A stretch of 40,623 nucleotides of DNA from an uncultured Microcaldota archaeon (GTDB lineage: Archaea; Micrarchaeota; Micrarchaeia; Burarchaeales; Fermentimicrarchaeaceae). The DNA lies in assembly GCA_903884505.1 (NCBI GenBank), contig CAISET010000036.1, forward strand, positions 72,741 to 113,363, written 5' to 3'. The translations under genes were made by a program, and so were the position numbers. Shown in pieces: positions 1-40,623 of the stretch (its first letter is position 1; each line of letters begins with the position of its first letter). The notes under the pieces were generated by a model. It was not told the origin of the DNA, did no database searches, and saw only the letters and a list, made by a program, of their open reading frames with translations.

Positions 1-288
1 CTGCTGCTTTCCGCTGCCATACTTGCGCACATCGCATCAAGCAAAAAGGCAGATGACGGATTTGCATCCGTCATAGCAGACGAGCATGCGATGGGCAGGC
101 TGGCGATCCTCAAAAATTCGATAAGGAAGAGCTATGAAAAGCTGGACGGGAACGATGCGAACGCCTGGAGGCTGGAGGTCCAATATCAGCTTGCCCGCGA
201 ATACGACTTGGACATTCTCATAGACGGAAACAAGGTCACCCTAATCGACAACGAGCACGCCGCCAGGAGCGAGTTCTACCTGAGGTGA
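1..288 (+). CDS. 3' part of an unknown protein, possibly membrane-anchored
   Basis: The frame is open from the first base and stops with TGA at 286-288, so only the last 95 residues are visible and the gene begins outside the window. The visible part opens with a hydrophobic stretch (LLLSAAILAHIA, residues 1-12 of the fragment) followed by a charged, soluble region with no motif I recognise. The hydrophobic stretch could be a membrane anchor or the end of a signal sequence. An internal ATG at 91 could start a 65-residue protein, but the open frame continues upstream of it. Function unknown. Confidence 0.55.
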   Translation: MLLSAAILAHIASSKKADDGFASVIADEHAMGRLAILKNSIRKSYEKLDGNDANAWRLEVQYQLAREYDLDILIDGNKVTLIDNEHAARSEFYLR

Positions 289-306
289 GCAGGATGCCCC
301 GATGCC

Positions 307-313
307 TTTTAAA
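307..313 (+). promoter_or_regulatory. TATA box for aIF5B
   Basis: TTTTAAA lies about 45 bp before the ATG at 358, which predicts a transcript start near 335 and a leader of about 20 nt. GGTG at 348-351 is a usable Shine-Dalgarno sequence six bases before that ATG. Confidence 0.4.
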
Positions 314-357
314 CTCCGTTCCCCAGAATATTCGTCGAATGTTATCCGGTGTTTCCT

Positions 358-2130
358 ATGATTCGACAACCTATAGTGGTGGTGATGGGGCATGTCGACC
401 ACGGGAAGACATCGCTTCTTGATAGGATACGCACGACCACGGTAGCGAAGAGGGAGGCAGGCGCAATCACCCAACACATCGGCGCGAGCGAGGTCCCCAC
501 GAAGGTCATAAAGGACATCTGCAAATCCCTGCTCAAGCAGTCCAATGCCGAGCTGAAAATTCCAGGCCTGCTTTTCATAGACACCCCCGGGCACGAAGCG
601 TTTACGAATCTGCGGAAGCGGGGCGGGAGTGTCGCAGACATCGCAATCCTTGTGATTGACATTACGCAGGGCTTCCAGCCGCAGACTCTTGAAGCTCTCA
701 GCATCCTCAAGGAGTACAAGACGCCCTTCATCGTCGCTGCGAACAAGATAGACCTGATAACCGGCTGGAATGCGAAGGACACCAACAGCTTCCTCAAGTC
801 GCTGGACGGGCAGCTCGACATGGTGCAGGCAAGGCTGGATGAGAAGCTCTACGAGCTGGTTGGCAGGCTGGGAACCCTCGGCTTTTCGAGCGAGAGGTTC
901 GACAGGGTTGGCGACTTCACGAAGATGGTCGGGATAATTCCGGTGAGCGCAAAAACAGGCGAAGGGATTGCGGAGCTCCTCATGTTCCTCTCCGGAATCT
1001 CGCAGCGCTTCCTTGAGCAGCAATTGAAGACGGAAGTGAAAGGGCCTGGGAAAGGCTCAATCCTCGAAGTGAAGGAGGAGAAGGGGCTCGGGAAAACCAT
1101 TGACATGATTCTTTACGACGGGACTATCAGGAAGAACGACATTGTCGTCTTCGGCACGCTGCACGGAATCGGCTCAACGAAAATCCGCGCCCTGCTCAAG
1201 CCAATGCCGCTCGATGAGATGCGCGACCCCCGGGAGAAATTCAAGTATGTTGATGAGGTGCACGCAGCAAGCGGGGTGAAGCTTTTCGCCCCCGGGCTGG
1301 AGGACGCGCTCGCGGGCTCATCCATCTTCGTGGCTACGCCCGAGACTGAAGAGGAATTGAAGCAGGAGATTGAGAAGGAGATTTCCGGAATCATAGTCGA
1401 GTCTTCAGGTCCCGGCATAATCCTCAAGGCCGACACCCTTGGCTCGCTAGAGGGCATAACGAAGCTGCTTGACGGCGCAGGCATAACGATAAAGAAGGCG
1501 ACAATCGGCCAGGTTTCCAAGCGCGACGTGGTTGATGCCAATAACGCAAAAGCCGAGAACAAATATTACGGAGTGATACTCGCGTTCAACGTCCCAGTTA
1601 TGGAAGAGGCGAAAAGCGAGGCAAGCAAATACCACATCCCAATCCTCGAAGAGGACGTAATCTACACCCTTCTCGACAACTACAAAAAATGGGTGGACCT
1701 GGAGACGGAGGTCGAGCGTGGCGAGGCGTTCTCCAGCATGGTTCTCCCCGGAAAGCTGAAGATTCTCCCGGGCTGCTGCTTCCGCGCCAAATCGCCGATG
1801 ATTGTTGGCGTTGAGGTTCTTGGCGGCAGGATAAGGCCCGGCTACACCCTGATGAACGTCAGAGGAGAGGAGATTGGCGAAGTGAAGTCTATCCAACGCG
1901 AGAAGGAGGCAGTTCAGGAGGCGAAGGAAGGGGACCAGCTCGCAATCTCAATCAACACTCAATTGACTTTCGGGAGGCAGGTGAATGAGGGTGACATCTT
2001 CTACACATCAATACCCAAATCGCATTCCAAGCTCCTCACAACCAAATACAAGGAGCATTTGACTGGCAGTGAGATGGAGCTGCTGCAGGAGATTAGGCGG
2101 GTCTCTGGCGAGCTATTCTTCGGTGAATAG
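358..2130 (+). CDS. infB: Translation initiation factor aIF5B (IF-2 family GTPase)
   Basis: This GTPase promotes ribosomal subunit joining in late initiation and helps place initiator tRNA. The G domain starts at once: GHVDHGKT (P-loop, about residues 11-18), DTPGHEAF (G3) and NKID (G4). It is followed by the usual domain II, domain III and C-terminal tRNA-binding beta-barrel. The length of 590 residues fits archaeal aIF5B, which lacks the long eukaryotic N-terminal extension. No intein interrupts it, although archaeal infB genes often carry one. A GTG at 349 would add three residues (start MFPMIR), but the ATG at 358 has GGTG six bases upstream and is preferred. It heads a run of translation genes on this strand. 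Confidence 0.96.
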   Translation: MIRQPIVVVMGHVDHGKTSLLDRIRTTTVAKREAGAITQHIGASEVPTKVIKDICKSLLKQSNAELKIPGLLFIDTPGHEAFTNLRKRGGSVADIAILVIDITQGFQPQTLEALSILKEYKTPFIVAANKIDLITGWNAKDTNSFLKSLDGQLDMVQARLDEKLYELVGRLGTLGFSSERFDRVGDFTKMVGIIPVSAKTGEGIAELLMFLSGISQRFLEQQLKTEVKGPGKGSILEVKEEKGLGKTIDMILYDGTIRKNDIVVFGTLHGIGSTKIRALLKPMPLDEMRDPREKFKYVDEVHAASGVKLFAPGLEDALAGSSIFVATPETEEELKQEIEKEISGIIVESSGPGIILKADTLGSLEGITKLLDGAGITIKKATIGQVSKRDVVDANNAKAENKYYGVILAFNVPVMEEAKSEASKYHIPILEEDVIYTLLDNYKKWVDLETEVERGEAFSSMVLPGKLKILPGCCFRAKSPMIVGVEVLGGRIRPGYTLMNVRGEEIGEVKSIQREKEAVQEAKEGDQLAISINTQLTFGRQVNEGDIFYTSIPKSHSKLLTTKYKEHLTGSEMELLQEIRRVSGELFFGE

Positions 2131-2138
2131 GCGGATAT

Positions 2139-2185
2139 TATTTAAATACCGCCGCCGAAACTATTCCGCTTCTGCTTGTATAAGG
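2139..2185 (+). promoter_or_regulatory. Promoter region of S6e
   Basis: Two TATA candidates lie between aIF5B and S6e: TTTAAATA at 2141-2148 and GTATAAG at 2178-2184. The second predicts a start near 2207, just before the Shine-Dalgarno GGGAGG at 2213-2218 that serves the ATG at 2228. I cannot tell which is used. Confidence 0.4.
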
Positions 2186-2227
2186 CTGAACGCACTGAGG
2201 TAACCATCCCTCGGGAGGTTTGGGAAC

Positions 2228-2623
2228 ATGAAGGTTGTAATTTCGGACCCAAAGGCGGGCAAGTCGTTCCAGGCCGAGATTCCGGCAGACAAGGCCGGCT
2301 CGGTCGTGGGGATGAAGATAGGCGATTCCCTGGACGGCGGAGTAATCGGGGCGGCAGGCTACAAGCTGCAAATTACCGGCGGTTCGGACAAGGACGGAAT
2401 ACCCATGAGGCCGGACGTCTCAGGCGGCAGGCGCACCTATGTGATTCTTGCATCAGGTCCCGGGATTAGGGCGACGGAGAAGGGCGAGCGCAGGAGGAAG
2501 TCCGTGCGCGGAAATGTGGTGACAGCCGAGACCGCACAGCTCAACACGAAAGTCACAGAAGCTGGCGAGAAGAAGCTCGAGGAGCTGTTCCCGACGAAGC
2601 CCAAGGAGGAAAAGAAGACGTAG
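2228..2623 (+). CDS. rps6e: Small-subunit ribosomal protein S6e
   Basis: S6e is a component of the archaeal and eukaryotic 30S/40S subunit. The 131-residue protein shows the family signature GGSDKDGIPMRPDV (about residues 55-68), then a basic segment and the conserved RGN motif. The C-terminal KPKEEKKT tail is charged and short, as in archaeal members. The Shine-Dalgarno GGGAGG sits nine bases before the ATG. It follows aIF5B and precedes a universal stress protein 13 bp downstream, probably on the same transcript. Confidence 0.95.
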   Translation: MKVVISDPKAGKSFQAEIPADKAGSVVGMKIGDSLDGGVIGAAGYKLQITGGSDKDGIPMRPDVSGGRRTYVILASGPGIRATEKGERRRKSVRGNVVTAETAQLNTKVTEAGEKKLEELFPTKPKEEKKT

Positions 2624-2636
2624 GTGAGGTGGTCCC

Positions 2637-3062
2637 ATGGTCTTCAAGAGGGTGCTAGTACCATTCGACGGCTCTGAGCAGTCGGCAAAGGCACTCGATA
2701 TCGCAGCCACACTCGCGAAGGGCGAGGGCGCTGAGCTCACAGTCCTCAATGTCGCCGAGTATGTCCCAGTGCCCGGCTCCCCCACTAGCACTATCTACCT
2801 GATAGACCAGGGCATAGCGCAGATGCAGGAGCTCACTATGAAGAAAGCCGAGCACATCCTCGCCGAGCACGGAGTGAAGGCGGGACTGGTGGCGAAAAAG
2901 GGCCACCCTGCGGATGAGATACTCAACTACGCGAAAAGGCAGAAGATGGACCTGATAGTGATGGGAAACAGGGGCGTGAGCGGGCTCGAGAGGTTCTTCC
3001 TCGGGAGCGTTTCTGATTCGGTCGCGCACCACGCGCACTGCGCGGTGCTCATCGTGAGGTAG
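2637..3062 (+). CDS. Universal stress protein (UspA family)
   Basis: A small cytosolic nucleotide-binding protein of the Usp fold. The sequence begins with the typical beta-1 strand and DGS ([11 protein letters not shown]) and ends with the ATP-binding signature G-x2-G-x9-G-S (GNRG...LGSVS, about residues 108-122) and the final strand VLIVR. The length of 141 residues is normal. It lies 13 bp after S6e and 8 bp before aIF2-gamma, so the three genes are likely co-transcribed. The cellular role is unknown; the family includes ATP-binding dimers induced by stress. Confidence 0.9.
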
Positions 3063-3070
3063 GTGCAAAC

Positions 3071-4282
3071 TTGTCGCAAGCTGAAGTGAACATAGGGCTG
3101 CTCGGCCATGTCGATCACGGCAAAACCAGCATAACCAAGTGCCTCACTGGCACATGGACGGACACCCACAGCGAAGAGGTGAAGCGCGGAATCACGATAA
3201 AGCTCGGGTACGCCGACTCGGTCTTCAGGAAATGCGAGGGCTGCTCCGGTCCGGAGGCATACACGGTAGAAGAGAAATGCCCCAAGTGCGGAAAAGCCAC
3301 CAAAATCCTAAGAAAGGTTTCATTCCTCGACGCTCCGGGGCACGAGACCCTGATGGCAACCGTCGTCGCAGCCTCATCCATAATGGACGGAGCAATCCTC
3401 GTTATTGCCGCGAACGAGGAATGCCCCCAGCCGCAGACTCTTGAGCACCTTATGCTGCTGGACTTCATCGGGATTAAGCACATCATCATCGTCCAGAACA
3501 AGATAGACCTCGTGACCAGGGAAAAGGCCAAGGAGAATTACAAGCAGATAACTGAGCTCGTGAAGGGCACGGTCGCGGAGAATGCGCCAATCATCCCGGT
3601 TGTTGCGAACTTCGGCTTCAACATAGACGCGCTCATAGAAGCGATTGAGGAGACGATAAAGACGCCTAAGCGCGACATTGCGGCGCCACCGCTCATGTAC
3701 GTTGCGCGCTCATTCGATATCAACAAGCCCGGCGCTGCCATAGAAAAGCTGGCAGGCGGCGTAGTTGGCGGCTCCCTCATCCAGGGGAAGCTGAAGATTG
3801 GCGATGAGATCGAGGTGAGGCCCGGATCCAAGTACTCCGAGAAGGGAAAGGACTCCTACGAGCCGCTCATTGTCCGGATTGAGAGCCTGAACGCCGGTAG
3901 CGATAAATTGCAGGAGGCGGTCCCTGGCGGGCTAATTGCGATAGGCACGAAGCTTGACCCTTCGCTCACGAAGGCTGACGGGCTTGTCGGCAACCTTGTC
4001 GGCAAGACCGGAAATCTCCCCGATGTCGTCAGCGAGATGCAGCTCGAGCTCCACTTCATCCAGCGCGTGGGCTTCGACAACCAGCCCCTCAAGATGAATG
4101 AGCCCCTCGTGCTGGGGCTCGGCACATCGACTACGGTCGGTTTCGTTGAAAAGATGAAGAAGAACGTCGCCCAGCTCAAATTGAAGCGCCCAGTCTGCGC
4201 TTCTCCAGGAACGAAAGTCGCAGTCAGCCGCAGGGTCGGGCAGAGATGGCGGCTGAGCGGCTATGGGATCACAAAAGCCTAG
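3071..4282 (+). CDS. eif2g: Translation initiation factor aIF2 subunit gamma
   Basis: The GTP-binding core of the aIF2 complex, which carries initiator Met-tRNA to the small subunit. It shows GHVDHGKTS (residues 12-20), the switch region [11 protein letters not shown], a zinc knuckle built from CEGC and CPKC, DAPGHET (G3) and NKID (G4). The length of 403 residues is normal. The start is TTG at 3071, supported by GAGGTAGGTG just upstream and by the absence of a better in-frame ATG. The alpha and beta subunits are not in this window. Its TAG stop shares the palindrome CTAG with the stop of the convergent membrane-protein gene. Confidence 0.95.
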
Positions 4283-4788
4283 AGCGTCGGTAGCGTCTCC
4301 CCTTCTGCGGCCCTTATCTCGAACCTCATCTCCTCGGCCATCCAGTCAAATCCGCTTTTCGCTTTCCCACCCACGCTGAGCACATCTCCCTTTCTCTCAA
4401 CTTCCGCGCCCTCCGTTTCGAATGAAGTAAGGGGCGACCTGGTCTTCTGGAGGAAGAGGAACCCCTCAATTGCGATGAAAAGCACGAACCCCAGCACGAG
4501 CGTCACCATCATTCCAATGCCCGTCCCCTGCAGCAAGACTGCGATTCCGCCCACCAAAAACACAAACGCGACAACTGCCATGATTACATTGTAATTCCTC
4601 CTGTCCGCTGCAAGCACGATATGCTTCTCAGTCAGCACGAGCTTTCCACCGGTTTCCACCGAGTAGCTCTGGCGCTCGAAATTCAGCCCCTCCTTCGGGG
4701 GCACGGGCTTTATGAGCACGCCACTAATCCCCCTGATTTTCTCCCCCGGGAACTTTTTCGCAATCTCATCCTTCAGCTTCTCGTCCAT
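4279..4788 (-). CDS. Small membrane protein of unknown function
   Basis: 169 residues with a soluble N-terminal part (about 1-65), two adjacent membrane segments (about 67-86 and 91-112, a helical hairpin) and a soluble C-terminal domain. No family is recognised. The ATG follows GAGGTGGGGAG, and the stop TGA of the upstream phosphoesterase lies at the edge of that Shine-Dalgarno sequence, which suggests translational coupling within an operon of Nop5, phosphoesterase and this gene. Its 3' end overlaps that of aIF2-gamma by four bases. Confidence 0.75.
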
Positions 4789-4797
4789 CTCCCCACC

Positions 4798-5445
4798 TCA
4801 CAATGAAATAAGCTTCGCTTCGATTTTCTTCCCGACCTCGAGCTCGGCAGCCCTTCCCATCATCGCAGCCCCGACCTTCACAATCCTGGTCTCCCCTATC
4901 TTAGCCTCCCCTTCATGCTCATGGATATGCCCGCAGAGATTAATCGCAGGCTGCCTCTCCTCGATTATCCTCCTGATTGACCTGCTTCCCGCAGGCCCTG
5001 ACCTCACATTATCCAGCCCGACATCATATGGCGGCGCATGCGTTGCAAGAATGGTCTTGGCATCTATTTTCAGCCCTTTCAGCCCGTTGTAAATCTCCTC
5101 TTCCGAAAACTCAGTTGGCGTCCCGAAAGGCGTTGGCCCGCTTCCCCCGAACCCGGCCAGGCTCCACCCTTCCCCAAGCTCCACCTTTTTCGCATGGATT
5201 CCAACCCCTGCCTCCTCGAGCAGGAGCCTCACTTCCCGCACATCCATGTTCCCGAATAGCGCAAAAACCTTCACCTCGCTTTCCCCGAGCATCTCCAGGA
5301 AATCCTCTGCAAAAGAGACCGGTCCCCTGTTGGTGATATCGCCTAGCAGGACAACTGCGTCGTATCTCTCTGCAGAAAGCCTGCTGCGGGTATCCTCAAG
5401 GGCCCCTTCCTCCGCATGCACGTCGCTGAGAACCAGCACGCGCAA
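4798..5445 (-). CDS. YfcE/MJ0936-type metallophosphoesterase
   Basis: A calcineurin-like dinuclear metal phosphodiesterase of about 215 residues. All the metal-binding motifs are visible in order: DVH near the N-terminus, GDI, GNMD (the usual GNHD with H replaced), ATHAPP and GHIHEHEG. I prefer TTG at 5445 as the start because AAGGTGAG (stop codon of Nop5 included) lies directly before it at Shine-Dalgarno distance. An ATG at 5472 would add nine residues and overlap Nop5 by 22 bases. It belongs to the operon behind Nop5. The substrate cannot be told from sequence. Confidence 0.85.
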   Translation of the reverse strand: MRVLVLSDVHAEEGALEDTRSRLSAERYDAVVLLGDITNRGPVSFAEDFLEMLGESEVKVFALFGNMDVREVRLLLEEAGVGIHAKKVELGEGWSLAGFGGSGPTPFGTPTEFSEEEIYNGLKGLKIDAKTILATHAPPYDVGLDNVRSGPAGSRSIRRIIEERQPAINLCGHIHEHEGEAKIGETRIVKVGAAMMGRAAELEVGKKIEAKLISL

Positions 5446-5450
5446 AGGGC

Positions 5451-6413
5451 TCACCTTCTGAACCGTTTCCATCTGGGCGGCTGCCCGCCCTCCCTTCTCT
5501 GGAATCCCTGCCCCTGCTGGGACCGCTGCCCCTGCCCGAACTGCCCCTGCGGCCGGTCCCCGCCCTGCCTCTGCTGGAACCTCGGCCTGACCTGCTGCTG
5601 CCCGGGCTTAACCTTCCTCTCCTTCGACAGGGTTGAAATCTCCTTCGCCCTCTTCTCAAAATCAGCCTTCAGCTTGTCCGCGATGAAACGGTGTGAAAAG
5701 GCATCAGCCTTCGCGGCAATCGCGAGTTTCGTTGCAAGCGCCCTAGCAAGCTTTCCCCTGTGCGCAAGCGGCGCATTCCCAATCATCGGGTGCTGGAATA
5801 TGATTCCGTATTTCGGAGGCAGGGTCCCGGTCCTCAAATGCTTGAAGAGCGCCTTCTCAGCCCCGAGAAGCTGCACAGTGCTTGCAGGCATGTTTGCGAG
5901 CTTCTTCAGGCTCCCCGCCTGCGCAATCAATTTCGCGGCAAGCGCCGGCTCGACCAGGTGGCACAAATTCGGCGCCATCTCTTTCGCCAGCTTCCCCTGG
6001 TACTCTTCAATCTTTCCCCTCAGGGCATAGAGGTTGATTACCTCTTCGGCAACCGCCCTCACATGCCTAAGCTCCTCCTCCGCGAAATCAGCCCCGATGC
6101 TCCTCTTCGCTCTCTCGATTATCTCCTGCGCCTTTTCCTCGCCGACAATCTCGGCAAGGGTCGTCTTCTCCAGGTTCTTCTTGTCGAACATCAGGATGAT
6201 TTTGCAGTATTTCTCGGGCTCGGAGATTTTCAGCTCGGGGAAATAGATGCCATACCACTCCGCAAGCCTCTCATAAAAGAGGTTCGCACTCTTGTCCAAA
6301 TCGCCTATCGTCCCCACTGTATGGGTAAGCAGCCTGTCCCTCTCTACGTAGGCGGCCTTAAGCCCCCTGCGCGCCTCCTCCAGCATCTCCTCGCGTGAAA
6401 TAGCCATCATCAT
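5451..6413 (-). CDS. Nop5/Nop56-58-type C/D RNP protein, lacking the N-terminal domain
   Basis: Archaeal Nop5 scaffolds box C/D guide RNPs that methylate rRNA and tRNA with L7Ae and fibrillarin. This 320-residue protein begins at the coiled-coil domain (about residues 1-130, with a motif like REWYSLHFPEL seen as AEWYGIYFPEL). It continues with the Nop RNA-binding domain: NLCHLVEPALAAKLI, the family signature GAEKALFKHL, then QHPMIGNAP. The roughly 120-residue N-terminal domain that binds fibrillarin in characterised archaeal Nop5 is absent, and no fibrillarin gene is adjacent, though the two are often neighbours. Instead there is a C-terminal tail of about 50 residues rich in Q, G and R. Three ATGs in a row (6413, 6410, 6407) are possible starts. 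Confidence 0.88.
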   Translation of the reverse strand: MMMAISREEMLEEARRGLKAAYVERDRLLTHTVGTIGDLDKSANLFYERLAEWYGIYFPELKISEPEKYCKIILMFDKKNLEKTTLAEIVGEEKAQEIIERAKRSIGADFAEEELRHVRAVAEEVINLYALRGKIEEYQGKLAKEMAPNLCHLVEPALAAKLIAQAGSLKKLANMPASTVQLLGAEKALFKHLRTGTLPPKYGIIFQHPMIGNAPLAHRGKLARALATKLAIAAKADAFSHRFIADKLKADFEKRAKEISTLSKERKVKPGQQQVRPRFQQRQGGDRPQGQFGQGQRSQQGQGFQRREGGQPPRWKRFRR

Positions 6414-6438
6414 CCCCGCCTATAATTCGCCGGGCGGC

Positions 6439-6446
6439 TTTTATAA
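6439..6446 (-). promoter_or_regulatory. TATA box of the Nop5 operon
   Basis: TTATAAAA on the minus strand lies about 29 bp before the first ATG (6413), so transcription should begin at or within a few bases of the start codon, giving a leaderless mRNA. Confidence 0.5.
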
Positions 6447-6447
6447 C

Positions 6448-7230
6448 CTATTGCCCGCCGCCTTCGAGCTTCCGTATATCCGGCGTAAGCTGGCCCATCT
6501 CCTCATCGGTCTTCTCAAGCTGTAGCGCGATGGCCGAGCGCGCGGAGATCGCCTCGCCCAAGACTTCGCCGACCCTCGCCGCATCCACTGAGCCCTCGAC
6601 CTCCTTGAACAGCTCCCTTACTCCTTTCTCCTTCGCTTCTATCTCCGCGTTAATCATGGCAAGCTCCATTCGAGCGTCCTTTATTTTCTTGATAAGGCCG
6701 GGTATCTTCTCCTCTTTCGTGGCGCGTATCTCTTTCCAGGACCTTGCGATTTCCTCCGGCTTTCCCGTCATCGCCTTCTGGAGTTCAGCAATCTGCCCCT
6801 CAACGAGCGCAACCTTATCTCCGGCGCCCGCCTCCCCCTTCGCATGCCTCTCCTTCAGGTCCTTCAGCAGCAGTTCCTTCGGCTTAAGCTCATTCTTCAT
6901 GCTGTCGAGCTTCTTCCGAAGTGAGCCCGGCTCATCAATCCTCATCTTGAGATTCTGGACTACGCCGTTAAGCTCATTCACGCCCCTATCCAGCCCTTCC
7001 GTAAGCCGTATGGCCTTGTTTGAGCGCCTGTGCAATTCCTCAAGGAGCACCTCAAAGTTCTTCTTCTTTTCCTCATTCTCCCTGGCAACACGTTCTTGCG
7101 CATTCTTAACAGCAGCGAATTTTACATCATCTGGCTCCTCCCTCACAGCGGGACGAGGCGCGGGCGGTCCCCTGTGCTGCCCCTCTGCCGGCGGCTTGCC
7201 CATGCGCAACGTTGACTCCCCATACACCAT
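6448..7230 (-). CDS. Coiled-coil protein of unknown function
   Basis: 260 residues. After a Pro-rich, probably disordered N-terminus (about 1-40), nearly all the rest is heptad-like and rich in K, E, L and A, as in a long coiled coil; there are no membrane segments. The ATG at 7230 is chosen because the TATA box at 7254-7261 puts the transcript start almost exactly there; a TTG at 7236 would add two residues. It lies upstream of the Nop5 operon with its own promoter. Coiled-coil proteins are hard to classify by eye, so no function is offered. Confidence 0.7.
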   Translation of the reverse strand: MVYGESTLRMGKPPAEGQHRGPPAPRPAVREEPDDVKFAAVKNAQERVARENEEKKKNFEVLLEELHRRSNKAIRLTEGLDRGVNELNGVVQNLKMRIDEPGSLRKKLDSMKNELKPKELLLKDLKERHAKGEAGAGDKVALVEGQIAELQKAMTGKPEEIARSWKEIRATKEEKIPGLIKKIKDARMELAMINAEIEAKEKGVRELFKEVEGSVDAARVGEVLGEAISARSAIALQLEKTDEEMGQLTPDIRKLEGGGQ

Positions 7231-7253
7231 AACCAAATTCTGGCTTTTGAGGA

Positions 7254-7261
7254 ATTTAAAC
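7254..7261 (-). promoter_or_regulatory. TATA box of the coiled-coil gene
   Basis: GTTTAAAT on the minus strand is centred about 27 bp before the ATG at 7230, the distance expected for a leaderless archaeal transcript. Confidence 0.5.
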
Positions 7262-7326
7262 CTCCCGTTCCCTCGAAACGGAAACCTTCTTTAACCATCC
7301 CCGCCCAATTCCCCGCAGGTGCTCAG

Positions 7327-8880
7327 ATGAAAGAAGAGATAATGGAGATTGCGCTCAAGCGGGGATTCATCATCCCCTCGAACGAGATATACGGCCAGAT
7401 TTCAGGCTTCTACGACTACGGCTCGATAGGCGCACCGATGAAGCGGAGGATAGAGAATGCCTGGAGGAAATTCTTCCTGCTCCGCGACGGGGTTTTCGAG
7501 GTCGAGACTGCCACAATTCTCCCGGAAATCGTCTTGAAGGCTTCCGGCCACGTTGGCCATTTCGGAGACCCGCTCGTTGAATGCAAGACCTGCAAGAAGA
7601 AGTTCCGCGCGGACACGCTTGTCGCGGACCACCTTGCTGGAGAGCTGGAAAAGGCGGAAGGCGAGCATGTGAAGAGGCTGAAGGAGCACCTCTCCCGTCT
7701 CCCCGGAATGAAGCCCGAAGAAATGAGCGCCAAGATTAAGGAATTCAGAATCAAATGCCCTGACTGCGAGGGTGAGCTTGCGGACGTCGGCTGGTTCAAC
7801 CTGATGTTCAAGACAAATATCGGGCCAATTGAAGGCAACCCCGGCTATCCCCGCCCGGAGACCGCGCAGGGCATATTCCTCGACTTCCCCCGCCTATTCC
7901 GCGCGCACGGCACCAGGCTGCCACTCGCAGCAGCGCAGATAGGCAAGTCCTTCAGGAATGAAATCTCCCCGAGGCAGGGGCTAATACGGCTCCGCGAATT
8001 CACTCAGATGGAGATTGAATACTTCTTCAACCCCTCAAACGACAAGCATCCCAAATTCGGAGAAGTCGCAAGCCAGAAGATTAAGATTCTCACCCGCGAC
8101 TCCCAGGCAGCGGGAAAGGACGAGGAGACCGAGATGACTGCCCAGGAGGCGGTTGAGCGCAAAATCGTCCCGAACCAGATTCTCGCCTACTACCTTGCCC
8201 GCGAAACCCAGTTCTATCAGATGATGGGCATCCCATACTCCGATTTCCGCTTCAGGCACATGATGCCGGATGAAACCCCGCATTACTCGGGCGGAAACTT
8301 CGATCTGGAGGTGAAGACCTCATTCGGCTGGATTGAGACGATAGGCACTGCCTACCGCACAGACTATGACCTGAGCAGCCACTCCCGGATGAGCAAGCAG
8401 GACCTCTCAGTCTTCATCGAGGAGGAGAAGAAACGAATCATGCCTCATGTGATTGAGCCCTCTTTCGGCGTGGACAGGCTCTTCTGGTGCATACTTGAGA
8501 AATGCTACCGCGAGAAAGGAGGCGCAGAAGGCCGCGATTGGTCGTGGTTTGACTTCCCGCCAATAATCGCCCCCTTCAATTGCGCAGTCTTCCCACTCAT
8601 GAAGAAGGATGGCTTGAAGGAAAAGGCGGAAGAGGTCGCAGCCATTCTCCGAAACGATGGCTTCAACTGCTATTACGATGAAAGCGGCTCGGTTGGAAAG
8701 AGATATGCAAGGCAGGATGAGATAGGCACGCCCTATTGCATAACAATCGACTATGACTCCCTGAAAGATGGAACCGTGACAATCCGCTTCCGCAACGATG
8801 GCAAGCAAATCCGCCAGCCGATTTCCGACCTTCCATCCACTCTCCGCAAATACAAAAAGGAAGGAAAAGTGACTGCTTAG
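7327..8880 (+). CDS. glyS: Glycyl-tRNA synthetase (archaeal/eukaryotic alpha-2 type)
   Basis: A class II aminoacyl-tRNA synthetase that charges tRNA-Gly. The N-terminal motif 1 region (GFYDYGSIGAPMKRRI) is followed by an insertion with CKTC and CPDC pairs, probably a zinc site, then the Gly-recognition and motif 2 region (RPETAQGIFLDF, FRNEISPRQGLIRLREF), motif 3 (SFGVDRLFW) and a C-terminal anticodon-binding domain. The length of 517 residues is slightly short for archaeal members. AGGTG lies five bases before the ATG, and a TATA-like TTCTTTAA is near 7287. The stop overlaps that of the convergent acyl-CoA synthetase. Confidence 0.96.
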   Translation: MKEEIMEIALKRGFIIPSNEIYGQISGFYDYGSIGAPMKRRIENAWRKFFLLRDGVFEVETATILPEIVLKASGHVGHFGDPLVECKTCKKKFRADTLVADHLAGELEKAEGEHVKRLKEHLSRLPGMKPEEMSAKIKEFRIKCPDCEGELADVGWFNLMFKTNIGPIEGNPGYPRPETAQGIFLDFPRLFRAHGTRLPLAAAQIGKSFRNEISPRQGLIRLREFTQMEIEYFFNPSNDKHPKFGEVASQKIKILTRDSQAAGKDEETEMTAQEAVERKIVPNQILAYYLARETQFYQMMGIPYSDFRFRHMMPDETPHYSGGNFDLEVKTSFGWIETIGTAYRTDYDLSSHSRMSKQDLSVFIEEEKKRIMPHVIEPSFGVDRLFWCILEKCYREKGGAEGRDWSWFDFPPIIAPFNCAVFPLMKKDGLKEKAEEVAAILRNDGFNCYYDESGSVGKRYARQDEIGTPYCITIDYDSLKDGTVTIRFRNDGKQIRQPISDLPSTLRKYKKEGKVTA

Positions 8881-10808
8881 ATTGCCTTCGAAATCGCGGC
8901 TATCGCGTCCGGGTTCTCCACGGTTGAGATGTCACCGAGGTCCAAGCCCAGATACTGCGCCTTCACAGCCCTTCTCACAATCTTCGCAGACCTGGTTTTC
9001 GGAAGCGCGCTCACGAATTTCAGCTCGGAAGGCCTCATAGTCTTTCCGAGCGATTTGGTCACCTGCTCCATAAGCTCCTTCCTCAGGACATCCCCTGGCT
9101 GGTTGCCCGGCTTCAGGACCGCGAAGCAAACTATCCTCTCGCCGCTGAGCGCATCAGGCACCCCGATTGCCGCTGCCTCGCTCACAGCTTTGTGCTCAAG
9201 CAAAGCAGCCTCAATCTCAGCAGGCCCTACCCTCCTTCCTGAAACCTTAATCGTATCATCGCTCCTGCCATACAGGAACCAAAGCCCGTCCTCATCAATG
9301 CTCGCCCAGTCCCCGTGGTACCAGACATTCGGCCACCTTGACCAGTAAGTCTCGATATACCTCTGCCTGTCATTCCAGAATCCCCTAGTCATGGACGGGC
9401 CTGGCTTCACTGCGACCAGGTGGCCCTTCTTCCCCCTCACAGGCTTCCCATTATCATCCCAGACGTCAATTGCCATCCCGAGGCTCGGGCAGGCGAGGGT
9501 GCAGGGCTTTAGCGGCGTAATTGGGAGCGCGAGCAGGAATCCGCCTATAATCTCGGTTCCGCCCGACCAGTTCAGAATGGGCAGTTTCCCCTTCCCTATC
9601 TTCTTGAACAGCCACATCCAGGAATCCGGATCCCACGGCTCGCCGGTTGAGCCCAAATAGCGGAGCGATGAAAGGTCGTTCTTCTCCGTCCAGGCATCTC
9701 CTTCCCGGATAAGGCCCCTCACGCCAGTCGGCGAAATGCCGAAATGCGTAATCCTGTACTTCTCAACCAGCTCCCAGAGCCGCGCGGGCGTGGGGTAGGT
9801 CGGAAGCCCCTCATAGAGCACAAGCGTCGCCCCGAAGGTCAAAACGCCAATTACCATCCAAGGGCCCACCATCCACCCGATATCCGAAACCCAGAAGAAT
9901 ATTGAATCCTCTTTCACGTCGAAGTGATACCTCACCTCTTTCGTAATCTGCGCGAGCGCGCCTCCGTGCACGTGCACGGTCCCTTTAGGCTTTCCCGTAG
10001 TTCCGGAGGAATAGATGATAAGGCACGGGTCCTCGCTGTCCATCCTCTCGGCCTCGCAATTCGCAGGCTGCTTCGCCATCAGCTCATCCCAGAAATGGTC
10101 CCTTCCCGCGTTCATCGGAACCTCAATCCCAAGCCGCCTGAGGACTATTACGTTCTTTACTGAGGGGCATTCCTTCAGCGCCTCATCCGCGCTCTTCTTA
10201 ATCTCGACCTTCCCTCCCTTCCGCACCCCTCCATCCGCCGTGAATAGGACTTTCACTCCGGCATCCTGCAGCCTTGTCTGCAGCGGTTTGGGCCCGAACC
10301 CGGAGAAGACCGGCACTGCAATCGCGCCAATCTTAATCGTTGCAAGCATCGCGATTGCCACTTCAGGCACCATTGGCATGAAGAGCGCAACCCTGTCCCC
10401 CTTCACAACGCCCAATGACTTGAGCATGTTCGCGCACTTGTTCACCTCTTCTGAGAGCTGCGCATAGGTGAATCTCCTGCTCTTCCCGTCCTCCGCCTCC
10501 CAGATGAGCGCGGTCTTCTTGGCAAGCCTCTTCGCATGCCTGTCCAGGCAGTTGTAGACCATATTTATTTTTCCGCCGACGAACCACTTCGCCCACGGAA
10601 TCCCCTGCGACGTATCCAGGACCTTCCTGTAGGGGGTGAACCACTCAATTCCCATATCCTTCATCGCAGCATCCCAGAACCACTCGATGTCCCCGGTTGA
10701 GCGGCTCACAAGCTCCTTCCAGTCCCTGATTCCATTCTTCCTCATGAACTGCGAAACATTCGACTTCTCCAGATAGTCCCCATACGGCTGCCAGACAATC
10801 TCGGCCAT
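8877..10808 (-). CDS. Acetyl-/acyl-CoA synthetase (AMP-forming, ANL family)
   Basis: Activates a carboxylic acid as an acyl-adenylate and transfers it to CoA. The 643-residue protein has the short N-terminal ACAS domain, the P-loop YSSGTTGKPKG (about 264-274), the core GDW, the hinge GRSDDTIKVSGRRVGP and the C-terminal catalytic lysine in KTRSAKIVRR (near residue 607). The motif usually reading WWQTETG in acetyl-CoA synthetases is NWSGGTEI here, closer to acyl-activating enzymes of the acetoacetyl-CoA synthetase or plant AAE17 type, so acetate may not be the substrate. The ATG at 10808 follows GAGGGTGA by four bases; the longer open frame upstream (to 10934) has no such support. Confidence 0.92.
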   Translation of the reverse strand: MAEIVWQPYGDYLEKSNVSQFMRKNGIRDWKELVSRSTGDIEWFWDAAMKDMGIEWFTPYRKVLDTSQGIPWAKWFVGGKINMVYNCLDRHAKRLAKKTALIWEAEDGKSRRFTYAQLSEEVNKCANMLKSLGVVKGDRVALFMPMVPEVAIAMLATIKIGAIAVPVFSGFGPKPLQTRLQDAGVKVLFTADGGVRKGGKVEIKKSADEALKECPSVKNVIVLRRLGIEVPMNAGRDHFWDELMAKQPANCEAERMDSEDPCLIIYSSGTTGKPKGTVHVHGGALAQITKEVRYHFDVKEDSIFFWVSDIGWMVGPWMVIGVLTFGATLVLYEGLPTYPTPARLWELVEKYRITHFGISPTGVRGLIREGDAWTEKNDLSSLRYLGSTGEPWDPDSWMWLFKKIGKGKLPILNWSGGTEIIGGFLLALPITPLKPCTLACPSLGMAIDVWDDNGKPVRGKKGHLVAVKPGPSMTRGFWNDRQRYIETYWSRWPNVWYHGDWASIDEDGLWFLYGRSDDTIKVSGRRVGPAEIEAALLEHKAVSEAAAIGVPDALSGERIVCFAVLKPGNQPGDVLRKELMEQVTKSLGKTMRPSELKFVSALPKTRSAKIVRRAVKAQYLGLDLGDISTVENPDAIAAISKAI

Positions 10809-10842
10809 GCATTCACCCTCGCAGATTTTTTCTCGCACAATC

Positions 10843-10850
10843 CTTAAATA
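10843..10850. promoter_or_regulatory. Shared TATA element for two divergent genes
   Basis: CTTAAATA reads TATTTAAG on the other strand. On the plus strand it is centred about 27 bp before the ATG at 10873; on the minus strand about 25 bp before the Shine-Dalgarno sequence of the acyl-CoA synthetase. It is the only TATA-like element in the 64-bp intergenic gap. Confidence 0.45.
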
Positions 10851-10872
10851 CCCCCTTCGCAAATCTCTTCTC

Positions 10873-11682
10873 ATGCGACCGGCGATGAAAGCAGCCCTAT
10901 TCCTCAGCCTATTCGCCGCACTCGCCTCTGCCATCGATTACGAAGAGCACATCCTATCCTTCAACGTGAGCGAGGTCTCCTCGCTCGTCAGCATTTCCAG
11001 CGACATCAACACCACTGGCTTGCTCCCAGGCTACGAGTACGCCTACAACCTCACAATAGCGTGGGCTGTCCCCAACACTGCACTCCGCAACATTAACGCC
11101 TCCTCAGTCGCCATTTTCATAAAAATCCGCCCAAGGGCCAATGAAACCAACGTCTATTTCCGCGACCCCTCGCTCGGCACAAACGAAACCATCCGCTTCT
11201 TCACCCTCCGCTGCCCGGTTGAGAACTCCTCCTGCGCAAGCAGCTCCGTCCTCGTGCGCAAGACCAGCGTCTTCTACTTCCTAACTCCGGGCGCAAACAT
11301 CTCCCAGGAGCAGTTCCTCATCACCGCGCAACTCGTCCCGTTCGCCAATGAGAGCGAAATCACCCGCGCAAACGAGAGCCTCCAGCGCATAAATGGGACA
11401 AACGAGACCCTTCTTCTCCAAACCGCCCAGCAGCGCTTCGAGGACGGCGACTACAACACCACAATAGCGCTCGCAGAAGCGGTTGCAGCAAGGATGCACG
11501 CGCTTGCAACACCCATGCCCCTTGCCTCGGCAACCCCCGAACCCTCCGAGAGGCAGAGCCTGGACCAGCTCCTCGCAGGCATCAACCCGTTCATTTCCGG
11601 AGGAATCCTGCTCGTCATCCTTCTCGGGCTCCTATTCCTCGCGTTAAGGAAAAGCAGTAAGCAGCCACGCAATGTCACATGA
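10873..11682 (+). CDS. Surface protein anchored by a C-terminal membrane helix, unknown function
   Basis: About 269 residues. A signal peptide (MKAALFLSLFAALASA) is followed by an extracellular region with many N-x-S/T sequons (NVS, NTT, NLT, NAS, NET, NGT), a Pro/Ala/Thr-rich linker and one C-terminal membrane helix (about 238-258) ending in a short basic tail. This is the layout of an N-glycosylated, C-anchored surface protein. A segment with EDGDYNTTIALAEA near residues 195-210 resembles a TPR-like helix. The ATG at 10873 is preferred over the longer frame from 10807 because the TATA box at 10843-10850 sets the start there. The 3' end overlaps PolD large subunit by eight bases. Confidence 0.75.
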   Translation: MRPAMKAALFLSLFAALASAIDYEEHILSFNVSEVSSLVSISSDINTTGLLPGYEYAYNLTIAWAVPNTALRNINASSVAIFIKIRPRANETNVYFRDPSLGTNETIRFFTLRCPVENSSCASSSVLVRKTSVFYFLTPGANISQEQFLITAQLVPFANESEITRANESLQRINGTNETLLLQTAQQRFEDGDYNTTIALAEAVAARMHALATPMPLASATPEPSERQSLDQLLAGINPFISGGILLVILLGLLFLALRKSSKQPRNVT

Positions 11683-14600
11683 ACTGTTCCAGCGAGAACT
11701 GCTTCTTCGTCTCATCCTCGAAGACTGAAGAGATGTCATTCTCCAGCAGCATCAGCCTCTGCTTAAGATAGTTCGGCAGGCCGTACTTCTCCACCATTCC
11801 CTGCGAAATCTTCAAATATTTCTCAATACCGCCCTTTGAAATCGTCAAGACCAATTTTCCTCCGCACTTATCGCACTTCCCGGAGAGCGGCGCCCTGCGG
11901 TATTTCGAATTGCAGTCAACGCACCTGAGCGTCTGCTTGGAGAAGGAGCGCAGATTGCCGTATAAATCCGGGAGGAAGTGGCTCAGAATCACCCGCTCAG
12001 CCGAATCCTTGACATTCACCGCCCTTATCTTGCTGCAGAGCTCGAACTGGTAATCCACCTTCTCCTTCATGGACTTGAACTGGATATACTTTGTTTTGAG
12101 TGGCCCTCCATTAATCGAGGAGGCGGAATGGGAAAAGCGGAGCCCGGAATACTGCTCCGGCTTCCCGAGCCTTTCAGTCACCCTCTCCAGCTTGACTTCC
12201 GAAGGGCTGGCAAACTCCCTCGCAGCCTCGTAGAATTCCAGCGGGTAGGATGTGCATATCTCCATCGCATGGACCTCGTCATCAACCTCTTTCGGGTCTA
12301 TCTTCGTTGTCATGACGAGAGATGCGTCCATGTGCCCTCCCCGCAGCGCAGGGAGGTACTTCTTTGAGAAGTTCACGAGCGCATCGAGCAAAAGCATCGT
12401 AGAATCCTCATCCCCGTCGCAGTTTCTTCTCCTTGCGGCAATCATGTAGGGGTGGCAATAGCCCACGTGCGCCTGCGTGAAGCCCACAATCCTCCCAAGC
12501 ACCCCGCAGGAGGTGTGCGGGGCAAGCGTAATCACCATCTGCCCGAGCAAATCCTCCCTCTTCTGCGCATTGTAGAACGGGGGCAGCCCATAAACATAGA
12601 CCAGCAGGTCATCAACGAACCTGCTCGTCCGCATGAGATACTCCGCGCCGCTGTCGGCGAGCAGGATGTCCTGCGGCTTCAGCTCAACCAGCTGCTCCTC
12701 GCTCTTCAGCTCATCGCCTTCCGCATCCTTCGTGTAGCCGAGCTCGCGCAGCTTCTCGACCGGCACCATTATCTCCCTCGGGTAGAAGTGCGTGAGCGGC
12801 ACATCAGTCGCATCAAACCTCACGGTCCCGTCGCGGAACACGAACACCTTGTGCCTCGCCCTCAGAATCCCCTTCTCGATAAGTTCGGGTGCCTTGGTTT
12901 CGCTCACGAGGCCGATTACGCCCTTCACATCATCCGGCATTTCCCCTACGCGGGCGACCGCATCGTCAATCATCTTCGCGAAGTCTATCGAGCGCTTGTC
13001 ATATGGCTGCGTCTGGCCCTTGCAGACCGGGCATCCCTCCCCGATCGCCTTCCTTCCGCACCTGCTGCAGACCTGCTCGAGAACCGTCCTCGCCCCGCAG
13101 GTCTCGCACTTGTACCTCACACCCACGGTCTTGCAGTTCGGGCAGGCGAGCCGCACGACCTCAATCTCAAGCCCCTTCCCCTCGAACCTCTCCTTGTCCT
13201 TCGAGGACTTGTAGGCCTTCGTGATGCTGCGCACCTTCCCTCCCACTCCCCCTATCGGGAACAGGACGTGCGGGGCGGGCTTCATCAGCCTCTCCCTTGC
13301 CTTCTCGGGCCTCCCCATCCTCGAGCCTATGTAGGTCGGCGCCTTCGCCCTTATCTTCAGGCCCGAAACCTCGTTCACCAATTGGAGCGCGTTCTTCTCG
13401 GGCGAATAGGCCTTGTTGAATCTCTCGAGCGTAATCGCCTTGTTCGCGAGCATTCCCATGGATGAAAGGAGCGCGGTCGCATGGTCGGGCTCCAGCACCA
13501 CGAATTTCCCGTCAATCCCGTGCGGGATGCCGAGCTCTTCAAGAATCAATTTAGCAGGCGAGGCCTCAACGCGGAATTCCTTGAGCCTGAACCAGTCATA
13601 AGCCAGCTTCCCGCTCGCAAGCCAGTCCGCAAGCTGCCTCAGCGCCTGCGCACCGACATCGTGCCAGCAATAGGTGAATTTCGGCGCAAGCGGGACCCCC
13701 AGCTTCTGCGCAAGCTTAATCGAATCATCCGCGGAAATCCCCCGTGCATCGACCTTCGGCGGCGCCTCATTCCTCCCCTTCGCCGCCTTCTCCAGCTCAG
13801 CAGCCCACTGCTCCTCGCAATAGCCCCCGGGGACGAGTGGGTGGTTTGACTTCAGGAAATCCCCGTAGGAAACGAGAATGTCCCCGAGGAAGAGAATCCT
13901 CTCCACTTTGTCCCTTACCTTTCCGGCCTCCTCCAGCGAATTCACCTGAACGACCGAGCCGTCCGAAAGCCTCACAATCGGCCCGTCAATCGAGTCGCAG
14001 GGGGTCACAACGCAGCCCTTCCCGGGCCGCTCAAGCTTGAACTGCGTCCCGATTGCCGGGAACTCATCCAGCAGAACCATTGTCGCAGGATGGATTGCCT
14101 TCGCGGCAATCCCGGTCATCCTCGTCCTACCATACCTTAAGCGGAAGCCCCCTTTCTCGCTCGGGTAGCTAAAGATGGGCCTCCCGGCCACCAAATCATC
14201 CAAAAACTTCTCATTCGGCTTAATCTCCACCTTCCCCTCCTTCTTCGCAATCTTTACCAGCCCCTCGAGCCAGCCCCAGTTCACCCCAATTTTCTTCGTA
14301 TACCTGAGGACCTTGGATGCCTTCTGTGCAATCCCCTCGCAAACCACGAGCGCAATTCCCCCCCTTATCCTATCCGTCTCAACCCTTTCCAGGCCCTTGT
14401 GCACCGAAACCTCGAACTCCTCGGTCGGGTCGCCATCTATGCAGACGGGGCAGTTCCTGACAATCTGCCGCACGTCGTCATCAGGGGGCTTGTATTGCAG
14501 CCTTGCCGCCCGCGCATCGTAAATATTAACTTCTTCAACATACCTCTCGACTTCCGTGTCCGTTGGCCTGAAGTCCGCAATCCCGAACTGCTGCCTTGCG

Positions 14601-15076
14601 AAATCCGCAAGAACCACGCTCAGCGCGGCAACGGTTCCCCCCGCAGACCTTATGGGGCCCGCGAAATAAACGCCTAGATACTCGCTGCCATCCGGGTTTT
14701 TCCTAATCTTGATTTTCGCGATTCCCTCGGTCGGCGCGACGAGCACGCCTTCGGTCAGGATTCCCACCCCAGTCCTCACGGCCTGGTCTATCGCCTTCTC
14801 CCTATCCTTAATCCCGTAATCGGCGCTCTTCGCCACAATCTCCTTCACAACGTCAAACGCAAGAATCTCGCGCGGCTTTCCCTCCTTATCCATCTCCCTG
14901 ATTCTCGCCGCAATCCCCTTTGGCCCGACGATTCCTTCCACCCTCCCGGCCACATCCTCGGCAGGAATAATTTCAACGAAGGGCTCAGGGTCCAGCCCCT
15001 TCGCCCGAGCCTCCGCTGCCACTTTCATCGCCTTATCTAGGCCAGCATTCAATGCAGCGAAGTACTCCTCCATCAT
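11675..15076 (-). CDS. polC: DNA polymerase D large subunit DP2
   Basis: The catalytic subunit of the replicative family D polymerase found in most archaea outside the Crenarchaeota. The 1133-residue protein has the two-barrel polymerase core with the catalytic NCDGDED (about residues 885-891, in RRRNCDGDEDSTMLL) and several zinc sites: CPNC, CETC, CSRC and CPVC (about 640-690), and CVDC and CDKC near the C-terminus. The very C-terminus (KKQFSLEQFM) is compatible with a short PCNA-binding peptide. No intein is present, although DP2 often carries one. The ATG overlaps the DP1 stop in an ATGA arrangement, so the two subunits are translationally coupled. Confidence 0.97.
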   Translation of the reverse strand: MMEEYFAALNAGLDKAMKVAAEARAKGLDPEPFVEIIPAEDVAGRVEGIVGPKGIAARIREMDKEGKPREILAFDVVKEIVAKSADYGIKDREKAIDQAVRTGVGILTEGVLVAPTEGIAKIKIRKNPDGSEYLGVYFAGPIRSAGGTVAALSVVLADFARQQFGIADFRPTDTEVERYVEEVNIYDARAARLQYKPPDDDVRQIVRNCPVCIDGDPTEEFEVSVHKGLERVETDRIRGGIALVVCEGIAQKASKVLRYTKKIGVNWGWLEGLVKIAKKEGKVEIKPNEKFLDDLVAGRPIFSYPSEKGGFRLRYGRTRMTGIAAKAIHPATMVLLDEFPAIGTQFKLERPGKGCVVTPCDSIDGPIVRLSDGSVVQVNSLEEAGKVRDKVERILFLGDILVSYGDFLKSNHPLVPGGYCEEQWAAELEKAAKGRNEAPPKVDARGISADDSIKLAQKLGVPLAPKFTYCWHDVGAQALRQLADWLASGKLAYDWFRLKEFRVEASPAKLILEELGIPHGIDGKFVVLEPDHATALLSSMGMLANKAITLERFNKAYSPEKNALQLVNEVSGLKIRAKAPTYIGSRMGRPEKARERLMKPAPHVLFPIGGVGGKVRSITKAYKSSKDKERFEGKGLEIEVVRLACPNCKTVGVRYKCETCGARTVLEQVCSRCGRKAIGEGCPVCKGQTQPYDKRSIDFAKMIDDAVARVGEMPDDVKGVIGLVSETKAPELIEKGILRARHKVFVFRDGTVRFDATDVPLTHFYPREIMVPVEKLRELGYTKDAEGDELKSEEQLVELKPQDILLADSGAEYLMRTSRFVDDLLVYVYGLPPFYNAQKREDLLGQMVITLAPHTSCGVLGRIVGFTQAHVGYCHPYMIAARRRNCDGDEDSTMLLLDALVNFSKKYLPALRGGHMDASLVMTTKIDPKEVDDEVHAMEICTSYPLEFYEAAREFASPSEVKLERVTERLGKPEQYSGLRFSHSASSINGGPLKTKYIQFKSMKEKVDYQFELCSKIRAVNVKDSAERVILSHFLPDLYGNLRSFSKQTLRCVDCNSKYRRAPLSGKCDKCGGKLVLTISKGGIEKYLKISQGMVEKYGLPNYLKQRLMLLENDISSVFEDETKKQFSLEQFM

Positions 15077-16614
15077 ATCGCCTTCGACGCCGTCTCCATT
15101 CCCGGCGCCTTCGCCTCGGCAGTGAAATTCACTACCTCCAGCTCCCCCCTCTTCATGTCATAGATCGGCAGCAGGCAGGGAGAAGGCACATGGCCCTGCT
15201 TCATCTGGAACTCCGTCCTGTCCTGCCACGTCCCGGAATTTACAATCAAAATTCCCTTGTACCTGTCATAGCCATTCTTGTGTATGTGCCCCATGTGCAC
15301 GATATCCGGAACTTCATCAATAAGCATGTAATCATGGTGCTCGGGGACTATCGGGTTGTCCCCGAAAAGAGGCGACAGATTCCTTCTCTTCACAAGTTCC
15401 ACCATCGCCTTCTCAGGATAGTTGTAGCTCAGCCCCTTCAGCCCCGCAATAATCGAGTCCAGGCTCGTCCCATGGTAGACGAGCACCTTCAGCCCCTCAA
15501 TCTCCACCATCGAAGGGTTTCCAACGAGGTGCATCTTCCCACCAATCGCCTCCTCAATCTCCTTTGATATCCTCGGCTGGGGCTCAGCCCTCCTCACCGC
15601 ATCATGGTTCCCGGGCGCAACAATAACCTCAACATAATCGGGAATCGCCTCCATCAGCTTCCCGAACATCCTATACTGCTCGTAAATATCCCTGACCACG
15701 AGCTCCTTCTCCTGCTTCGGGTAGATTCCAATTCCGTCAGCAACATCTCCGGCTACGATTAGGTACTTCACTTTTCCCGCAAGCTCCCTCTGCTTCTCCC
15801 CGCCTACTCCTCCATTAAGCCACTGGACAAACGCCCCGAACCTCTGCTCAAGGAAAAGCTTGCTTCCCACGTGCAAATCCGAAAGGAATGCGACCGCCAC
15901 CTCCTTCTCTATCAGCCGCGCATTCCTCGCAGGCACCTCAGGCCACAGCACATCAGTTGCAACCAGGAAAGGGCCGCTCATCTTCCCGTCAATCGCCACA
16001 ACCTCATCAAGCAGCAGGTTGTTCGCGGCAGCAAAGCACTGCTTCTCCGAATCGTTCCTCCCCTTCCCCACCCAGACTTTCGCAATGCCTTCCTCGTCTT
16101 CAAGCTCAATCAGCAAATCGTTCTTCTTGGTCTGCCTCTTGCTCTTGATTATGCCGATTACCCTCACATCCCTTCCCTCGGCGAACTTTCCCAGCACGCC
16201 CGTCTTCACAATCCCCGAGCCCCCGCCTCTTGCCTCCAGGATTTTTCTCGTCCTTTCCACCCTGTCGCGGAAATAGGCCACAAAGTCCTCCACATGCCCC
16301 TTGCACTTCGACTTCCCGCTCACGTCGCTACTCTCGATGAACTTCAAATCAGCCGGATATTCCTTCGCGAGCGGCCTGAACCCCGGCGCCCTCTTGACCT
16401 CCACGGGCATCGGAATCTTCTCTTCTTCCTTTCTCTCGAGAAGCTCCTGGATGAGCGTCCGCTCAATCACAAAAAGGTTCCTCTCCTTCCCGGCCTTCAG
16501 CGCCCTCTCCGCAATCCCCAGCGGGTCCTCGGCAGTCTTCAGCAGCTCCAGCGCGTCCGGCGCCAAGGCTAGCTCCGCTTCAGCAAACTTCCTAACCAGC
16601 TCTTCTTCGACCAC
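15073..16614 (-). CDS. polB: DNA polymerase D small subunit DP1 (3'-5' exonuclease)
   Basis: The proofreading subunit of PolD. The 513-residue protein has an N-terminal helical region, an OB fold (about 155-215, VRVIGIIKSKRQTKKND) and a C-terminal calcineurin-like phosphodiesterase with intact active-site motifs: SDLHVGSK, AGDVADG, PGNHDAVR, VYHGTSLD and MGHIHKNG. Intact motifs suggest an active nuclease, unlike the eukaryotic small subunits. The start is GTG at 16614; a TGA lies in frame 18 bases upstream, so no longer version is possible. There is no strong Shine-Dalgarno sequence. Confidence 0.96.
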   Translation of the reverse strand: MVEEELVRKFAEAELALAPDALELLKTAEDPLGIAERALKAGKERNLFVIERTLIQELLERKEEEKIPMPVEVKRAPGFRPLAKEYPADLKFIESSDVSGKSKCKGHVEDFVAYFRDRVERTRKILEARGGGSGIVKTGVLGKFAEGRDVRVIGIIKSKRQTKKNDLLIELEDEEGIAKVWVGKGRNDSEKQCFAAANNLLLDEVVAIDGKMSGPFLVATDVLWPEVPARNARLIEKEVAVAFLSDLHVGSKLFLEQRFGAFVQWLNGGVGGEKQRELAGKVKYLIVAGDVADGIGIYPKQEKELVVRDIYEQYRMFGKLMEAIPDYVEVIVAPGNHDAVRRAEPQPRISKEIEEAIGGKMHLVGNPSMVEIEGLKVLVYHGTSLDSIIAGLKGLSYNYPEKAMVELVKRRNLSPLFGDNPIVPEHHDYMLIDEVPDIVHMGHIHKNGYDRYKGILIVNSGTWQDRTEFQMKQGHVPSPCLLPIYDMKRGELEVVNFTAEAKAPGMETASKAI

Positions 16615-16632
16615 TTTCTTCCGCCGTAATCA

Positions 16633-16648
16633 CTCCCTAGCAAGGGAG
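16633..16648 (-). terminator. Hairpin between UPF0147 and PolD small subunit
   Basis: CTCCCT and AGGGAG form a six-base-pair stem with the loop AGCA. It lies 52 bp after the UPF0147 stop and 18 bp before the DP1 start on the minus strand. It has no T-tract, so it may be a leader structure for DP1 rather than a terminator. Confidence 0.3.
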
Positions 16649-16699
16649 AGCAAATGAACGGGAAAGAATTAGCAGGAGGTGGTTTAATAGCGTTTCCGC

Positions 16700-16969
16700 C
16701 TACTCCCTAATCGATTCGAGCGCGCTCAAAATCGTCCATATCTGAGTTCTCGCATGCGCAGGCATGTTGATGTCGTTCGACACCTCATCAAGGGCATAGA
16801 CTGCGCTGCTCGTCTTCTGGATTAGCTCCTCATTCCCCAGCAGCTTCTCCCTTGCTTCGCTCACCGCCTTCCTCACATTCTTCGGGATGGAGGTGTCGTT
16901 AATCACGATATCCATGAGGCTCGCAATCTGCCTCAGCTTCTCCTCAGCGCTTCTCGTTGGCAATGCCAT
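16700..16969 (-). CDS. UPF0147 family protein
   Basis: A small helical archaeal protein of 89 residues. The family pattern is clear: IVINDTSIPKNVRKAVSEA in the first half and LDEVSNDINMPAHARTQIW in the second. The function of the family is unknown. The ATG at 16969 is chosen because GGAAGGTGAG precedes it by three bases; a TTG at 16984 would place that Shine-Dalgarno sequence inside the coding region. The tRNA-Arg gene ends 24 bp upstream on the same strand. Confidence 0.9.
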   Translation of the reverse strand: MALPTRSAEEKLRQIASLMDIVINDTSIPKNVRKAVSEAREKLLGNEELIQKTSSAVYALDEVSNDINMPAHARTQIWTILSALESIRE

Positions 16970-17007
16970 CTTCTCACCTTCCAAAGCATAAAACGGGCCC
17001 GGTGGGA

Positions 17008-17051
17008 TTTTCGGCTCCCGCCGAAAGTGCCTCGACTTTCAGGCGAGCGCA
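17008..17051 (-). other. tRNA-Arg intron 2, in the T loop (44 nt)
   Basis: Inserted between TTCAAA and T of the T loop. Intron GCGCTCGCC pairs with GGCGGGAGC (one mismatch) and is extended by GAAAGT/ACTTTC. Exon TTCA faces CGAA, with an AAT bulge on each strand, so this is a good bulge-helix-bulge site whose predicted cuts restore the exact T loop. Confidence 0.78.
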
Positions 17052-17073
17052 TTTGAACCCACGACCTTCAGCT

Positions 17074-17118
17074 ATCTGCGTTTCTACGCTTTTGCGCCTT
17101 TCAGCTTAAAAGCGTTCT
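17074..17118 (-). other. tRNA-Arg intron 1, canonical 37/38 site (45 nt)
   Basis: Inserted after A37 next to the anticodon. It contains a perfect eight-base-pair stem, ACGCTTTT with AAAAGCGT. Exon bases 32-35 (CTTC) can pair with intron GCAG apart from one mismatch, leaving three-base bulges TAA and ATA as in a bulge-helix-bulge site. Confidence 0.8.
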
Positions 17119-17185
17119 TAGAAGGCTGCCGCGCTATCCAGGCTGCGCCACGGGCCCGTTCAGGCTTAGAATTGCGGGATTCCGC

Positions 17186-17203
17186 ATTAATAAAGCTTAT
17201 AAG
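17186..17203. promoter_or_regulatory. Divergent TATA boxes of tRNA-Arg and the beta-helix gene
   Basis: CTTATAAG (17196-17203) is centred about 30 bp before the ATG at 17230 and predicts a leaderless transcript. TTTATTAAT on the minus strand (17194-17186) lies about 33 bp before the tRNA-Arg 5' end. Confidence 0.5.
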
Positions 17204-17229
17204 TCGTTGGCAGTCAATCTCACAGGCAT

Positions 17230-20200
17230 ATGGGTAGTGACCATCGCGCCCAAGCCGCCATAGAATTTCTTATCACAAACGGCTGGGCAATCCTCGTAGT
17301 AGTCATTCTTCTTGCCGTCCTCTTTTACATCGGAGTTTTGAGCCCACAGAACACCACTCCGAACACCTGCCTCTTCCAACCAGGCTTCTCCTGCTACACA
17401 TTCAAAGTCGGAAACGGCACCGGAAGTCTAGAATTAGATTTCGGCCAGGCAACCGGCAGATCAATCCAAGTCACAGGCATCTCCTGCTCCCAGAACGCAA
17501 CTGCCGCGCTTCATACGTCTCCCCTTGCGGAGGACGTCACAGTCCCAAGCGGCGAGCACAGATGGATAACCGGAGGAACTTCCAACAACAGCGGCATCAT
17601 CTGCGAAGGCGCAACAGGCGTGGCAGGCACGAGATACAAAGGAACAGCCTGCGTCAATTACACCGAATCAGGCACAAATGCCCAAAGGCTGGTCTGCGGC
17701 GAAATAAACGCACGGCTGGAGCCGGCGTCCATACCAAGCGGAAGCCCGACAACGACGCCATTTCCCACACCGCCACCCGGTGCAGTCCTCATCGACACCT
17801 GTCCGTTCACAATCGACACGACTGGCTACTATTACCTGAACAGCAGCCTGAATGATGAGTCTGGAAGCGGCTGCGTAACCATAACCGCGGCCGGCAGCAA
17901 CTCCATCCTGGACTGCTATGGCAAAACCATCACGGGCACTTCTCAAGGCGGCAGCGGCGTCTACATAACGTATGGCATCACGAGCGTAACGGTCAGGCAC
18001 TGCAACATCAACAGCTTCTGGGCCGGCATTTACACGGAGGGTGCAAACGACAACAGCACCATTGATGACAACACCGCGTATTCGAATTATATGGGCATCC
18101 TCTCTTCCGGCTTCACCAACAGCAGAATCACAAACAACGATGTCTCGTCGAACCTCGACAGTGGCATGATCCTCTATTCCTCATCCGACAACAACCTCAC
18201 AAGCAACACCGCCAACTCAAACGTCAACTACGGCTTAGGCATGTGGGATTCTTACTACAACACCATTACGGGCAATACTATCAACGCAAACAGCTACTAC
18301 GGCTTTTACATGAGCTCGCCTGACAACAATCTCACGGGCAACACCGCCTGCTGGAACCAGGGTGGGAACATCTACTGCGATGCTGGGCAGAATGACTTGG
18401 GCGGCAACGTCTGCACTCCATACGAGGAAAGCGTGTGCTTGGACAGCATCACCTGCCACGCCACCTGCCCGCCCCCGCCGCCTCCTGCATGTGCGCCCGG
18501 CTTTGTGGTGAGCACATGCCCATGCACGCTAACCGTTCCAGGCGACTACACGCTTGAGAGCGACCTAAACGAAACACTGGGCGGTGACTGCATAGACATC
18601 ATGGCAGACGACGCGCATCTTGACTGCCAGCACCACAGCATCACGGGCGTGGGCGGTGGCGCTGGCATCATGGTATACAACTGGATTACCTCCAGCACAA
18701 GCGGGGTGACGGTTGAGAACTGCAACGTGGGCAACTTCTCCTTTGGCATCTTCCCGCAGAATGTTGGCAACAGCAGCATCACGGGCAACACCGTCAGCTC
18801 GAACAGCGAGTATGGCATTTTCCTAGTCGGCTCGTCCGGCAACAACCTCTCAGACAACGACGCCACTTCGAACTATGTTGGCATCTACCTAGTCAGCTCG
18901 TCCGACAACAACACCGTAACGGGCAACAGCGTACTAGGGAACAGCTATTATGGTTTCGAAGCGGACTCAGGCTCCACCAACAACCTCCTCACGGAGAATA
19001 CTATCTGCTGGAACCAAAACGGAGACTTCCAATGCGACGCGCCCCAAACCGAAGGCAACGGAAATATTTGCACGCCATACGAAGGAAGCGTGTGCTCAAG
19101 CAGCATCACCTGCAACCCAACCTGCCCGCCACCAAACGCGCCTGCCTGCGCCCCCGGTTGGGTCGTAAGCGCCTGCCCATGCACGCTGGCAGTCCCAGGC
19201 AACTACACGCTTGAAAGCGACCTGAATTCAACGGGCGGCGTCTGCATTGACATGCTCTCCGGTGCAAGTGGCTCCACATTGGACTGCCAGGGCCACAACA
19301 TCACTGGAGCCGGCAATGGGATTGGCATCGACGCCTATTATGCGGATGGGATTGCAATCAAAAACTGCACTCTGGGCAGCTTCGACTATGGCATCCACCT
19401 GGTCTTATCAAACGACAGCACCATAACCGGCAACACCGCAACCTCGAACAACCAGTACGGCATCGTCCTGTACTCGTCCAACGGCAATAATCTCACAAGC
19501 AACAACGCCAGCCTGAACAATTACTACGGAATTTATTCGGACTCCTATTCGAGCAACAATCTCTTCACGGGCAACAGCGCCTGTTCAAACACGAACAAGG
19601 ATGTCTACTGCGAAGTCCCGCAGAATGATGGCGGCGGCAACACCTGCCTGCCAGTCGGAGACGAGACTTCCTGCTCCTACAGCGTCTCCTGCGGAGGCGG
19701 CTGCCCGCTTCCGCCACCGCCCGCCTGCGCGCCCGACTGGGTTATAAGCTCCTGCGGCTGCGCGCTGGATGTTCCGGGCAATTACACGCTGGAAAGCGAC
19801 CTGGTATCTACTGGCAGCGACTGCCTATCCATACCATCCAGCGGGAGCGGCGCCAGCCTCGACTGCCAGGGCCATAGCATCATCGGGGCGGCCGGGAGCA
19901 GCGCCATTAACGTGCAATATGCGGGCAGTGTGGCCATACAGAATTGCAATATGATAAACTTCTCCGCTGGCATTTACCTTTGGGAGTCCAACCATGATAC
20001 CATAAGGGACAACAACGCCAGCCTGGATTACGATGGCATCTATATGTATGATTCCAACCGCAACATTTTCACGAACAATAACTTCAGCTCGAACTCCCAA
20101 TACGGGTTCTACCTAAGTAGCTCGTCCCAAAACAACAGCTTCACGGGCAACACGGCCACTGGGAATCATGAGTTTGACTTCCAGTGCGGGACCGAATTGG

Positions 20201-21714
20201 CTAGCAACGATTACGGCAACACATGTGGCACGCAATCCGGCTGCGAGTCATGGATTACCAGCTGCGGCGTTCCTTCGACCTGCAGCTCCACAAGCATCAC
20301 GGACTGCTGCGTCATCAGGTCTCCCGGCTCGTACTCCCTTGCGAACGACATCTCCGCACCCAATACCTGCATCATCATCACGCCAGCCGCCAACGGCATG
20401 GTGCTTGACTGCGGCGGCAAGTCAATCATCGGCCCGGGAAGCGGCCCCGACAGCGGCTCCGGCATATACATGAAGGACGTAAGCGGTGTGACCGTTAGGG
20501 ACTGCAACGTGAGCAACTTCAATACCGGCATCTATTCCGACTACACCATGTCCAACGTCACCATCGAGGGCAACACCGCCACCTCGAACACCTTCGGCAT
20601 CACGTCGAATTCATTCTACTACTGCACTATCAGGGGCAACACCGCCAATTCGAACAGCTGGTACGGCATCGGTGCGGGCAACTTTGGTTCTGCAAATATT
20701 ACGGGCAACACGGCAAACTCGAACGGTGAATATGGCATCGTCGCGAGCTATGGCCACGACAGCAACATAACCGGCAACACCGCCAGCCTAAACGGCAACG
20801 TCGGCATCTACCTGGATGGCATTTCCGCTACGGGCATAACCGGCAATACCCTCCACTCAAACGGGGGCAACGGCATTGAAATGACCTCGTCCGGCAACAA
20901 CGACTTTTCGGGTAACACCGTGACTGGCAGCGCCAGCTACGATTTCGCCTGCCTCAGCAGCGAGACGAACAACGACCTGGGCAACACGTGCGGCACTCAG
21001 CACAACTGCGACGCATGGTTCACAAGCTGCGGCATTACAATCTGCAATTCCAGCATCACGGACTGCTGCACCATCACGTCTCCGGGCTCGTATTACCTTT
21101 CGAACAGCCTTACCTCCTCCAGCACGTGCATACTCGTCAGGTCCGGAGCTAACGGCTCCACCCTGGATTGCCGGGGGCACAGCATAAGGGGGCCCGGCTC
21201 CACCAGTTATGAAGCCTACGGCATCCGGCTTAGCGGCGCAAGCGGGGTGACCGTTGAGAACTGCAACGTCACCAACTTCGGAAAGGGCATCCGCCTGGAT
21301 TCAGGGGCAGCAGGCAATCTCATAACCGGCAACAATGCAAGCTCGGACACGAGCGGCATCGAACTGATGTGGTCCAACGGCAACACCATCTCTGGCAACA
21401 GCGTCACAGCGGACATTGCCGGCATCTGGCTGGGCGGAAACGGCAACACCGTTTCAGGCAATAACGCGACCTCAGACATCAGTGACGGCATCCTCCTGTA
21501 TTATTCCGAAGAAAACCGGGTGAGCGGCAACATCGCAAACTCGAACAGCAACTATGGCATACGCATGGTCTCATCCCGCAACACCAATCTCACAAGCAAC
21601 ACCGCCACGGGCAATGGGAATTACGACTTCTACTGCGATGGCTCAGGGGGACGTGACCTTGGGGACAACTTCTGCAGCAACAAGGATTCCTGCGACTGGC
21701 TCACCTGCCATTAG
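17230..21714 (+). CDS. Giant surface protein: type IV pilin-like N-terminus fused to parallel beta-helix modules
   Basis: 1494 residues. The N-terminus MGSDHRAQAAIEFLITNGWA plus a hydrophobic helix is a class III (preflagellin/pilin) signal: the peptidase would cut after HRA, before QAAIEF. A region with Cys and N-glycosylation sequons follows. From about residue 187 there are six repeated modules. Each opens with a motif like CPCTLxVPGxYTLESDL and LDCxGHxITG, continues with right-handed beta-helix (NosD/CASH-type) repeats of about 22 residues such as ITGNTATSNNxYGI, and closes with a Cys cluster. The first modules are joined by CPPPPPPA-type linkers. It is probably a secreted or pilus-associated carbohydrate-binding or adhesive protein. 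A catalytic role (lyase, epimerase) cannot be excluded. The start is set by the TATA box at 17196-17203. Confidence 0.85.
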   Translation: MGSDHRAQAAIEFLITNGWAILVVVILLAVLFYIGVLSPQNTTPNTCLFQPGFSCYTFKVGNGTGSLELDFGQATGRSIQVTGISCSQNATAALHTSPLAEDVTVPSGEHRWITGGTSNNSGIICEGATGVAGTRYKGTACVNYTESGTNAQRLVCGEINARLEPASIPSGSPTTTPFPTPPPGAVLIDTCPFTIDTTGYYYLNSSLNDESGSGCVTITAAGSNSILDCYGKTITGTSQGGSGVYITYGITSVTVRHCNINSFWAGIYTEGANDNSTIDDNTAYSNYMGILSSGFTNSRITNNDVSSNLDSGMILYSSSDNNLTSNTANSNVNYGLGMWDSYYNTITGNTINANSYYGFYMSSPDNNLTGNTACWNQGGNIYCDAGQNDLGGNVCTPYEESVCLDSITCHATCPPPPPPACAPGFVVSTCPCTLTVPGDYTLESDLNETLGGDCIDIMADDAHLDCQHHSITGVGGGAGIMVYNWITSSTSGVTVENCNVGNFSFGIFPQNVGNSSITGNTVSSNSEYGIFLVGSSGNNLSDNDATSNYVGIYLVSSSDNNTVTGNSVLGNSYYGFEADSGSTNNLLTENTICWNQNGDFQCDAPQTEGNGNICTPYEGSVCSSSITCNPTCPPPNAPACAPGWVVSACPCTLAVPGNYTLESDLNSTGGVCIDMLSGASGSTLDCQGHNITGAGNGIGIDAYYADGIAIKNCTLGSFDYGIHLVLSNDSTITGNTATSNNQYGIVLYSSNGNNLTSNNASLNNYYGIYSDSYSSNNLFTGNSACSNTNKDVYCEVPQNDGGGNTCLPVGDETSCSYSVSCGGGCPLPPPPACAPDWVISSCGCALDVPGNYTLESDLVSTGSDCLSIPSSGSGASLDCQGHSIIGAAGSSAINVQYAGSVAIQNCNMINFSAGIYLWESNHDTIRDNNASLDYDGIYMYDSNRNIFTNNNFSSNSQYGFYLSSSSQNNSFTGNTATGNHEFDFQCGTELASNDYGNTCGTQSGCESWITSCGVPSTCSSTSITDCCVIRSPGSYSLANDISAPNTCIIITPAANGMVLDCGGKSIIGPGSGPDSGSGIYMKDVSGVTVRDCNVSNFNTGIYSDYTMSNVTIEGNTATSNTFGITSNSFYYCTIRGNTANSNSWYGIGAGNFGSANITGNTANSNGEYGIVASYGHDSNITGNTASLNGNVGIYLDGISATGITGNTLHSNGGNGIEMTSSGNNDFSGNTVTGSASYDFACLSSETNNDLGNTCGTQHNCDAWFTSCGITICNSSITDCCTITSPGSYYLSNSLTSSSTCILVRSGANGSTLDCRGHSIRGPGSTSYEAYGIRLSGASGVTVENCNVTNFGKGIRLDSGAAGNLITGNNASSDTSGIELMWSNGNTISGNSVTADIAGIWLGGNGNTVSGNNATSDISDGILLYYSEENRVSGNIANSNSNYGIRMVSSRNTNLTSNTATGNGNYDFYCDGSGGRDLGDNFCSNKDSCDWLTCH
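17788..21714 (+). repeat. Six diverged coding modules of the beta-helix protein
   Basis: Module starts, approximately: 17788, 18490, 19140, 19728, 20290 and 21045. Modules 2-4 share the opening CAPxWVxSxCxC; modules 5 and 6 share SSITDCCxIxSPGSYxL. The last three are joined by N(D)xGNTCGTQ-type Cys clusters in place of Pro linkers, so there are two subfamilies and duplication probably happened in stages. Confidence 0.75.
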
Positions 21715-21720
21715 AATTAG

Positions 21721-23580
21721 CTACATTCTTTCCGGCGCTTCGATTCCAAGCAGCAACAGCCCGTTCTTCAAAACCTCCTTGTAGCAGGAGACGAGCTTCA
21801 GCCGCGCTGCCTTGGTTCTCGCGTCCTCGGCCTGCAAAACAGGGCAGTTCTGGTAGAATTTGCTGAATGAGTTGGAAAGGTCCAGCAGATATTCGGCGAT
21901 AAGGTGGGGGCGGTACTCCCTGGCAGAAAGCTCGACCGTTCTGGGGAATAGCGCGAGCCATTTTATGAGGCGTTTTTCGCTCGCATCCGTTATCGCACCG
22001 TAGTCCACGCCTTTCGGAAGCCCGCCAGCCTTCTCGATTATCCGCGAAGCCCGAGCATGGGAGTATTGGACATAGGGTGCCGTATCACCCTCAAACTTCA
22101 AAGCTTCCTCCCATTTGAAGATTATCTTCTTCTCGGGGGTCGTCCTGAGGAAGTCGAAGCGGATTGCGCCAATCGCAACGGAATTGGCAATCTTCATCTT
22201 CTCAGCCTCACCCATGTCCTTGAAGCGCTCGCGAATCTGATTCATCGCTTCCTTCGAAGTGGCCTCAATCACCTCATCAGCAGTATAGCCAACCCAGGTG
22301 CCCGCCCTTCCGGAGAATGCCCCCTCGGGGAGCGCAGCATGCTCGTAGGAGAGATGGATGGAATTGGCAGCCTCCTTCTCTTTGCCCATCAGCTTGAAGA
22401 TTGCCTTCAGGACCTTCTGGGGATATGCCTGCTCGGAGCCGATTACATTGATGACGCGGTCGGCCTTTCCGAACACCATCTCGGCCCCGTCAGCGGAAGT
22501 GGTGTAAGCCTCATGCCCGTTCGGCTGCTTCATGAATACGCGGTATTTGAATTTAGGCAAAATTATCCCGAACTTCCACATCTGGAAAGCCAAATCCTTC
22601 CCGGTGTAGGTTGCCGTCCCGTCGCTGCGCACAAGGACCTTGTCGGGGCTTTCCATTCCCTTGAATTCCTCAATCTTCTCGAGCTTCGCAACGATGCAGC
22701 CGGCATTCTTTCCCGTCTCCTCCCTGATGACCTCGCCCGTCGCCTCTGCCTTCTCAAGCGCAGCCCCGTAGAGCCCGCTCTTCACGATGTCGCTCTCCCA
22801 AATAAGCACATCGTGGAAGATGTTGAGCTTGAACGCGGTCTCATATTGCGCCTTTACGCACTTCTCAGCCAGTTCCCGCGCGGACTTGGCGATATCTCCG
22901 GTCCCTCTCTCCATCCCTTTCAGGATGGTGCGGACCTCCTCAGCCACCTTCGGGTCCTCGATTTTCTTCGCCACTTCCACATACTCCTGGCCGAGCCAGT
23001 GGTCGAGCTTTCCGGACGGGGTGCCTCCCAGGTTTATGAAGCCCCAGACGCTCTGCGCCACCTGGAGCCCGAGGTCATTTATCAGGTCCTCCCTCTCGAC
23101 CTTGAAGCCATAGAACTCAAGGATGCGGGCGACCGAGTCTCCGAGTATGGCGTTCCTCATGTGCCCGATGTGCCAGGGCTTGTTGGGGTTCACGGCCGGG
23201 AATTCGACGAGAATCTTCTCGCTCTTCCTCTCCCCCGAGCCATACTTACCCTTCGCGGAATCGATTGCGCCTATTACTAGCTTGGCGTATTCCCCGGAAT
23301 TAAGATGGAAGTTTATGTAGCCTGCACCGGCTACCTCCACTTTCGAGACGAGCGGGTCCTCCTCAATCTGTGCTGCAACCTCCTCCGCAATCTTCCGCGG
23401 GGCCTTCCTCGCGGATTTGGCCAAATCAAAAGCAACCGGCGAGGCGAAATCGCCGAACTCCTCCTTCGCGTCCTCGAGCTTGGAAATTATCTCCTTCTCA
23501 GCGGCGAGGTAGCCGAGCTGCGCGCATGCGCGGAAGATGAGCGGCGCAATCCTCTCCTTCGCCTGCAGGTATGGGTCCAT
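21721..23580 (-). CDS. argS: Arginyl-tRNA synthetase
   Basis: A class I synthetase of 619 residues. It has the ArgRS-specific N-terminal Add-1 domain (about 1-110), the catalytic core with AVNPNKPWHIGHMRNA (HIGH near residue 138), the nucleotide-loop counterpart of KMSKS seen as FSGRAGTWVG (ArgRS enzymes often lack canonical KMSKS), and the helical DALR anticodon-binding domain at the C-terminus (YVQYSHARASRI, then LSNSFSKFYQNCPV). The ATG lies 12 bp after the convergent-free gap to the beta-helix gene stop on its 3' side, so the two genes end tail to tail six bases apart. Confidence 0.96.
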   Translation of the reverse strand: MDPYLQAKERIAPLIFRACAQLGYLAAEKEIISKLEDAKEEFGDFASPVAFDLAKSARKAPRKIAEEVAAQIEEDPLVSKVEVAGAGYINFHLNSGEYAKLVIGAIDSAKGKYGSGERKSEKILVEFPAVNPNKPWHIGHMRNAILGDSVARILEFYGFKVEREDLINDLGLQVAQSVWGFINLGGTPSGKLDHWLGQEYVEVAKKIEDPKVAEEVRTILKGMERGTGDIAKSARELAEKCVKAQYETAFKLNIFHDVLIWESDIVKSGLYGAALEKAEATGEVIREETGKNAGCIVAKLEKIEEFKGMESPDKVLVRSDGTATYTGKDLAFQMWKFGIILPKFKYRVFMKQPNGHEAYTTSADGAEMVFGKADRVINVIGSEQAYPQKVLKAIFKLMGKEKEAANSIHLSYEHAALPEGAFSGRAGTWVGYTADEVIEATSKEAMNQIRERFKDMGEAEKMKIANSVAIGAIRFDFLRTTPEKKIIFKWEEALKFEGDTAPYVQYSHARASRIIEKAGGLPKGVDYGAITDASEKRLIKWLALFPRTVELSAREYRPHLIAEYLLDLSNSFSKFYQNCPVLQAEDARTKAARLKLVSCYKEVLKNGLLLLGIEAPERM

Positions 23581-23595
23581 CAGCGGAAAGCCTCC

Positions 23596-24309
23596 TCATG
23601 CTGGGTTGCACTTGCCATCCGCGCACCCGTACGGGCAGTTGTGGATGACTGACCTAAACTCATTGTTGGTTCCGGTGCAGAATTCCTCTATGAGCACGGT
23701 AGGCCCGTCGCACTTGTCGGGCTCGGTCTGCCAGTTGCCAGTAAGCCCGTTTTTTCCATGGACTGTTCCCTTGACATCATAAACCTGCCCACCATCGGTG
23801 TCCGTGCAGGTGCCGGGCGGGAAGTTGTAGTTGGGCGTTGGCGCAGGGCTTGCGGCACAGTGCCCGCCAGCGCATCCGGTCGGGCATTCCATTATCGCCG
23901 AGGTTACCTGGCCGGGCGCATTGCAGTAGAACTCGAATACCTGGTAGGAGTTGTAGCAGTAGTCAGGCCAGTTCCCCATGGTTCCCATGTACGTGCCACT
24001 TGTTATCCCGGCGTGGTTCGGGTCCATCCCTGAGTCCGTCTCAGGGCAGAGCTGCGGGGTTGGAACGGGAGTGGGCGTCGGGGTGGCGACCGGGGTTGGC
24101 GTCGGAGTCGGCGTGCTTGTTGGCGTCGGAACCGGCGTGGGAGTCCTCGTTGGGGTGCGAACCGGAGTCGGGGTTATTAGTGGCGTGGGAGTGGGCGTGA
24201 TTGTCGGAACAGGCGTCGGCGTTGCCTGGTCCCCAACCGAAATCCCGCAGACCGACATTAGAAGAGCCATTGCGACAAGGCCGCCCGCTAGCGGCAGGAT
24301 TGCATCCAT
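23596..24309 (-). CDS. Secreted protein with a TP-rich stalk and two copies of a Cys-rich module
   Basis: 237 residues. A hydrophobic signal (about 5-20, ending MSVC, a poor lipobox) is followed by a Thr-Pro stalk (about 29-85) and two copies of a Cys-rich module (about 88-151 and 168-234). The module reads C-x-x-TD-x-G, then a G-rich middle, D-x-C, a (F/E)EF-x-C strand and an end like CP-x-GCA-x-GxC. The same module ends the large Kazal lipoprotein and lies inside the third secreted protein of this cluster. I know no named family for it. The TATA box at about 24330-24338 suggests a leaderless start at 24309. It lies 15 bp before ArgRS on the same strand. Confidence 0.8.
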   Translation of the reverse strand: MDAILPLAGGLVAMALLMSVCGISVGDQATPTPVPTITPTPTPLITPTPVRTPTRTPTPVPTPTSTPTPTPTPVATPTPTPVPTPQLCPETDSGMDPNHAGITSGTYMGTMGNWPDYCYNSYQVFEFYCNAPGQVTSAIMECPTGCAGGHCAASPAPTPNYNFPPGTCTDTDGGQVYDVKGTVHGKNGLTGNWQTEPDKCDGPTVLIEEFCTGTNNEFRSVIHNCPYGCADGKCNPA

Positions 24310-24365
24310 GCACCTATCTTTCAGGAACCTTCTTTAAAAATGCTCGGCATCTGTTCAAGAAGAAA

Positions 24366-24482
24366 TGGGGGAACCGTGATTGCCAGCTTCCGGCTGGCAA
24401 ATTTTCGTCGCCAGACGAAAGCTTTTGAACACGGACTGCCGGGTCCCGAACCCGGAAGCATACCAGGTTAGCACATTCCCCC
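24366..24482 (-). tRNA. tRNA-Pro(CGG) with a T-loop intron
   Basis: Without a 44-nt insert this is a 73-nt tRNA. The acceptor stem is GGGGGAA/TTCCCCC, the anticodon stem CCGGG/CCCGG with loop TTCGGGA (anticodon CGG), the T stem CCGTG/CACGG with loop TTCAAAT, and the discriminator A. CCA is not encoded. The D arm is weak, with only two Watson-Crick pairs (positions 11-24 and 12-23). A T-rich stretch follows the 3' end on the minus strand. The promoter is probably the TATA box at 24517-24524. Confidence 0.82.
24380..24423 (-). other. tRNA-Pro intron in the T loop (44 nt)
   Basis: Inserted between TTCAAA and T, the same site and length as intron 2 of tRNA-Arg. It folds as two hairpins: TTTCGTC/GACGAAA with loop TGGC, and TTGCCAGC/GCTGGCAA with loop CGGAA. 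I find no clear bulge-helix-bulge across its ends. Confidence 0.7.
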
Positions 24483-24516
24483 CCGGAAAGCAGGGTTCTG
24501 TTTGGTCCGAATAGAC

Positions 24517-24524
24517 TTATAAAA
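24517..24524 (-). promoter_or_regulatory. TATA box of tRNA-Pro
   Basis: TTTTATAA on the minus strand lies about 38 bp before the tRNA 5' end, consistent with a short 5' leader removed during maturation. Confidence 0.4.
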
Positions 24525-24580
24525 CAAGTCCTCGGTTGGAATAGGGAAATCAAAAATGAAAAGAAGAAAGGGATATTTCC

Positions 24581-27500
24581 CTACGTTGGGACCTGTGTGC
24601 ATGCCCCGTTCAAGCAGCTCGTTCCCCGCGGGCAGGTCACGATACTCGTCACGACTCCGGGATCCTGGCCAGGCGTCTTGCAGTCATATTCGTACAGCCT
24701 GCTGCTGTCAAGGCAGTAGTCCGTAAACGAGCCGGAGCCTCCGGTTGCCAGCGTGCCGGTCGCAGTCCCCTTAAGATAGATGTTTGATTCCCGTGGCGTG
24801 TCATTGTCCGTGTCGCTGCACATCTGCACCGGCGTCGGTGTGGGGGTCGGCGTTGGCGCAATGTAGCACCAGTAGGCTACGTGCGTGACGATGTTCGGGT
24901 TTCGGATGCACGAAAGGCCCTGGTCGCAGCAGGCGTCGCTCTGTGGGTTGCACGAGCCTCCTCGCTGTATGCAGGCCGGGGTTGGTGTGGGCGTCGGGGT
25001 CGCCGGCACTCCGCACCAGTAAACCAGCGCCACAACCACGTTGGGGTTGGGCACGCATGCGAGGTTCGCATCGCAGCACCTGTCCGTGTTGGGGCTGCAG
25101 GCTGCGCCGCTCTGCCTGCACGGGGTTGGGGTCGGGGTTGGCGTGGGCGTAGGCTGCTGGGCGCACCAGTACGCGACGTGCGTGTATATGTTCGGATTCT
25201 GCACGCACGAGAGCCCAGTGCCGCAGCAGCTGTCAACTCCCGGAGTGCAGCTCTGCCCGTCCTGCTTGCACGGGGTTGGGGTCGGCGTCGGCGTGGGCGT
25301 TGCAGCGGGCTGGCACACGTATATTGCCGCTACCGCAACCTGCGAGCTTAGCCTGCACGTGTCCGTGGTCTCGCAGCACCGGTCGGTGTTCGGCGAGCAG
25401 ACTTCTCCGGTCTTCCTGCACGTCCCGTTCCCCGGCGCACACAAGTTGTTCACGCAGGTTCCCTGGCAGCAGTCATTATCGTTCACGCAGCGCCCTCCGC
25501 TCCCATTGCATCCCTGCGGGATTTCGCGGCAGTATCCCTGCCAGCAGCGCGAGCCTTCGCAGCAGTTGCTCTGGAAGTTGTTCGGGTTCACTAGCGACTG
25601 GTAGGTCACCGGAGGCACGTAGCACTGCCCTCCGGGCTGCACGCACGCATTCGGGCCCTCGCACATGTTGTTCACGCACGCCATCCCGTTGCAGCAGTCT
25701 CCGAAGTTCAGGCGCAGGATGCCGGTTCCCTGCGAAAGGCCGCACCTTTCGCCCTGGTTCCTGCAGACGTTCGGGCATTCCTCCTGCGGCGGGACGCAGA
25801 TATTATTCTGGCATGCTGCGCCCTGGCAGCATTCGCCGTAATAATAGACCTGGTTCGTCTGCTGGTCGTAAGCCCTTCCGCAGCGGTCGAACGCCTTCTT
25901 GCACAGGGTGTCGTTGTTGCACGGCCCGCTGTATGCCTGATACGTTCCTGCGCACCTTGCCCTGCACGGGTTGCCGTAGGTCTTCCCATCAGCGCCGCAG
26001 ACGGGGTCGTAGACCTGCGGGCAGTCGCATGCCGGCGGGTTGCTGCAGTAATAGTTTATGCACGACAATCCCTGGCAGCAGTCGCCGTAGGACGGCACGA
26101 GCATCGCGAGGGATGTCTGCGGTGGCGAGCCGCACCTTGCCCCATCCGTCCCGCATGCATTGTCGGGCCCCTTGCAGATGCCGTCGTCTCCGCAGTAGGC
26201 GCCCGAGTTCGGGCAGCACGGCTTGTTGGCGCTGCACTGCTCGCCAACCTTCGCGCACAGGTCCACGCAGGCGTAATTCTCCGGGTCACAGATTCCGGAG
26301 CAGCACTGCTCGTCCAGCTTGCACCCTGTTCCGGTCGCGGAGCAGTCGTTGCCCCTCTTCTTGCAGACTCCGTCGCTGCACCATTGCGAGCAGCACTGCG
26401 CGCCCTTCTCGCACGTTTTTCCTTCGGGCAGGCAGGCGTTTGACGGGCCGCAGTAGTTGTCCACGCAGCTTCCGGAGCAGCAGTCGCTTCCGACCTGGCA
26501 GCGGTCCGCGTCCGGCCTGCATTCCGGCTTCACGCAGACCTTCGGCGGGATGTAAGCGGTCGTAGCCGCGCTGGCATATGTGTCCTTGCAGTCATATCCG
26601 TCGCAGCACGCCTTGTTGGCGCAGCTTTCGCCCTGTATTGCGCACTCATCTATCTTCTGCTTGCAAGCGCCGTCCGAGCAGATGAAGCCGTCGCAGCACG
26701 TGCTCCAGGAAACGTCGGTGCAGATTTTCTCTCCGGTGACGTTGTCAATCGTGCAGCCTGCAGTTGACTGGTAGCATTGGTCTCCACCCTGGCCGCAAGC
26801 GTTCCTCGGGTTGCATTCGCCAGGAGTGAGCTTGTTCGGGTCTATCCCTCCGCACCTTGCGATGCACATGTTCGGGTAGGTCTTGTTCTCGGAAGTGAGG
26901 CAGACGGGGTTCCAGTCCGTCGGGCATCCGCAGTCAATCTGCGGGCAGTCGTTCGGGCTTTCAACAACTGAGCCGTCCGCGCAGGTATATTCATGGGGCT
27001 TCTGGCACAATCCGTTTATGCACATGGCTCCCTCGCAGCATGTCTGGTCCGAGGCGTAGTTCGTGGCAACGCCCGCAACGACCTGGCACGGCAGCCCCTC
27101 CTTCACGCAAAGGTTCGCGCACGGGCCGCCGTAAGCAATTCCGAGATTCTTGCACATCGCAACGCACTTGTTCTCGTAAGTCTTCCCATCGGCCCCGCAC
27201 ACGGGATCCCAGTTTGCCATGCAGAGGCACGGCGTTGCCTCCGGCTGCAGGCTTAGCGGCGGGCATCGGTCCCGGCTCATAGCGATGGTGCCGTCTGGGC
27301 AGGTGTAATAATCGGGCTGCTGGCACATTCCGCTAACGCACGCCCCTTCGCAGCATTCCCTCGTTATCTGCGCGGCGCCCGTGGTCGCAAGCACGCCGCA
27401 CGCCTCATTGAACTGCGCGCATACAAGCCCGCACGTCCCGTTCTTGAATTGCGCTATGCCTGAGCATCTCGCAGCGCACATGTTCGGGTAGGTCTTTCCA

Positions 27501-27703
27501 TCCGAGCCGCACACCGGGTCCCACGTGGTGGGGCAGTTGCACGGGCTGCTGTTCGTGCAGAACGTCACTTCGCCGGAGGTGCACGTCCCGTTCCCGGTGA
27601 TGTTGCTCAATGAGAGATTTCCGCCATTGATGCAGCCGAAAAGCAGCATCGCAGCAACTACAACAAGACACGTACCTAGATACCTATACCCGGAATTAGC
27701 CAT
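24581..27703 (-). CDS. Large Cys-rich lipoprotein with four Kazal-like domains
   Basis: About 1040 residues with over a hundred cysteines. The signal ends in LLFGC, a good lipobox. Kazal-like domains (CxCPxxWDPVCGxDGKTYxNxC) lie at about 50-92, 160-197, 258-300 and 556-597. Between them are many knottin-like units with the pattern C-x6-C-x(n)-CC-x-G-x-C-x4-C. At about 765-950 come four near-identical units of about 48 residues (CSPNTDRCC, then NPNxxxxxxYWC) joined by Pro-Thr linkers, and the C-terminus is the Cys module shared with the neighbouring secreted proteins. Kazal domains commonly inhibit serine proteases; inhibition here is inference. The ATG at 27703 follows AGGTGG; the frame begins three codons earlier with GTG. 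Confidence 0.82.
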   Translation of the reverse strand: MANSGYRYLGTCLVVVAAMLLFGCINGGNLSLSNITGNGTCTSGEVTFCTNSSPCNCPTTWDPVCGSDGKTYPNMCAARCSGIAQFKNGTCGLVCAQFNEACGVLATTGAAQITRECCEGACVSGMCQQPDYYTCPDGTIAMSRDRCPPLSLQPEATPCLCMANWDPVCGADGKTYENKCVAMCKNLGIAYGGPCANLCVKEGLPCQVVAGVATNYASDQTCCEGAMCINGLCQKPHEYTCADGSVVESPNDCPQIDCGCPTDWNPVCLTSENKTYPNMCIARCGGIDPNKLTPGECNPRNACGQGGDQCYQSTAGCTIDNVTGEKICTDVSWSTCCDGFICSDGACKQKIDECAIQGESCANKACCDGYDCKDTYASAATTAYIPPKVCVKPECRPDADRCQVGSDCCSGSCVDNYCGPSNACLPEGKTCEKGAQCCSQWCSDGVCKKRGNDCSATGTGCKLDEQCCSGICDPENYACVDLCAKVGEQCSANKPCCPNSGAYCGDDGICKGPDNACGTDGARCGSPPQTSLAMLVPSYGDCCQGLSCINYYCSNPPACDCPQVYDPVCGADGKTYGNPCRARCAGTYQAYSGPCNNDTLCKKAFDRCGRAYDQQTNQVYYYGECCQGAACQNNICVPPQEECPNVCRNQGERCGLSQGTGILRLNFGDCCNGMACVNNMCEGPNACVQPGGQCYVPPVTYQSLVNPNNFQSNCCEGSRCWQGYCREIPQGCNGSGGRCVNDNDCCQGTCVNNLCAPGNGTCRKTGEVCSPNTDRCCETTDTCRLSSQVAVAAIYVCQPAATPTPTPTPTPCKQDGQSCTPGVDSCCGTGLSCVQNPNIYTHVAYWCAQQPTPTPTPTPTPCRQSGAACSPNTDRCCDANLACVPNPNVVVALVYWCGVPATPTPTPTPACIQRGGSCNPQSDACCDQGLSCIRNPNIVTHVAYWCYIAPTPTPTPTPVQMCSDTDNDTPRESNIYLKGTATGTLATGGSGSFTDYCLDSSRLYEYDCKTPGQDPGVVTSIVTCPRGTSCLNGACTQVPT
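24830..25420 (-). repeat. Four tandem Cys units with Pro-Thr linkers in the Kazal lipoprotein
   Basis: Coding repeats of about 145 bp. Each encodes a CxxxGxxCxPxxDxCC unit, an NPN-containing strand and YWC, then a PTPTPTP linker. The DNA is similar enough to recombine. Confidence 0.7.
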
Positions 27704-27734
27704 CTCGACCACCTGCGAAGATGTTGATGGCCGT

Positions 27735-27745
27735 CTTTTAAAAAC
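27735..27745 (-). promoter_or_regulatory. TATA box of the Kazal lipoprotein gene
   Basis: GTTTTTAAAAG on the minus strand lies about 37 bp before the ATG, leaving a short leader that contains the AGGTGG Shine-Dalgarno sequence. The start context GGTGGTCGAGATG is identical in the next upstream lipoprotein gene. Confidence 0.45.
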
Positions 27746-27830
27746 CTAACCTACTCGCCCGCATCGCGCGCACAGCCAATTCCGCACTTCCCGCTGCTGC
27801 ATGCCCGATGCGCCCAAGGCATCGCTGCCC

Positions 27831-28718
27831 CTATCCCCCGCACTTCCCGTTCCTGCACGCCTGCCCCCCTCCGCAGTCGGAATCGAAGATGCATTCCGCG
27901 CATCTTCCGCTCCATGGGTCGCACTTGCTTGAGCAGCAGTCGGAATCCGTCTTGCATGCGAGGCCATCCGGGAAGCAGAGCTGCTCGCACTGCCCGTACC
28001 TTGCCATCGTGGTGCCAGCGCACCTGGCGAAGCAGTCGTTCCTGTAGGTGCGGTTGTCGACACCGCAGACCTCCGGGCCTCCGCCGCTGCACACGCAGTC
28101 GTCATCGCAAGCCCCCTGGTAGCACTGGAACACGCAGAGATGCTCGGTGTAGTTCAGTTTCGGGCTCCTCTCGCTGTCAATGCAGTAATATTCGCGCAGG
28201 ACCGTCTCGTTGCCGTTCCAGTTGCAGATGTCCTCCCACAGGCCCACCACCCCGTTGTATTCCCCGAGCGTTGTTCCCCTGTGCGTGAAGTCAATCCTCG
28301 CATCCGTCTCCTTGCAAGGCCTGGCGGGCGCAGGTGTCGGGCTGGGCATTGGCGTAGGTGCCGGCGTGGGCGTTGGCACGGAAGTGACCCCGCACCTCCC
28401 CCCGATGCAGATGCACCTTCCCTGGCCGCAGTCCATGGTTCCGGGCTGGCACACCATGGTGCACATCACTCCGTTGCAGTTCGGCGCCTGGCCCTGCGCA
28501 ATGCAGGACATCGGGTGGCAGCACTGCGCAGGAACGCAGTCCGCATCGGTCTCGCATTCGGGCCCGGGAGCCGCGGTCGGCGTGGGCATGGGGGTCGGCG
28601 TGGCAGTCGGAGTCTGAGGCGGAGGTGTGGGGGTTGGCGTTGCCTGCGGCCCTCCTCCTATGCAGCCCAATAGCAGGGCAGCACAGAACATTATAACACA
28701 TAGACAACTTGCGCGCAT
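27831..28718 (-). CDS. Cys-rich lipoprotein with one Kazal-like domain
   Basis: About 295 residues. A lipoprotein signal (LLLGC) is followed by a Pro-Thr stalk, a Cys-rich domain (CETDADC, CCHPMSC), a second Pro-Thr stalk, a copy of the shared Cys module (CKETD, then LREYYC, CYQGAC), a Kazal-like domain (CVCSGGGPEVCGVDNRTY) and two short C-terminal Cys units (CKTDSDCCSSKC, CIFDSDCGGGQAC). It is built from the same parts as the large lipoprotein downstream and has the same start context, so the two are probably related by duplication and jointly expressed. The reading frame may be cut short by a one-base change in a G run near its stop (see findings). Confidence 0.8.
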   Translation of the reverse strand: MRASCLCVIMFCAALLLGCIGGGPQATPTPTPPPQTPTATPTPMPTPTAAPGPECETDADCVPAQCCHPMSCIAQGQAPNCNGVMCTMVCQPGTMDCGQGRCICIGGRCGVTSVPTPTPAPTPMPSPTPAPARPCKETDARIDFTHRGTTLGEYNGVVGLWEDICNWNGNETVLREYYCIDSERSPKLNYTEHLCVFQCYQGACDDDCVCSGGGPEVCGVDNRTYRNDCFARCAGTTMARYGQCEQLCFPDGLACKTDSDCCSSKCDPWSGRCAECIFDSDCGGGQACRNGKCGG

Positions 28719-28761
28719 CTCGACCACCAGCCTAATTTTTTCGGTCCCTGTTAAAAAAGCC

Positions 28762-31700
28762 CTACTCCCCTTTTTCTTCTTTCGGCTCGCCCATCCTCAT
28801 CTCGATAAGTTCGCTCATCCTTATCTCAAGAAGCTTGAGCCTCACGGCGTCGTCGCTGGGCAGCTCCTTCTTGAACGCCCTGATGTCCTTCTCGCGGTAG
28901 AATTTGTAAAGCCACTTCAGGTTTGGCTGATGGAAAGCCTCCTCCTCGCCCTGCCTGAGCACGTTCATCGCCTTGCACTGCGCGAGCTTCGCGTTGAGCT
29001 CCATCCTGAGCGTCGCGCTCTCTGCCTGCGGAGTCAGCCCAGCTTTTACATTGTCGGTTTTCGGCTTTTCCGCCCTCACAAGGACAGGCTCCCGTAGAGC
29101 TCTTTCAATCAGCTTCCTGTCCGCCGCATCATCCACATTCGATTCCCTCATCAGCATAATCTTCTCCTGCCTTGCAGATGCGAAATCCGCCTTCTTCATC
29201 TCAGAGAGAAACACGGCCTCCAATTCGAAGTGCATTTTCCCTTGCATTGCGGCCAGGTTCGGCAGCTTCTCCCTGAATTCGCCTGCGATAACCCTGAAGG
29301 GCACGCCCTCCTCTGAATTCGCGGCGCGCAGCAGCACATCGCCGTATTCTTCTGCGAACTCATTAACTGTCCTCTCGGAAGTTGCGAGCCAGAGATTGTT
29401 CAGCAGTTCCGCCTTCCGGTAAGCGTCGACAACGACTTTCTCCTTCTCAGGGTTCGCATCGAGCGCGGCCTCAAACGGCTTATCGAACGCCCTTATGGAC
29501 ATCTTCCTTTCCCAGGAGCCGTTGAGTGACTGCAATATCCGTATCGCAATCTTGTCCGTTTCGCGCTTCCCGTCGAACTGCGGAATCTCCGTGAATATGA
29601 ATTTGCGCAAATAAGCCAGCGCCGGGTCGTCGCAGTGATATGAGAAGCAGACGGCGAACTCCTCCCTCCGCTTGGCGTGCTTCTCCTGCTCCACACGGCT
29701 TGCCATCCTCTCGAACTCCTCCTTCGTCATCTCGAGCTGCGATTCGCTGAACTTCACCCCAATGTCCCATACCTTCCTAAGCCTATCCACCAGCTCCGGT
29801 TTCTCCTCCCTTTTCAGCGCAATCACGAGTGCCTTCAGAACCGCGTCGTTTTTCGAGAACTCGAACTCCGCCTTCAGCTGCCCGACCAGTTCGTCGTAGT
29901 CCTTTCTCCCAAGATGGTATTTCCACCAGACGTTATTATCGGCATCATCCACCAGGCACTCGAATGCCTTCCGCCCTGTTTTCAGCAGCCAGCCCCCAGC
30001 ATAGCCGTCCAGAAGCTCAATCTCCACGGGCACGGCGTCCGCAGGGACGTCCTTCGGCTCGACGCGCCTGCTCATCCTGCCCAGATACGCCTCGGTTTCC
30101 AGATAATCCGCAAGTGCGGTCGCCTTCTCGTCCTGGTGCTTTTGCAGGTAGCGCCCCACCTGCTGCGGGTAATACGCGACAACCTCCCTGCGCCTCTCTT
30201 CGGCCAGGTCCGCATCGAAGAAGCTCTTGCATTCCCCCACACTCAGGCGCTGGATGATTGCAGTAGCGGTTTTCTCGCGGACATAAAGGCCGAGCAGGAT
30301 TTTGCCGTCACTCCTCATGCCTTCCGGAAAGCATTTGTGCCGCAGGGCCACCTGCGCCGCAAGAAGCTCCTCGCGCCCCTTGTCCGCCACTTCCTTGTCA
30401 AAGAACTTCGCAAGCTCCACTTCCAGGCAGCCCTGCGCCTTTTTGCCCAAGTACTCCTCAAGCAGGGAATCCAGCGCATCCCTCTTCTCTGTGGCTGACT
30501 TTCCGTAGAGATTGGCAAGCTGGAACTCGAGCGGGTAAGCCGGCTCCTTTTCCCCTTCGTCGTGGTAATCGAAAGAGATGTCCACCCCGAGCTCCTTCAG
30601 GCTGGCCTTGAAGTTCCTGAAAACATCCGGGCAATATGGCAGGGCCTCAACCGCGATAGTCCCATGGAGCTTATGGGAGTCAATCTCCTTCTCAAAATTG
30701 GCCATCCACTCCCTTTCGGAATCCTTCAGCCCAACGAGGCACCCCACCGTCTTCAGGTACAGGTAGGCCGCGGTCTCCAGCTCCGCGGAATGCTTATAGT
30801 AGTCCCTTATCCGCGCCGCGTTGCCGGTTTTCGCAAACTCGCTGATGCGCGAGAACGCCTTCGTTGCAGCACTCTCGACGCGCTTCCCGTACTCGTCGGC
30901 CTTTTTCGCAGCTTTTTGGACGGCCGCCTTGTCACCTTTCCCGCTTTTCGCCATCGCATTCAGCGTCCCTGCGATTTCACCGGTGCGCTTGATCGTCGGC
31001 CCTAGCTTCTCAACGATTGCCATGCGGTTCCTGTCCATCGCCTCCACGCGGATGGCATTATGCTCCGTCGCGGTCAGCGCGCGTTTCAGGTTGTCCTCGA
31101 ACTTCTTCTCCAGCTCCTGGACGCAGAAGGCAAAGCTTTCAAGGCCTGCCGAGAACCGGAGGCTCTCCAGGATGCGCACATATCTCGTCTCGTCGCTCTT
31201 GGCAGGCCCCCCGTTTTGCCTGAACCCATCAAGGGCAACCGAATCCCTTATCTTCTGGCAAACGCTTTCAAGCATGAACTCTTCCTTTTGCCGGTAATAG
31301 ACGGAATACACCCTGGCCCTTTCCTTTGCCGCCACCACGGCCCGCTCAAAGGAATGGCTCTCCTTCGGCATGCAGCGCTTGGCCGCCTCAATCGCCTTAT
31401 CGTGCATGATGCTCCTCTGCGTGAAGCCATTGTCCGCATATTCCATGTCCGCGTACATGTCCGGGATGATGCGGACCCCGCCCTTGCCCAGCTCCTCGAG
31501 CAGATGCCGCCTGTCATCGGATATCAGCACCGGCAGGAGCGTGAAAAAGAAGTCAGCGCCCTTCGCGCCTTTGAAGGAGCGCTCGATGCTGTCCGGTGAT
31601 GTGAAATTGAAGAGAACCGCCACCTTCGTTTTCTGGCGCAGCACGCCACCTGGGCCCTTTTCGTCCTCCTTCAGGGGAGGCTGCTTCGGCATGGCCTCGT

Positions 31701-31764
31701 GCGGCTGTTCCGCCTTCTGCGGCGGCTCAGCTTTCACCGCGGGTTTCTCAGCATTAGCCTTCAT
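28762..31764 (-). CDS. Large 1000-residue cytosolic protein of unknown function
   Basis: No family recognised. The N-terminus (about 1-40) is low-complexity, rich in K, P, E and A. The rest is globular, helix-rich and highly charged, with no signal peptide, no membrane segment and no obvious P-loop, zinc or nuclease motif. An alpha/beta-looking stretch (KVAVLFNFTSPDS) opens the globular part near residue 46. The TATA box at 31787-31793 places the transcript start at the ATG (31764), so the gene looks intact and expressed alone. Its position between the surface-lipoprotein cluster and the mobile region gives no clue to its role. Confidence 0.85.
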   Translation of the reverse strand: MKANAEKPAVKAEPPQKAEQPHEAMPKQPPLKEDEKGPGGVLRQKTKVAVLFNFTSPDSIERSFKGAKGADFFFTLLPVLISDDRRHLLEELGKGGVRIIPDMYADMEYADNGFTQRSIMHDKAIEAAKRCMPKESHSFERAVVAAKERARVYSVYYRQKEEFMLESVCQKIRDSVALDGFRQNGGPAKSDETRYVRILESLRFSAGLESFAFCVQELEKKFEDNLKRALTATEHNAIRVEAMDRNRMAIVEKLGPTIKRTGEIAGTLNAMAKSGKGDKAAVQKAAKKADEYGKRVESAATKAFSRISEFAKTGNAARIRDYYKHSAELETAAYLYLKTVGCLVGLKDSEREWMANFEKEIDSHKLHGTIAVEALPYCPDVFRNFKASLKELGVDISFDYHDEGEKEPAYPLEFQLANLYGKSATEKRDALDSLLEEYLGKKAQGCLEVELAKFFDKEVADKGREELLAAQVALRHKCFPEGMRSDGKILLGLYVREKTATAIIQRLSVGECKSFFDADLAEERRREVVAYYPQQVGRYLQKHQDEKATALADYLETEAYLGRMSRRVEPKDVPADAVPVEIELLDGYAGGWLLKTGRKAFECLVDDADNNVWWKYHLGRKDYDELVGQLKAEFEFSKNDAVLKALVIALKREEKPELVDRLRKVWDIGVKFSESQLEMTKEEFERMASRVEQEKHAKRREEFAVCFSYHCDDPALAYLRKFIFTEIPQFDGKRETDKIAIRILQSLNGSWERKMSIRAFDKPFEAALDANPEKEKVVVDAYRKAELLNNLWLATSERTVNEFAEEYGDVLLRAANSEEGVPFRVIAGEFREKLPNLAAMQGKMHFELEAVFLSEMKKADFASARQEKIMLMRESNVDDAADRKLIERALREPVLVRAEKPKTDNVKAGLTPQAESATLRMELNAKLAQCKAMNVLRQGEEEAFHQPNLKWLYKFYREKDIRAFKKELPSDDAVRLKLLEIRMSELIEMRMGEPKEEKGE

Positions 31765-31786
31765 ACCCGATTTTACCCACTTCAGC

Positions 31787-31793
31787 TATATAA
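31787..31793 (-). promoter_or_regulatory. TATA box of the 1000-residue protein gene
   Basis: TTATATA on the minus strand is centred about 26 bp before the ATG at 31764, so the mRNA is probably leaderless. Confidence 0.55.
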
Positions 31794-31810
31794 GGTTTAA
31801 CGGGGGGCGA

Positions 31811-31846
31811 GCGGGAAATCCCACACCCTTTAGAAGCGGGATGAGC
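31811..31846 (+). other. Degenerate IS200/IS605 right-end-like motif
   Basis: The segment GGGAAATCCCACACCC, a TTTAG spacer and GCGGGATGAGC resembles the terminal hairpin of IS200/IS605 right ends, with a decayed stem. It is an imperfect copy of the better motif at 31987-32024. Confidence 0.3.
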
Positions 31847-31920
31847 GCGAGCAAATCTCACTGGAATACACCCCCCTCGATGCCATTATATCCCCTCTCC
31901 GTTAACAACCTATCACTACC

Positions 31921-32024
31921 GTGGGGCACTCGGGAAGTCAAGCCTTTGGAGACGGAATCCCTGCTTGCAAATTCCGCCGATGAATCAGGAAGCCCACACC
32001 CGCCTAAGGGTGGGAGCATGTCAC
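31921..32024 (+). mobile_element. Orphan IS200/IS605 right end, omega-RNA-like
   Basis: The segment has the features I know from tnpB-associated right ends: GACGGAATCCCTGC, then AATTCCGCCGATGAATC, then AGGAAGCCC, a C-rich/G-rich hairpin with CTAA in the loop and the end AGCATGTCAC. In complete elements this region overlaps the tnpB 3' end and encodes the omega RNA. No tnpB or tnpA frame is present here. The whole interval 31765-32117 holds no gene; it contains this remnant, the weaker copy, a hairpin and a promoter. Confidence 0.45.
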
Positions 32025-32055
32025 TAAATCCAACGAGGAAATGCAAACTCCAAGG

Positions 32056-32076
32056 GGGGGTCTACTGGAAACCCCC
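32056..32076 (+). repeat. Hairpin GGGGGT/ACCCCC
   Basis: A six-base-pair perfect stem with a nine-base loop, just before the TATA box of the endonuclease-like gene. The stretch CTACTGGAAACCCCC with GCGCCATATTA resembles CTCACTGGAATACACCCCCC with GATGCCATTATA at 31857-31890, so the interval contains an imperfect duplication. Confidence 0.4.
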
Positions 32077-32088
32077 TCCTCCGCGCCA

Positions 32089-32096
32089 TATTAAAG
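32089..32096 (+). promoter_or_regulatory. TATA box of the LAGLIDADG-like gene
   Basis: ATATTAAA is centred about 26 bp before the ATG at 32118, which predicts a leaderless transcript and fixes that ATG rather than the TTG at 32103. Confidence 0.5.
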
Positions 32097-32117
32097 CCGA
32101 ATTTGCGACGTATAAGC

Positions 32118-32879
32118 ATGATAAACTCATTCTCAGAAGAAGATTGCAAGCGCCTCTTGACCGTGATGCTGTTAACGGATGGCTATTTTGGTTTCGTTAA
32201 CGGTCGCTATCCGAAATTTGCCTACTACTCAAATGACCCCATCCTGCTCGACATCTTTGAAAAACTTTTCCTTAAGGCGTACAGCATGAAGCGGTCACAC
32301 CGCGGCGCGTCAGAGATTTATTACAAGCAGATAGGTCCCTGCACAAACGCCTATTCGGACTTGATTGCCATTTGCGGTGATCTTAACAAGAAGACCTGCC
32401 CGGATTTGCATTTCCTATCCGGCTGTAACCGCGAGGTTAAGCGCTTTGCTCTGCGGCTAGGAATGAGCGCCGAGGGCTACGTGAGCGTTTCAAGGAAAGA
32501 TAACGGCTCACTGCGCACATTGCTCGGATTCGCCTGCGCAAACGAAAGGCTGGGCGAGGCGTGGGCAAAACTGTTCAGAGACGAAGGAGTGAACATGCGG
32601 CTGCGCCGCGATGCACATGTCAGCACCGGCATACATGGGATTGAAACGGTCGCGCACGACGACATCATCGCCTTTGAGCGGTTCGGCGGGTTCTTGGATG
32701 GCGTGCGCGTCCAGAAAGGAAAACGGTTCAAAGGCGTCGAGAAAAACGCCGTATTGCGCGCATGCGTGGCATTTATAAAACGCATCCGAGAAAAACAACT
32801 GCGCGGCTACACCGCCGATTCAGATGCGGTTTTTTGGAATCGCATCGGAGCGGAGGTCGATCCGGCTATGCAGGGGTAA
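32118..32879 (+). CDS. LAGLIDADG-like homing endonuclease candidate
   Basis: 253 residues. Two LAGLIDADG-like helices are visible: LLTVMLLTDGYFGF near the N-terminus (catalytic Asp in TDG) and RFALRLGMSAEGYVSV near the middle (Glu in AEG), each followed by beta-strand-like sequence as in a single-chain double-motif enzyme. The match is by motif and spacing only. The gene ends with TAA at 32877-32879, inside the first ten bases of the tRNA-Leu gene. Free-standing endonucleases beside tRNA introns can spread those introns, so the position is suggestive. Alternatively it could be a WhiA-like or other LAGLIDADG-fold DNA-binding protein. Confidence 0.6.
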   Translation: MINSFSEEDCKRLLTVMLLTDGYFGFVNGRYPKFAYYSNDPILLDIFEKLFLKAYSMKRSHRGASEIYYKQIGPCTNAYSDLIAICGDLNKKTCPDLHFLSGCNREVKRFALRLGMSAEGYVSVSRKDNGSLRTLLGFACANERLGEAWAKLFRDEGVNMRLRRDAHVSTGIHGIETVAHDDIIAFERFGGFLDGVRVQKGKRFKGVEKNAVLRACVAFIKRIREKQLRGYTADSDAVFWNRIGAEVDPAMQG

Positions 32880-32909
32880 TGCGGCAGGAAAGTCTTCCGC
32901 ATCCCGAAC
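32879..32909 (+). other. tRNA-Leu intron 1, between acceptor and D arms (about 31 nt)
   Basis: The insert carries the perfect hairpin ATGCGG/CCGCAT and follows position 9. GGGG of the acceptor can pair with TCCC, leaving bulges TAA and GAA, so a relaxed bulge-helix-bulge is possible, but its predicted cut would leave two extra bases. The exact junctions are uncertain by about two bases. Confidence 0.6.
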
Positions 32910-32940
32910 GCCAAGCCAGGTCAAAGGCGCAGCGCTCAGG

Positions 32941-33044
32941 TAACCCTTTTCGGTTGGCAACGCTCGCTCGCAGCGTGTCTGCGGCTCGCTCGCTGCCATC
33001 TCCGAAAAGCGTTAACGGAAAACGTTAACGCAGGGGTTTGAGGA
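32941..33044 (+). other. tRNA-Leu intron 2, canonical 37/38 site (104 nt)
   Basis: A textbook bulge-helix-bulge: exon CTCA (32935-32938) pairs with TGAG (33039-33042), the bulges are GGT and GAA, and intron AACCC (32942-32946) pairs with GGGTT (33034-33038). Inside are TTTTCGG/CCGAAAA and the nine-base-pair hairpin GCGTTAACG/CGTTAACGC with a GAAAA loop. Confidence 0.8.
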
Positions 33045-33080
33045 ACGCTGTCTCTTAGGAGTTCGAGAGTTCAAATCTCT

Positions 33081-33111
33081 CCCCCTGCACTCAGTCCTAG
33101 ACTCAGAGCAG
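33081..33111 (+). repeat. Direct repeat copy 1, probable att site at the tRNA-Leu 3' end
   Basis: 31 bp beginning with the last nine bases of the tRNA (CCCCCTGCA) and continuing CTCAGTCCTAGACTCAGAG. It matches copy 2 with one mismatch. Confidence 0.6.
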
Positions 33112-33151
33112 TCCGAAGGAGGCCTGCACGGAGTCCAGGGCAGGGCTTACA

Positions 33152-33182
33152 CCCCCTGCACTCAGCCCTAGACTCAGAGCAG
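33152..33182 (+). repeat. Direct repeat copy 2 (tRNA-Leu 3' end and flank)
   Basis: 31 bp, 71 bp downstream of copy 1 and identical except T to C at the sixth base after the tRNA end. It contains no other tRNA sequence. It lies 52 bp before the integrase gene. Confidence 0.6.
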
Positions 33183-33184
33183 AC

Positions 33185-33206
33185 AGTCTGCACAAGCGTG
33201 CAGACT
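33185..33206 (+). repeat. Inverted repeat upstream of the integrase
   Basis: AGTCTGCAC and GTGCAGACT form a perfect nine-base-pair stem with the loop AAGC, followed at once by a smaller hairpin CTTCG/CGAAG. It could be a recombinase arm site, an operator or a terminator for the tRNA transcript. Confidence 0.45.
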
Positions 33207-33234
33207 TCGGCACGAAGCCCGAAATCACCCTTCC

Positions 33235-34461
33235 ATGGAGAAGATACACATGGGAAACGGGTTTGAAATACACAAAAGCCAGAGGAACTTCGAGCAGGCC
33301 GTGGCCCGGCTCGACAAGGACAGCGAGGTAAGCGCCGAGAACAGGAGGCTCATCCTGTCCTTCGCCAAAATGCGTTTGGCGAGGGGGTCGAGCCGCCTGC
33401 GCGTCGTGAAATGCGTCTACTGCATGCGCTTCCTCGCGAAGTGGTTCAAGAAGCCATTTGACAAGGCCACCAAGAACGAATTGATAGAACTCGTCGGGGA
33501 AATAGAGAACAAGGATTACGCCGAGAACACGAAGTACGACTTCAAAATAGTCCTGAAAATGTTCTACAAGTGGCTGAAAGGCAACGACGAGACCTTCCCG
33601 CCGGAAATCGCCTGGCTGAAGCCCAAGCTGAACAACCACGCCCACAAGCTGCCAGAGGAGCTAATCACGGAACGGGAGGTCTTCAGCATGGCGGAGGCCG
33701 CGGACCACCCGCGAGACAAGGCCCTGATCCTCGCCCTCTACGAAACCGGGTGCAGGATTGGCGAGATGCTCTCGCTGAGGATGAAGAACGTCATCTTCGA
33801 CCAGTACGGCGCAATCCTCCGCGTAACCGGCAAGACCGGCGACCGGCGCGTGCGGATAATCAGCTCCGCGCCAACGCTGGCTTCTTGGATAAGCATCTAC
33901 GCGGACGCCAAGAATCCCGAGGCCCCGCTCTGGCCGCCGATTTCGAACGCCCAAAGGCACAAGGGCGAGCCTGCGGAGTACCGCTCCATATACGTGAGAA
34001 TCGCGGAGATTGCGAAGAAGGCAGGCGTAAACAAGCGCGTCTATCCGCACCTTTTCCGCCATTCCCGGGCGACTTCCCTGGCCGGGAAGCTGACCGAGGC
34101 CCAGATGAAGGAGTATTTCGGCTGGGTTCAGTCGTCGGAAATGGCCTCCGTGTACGTCCACCTTTCGGGTCGCGACGTTGACAACGCGCTTCTGGCGTTA
34201 CAGGGAATGGTGAAGCCGGAGGACAAGAAGGAAGAACTGCTTAGGATATGCGCTTGTCCGCGTTGCAAGGAGCAGAATTCGCCTATTGCAAAGTTCTGCC
34301 TGCGCTGCGGCACGCCAATGGACGTCACGATAACCGCGCAAATCGAGGAGGAAAGGAAGTCCGGCGACAACCTGATGAACCAGCTGATGAAGGACGGCGA
34401 ATTCAGGGAACTGCTACTCAGGAAGGCGACCGAGCTCGGTTTTGACAGGCCGGTCGTCTGA
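33235..34461 (+). CDS. Tyrosine recombinase / integrase with C-terminal zinc ribbon
   Basis: 408 residues. An N-terminal SAM-like core-binding domain (about 15-125) is followed by the catalytic domain with Arg174 (GCRIGEML), a Lys in GKTGDRR, HLFRH (His272, Arg275) and the nucleophile Tyr307 in VYVHLS. All the catalytic positions are present, so it is probably active. An added zinc ribbon (CPRC, then CLRC, about 338-362) follows, then a charged tail. Its position next to duplicated tRNA 3' ends marks it as the integrase of the element to its right. The ATG at 33250 is an alternative start, and no clear TATA box is seen. Confidence 0.9.
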   Translation: MEKIHMGNGFEIHKSQRNFEQAVARLDKDSEVSAENRRLILSFAKMRLARGSSRLRVVKCVYCMRFLAKWFKKPFDKATKNELIELVGEIENKDYAENTKYDFKIVLKMFYKWLKGNDETFPPEIAWLKPKLNNHAHKLPEELITEREVFSMAEAADHPRDKALILALYETGCRIGEMLSLRMKNVIFDQYGAILRVTGKTGDRRVRIISSAPTLASWISIYADAKNPEAPLWPPISNAQRHKGEPAEYRSIYVRIAEIAKKAGVNKRVYPHLFRHSRATSLAGKLTEAQMKEYFGWVQSSEMASVYVHLSGRDVDNALLALQGMVKPEDKKEELLRICACPRCKEQNSPIAKFCLRCGTPMDVTITAQIEEERKSGDNLMNQLMKDGEFRELLLRKATELGFDRPVV

Positions 34462-34554
34462 GGCCTTCCTTTCCTTCAGCATTTTCTTCAGCTCCAGAAG
34501 CCATTCGGGCAGGAACGGCTTCAACTCTTCAACCGTCAGCTCTGCTTTTCCCAT
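34414..34554 (-). CDS. Possible 46-residue protein antisense to the integrase end
   Basis: The frame from ATG 34554 encodes an amphipathic helix (VEELKPFLPEWLLELKKML) with a charged tail, and overlaps the last 48 bases of the integrase. The helical composition looks protein-like, but there is no Shine-Dalgarno sequence or clear TATA box. It may be only an antisense open frame. Confidence 0.25.
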   Translation of the reverse strand: MGKAELTVEELKPFLPEWLLELKKMLKERKASDDRPVKTELGRLPE

Positions 34555-34590
34555 GCTTATCTCTTGTCGTGGCGGTTCTCTTATCCAACC

Positions 34591-34606
34591 GTGCCGAATT
34601 CGGCAC
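34591..34606. promoter_or_regulatory. 16-bp perfect palindrome, operator candidate
   Basis: GTGCCGAATTCGGCAC is self-complementary and is extended by AC/GT after one mismatch. It lies in the 287-bp gap between the integrase and the HTH gene; apart from the doubtful short frame, that gap holds only palindromes. Confidence 0.4.
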
Positions 34607-34657
34607 TGTAATGCAGGCTGATTTTCTGGCTTCCAGTTCCGCGCTTTTTCCCTAGTT

Positions 34658-34696
34658 GTTCCTAGGAAAGTTTCCGCCAAACGATTTCCTAGGAAC
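34658..34696. promoter_or_regulatory. Paired palindromes upstream of the HTH gene
   Basis: GTTCCTAGGAAA and TTTCCTAGGAAC are exact reverse complements of each other 15 bp apart, and each half contains the palindrome TTCCTAGGAA. The centres are 27 bp apart. This is a likely double operator, perhaps for the small HTH protein encoded 52 bp downstream. It could also form a 12-bp hairpin. Confidence 0.5.
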
Positions 34697-34748
34697 GGCT
34701 CAGTCAGCGGCTAAGCCAATATTCCCGGCCCGGCAGAAGCCCTGCTCG

Positions 34749-34949
34749 ATGGTCGCCCAGGACTTGTTCGTGAAGCTGTTGGACCTCATTCCCGAGGAGC
34801 GCGTCAGCGTGCACCAGCTCACGTGCAAGACCGGCCTAGACCACCGCACCATCAAGAAATACCTCGACCTGATCATCCAAATCCAGAACTCGAAGAAAAT
34901 CGTAAAGGAGCAGGTCGGGCTGCGCGTGCTAGTGAGACGGGAGAAATGA
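34749..34949 (+). CDS. Small winged-helix/HTH DNA-binding protein
   Basis: 66 residues. The sequence SVHQLTCKTGLDHRTIKKYLDLI has the spacing of a helix-turn-helix, followed by short strands as in a wing. AATATT near 34720 is centred about 28 bp before the ATG and would give a leaderless transcript. Two paired palindromes lie just upstream, so it may regulate itself and the integrase. Its TGA stop forms the palindrome TGATCA with the stop of the convergent nuclease gene. Confidence 0.6.
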   Translation: MVAQDLFVKLLDLIPEERVSVHQLTCKTGLDHRTIKKYLDLIIQIQNSKKIVKEQVGLRVLVRREK

Positions 34950-35948
34950 TCAATCCATTCCTTTTTCTCGCTTATGTGTTATTTCTATTGCCTGCCGTAT
35001 GCTCTTGCTCGTAAACAATGTGTCGATCATGCACCAATATCGTCCGTTTGACCAAATGTCTTTTTCAGTCGACAAGCGATTCGGCAATTCCTTTCTTGGT
35101 TCAATTTTCTCCCCTAAGTAAAGCAAGTAGTAGTTACACAGCTCCCCTTTCTTGATTTCAGGTATGAACGAGTGCATATCAGTTACTATCTCATACTTGT
35201 CCACATGATGAATTGTTTGCAGTTTTCCGCCAAAACGGAAAGCGATATAGTTTGGAGGGATTTCGGGCCAGTTTTTCCCCTGCGGGTAGAAGTAGTGTTT
35301 CCTTTTGTAAACAACGTCCATCCAAGATATCTTGCTCCATGACGGAGTCGAATCAGCTAATGATACAACATACGCGTAGTTAGACTCATGATTTTCCATA
35401 ATCGCAACCTCCTTAATGTAGTCCCTCAACTCACCCAGGATAAGTTTTTCCTTGTTTGCTACGGCGCCATGTGTTTCGTCGATGATGCCGATTAAATCAG
35501 CCCAGCGCAAGGGCGTGATTGGAACATTGTAAAGTGATTCGGGATATGTGAAATGTACAAACTCGTCCTTGCAATCGCTAAGAATCACAAACCGCCGGTT
35601 TCTGTGTCTAATTCCTCTGAAGCGAGGTAAATATCTTTTTAGTTGGTCGGTTGTCGGAAGCGTCCATCCCTTTTTTGCTTCGATGATAATGAGATGCTCG
35701 TTATCGAGCAAGATTTCGATATCAGTAAAACCTGCGTGTTTACTGGATTCTTGGAGTTTAATTACGGCATTACTAAACTTGACATTTCGATATACTCTTT
35801 TGATCAGTGTTTTGAGGAATCTTGGAGACTTCGCAATCGCATAGCCCAGACTAAACGTAAGCGAGTTTTCATCGCTACCTAAGAGGTCAAACCTGGTTTT
35901 TACTTCACTCCCATGTGCGAATAAACTCGAATTGATATGTCTGCTCAT
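34950..35948 (-). CDS. PD-(D/E)XK nuclease, probable restriction endonuclease
   Basis: 332 residues. The nuclease core is visible near residues 72-95: FTDIEILLDNEHLIIIEAKKGW, with an acidic residue in the first strand and E-A-K in the second. A glutamine or charged helix (TTDQLKRYLPRF) follows, as is usual in this fold. The rest is unrecognised. The gene is clearly richer in A and T than its neighbours and uses different codons, a sign of recent acquisition. It is divergent from a DNA methyltransferase 113 bp away. The ATG at 35948 follows GGTGG; GTG at 35951 is an alternative start. Confidence 0.6.
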   Translation of the reverse strand: MSRHINSSLFAHGSEVKTRFDLLGSDENSLTFSLGYAIAKSPRFLKTLIKRVYRNVKFSNAVIKLQESSKHAGFTDIEILLDNEHLIIIEAKKGWTLPTTDQLKRYLPRFRGIRHRNRRFVILSDCKDEFVHFTYPESLYNVPITPLRWADLIGIIDETHGAVANKEKLILGELRDYIKEVAIMENHESNYAYVVSLADSTPSWSKISWMDVVYKRKHYFYPQGKNWPEIPPNYIAFRFGGKLQTIHHVDKYEIVTDMHSFIPEIKKGELCNYYLLYLGEKIEPRKELPNRLSTEKDIWSNGRYWCMIDTLFTSKSIRQAIEITHKREKGMD

Positions 35949-36061
35949 CACGCCACCAATTATATGATACCTATCTCATCTCGCTGCGACTTAATAACCC
36001 TACACAAAAATGCCTAATTCTCCACGAGTGGAAATGACACCCACGCGACACCAAGTAGCGC
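35949..36061. promoter_or_regulatory. Divergent promoter region of the nuclease and methyltransferase genes
   Basis: An A+T-rich 113-bp gap with CATATAATT (minus strand, about 35960-35968) and CTTAATAA (plus strand, about 35990-35997) as the best TATA candidates. Neither has ideal spacing. Confidence 0.3.
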
Positions 36062-36904
36062 ATGGAACCGAAACACTTGGTCGTAATCGGCGACTCGCGA
36101 AACATGCGTGAAGTGAAGGACGAGTCCGTGCAGCTCGTGGTGACTAGCCCGCCGTACTTCAACGTCAAGGACTACGGCACGGAGAACATCGGCTCAATCA
36201 ACGACTTCCACGAGTACCTCCTCGAGATGCAGCGCGTCTTCAGCGAGTGCTACCGCGTCCTTGAGAAGGGCCGCTATGCCTGCATCAACATCTGCGACGT
36301 GATAAGCCACGAGGCGAAATACCCGATTCCCGCCCACTATGTCCTGCTCCTCCAGCGCGCGGGCTTCGAGTACCGCGAGGACATAATCTGGCGCAAGCCA
36401 GCCGGAGTGGGCGCGAAGGCCGGAGCCGGGGCGGCTAAGCGCTTCGGCCTCTTCATCCAGCACCCGTACCCCATGTACTACTTCCCGAACAACATTTTCG
36501 AGCACATCCTCGTCTTCCGCAAGGGAAAGTTCGACTACAAGAAGGTCAGCCTGGAGGAGAAGGAGCGCGCCGAAGTCGACATCGAGATGGCGAAGGAACT
36601 CTGGAACTCGGACGTCTGGGACATGGTTCCCGAGACAAAGAACCAATACACGCAGGACAATCACCCGGCAATGTTTCCCGAGGAGCTGCCCGAGGCGTTC
36701 ATAAGGCTTTACACTTTCGAGGGGGAAACGGTGCTGGACCCGTTCCTCGGAAGCGGCACGACCACGAAGGTTGCCGCAAGCCTTGGCCGGAGGTCCGTAG
36801 GCTACGAGCTGAACCCCGACTACCTGCCGCTAATCCGGAAGAAGTCCGGCATCGCCCCACACGACCTGCGAATAGTTTTCCAAAAGGAGGTGGATGAAAA
36901 ATGA
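36062..36904 (+). CDS. DNA methyltransferase (amino-MTase, beta class)
   Basis: 280 residues. It adds a methyl group to N4 of cytosine or N6 of adenine. Motif IV TSPPY (28-32) comes before the AdoMet-binding motif I, DPFLGSGTT (about 226-234), the order of the beta class, with the target-recognition region between them (KRFGLFIQHPYPMYYF and following). A TAG lies in frame one codon before the ATG, so the start is fixed. The last four bases overlap the start of the first pilin gene (ATGA), which ties the methyltransferase to the conjugation operon. It probably protects the element or its partner nuclease's sites. Confidence 0.88.
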   Translation: MEPKHLVVIGDSRNMREVKDESVQLVVTSPPYFNVKDYGTENIGSINDFHEYLLEMQRVFSECYRVLEKGRYACINICDVISHEAKYPIPAHYVLLLQRAGFEYREDIIWRKPAGVGAKAGAGAAKRFGLFIQHPYPMYYFPNNIFEHILVFRKGKFDYKKVSLEEKERAEVDIEMAKELWNSDVWDMVPETKNQYTQDNHPAMFPEELPEAFIRLYTFEGETVLDPFLGSGTTTKVAASLGRRSVGYELNPDYLPLIRKKSGIAPHDLRIVFQKEVDEK

Positions 36905-37212
36905 AAAAGAACCTGTTAGTGAGCACGCTCTCGCTGCTAGCCCTAATGGGCGTCGCGGCGGCAGCGGAGATAACCATCCCGCCCGACCAGCCGATCTGCC
37001 GGCTTTATTCCCTGATAAGGCTGTTTGGCACAATCGGCGGAGTCCTGGTTGCGGCCTACGCGGGCTTCCTGCTCGCCACGAGCCACGACACGACCGAGCG
37101 AAACAACGCCAAGAGCCTGGTTTCGGGCGTCATACTGGGCCTGATAATCATCTGGATTGCGCCCCTGCTCGTGAAGAACCTGGTCGGCGCGGGAGACGTC
37201 TGCGGGTGGTAA
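36901..37212 (+). CDS. VirB2/TrbC-like pilin candidate 1
   Basis: 103 residues. A signal peptide (1-22, ending AAAA before E23) is followed by two membrane helices (about 36-59 and 72-95) with a short charged cytoplasmic-type loop (TSHDTTERNNAK), the architecture of conjugative pilins of the VirB2/TrbC type. Cys33 and Cys101 could form a disulfide. It is a paralogue of the next gene: both have an S-rich charged loop, GVI-x-GLI, a P in the second helix and a Cys near the C-terminus. The assignment rests on architecture and gene context. Confidence 0.6.
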   Translation: MKKNLLVSTLSLLALMGVAAAAEITIPPDQPICRLYSLIRLFGTIGGVLVAAYAGFLLATSHDTTERNNAKSLVSGVILGLIIIWIAPLLVKNLVGAGDVCGW

Positions 37213-37215
37213 GGA

Positions 37216-37440
37216 ATGGCGTTCGACTTCCTCGGGCTGGCCAACACCATCAAGGCGTTCGCCGTGTTCTTTGCCACGATAACCATTTCCTACGCCGGCC
37301 TGATGCTGGTGTGGAGCAAGAACGTGGAGCAGCGCGAGGAATGGAAGGAGGTCATCGCCGGAGTAATCATCGGGCTCATCCTCCTGTTCCTCGCGCCAAT
37401 AATCGCCTCCCAACTCGCGGGAGCGACGTACTGCAGGTGA
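37216..37440 (+). CDS. VirB2/TrbC-like pilin candidate 2
   Basis: 74 residues with two membrane helices (about 11-33 and 46-67) and a charged loop (WSKNVEQREEWKE). It resembles the preceding gene over its last 60 residues, including GVIIGL and a Pro in helix 2, but has no signal peptide. It starts four bases after the first pilin's TAA with AAGGA just before the ATG, so both are made together, perhaps as two subunits of one pilus or as pilin and assembly partner. Confidence 0.6.
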   Translation: MAFDFLGLANTIKAFAVFFATITISYAGLMLVWSKNVEQREEWKEVIAGVIIGLILLFLAPIIASQLAGATYCR

Positions 37441-37445
37441 CTCGA

Positions 37446-39095
37446 ATGAACAGAACGCTCGCCTTCCTAGTCGTTTTGACCGGCGTCACAAGCGCCTCGT
37501 CCTTCTGCGACGACGGCCTCACCCACCAGGACTTCGTCTGGGACACTGCTTACTCGCTCCCGGCAAGGCCGCCAGACACGCTTTTGGACAACTGCCAGGG
37601 ACTCGGCTTGTCCAACCTGGCGCTCTGCAACGCGACCCAGTTGAACGCAAGCGAGCGCAAGCAGCTGATCCTTGACGATTTCATACAGAACAACGGCTAC
37701 CCACCGTTCGCCGAAGCCGAGGACTGGAATGGCAGGCTGCAGTTCGGCGAATACGCGCCTGACGGAACCTACGTCCGCGAGGGAGGACAAATCCGGAACG
37801 CGTGGGTGAGGATAACCTCCGTAAGCCCCGCCGTGATTGACGCGAGCGAGAACAAGACTTACGTCAACGCGACCGGCAAGATGCGCATGGCGTACTCGTT
37901 CAAATTCGTGGTGCCGTACATGACGTTCCCGGAGGACTGCGGGACGGACTACCAAATCTGCGGCTACGACTACAAGCTCGAAGCGTTCAACAACGGGCAG
38001 AGTCTGAACAACAATAACCAGCCGCAAGCCGACTTCGCCGTGGCCGAGAGAGTCCACAACGCGCAAAACAACCTCTCCGCCGTCCTAACGGTTCGCTCCC
38101 AGTTCCTCATCAGGCACTACCGCTGGGTTGAACACTGCACCACGAGCGAGGACGGGAAAACGACCTGCGTCAAGACATGCGACTATTCGCACACGACCGA
38201 CTACCACGACTCCGTCCGCCTCACGGACGAAAAGCCGGTTTACTACTACGGCTTCATCGCCTTCCAGAACGCCTTCATCGACTCCTTCAACGGAGACATG
38301 GCGGACGGCTGGCTATTCGTCGTTTCCAATGAAGACTTCAACAACATCAAATTCTCCATAGCCAACTCTTCCATCACGCTCCAAAGCAGGCAGTACCAGC
38401 TCAACCCCGACCTCGCGCCATACAACGCCCTGACGCCCACCTTCGTGACAAACCCCGACCGCCTGCAAGCCCGGCAAATAAGCATCCTCTCGCGCGAAAA
38501 CAAGACGCTCTCCGGCCAGGAGTTCGACTCCTTCCTCAAAGTCACCGAGCCCCAACTGTATTATCTCCTAACCCGGTTCCTCGGAATAAACCTGACGACG
38601 CTTCCAATAACCTTCTACGGAGACAAGATCCACTTCCTCGCTCCGGCCAAGCAGCTCAACTGCACGGTCGAAATCAACTCCCACTTCGGCAGGCAGGTAA
38701 TAGCCAACGCCTGCCGCTACGACGCCAACCAAAAGCCGGCAATAAACCTCACTGTCAACGCAACGGATGGCGGCTCGTTCCAAGCCAATGCGCGATTCTA
38801 CGACAACTCCACCAACGCGCCCCTAGCTGGCAAGAAGATCCGCTTCGCCTACGGCTCCCAGAACGTCACGGTCGAAACCAATAGCCAAGGAATTGCGTCT
38901 GCCTTGCTCGACTACTCGCCTGGAGTTTCAACCGTTTCAGCCGAGTTCATTACCGACTTCGAGACGAAGAGCGCGAAAGCCTACGCAGTCGTTCCAACGA
39001 AGCCGCCCGAGTTCCTGAACGACGTCTGGTACTGGTTCGTTCTGGCGGTCATCGTCTGGCTGTCCTACGGCTTCCTTAGGGGGTGGTTCAAGTGA
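37446..39095 (+). CDS. Large secreted protein with C-terminal membrane anchor, part of the conjugation cluster
   Basis: 549 residues. A signal peptide (MNRTLAFLVVLTGVTSA) leads an extracellular region with several Cys and N-glycosylation sequons. Near residues 430-510 there is an Ig-like beta domain (GSFQANARFYDNS, GKKIRFAYGSQNV, NSQGIASALLDY) of the kind often found in surface proteins, and one C-terminal helix (WYWFVLAVIVWLSYGF) ends in a basic tail. The start at 37446 has GGTGA seven bases upstream; the open frame extends much further back but has no support there. It could be a mating-pair or surface-contact protein. No family is recognised. Confidence 0.7.
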   Translation: MNRTLAFLVVLTGVTSASSFCDDGLTHQDFVWDTAYSLPARPPDTLLDNCQGLGLSNLALCNATQLNASERKQLILDDFIQNNGYPPFAEAEDWNGRLQFGEYAPDGTYVREGGQIRNAWVRITSVSPAVIDASENKTYVNATGKMRMAYSFKFVVPYMTFPEDCGTDYQICGYDYKLEAFNNGQSLNNNNQPQADFAVAERVHNAQNNLSAVLTVRSQFLIRHYRWVEHCTTSEDGKTTCVKTCDYSHTTDYHDSVRLTDEKPVYYYGFIAFQNAFIDSFNGDMADGWLFVVSNEDFNNIKFSIANSSITLQSRQYQLNPDLAPYNALTPTFVTNPDRLQARQISILSRENKTLSGQEFDSFLKVTEPQLYYLLTRFLGINLTTLPITFYGDKIHFLAPAKQLNCTVEINSHFGRQVIANACRYDANQKPAINLTVNATDGGSFQANARFYDNSTNAPLAGKKIRFAYGSQNVTVETNSQGIASALLDYSPGVSTVSAEFITDFETKSAKAYAVVPTKPPEFLNDVWYWFVLAVIVWLSYGFLRGWFK

Positions 39096-40045
39096 ACAGA
39101 TTCGTTTTCGCGTTATTCCTGCTGGCTTTGCTTCCGCTCGCCTTTGCCCAAGGCACTAATTCGACAACGACCTCGGCCTGCCAAGGAAACAACGACCTGC
39201 TCAACACGCTGACCAACCTGCCGGGCTGCATAGTCGAGACCTTCTTCAACTACGTCGTTTCCGGCCTCATCTCCACAACTCAAGGCCTGGTGGACGCCAC
39301 GTTCGGGTTCATCTTCTCCTCGCCAAACCCCGCGTGGTTCTGCACGCCCTACAATGCAGTTCTGAGCCTCCTGGAAAGCCTTTACTCCATCGTCCTGATG
39401 GGAATCGCCTTGTTCTTCATCGTCAGGTCGAACGACGTTTCAGGCCGCACGACCGCCAAGAAGTGGCTGGAAAAGATGCTCGTCATGATAGTCATCCTCT
39501 CGTTCTCCTTCCCGCTGTTCCAGATGATGCTCGACTTCAACACCTACTTGGCGACCAACCTGGCAAGCGAATCAATGAAAGGCATCTTCAGCTCACCGGC
39601 CGGCTTTACGTCCGCCATTTTCTCGCTTATCATACTCCTCCCGATGATTTCGTTCATGATGCTGACCTTCGTCACGCTCCTCATCCGCTACCTCCTAATT
39701 CCGTTCATGCTCCTGCTGTTCCCAGTCGCCATCTTCCTTTACTTCATCCCCTTGACCGAGTCGTGGGGCAAGACGTTCCTCAAGATAATCGCCATCCTCG
39801 TGTTCATGACCACGATTGACGCCCTCATATTGCTGGGCCTCAGCTCGCTGTTCAACGCTTCCGACCCCAACCTGGCGAACACGTTCGTGAGCGCGTTCAT
39901 GACGCTCTACGGCTTCGGGGCGCTCGGGATAATCAACCTCGTCCTGTTCCTGCTTGCCATCCTTTCCATCGTCACGCAGAGCAGGGCCATCCTCACCGTG
40001 GTCGGCATCGGACTGATTGGCAAGGCGCTGAAGGTGCTTCTATGA
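39092..40045 (+). CDS. VirB6/TrbL-like polytopic membrane protein
   Basis: About 317 residues. A signal peptide (LFLLALLPLAFA) is followed by a Cys-containing segment and then about six membrane helices (YSIVLMGIALFFIV, MLVMIVILSFSF, SAIFSLIILLPMISF, LIPFMLLLFPVAIFLYF, IIAILVFMTTIDALILLGL and a last pair). VirB6-like proteins form the inner-membrane channel of type IV secretion systems. The GTG at 39092 overlaps the previous stop (GTGA) and has AGGGGGTGG before it. Assignment is by topology and position between pilins and a VirB4-like gene. Confidence 0.62.
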   Translation: MNRFVFALFLLALLPLAFAQGTNSTTTSACQGNNDLLNTLTNLPGCIVETFFNYVVSGLISTTQGLVDATFGFIFSSPNPAWFCTPYNAVLSLLESLYSIVLMGIALFFIVRSNDVSGRTTAKKWLEKMLVMIVILSFSFPLFQMMLDFNTYLATNLASESMKGIFSSPAGFTSAIFSLIILLPMISFMMLTFVTLLIRYLLIPFMLLLFPVAIFLYFIPLTESWGKTFLKIIAILVFMTTIDALILLGLSSLFNASDPNLANTFVSAFMTLYGFGALGIINLVLFLLAILSIVTQSRAILTVVGIGLIGKALKVLL

Positions 40046-40623
40046 GCTACGACATCCCGGACAAAATCCAGTACAAGGAAAAGATAGTGTTCGGGCTGGA
40101 CTTCAAGCAGCTCGGCTACGCCTGCCTGTTCGGCATCGCGGCTTTCCTGTCCCTCAACCTGCCGTTGGAAGGCGACGCCAAGCTCGCCGTCCCCTTCATC
40201 TTCGTCATCCTTGGCGTTGCGTTCATCTTCCTGAACCTCGAGAAGTTCCTCCAAGACCGCTTCGCCTTTTACACCAACGTCCAGTTCGGCGGCGCGCTGG
40301 ACAAGAAAGTCCAGGAGTTCATCGGAGTAAGCAAAATCGAGAACGACGCCGTCTACCTAAAGAACGGCGAACTCCGCGCCATCGTGGGCGTCATCCCAAT
40401 CAACTTCCAGAACCTAGATGATGGCCGCAAGAAGTCGGTAATCCTCAACTACCGCGACTTCCTAAACCAGCTCGCCCACCCCGTCCAAATCCTCGTCCGC
40501 ACCGTGAACGTCAATCTGGCGGAGTACTTCGCGCACAAGGACGAGAAAATCCGGCAGTCAAAAAACCCGCAGCTCGTGGCCCTCTACGAAGAGTTCAAGC
40601 TGTGGGAGCAGAACTTCGTCAAG
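40042..40623 (+). CDS. PrgI-like N-terminus of a VirB4/TraC-type conjugation ATPase, 3' end outside the window
   Basis: 194 residues are visible, open to the window edge. Two membrane helices (about 27-46 and 51-68) follow a short N-terminus with PDKIQYKEKIVFGL, the PrgI pattern. The following part, IGVSKIENDAVYLKNGELRA with IPINFQN and a segment like FLNQLAHPVQILVRTVN, matches the N-terminal domain of VirB4/TraC family ATPases. The Walker motifs would lie beyond the window. The ATG overlaps the VirB6-like stop (ATGA). If correct, it supplies the energy for pilus assembly and DNA transfer. Confidence 0.65.
   Translation, partial: MSYDIPDKIQYKEKIVFGLDFKQLGYACLFGIAAFLSLNLPLEGDAKLAVPFIFVILGVAFIFLNLEKFLQDRFAFYTNVQFGGALDKKVQEFIGVSKIENDAVYLKNGELRAIVGVIPINFQNLDDGRKKSVILNYRDFLNQLAHPVQILVRTVNVNLAEYFAHKDEKIRQSKNPQLVALYEEFKLWEQNFVK

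Follow-up and report, generated by a model that had tools for sequence, protein, structure and literature searches.

The DNA analysed here, which we call the window, is a stretch of 40,623 nucleotides from an uncultured Microcaldota archaeon, and it carries on its forward strand (17230..21714) an uninterrupted open reading frame that starts with ATG and encodes 1494 aa. This locus raises the question of why a protein that begins as a prepilin should continue as a giant array of beta-helix modules, and what such a protein would do. An earlier note on this DNA had recognised a preflagellin-type signal at the N-terminus. This was borne out: the junction MGSDHRA/QAAIEFLITNGWAILVVVILLAVLFYIGV is arranged as in class III/prepilin signals, the mature protein having Q at position +1 and E at position +5. 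However, the description of the N-terminus as a pilin signal leading a beta-helix protein was incomplete, as residues 8-165 (158 aa) form a full type IV pilin, comprising the alpha-1 helix and the beta-sandwich, and go well beyond a mere signal. The simple anchor that had been envisaged as an alternative is not what was found, since the N-terminus carries an entire pilin. The features of the locus are collected in Table 1. The spacing between the TTATAAG motif and the ATG probably fits a leaderless archaeal promoter.

Table 1. Coordinates of the features discussed (window positions, unless a locus of the genome is named).
Feature	Position	Strand	Basis or remark
Prepilin (class III) leader MGSDHRA	17230..17250	+	Predicted cut before Q8; sequence; [RK][AG]/Q kept in paralogues
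Complete type IV pilin domain	17251..17724	+	Alpha-1 helix mature 2-27, beta-sandwich mature 39-157; AlphaFold, Foldseek, stand-alone homologues
Ser/Thr/Pro linker (ASIPSGSPTTTPFPTPPPGA)	17725..17784	+	Sequence; low-confidence stretch in model
Beta-helix module 1	17785..18489	+	
Beta-helix module 2	18490..19146	+	
Beta-helix module 3	19147..19725	+	
Beta-helix module 4	19726..20280	+	
Beta-helix module 5	20281..21042	+	
Beta-helix module 6 + stop codon	21043..21714	+	Best NosD stretch 1328-1485
Probable TATA box TTATAAG	~17197-17203	+	~27-33 bp 5' of ATG; putative, read from sequence
Small conserved gene	16703..16969	-	With ArgRS and DP1 brackets the fusion-gene insertion point; 71% identical in G003
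tRNA-Arg-like sequence with intron-like inserts	16994..17157	-	By-eye alignment to G003 L233 and to called tRNA-Arg(TCT) at the corresponding site of L249
Interrupted leaders	L079:5034-5420; L077:2085-2270 and 12326-12540; L083:1591-2523; L086:1359-1673; L079:14785-14900		

The assignment of the N-terminal domain is based on its predicted structure and on stand-alone homologues. AlphaFold, run with 47 homologues, folds the pilin domain into a single long helix and a domain resembling a beta-sandwich (pLDDT 83). When this model was compared with the PDB by Foldseek, the top hit was to the type IV pilus of Pyrobaculum (8fk7, E 3.7e-4), the Sulfolobus AAP pilus (8q30) ranking fifth; the global TM-scores with known pilins were modest (0.37-0.43, Foldseek), and by sequence the domain showed no significant relation to PDB chains. 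Residues Q1, A3, E5, L7, G11 and W12 (mature numbering) are invariant across the 47 homologues. The same domain exists as stand-alone proteins of 156-191 aa in this genome and in relatives, and those of the same genome are 38-45% identical to it.

The source genome (G000) is a 1.51-Mb draft in 37 contigs, with a completeness of 100 and a contamination of 1.87. The two components that the earlier note had proposed to look for, a class III signal peptidase and a pilus ATPase, are both encoded: profile searches identified two A24 prepilin peptidases (PF01478) and seven T2SSE-type secretion ATPase matches (PF00437), together with nine matches to T2SSF platform proteins (PF00482). Both A24 peptidases keep, by eye, the first-loop aspartate and the second-site aspartate in GGAD or SGD, and one of them carries the archaeal A24 C-terminal domain as well. 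The EppA-type peptidase (PF06847) was absent from the G000 profile search, in which the controls were detected, so an A24 (PibD/FlaK-like) enzyme would have to process the leader. An EppA-processed class III signal protein was rejected for the same reason and because the PF04021 signal profile misses the window gene; in G000 this profile hit two other genes only, below the cut-off. The window gene has no adjoining ATPase; the nearest one of the pilus type, on the same contig, lies some 24 kb upstream. On contig C15, an ATPase gene and two T2SSF genes adjoin a run of four pilin fusions, the first of which is a paralogue of the window gene. This block is syntenic with contig C51 of G003, a genome of the same family and a different genus, which likewise ends in a fusion gene. 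Some T2SSE ATPases encoded beside platform genes bear an N-terminal 4Fe-4S ferredoxin-like domain (L072:4388-6715, corresponding to C36:64387-66714; L099; L100); Pfam confirms the Fe-S part in the C36 copy, whereas in the C33 and C29 copies it is only a cysteine pattern seen by eye.

The window gene belongs to a large family. A search of G000 with the first 165 residues gave 34 matches. A closely similar pilin domain is shared by at least 12 distinct copies, of which eight are complete genes (781-1775 aa as open frames); the others are cut at contig ends, consistent with a repeat that breaks the assembly. The longest fusion has 1775 aa in G000 and 2008 aa in a relative (L104). The architecture is not a product of chance, since it is found at least 12 times in the source genome and also in another genus. 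The passengers of the paralogues comprise 3-8 beta-helix modules; those of C1b, C30 and C32 end in beta-propeller-like repeats (read from the sequence), others include Ig-like/invasin domains, and some show a weak resemblance, far below the cut-off, to the TafC fimbrial family. G000 also encodes small undecorated pilins and has 101 NosD matches in all. Elsewhere in the Micrarchaeota, this pilin domain is fused to DUF2341, a laminin-G/concanavalin-type lectin or NHL repeats, which makes grafting onto this pilin a broader habit of the group. For most of the 60 relatives included in the search, the open frames listed are about 160-190 aa long, i.e., undecorated.

Two further observations were made on these loci. 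A giant beta-helix protein (C1c) has a lipoprotein-like N-terminus (LLCGC) and no pilin, that is, a similar head on a different anchor; its gene is apparently split over two contig ends sharing 35 residues (L073:1-2946 and L092:8764-13545). In addition, the leaders of several fusion genes contain in-frame insertions of palindrome-rich DNA (e.g., GTCACC-TTC-GGTGAC and GTCGCC-TCC-GGCGAC), with part of the leader duplicated (AQSAIE...GQSAMEF). We counted 66 palindromic hairpins in 400 kb of loci, in partly overlapping stretches, where a simple mononucleotide shuffle would predict roughly 15. They are clustered, are present elsewhere too, and look like small palindromic repeat elements.

Among 12 paralogues, the pilin domains share on average 88% of their residues and only 63% of their fourfold-degenerate sites, for which codon usage alone predicts an identity of about 0.37; mature residues 1-45 are 97-100% identical. 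The contrast with the passenger is illustrated by the C25b and C30 paralogues: at an equal silent distance (0.66), 11% of the residues differ between their pilins and 37% between their third modules. The excess of protein over silent identity indicates, at the level of the sequences compared, that the pilin adaptor is under long-standing purifying selection and is no fresh copy. Recent gene conversion or duplication as the source of the near-identical pilins was discarded, since the fourfold sites are only 63% identical; an older or ongoing homogenisation after the split of the genera is compatible with the data.

We consider it likely that the product of the gene is a modular type IV pilin of the archaeal type, the heads of the family acting as pilus-displayed adhesins. 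The foremost alternative, which we regard as rather unlikely, is that the N-terminal helix serves as a membrane anchor only and that the product is a monomeric or complex-bound surface protein spanning the surface layer without any pilus, as in the Sulfolobus bindosome. Class III signals are indeed described, in passages of the archaeal type IV pilus census, on PibD-processed substrate-binding proteins that are not pilins (PMC4858521). Many large paralogues are more easily pictured on a membrane than in a filament, and the giant beta-helix protein C1c of the same genome starts with a lipoprotein-like sequence instead. However, an anchor would need the helix only, whereas the entire pilin beta-sandwich has been kept in at least 12 paralogues at 88% identity while the silent sites diverged. 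Moreover, undecorated pilins with the same domain exist, and the fusions cluster with ATPase and platform genes in two genera.

The passenger of this putative modular pilin is covered by NosD/Beta_helix Pfam profiles (E 6e-89, 8 stretches) and by 18 stretches matching the TIGR03804 beta-helix repeat. The six modules proposed earlier were recovered, as N-cap 'LDC' marks occur at six places and define the module starts. Structure prediction, suggested in the earlier note as a check, returned a right-handed beta-helix for the modelled module (pLDDT mostly 85-95), and the joint model runs from the pilin through a low-confidence linker (pLDDT <50 at mature residues 159-169) to the beta-helix. The number of rungs had been put too high, at over 60: the 34 asparagine-ladder (N-ladder) marks in the passenger and the approximately 9 rungs modelled in the approximately 205 residues of module 1 give a total of roughly 35-50. 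Three other identities were tried and rejected. The NosD maturation protein of nitrous-oxide reductase is not supported by TIGR04247 (157/300 bits) or by the neighbourhood (ArgRS, PolD subunits, acyl-CoA synthetase); an alginate epimerase or lyase is contradicted by the NF038177 (AlgG) score (18.7/700 bits) and by the lack of conserved catalytic-type residues in 83 modules; and a viral origin is not supported, as none of 16 pattern matches in viral contigs was a relative.

These comparisons also bear on whether the modules could be enzymes, polysaccharide lyases or epimerases carried on pili to attack the polysaccharide of a partner cell or matrix, which we judge very unlikely. The Foldseek neighbours of module 1 do include GH87 glucanase, the AlgG/AlgE epimerases and DFA-IIIase, along with phage tailspikes, but these matches are at the level of the fold, with low TM-scores. 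The positions conserved over the 83 modules are structural (Cys, Gly, Ile and Asn, with the N-cap LDC); neither an acid, a base or a His conserved along the rungs nor conserved ligand-binding residues were identified in this comparison, and six similar modules in tandem would better suit multivalent binding than catalysis.

We then compared the evolution of adaptor and heads between G000 and G003. In the pilin tree, sequences cluster by genome (2 changes, versus a mean of 5.8 after shuffling), with supports of 99/96 for the main G000 set and 97/97 for the G003 set; one undecorated pilin pairs across genomes (97/94). A clade uniting the pilins of C25b (G000) and L104 was rejected (p-AU 0.0002), this pair having been picked after the identities were seen. 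In contrast to the pilin tree, the module tree interleaves the two genomes, its 14 changes being no improvement on shuffling, and modules 3-6 of C25b group with modules 3-6 of L104. Between these two genes, fourfold identity is at chance level in the pilin (0.33-0.36) and reaches 0.54-0.90 in the passenger, from ~0.55-0.6 at its start to 0.77-0.90 at its end, so that silent identity climbs stepwise along the gene (0.36, ~0.55, 0.65, 0.8, 0.9). For comparison, the values for core genes are 0.46 (DP2), 0.49 (DP1) and 0.42 (the C15 ATPase), other flanking genes being similar. The resulting baseline of ~0.42-0.52 includes only long frames judged to be true, a selection made after the values were seen; a pooled baseline of 0.65 was discarded, as wrong-frame ORFs inflate it. 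As the silent identity of the beta-helix modules (0.55-0.91) exceeds that of core genes (about 0.46), the passenger is younger than the G000/G003 split, which points to horizontal exchange of beta-helix heads between genera.

A second case is provided by the C16 (G000) and C98 (G003) loci, which are collinear on both sides and whose passengers differ beyond the first module; the passenger has been replaced at this syntenic locus. Two adjacent frames beside tRNA genes at C16/C98 are outliers from the baseline (fourfold identities of 0.81 and 0.72) and may themselves have been transferred. One observation at this place concerns a 597-aa protein of no known family, encoded next to tRNA genes (L240:5974-7764, on C16 within 89195-91907; G003 C98:956-3618): the two copies share 83% of their amino acids and have a fourfold identity of 0.81, versus ~0.46 for core genes, which suggests another transferred gene. 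That the mosaicism is a draft-assembly or binning artefact of a plain duplicated family, which would leave the modular-pilin architecture standing, is most improbable: several copies are indeed truncated within the repeated pilin domain by the end of a contig, as would happen if repeats broke the assembly, but in both genomes pilins and passengers of opposite affinity coexist within single intact ORFs (C25b, 1545 aa; L104, 2008 aa), a stepwise rise in silent identity is not expected from one chimeric join, and the C25b, C30, C15 and C1a paralogues all give the same pattern.

The window gene itself occupies a site that is empty in relatives. At the matching place of G003, ArgRS, the small gene, DP1 and DP2 are consecutive and the fusion gene is absent, and G001 and G007 have ArgRS, the small gene and DP1 in the same order, again without it. 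In the window, ArgRS was identified by reading. The tRNA-Arg-like sequence was missed by ARAGORN and Rfam, and no Rfam element was found near the fusion gene. The fusion gene sits 5' of this sequence, unlike the situation with integrases, which usually use the 3' end of tRNAs. Farther along the window, a gene on the reverse strand (24581-27712) encodes a 1043-aa protein with three matches to Kazal-type serine protease inhibitors, in an archaeon. Beside it, on the same strand, are genes for proteins of 298 aa (27831-28727) and 1000 aa (28762-31764) with no Pfam family above the cut-off; the latter has a homologue in G003 (50% identity).

If the gene encodes a modular pilin, an A24-family prepilin peptidase would cut the 7-residue leader before Q8, and a secretion ATPase with T2SSF platform proteins would extract the pilin domain from the membrane and add it to a type IV pilus, where it would pack via alpha-1. 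The flexible Ser/Thr/Pro linker would let the six-module beta-helix of ~1,300 residues protrude from the pilus. The long fibre displayed through the pilus machinery that the earlier note had put forward survives the search for peptidases, ATPases, T2SSF proteins and a whole pilin; that the head is adhesive or polysaccharide-binding is suggested by its fold and by the architecture. The head would probably be located at the pilus tip, possibly along the shaft or at rare shaft positions. The tip or rare shaft positions are favoured because the bulky graft of Streptococcus sanguinis PilB was modelled as tip-only (PMC8179133) and ComZ of Thermus thermophilus is argued to be at the tip (PMC6561018); heads this bulky may be unfit for the filament shaft. 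As alpha-1 is nearly invariant, the paralogues would compete for one pilus site. The head most likely binds, multivalently, a glycan or matrix on the surface of a partner cell or substrate. Heads would diversify and recombine, also with those of other lineages, and the adaptor would co-evolve with the pilus of its own species.

An adaptor that stays the same within a species, with heads swapped and shared between species, is what one would expect if interchangeable surface-gripping proteins formed a kit. For the largely open question of how DPANN archaea recognise partner cells and stay attached to them, swappable pilus-borne heads are a concrete candidate for the apparatus. More tentatively, and with a probability that we put below even, this DPANN archaeon may possess a recombining head repertoire, in which one species-specific adaptor would serve at least a dozen giant heads and cassettes traded between Micrarchaeota lineages would reset the recognition of the partner cell (host). 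If true, head exchange would be the archaeal counterpart of antigen or tail-fibre variation. An adaptor conserved within lineages and heads shared between them make a clean natural experiment in surface-protein recombination.

Regarding known systems, no on-point paper on an archaeal or DPANN pilin with a beta-helix was found in the open-licence PMC literature, the coverage of which is incomplete. The pilus structures that gave the best fold matches, Pyrobaculum 8fk7 and Sulfolobus AAP 8q30, share the order of helix and beta-sandwich, but the subunits deposited there are short, at 136 and 141 residues, with no graft. The bindosome proteins of Sulfolobus are non-pilin extracellular binding proteins with a class III signal; in the window protein such a signal is present, and what comes directly after it is a complete pilin domain and not the binding domain. 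In its passages, the archaeal census describes PilY-like DUF2341 proteins and class III minor pilins, and large proteins are proposed to decorate pili (PMC4858521). The likeness to the PilY-like proteins extends to DUF2341 itself, which is fused to the present pilin domain in another Micrarchaeon; unlike here, the large proteins in those passages are linked by locus and not fused, and neither DPANN nor beta-helices appear there. ComZ is a minor pilin that, like the window protein, bears a large beta-solenoid; it binds DNA, two lysines being important (PMC6561018). However, the ComZ solenoid is inserted in the pilin beta-sheet, whereas here it is C-terminal to the pilin and has six modules, and the whole 1494-aa protein has 9 lysines only. 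A further parallel is with PilB and PilC of S. sanguinis, modular pilins in which a non-pilus domain is likewise grafted via a short linker onto an N-terminal pilin module, adhesion having been shown for PilB (Raynaud et al. 2021, PMC8179133). The same paper reports over 1,200 modular pilins in bacteria, the longest quoted having 860 aa. The proteins described here differ from them by their archaeal pilin with a QxAxE signal, by their length (1494-2008 aa), by passengers of 3-8 beta-helix modules, by at least 12 paralogues built on one adaptor per genome, and by exchange of passengers between genera. Modular pilins were thus already known; what is new is their archaeal, giant and multi-copy form and the evolution of adaptor and heads, which extends modular pilins to the Archaea at about twice the length of the longest quoted bacterial case.

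Follow-up and report, generated by a model that had tools for sequence, protein, structure and literature searches.

A Micrarchaeota integrative, probably conjugative, element at an intron-containing tRNA-Leu gene

Introduction

Conjugative elements without a relaxase are known among archaea from the Sulfolobales and the thaumarchaea (PMC9905601; PMC6563490). Both the Sulfolobus conjugative plasmids and the thaumarchaeal ICEs, of which the latter are integrated, combine VirB4 with membrane-channel genes, most of them have a VirB4/VirD4 pair, and the thaumarchaeal elements also carry TFIIB and often FlaI/TadC-type parts (PMC6563490). The DNA import systems Ced and Ted, which are domesticated T4SS derivatives by description, use a minimal VirB2/VirB6/VirB4 set without a relaxase; for these, a separate pair of proteins, HerA-NurA, has been proposed to prepare the DNA (PMC9905601). 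How DNA is prepared for relaxase-free conjugation in archaea is an open question. With regard to integration, archaeal tyrosine integrases are reviewed as inserting into tRNA genes (PMC8371274).

Here we analyze a 40,623-nt stretch of DNA (hereafter, the window) from a 1.51-Mb genome in 37 contigs. The original prediction, made from the sequence alone, placed in it the left end of an integrative, probably conjugative, element of a DPANN-type archaeon, and the host is indeed a Micrarchaeota archaeon from the same family as Ca. Fermentimicrarchaeum (G001). The end of the window (32870-40623) is best explained as the left part of a Micrarchaeota integrative, probably conjugative, element, a reading to which we assign a probability of roughly three in four. 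The element is real and is a new variety of archaeal ICE, for which we infer the transfer step itself.

Like the thaumarchaeal ICEs and Sulfolobus plasmids, the element is archaeal and joins VirB4 to membrane-channel genes with no recognizable relaxase; unlike most of them, it has no detected VirD4, and it is characterized by PF18895 pilins, an Ig-like surface protein and a PrgI-VirB4 protein, joined in relatives by Orc1/Cdc6 and by a nuclease-like domain at the end of VirB4. The minimal relaxase-free gene set resembles that of Ced and Ted, but the Micrarchaeota T4SS sits in integrative elements, and the VirB4 of relatives scores far higher against the CD1110 and mycoplasma ICE families than against CedB. 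A VirB4 profile matched below the curated cut-offs, a sub-threshold PrgI/VirB3-like N-terminus and the T4SS_pilin family (PF18895), the last over its cut-off, recall those of MPF_FATA ICEs (Clostridium CD1110-type and mycoplasma ICE) and with the T4SS of Patescibacteria (PMC12102498), whereas the missing relaxase and VirD4, the archaeal Orc1/Cdc6 and the nuclease-like VirB4 tail set it apart from both. The integrases have the catalytic residues, tRNA 3'-end targets and preserved tRNA genes of their archaeal counterparts (PMC8371274), except that one Micrarchaeota clade uses a C/D-box guide sRNA gene. As anticipated for a lineage with few described conjugation systems, no prior description of a T4SS in Micrarchaeota or other DPANN was found in the open papers searched. 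The family described here would give the Micrarchaeota, which are largely uncultured and reduced, a defined integrative T4SS family with ends, target genes, replication initiator and defence cargo.

Results and Discussion

Organization of the Element

The tRNA-Leu gene and the element genes fill the last 7.7 kb of the window, in the order integrase, small helix-turn-helix (HTH) protein, nuclease, methyltransferase, two VirB2-like pilins, Ig-like surface protein, VirB6-like protein and PrgI-VirB4 (Table 1). Every complete ORF of the window is open, and the operon is tightly packed. The ATGA or GTGA overlaps claimed for the T4SS run occur at the methyltransferase-pilin 1, surface protein-VirB6 and VirB6-VirB4 junctions, whereas 3-nt and 5-nt gaps separate pilin 1 from pilin 2 and pilin 2 from the surface protein. 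Contig C36 (113363 bases) stops at the final base of the window, inside VirB4, and neither attR nor the remainder of VirB4 was present when the assembly was searched; the right side of the element is therefore deduced from relatives.

Table 1. Features of the element and its target in the window
Feature	Start	End	Strand	Evidence
Left end of integrative, probably conjugative, element	32870	40623		downstream of complete tRNA-Leu(CAG) gene
tRNA-Leu(CAG) gene with two introns; element target (attB/attL side)	32870	33089	+	cloverleaf fold; comparison with G003
31-bp repeat, copy 1	33081	33111	+	last 9 nt of tRNA plus 22 nt
Probable relic of earlier insertion at same tRNA	33090	33151	.	holds a left end and the right-end motif GGGCTTACA
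31-bp repeat, copy 2; probable attL core of present element	33152	33182	+	repeat comparison; distance to integrase
Tyrosine integrase with C-terminal zinc-ribbon	33253	34461	+	Pfam PF00589, 4.8e-17; ORF open from 33235
Palindrome TTCCTAGGAA, candidate operator 1	34659	34668	.	motif count
Palindrome TTCCTAGGAA, candidate operator 2	34686	34695	.	motif count
66-aa HTH protein, candidate regulator/excision factor	34749	34949	+	77% identical to G015 element gene
PD-(D/E)XK-like nuclease, accessory cargo	34950	35951	-	motif FTDIEI..HLIIIEAKKG; 36% homologue in G304 element
DNA N6/N4 methyltransferase	36062	36904	+	PF01555, 3.6e-49; 80% to G301C47
VirB2-like pilin 1	36901	37212	+	PF18895, 6.2e-7, over cut-off
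VirB2-like pilin 2	37216	37440	+	PF18895, 1.4e-8, over cut-off; ICE pilin NF045849, 5.5e-6, below cut-off
Secreted surface protein; Ig/FN3-like rod, anchored in the membrane at its C-terminus	37446	39095	+	moderate model, pLDDT 70.6
VirB6-like polytopic membrane protein	39092	40045	+	hydrophobicity; conserved place beside VirB4
PrgI-VirB4 fusion; first 194 aa, up to the contig end	40042	40623	+	PrgI, 1.8e-4, sub-threshold

The Target tRNA Gene and Traces of an Earlier Insertion

The target is a complete tRNA-Leu gene, interrupted by an intron of ~31 nt at position 8/9, between the acceptor and D arms (about 32877-32909), and by a second of ~103 nt in the anticodon loop, after the anticodon (about 32941-33043). 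The spliced RNA has 86 nt and the anticodon CAG, and folds into a cloverleaf with a 7-bp acceptor and D, anticodon and T arms. The same two-intron gene, next to the same neighbor gene, is found in the sister genome G003, where the intron sequences have changed while the stems still pair. Because the introns occupy two positions, ARAGORN made no correct call for this gene, with or without introns; a search of the left arm against Rfam gave only a sub-threshold tRNA match over the 3' part and two chance matches. A 252-aa ORF with a LAGLIDADG-like LLTDGYFG motif (window 32121-32879) ends inside the 5' end of the tRNA gene; it has no Pfam match and is absent at the same place in G003.

Since the gene is complete, the 3' end noticed in the original prediction is the true gene end. 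The claim that this end is duplicated stands with respect to a 31-bp repeat, whose two copies are 30/31 identical and 71 bp apart, but only 9 nt of each copy (CCCCCTGCA) belong to the tRNA, and the gene itself is no partial copy. A third copy, expected as attR, was not found: the whole assembly has only two, with the contig ending inside VirB4. We rejected the idea that these two are attL and attR, because the integrase does not lie between them and because copy 2 holds an end motif of other elements. This motif, GGGCTTACACCCCCTGCA, spans the start of copy 2 and is the tRNA-distal end motif beside the integrases of two other loci, L081 and L087. In both, the end nearest the integrase reads as the reverse complement of GGGCTTACACCCCCTGCA, and L087 has a full tRNA-Leu at its far end; thus, GGGCTTACACCCCCTGCA marks the tRNA-distal end of an element. 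Moreover, copy 2 lies ~92 nt from the integrase start, matching the spacing in relatives with a single tRNA end. From the motif and this distance, the stretch between the tRNA gene and copy 2 is probably the remnant of an older, nearly deleted insertion that holds copy 1, with the present element starting at copy 2. Alternatively, all 134 nt would be a single element arm with an internal repeat. The stretch is common to the window and the sister genus (97% over 134 nt in G003). We also considered G003 as an empty site and set this aside, given that its 3.9-kb contig ends 105 nt past the tRNA and so supplies no empty site for this exact locus; no integrase was found in that genome. Locus L087 (6840-12612) is itself a compact element of ~5.7 kb whose integrase and full tRNA-Leu lie at opposite ends; it is a candidate for a small mobilizable relative without a T4SS.

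Integrase, HTH Protein and Cargo

The tyrosine integrase has the intact active site attributed to it, with R174, K200, H272, R275 and Y307 invariant (numbering of the 408-aa ORF). Both hallmarks of a tRNA-targeting tyrosine integrase, the active-site residues and a preserved tRNA 3'-end target, are thus found. The enzyme belongs to a family with 79 loci in GTDB genomes, mostly Micrarchaeota, and is the only member found in its own genome. It would recombine an attP core with the 3' end of tRNA-Leu(CAG), leaving the tRNA gene intact; an intact tRNA after insertion is read from the sequences of tRNA-targeting relatives and bounded elements, and is presumed for the right end of the window's element.

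The predicted HTH gene is present, with its start refined to the ATG at 34749 and no Pfam match over cut-off. The palindrome TTCCTAGGAA occurs twice in the window, both times upstream of this gene, versus 0.02 occurrences expected. It recurs near the HTH genes of G009, G015, G308 and four G301 contigs, and lies ~45-60 bp inside the right ends of G009, G015 and G308. The HTH protein probably binds TTCCTAGGAA both upstream of its own gene and near the right end, and may thereby control expression and excision, which would fit a combined regulator and excision factor.

In the predicted nuclease/methyltransferase pair, the Pfam match establishes the methylase, which is kept in most elements examined. 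The nuclease assignment relies on a PD-(D/E)XK-like motif and on a 36% homologue in the G304 element that itself matches PDDEXK_4 weakly (3e-4); the window protein has no Pfam match, and PADLOC returned nothing. The complete clusters of relatives add Orc1/Cdc6 and defence-like cargo. Both G009 and G308 have type III restriction genes, homologues of which stand in the gene listing of G015; G009 also has an AbiU/AIPR protein, and G304 an MvaI/BcnI enzyme and a Shedu-like protein.

The T4SS Genes

Of the predicted run of pilin, surface, VirB6-like and VirB4-like genes, both pilins score over the PF18895 cut-off and the VirB4 start is PrgI-like below threshold, while the surface and VirB6-like proteins have no Pfam match. 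Foldseek searches with the surface-protein model gave only generic Ig/FN3-like matches of low TM. The VirB6-like protein has homologues of 41-60% in relatives, and the truncated VirB4 is 53% identical to the N-terminus of a 1051-aa VirB4 from G015, which includes a TraG P-loop domain. No Walker motifs were seen in the window's own VirB4, since the contig stops within the gene. The components of an ICE mating-pair T4SS, namely pilins, VirB6-like protein and VirB4, are therefore present, with a motor that is complete only in relatives. The G015 VirB4 matches the conjugation families CD1110 (4e-84) and mycoplasma ICE (2e-74), both below the curated cut-offs; the CedB model scored 52.7 bits against VirB4, with a cut-off of 700.

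The same genome has a second, diverged T4SS on another contig (G000:C33:36433-41388; L033-L034, L021), with an 890-aa VirB4, a VirB6-like protein and a surface protein. Its proteins are 24-31% identical to those of the window, and related genes occur in the family members G001, G006 and G007. This system is possibly inherited and domesticated.

A Probably Mobile Family in Micrarchaeota

The VirB4 N-terminus found matches in 12 of 60 relatives, and the surface-protein profile was patchily distributed, with matches in 28 of 301 genomes of the class. About 10 related clusters, mostly in other Micrarchaeota, keep the gene set, and it is accompanied by a neighboring integrase in G009, G015, G301 (several), G302, G303, G304 and G308. 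Orc1/Cdc6 goes with the complete clusters; in G301C47 it directly follows VirB4, in convergent orientation, which predicts what comes after the window.

Whereas the window shows a left end only, repeat-bounded ends at a specific site were found for four elements of ~20-35 kb. The G009 element (~35 kb) has a 17-bp repeat, CGGACGGTCTGATGCAC, at local positions 8903 and 44045. That of G015 (~20 kb) has a 13-bp repeat, CGGACGGTCTGAC, at 38670 and 18705, which is weak alone (E 0.066) but credible because it sits in the same sRNA motif as the repeats of G009 and G308. In G308 a 39-bp repeat, 90% identical to its farthest copy and with its nearest copy ~26 kb away, makes a single left end and, on the right, three copies, a pattern suggestive of tandem accretion of elements. 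The G304 element (~23 kb) has a tRNA-Leu end at 32442 and right ends at 9525 and 3726. A cluster with an adjacent integrase in G035 was not accepted, since its tRNA is a 20-nt 3' fragment only and the two need not be one element. In one 1.7-Mb genome, G301 (JAPLWX), six or more VirB4 loci of the T4SS type belong to this family (L179-L188). In the closed Fermentimicrarchaeum genome, a 25989-bp unit that includes an integrase of its own occurs as three identical tandem copies (G001:C1:341001-418977; L246-L250), through either genuine amplification or misassembly of a circular element.

Between the window and G301, the integrase and methyltransferase are 67% and 80% identical, compared with only 61% for aIF2-gamma, as would be seen if the elements passed from one lineage to another. 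Bounded ends, several copies per genome, empty sRNA sites (see below) and this cross-lineage identity support horizontal movement of the family, as judged from sequence. The expectation of an integrative element at tRNA-Leu is supported, and the T4SS module travels with the integrase in relatives.

Two other readings were weighed. A fixed or decayed island, with integrase and T4SS as remnants that no longer move, would fit the contig end, the apparent reduction of an earlier insertion at the same site to ~70 bp, and the integrase fragment at tRNA-Leu and remnant at the sRNA in G001; however, the complete ORFs are open, the catalytic residues intact and the operon tight, and similarity across lineages exceeds that of aIF2-gamma, which makes decay improbable. 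It is more improbable still that the contig is mis-binned or chimeric and the element foreign to this genome. Although a 100%-complete bin lacks the remainder of the element and the contig ends abruptly, a single contig joins element to chromosome across the tRNA, the flank is syntenic with G003, and elements of this family are typical of Micrarchaeota.

A C/D-Box Guide sRNA Gene as a Second Target

In G009, G015 and G308, the left repeat consists of the 3' end of a C/D-box guide sRNA-like sequence, in which C (RTGATGA), C'-like and D (CTGA) boxes accompany the guide GACGGACGG. With 16S ACCGCCCGTC, a candidate target, the D guide pairs throughout but for the nominal target base, where A faces C. 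A pattern search found the sRNA in 25 of 60 relatives, nearly always once, versus eight matches for a reversed control pattern; in most copies the C box is at the right distance. An integrase or fragment starts 61-280 nt behind the sRNA in G001, G006 (L135, G006:C16), G009, G012 and G015, and an integrase also follows it in G308 (L138). None was detected behind it in G000, G004, G005 and others, so that empty sites are seen in relatives. DNA upstream of the sRNA is ~80% identical among G005, G006 and G001 up to the sRNA end and differs soon after.

The four sRNA-site integrases included in the integrase tree form one clade, with support of 100/100. On this sequence evidence, one integrase clade appears to have given up tRNA genes as targets in favor of a conserved C/D-box guide sRNA gene, where it uses the 3' end. 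Relative to the window, the G015 element has an HTH protein of 77% identity and an integrase of only 37%, whereas in G301C47 the integrase is 67% and the HTH protein 57% identical; we read this contrast as exchange of the integrase module, and of the target with it. The words sRNA, snoRNA and D box are absent from the integrase review (PMC8371274), and no earlier report of guide-RNA attachment sites was found in the limited set of open papers searched. A C/D-box guide-sRNA gene would thus be added to the attachment sites of integrases.

Probable Transfer Without a Detected VirD4 or Relaxase

The coupling ATPase and relaxase that the original prediction expected further to the right were not found in the relatives examined. 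No VirD4-type ATPase (PF02534) was detected in 14 genomes, including that of the window, with a control search positive in 5/14 known genomes; the VirB4 + VirD4 pair of the Sulfolobus/thaumarchaeal type is thus represented by VirB4 only. Likewise, no relaxase Pfam match occurred among the scanned genes of the G009, G015, G304 and G308 elements, a scan of part of the element genes that an unknown family could escape. The bacterial-type conjugation set is therefore incomplete.

Many DPANN archaea are host-associated, and a serious rival to conjugation is that the T4SS is used for other contacts, serving cell-cell attachment, protein delivery or DNA uptake, while the integrase only moves the island. 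Besides the lack of a detected coupling protein or relaxase, this fits the second, diverged T4SS of the same genome, found where the window's integrase is the sole one of its family, and the relaxase-free T4SS of epibiotic Patescibacteria have been read in this way (PMC12102498), as Ced and Ted serve DNA import. Nevertheless, the module repeatedly accompanies an integrase and Orc1/Cdc6 in repeat-bounded elements, patchily and in several copies per genome; its VirB4 is closest to conjugation families; and archaeal conjugative plasmids and thaumarchaeal ICEs also have no relaxases (PMC9905601; PMC6563490). On balance, we consider such other uses unlikely and favor conjugation.

If the element is conjugative, the excised circle would be replicated by its own Orc1/Cdc6, a gene seen in relatives. 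The DNA would then pass to a recipient through a minimal monoderm-type T4SS of VirB2-like pilins, Ig-like surface protein, VirB6-like channel and PrgI-VirB4 pump. The attR, Orc1/Cdc6 and VirB4 motor of the window's own element are assumed by analogy with relatives.

The C-terminal domain of the relatives' VirB4 offers a candidate for the missing processing enzyme. It has a conserved PDV...FEVETG motif, and its structural model (pLDDT 84) matched mostly PD-(D/E)XK nucleases in Foldseek, with a best E of 0.0089 and probabilities of 0.92-0.95, no match reaching E 0.001. In the window, VirB4 breaks off ahead of this domain. Judging from the model, the domain may ready DNA for transfer, cutting it at the pump in place of a relaxase; such a VirB4-nuclease-like fusion is a concrete, testable candidate for DNA preparation. 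Tentatively, and with odds that we place well short of even, we suggest a self-transmissible DPANN family in which PrgI, VirB4 and nuclease, as one polypeptide, replace channel adaptor, pump and relaxase, and in which an exchangeable integrase module switches between tRNA and C/D-box sRNA targets.

Stand-alone proteins with the VirB4-tail domain are also encoded shortly after integrases, at loci where no T4SS genes were found. At L094, L096, L102 and L105 an integrase is closely followed by such a protein, whose N-terminus is hydrophobic at L094, L096 and L102 at least; these four loci are possible mobilizable elements that borrow a T4SS.
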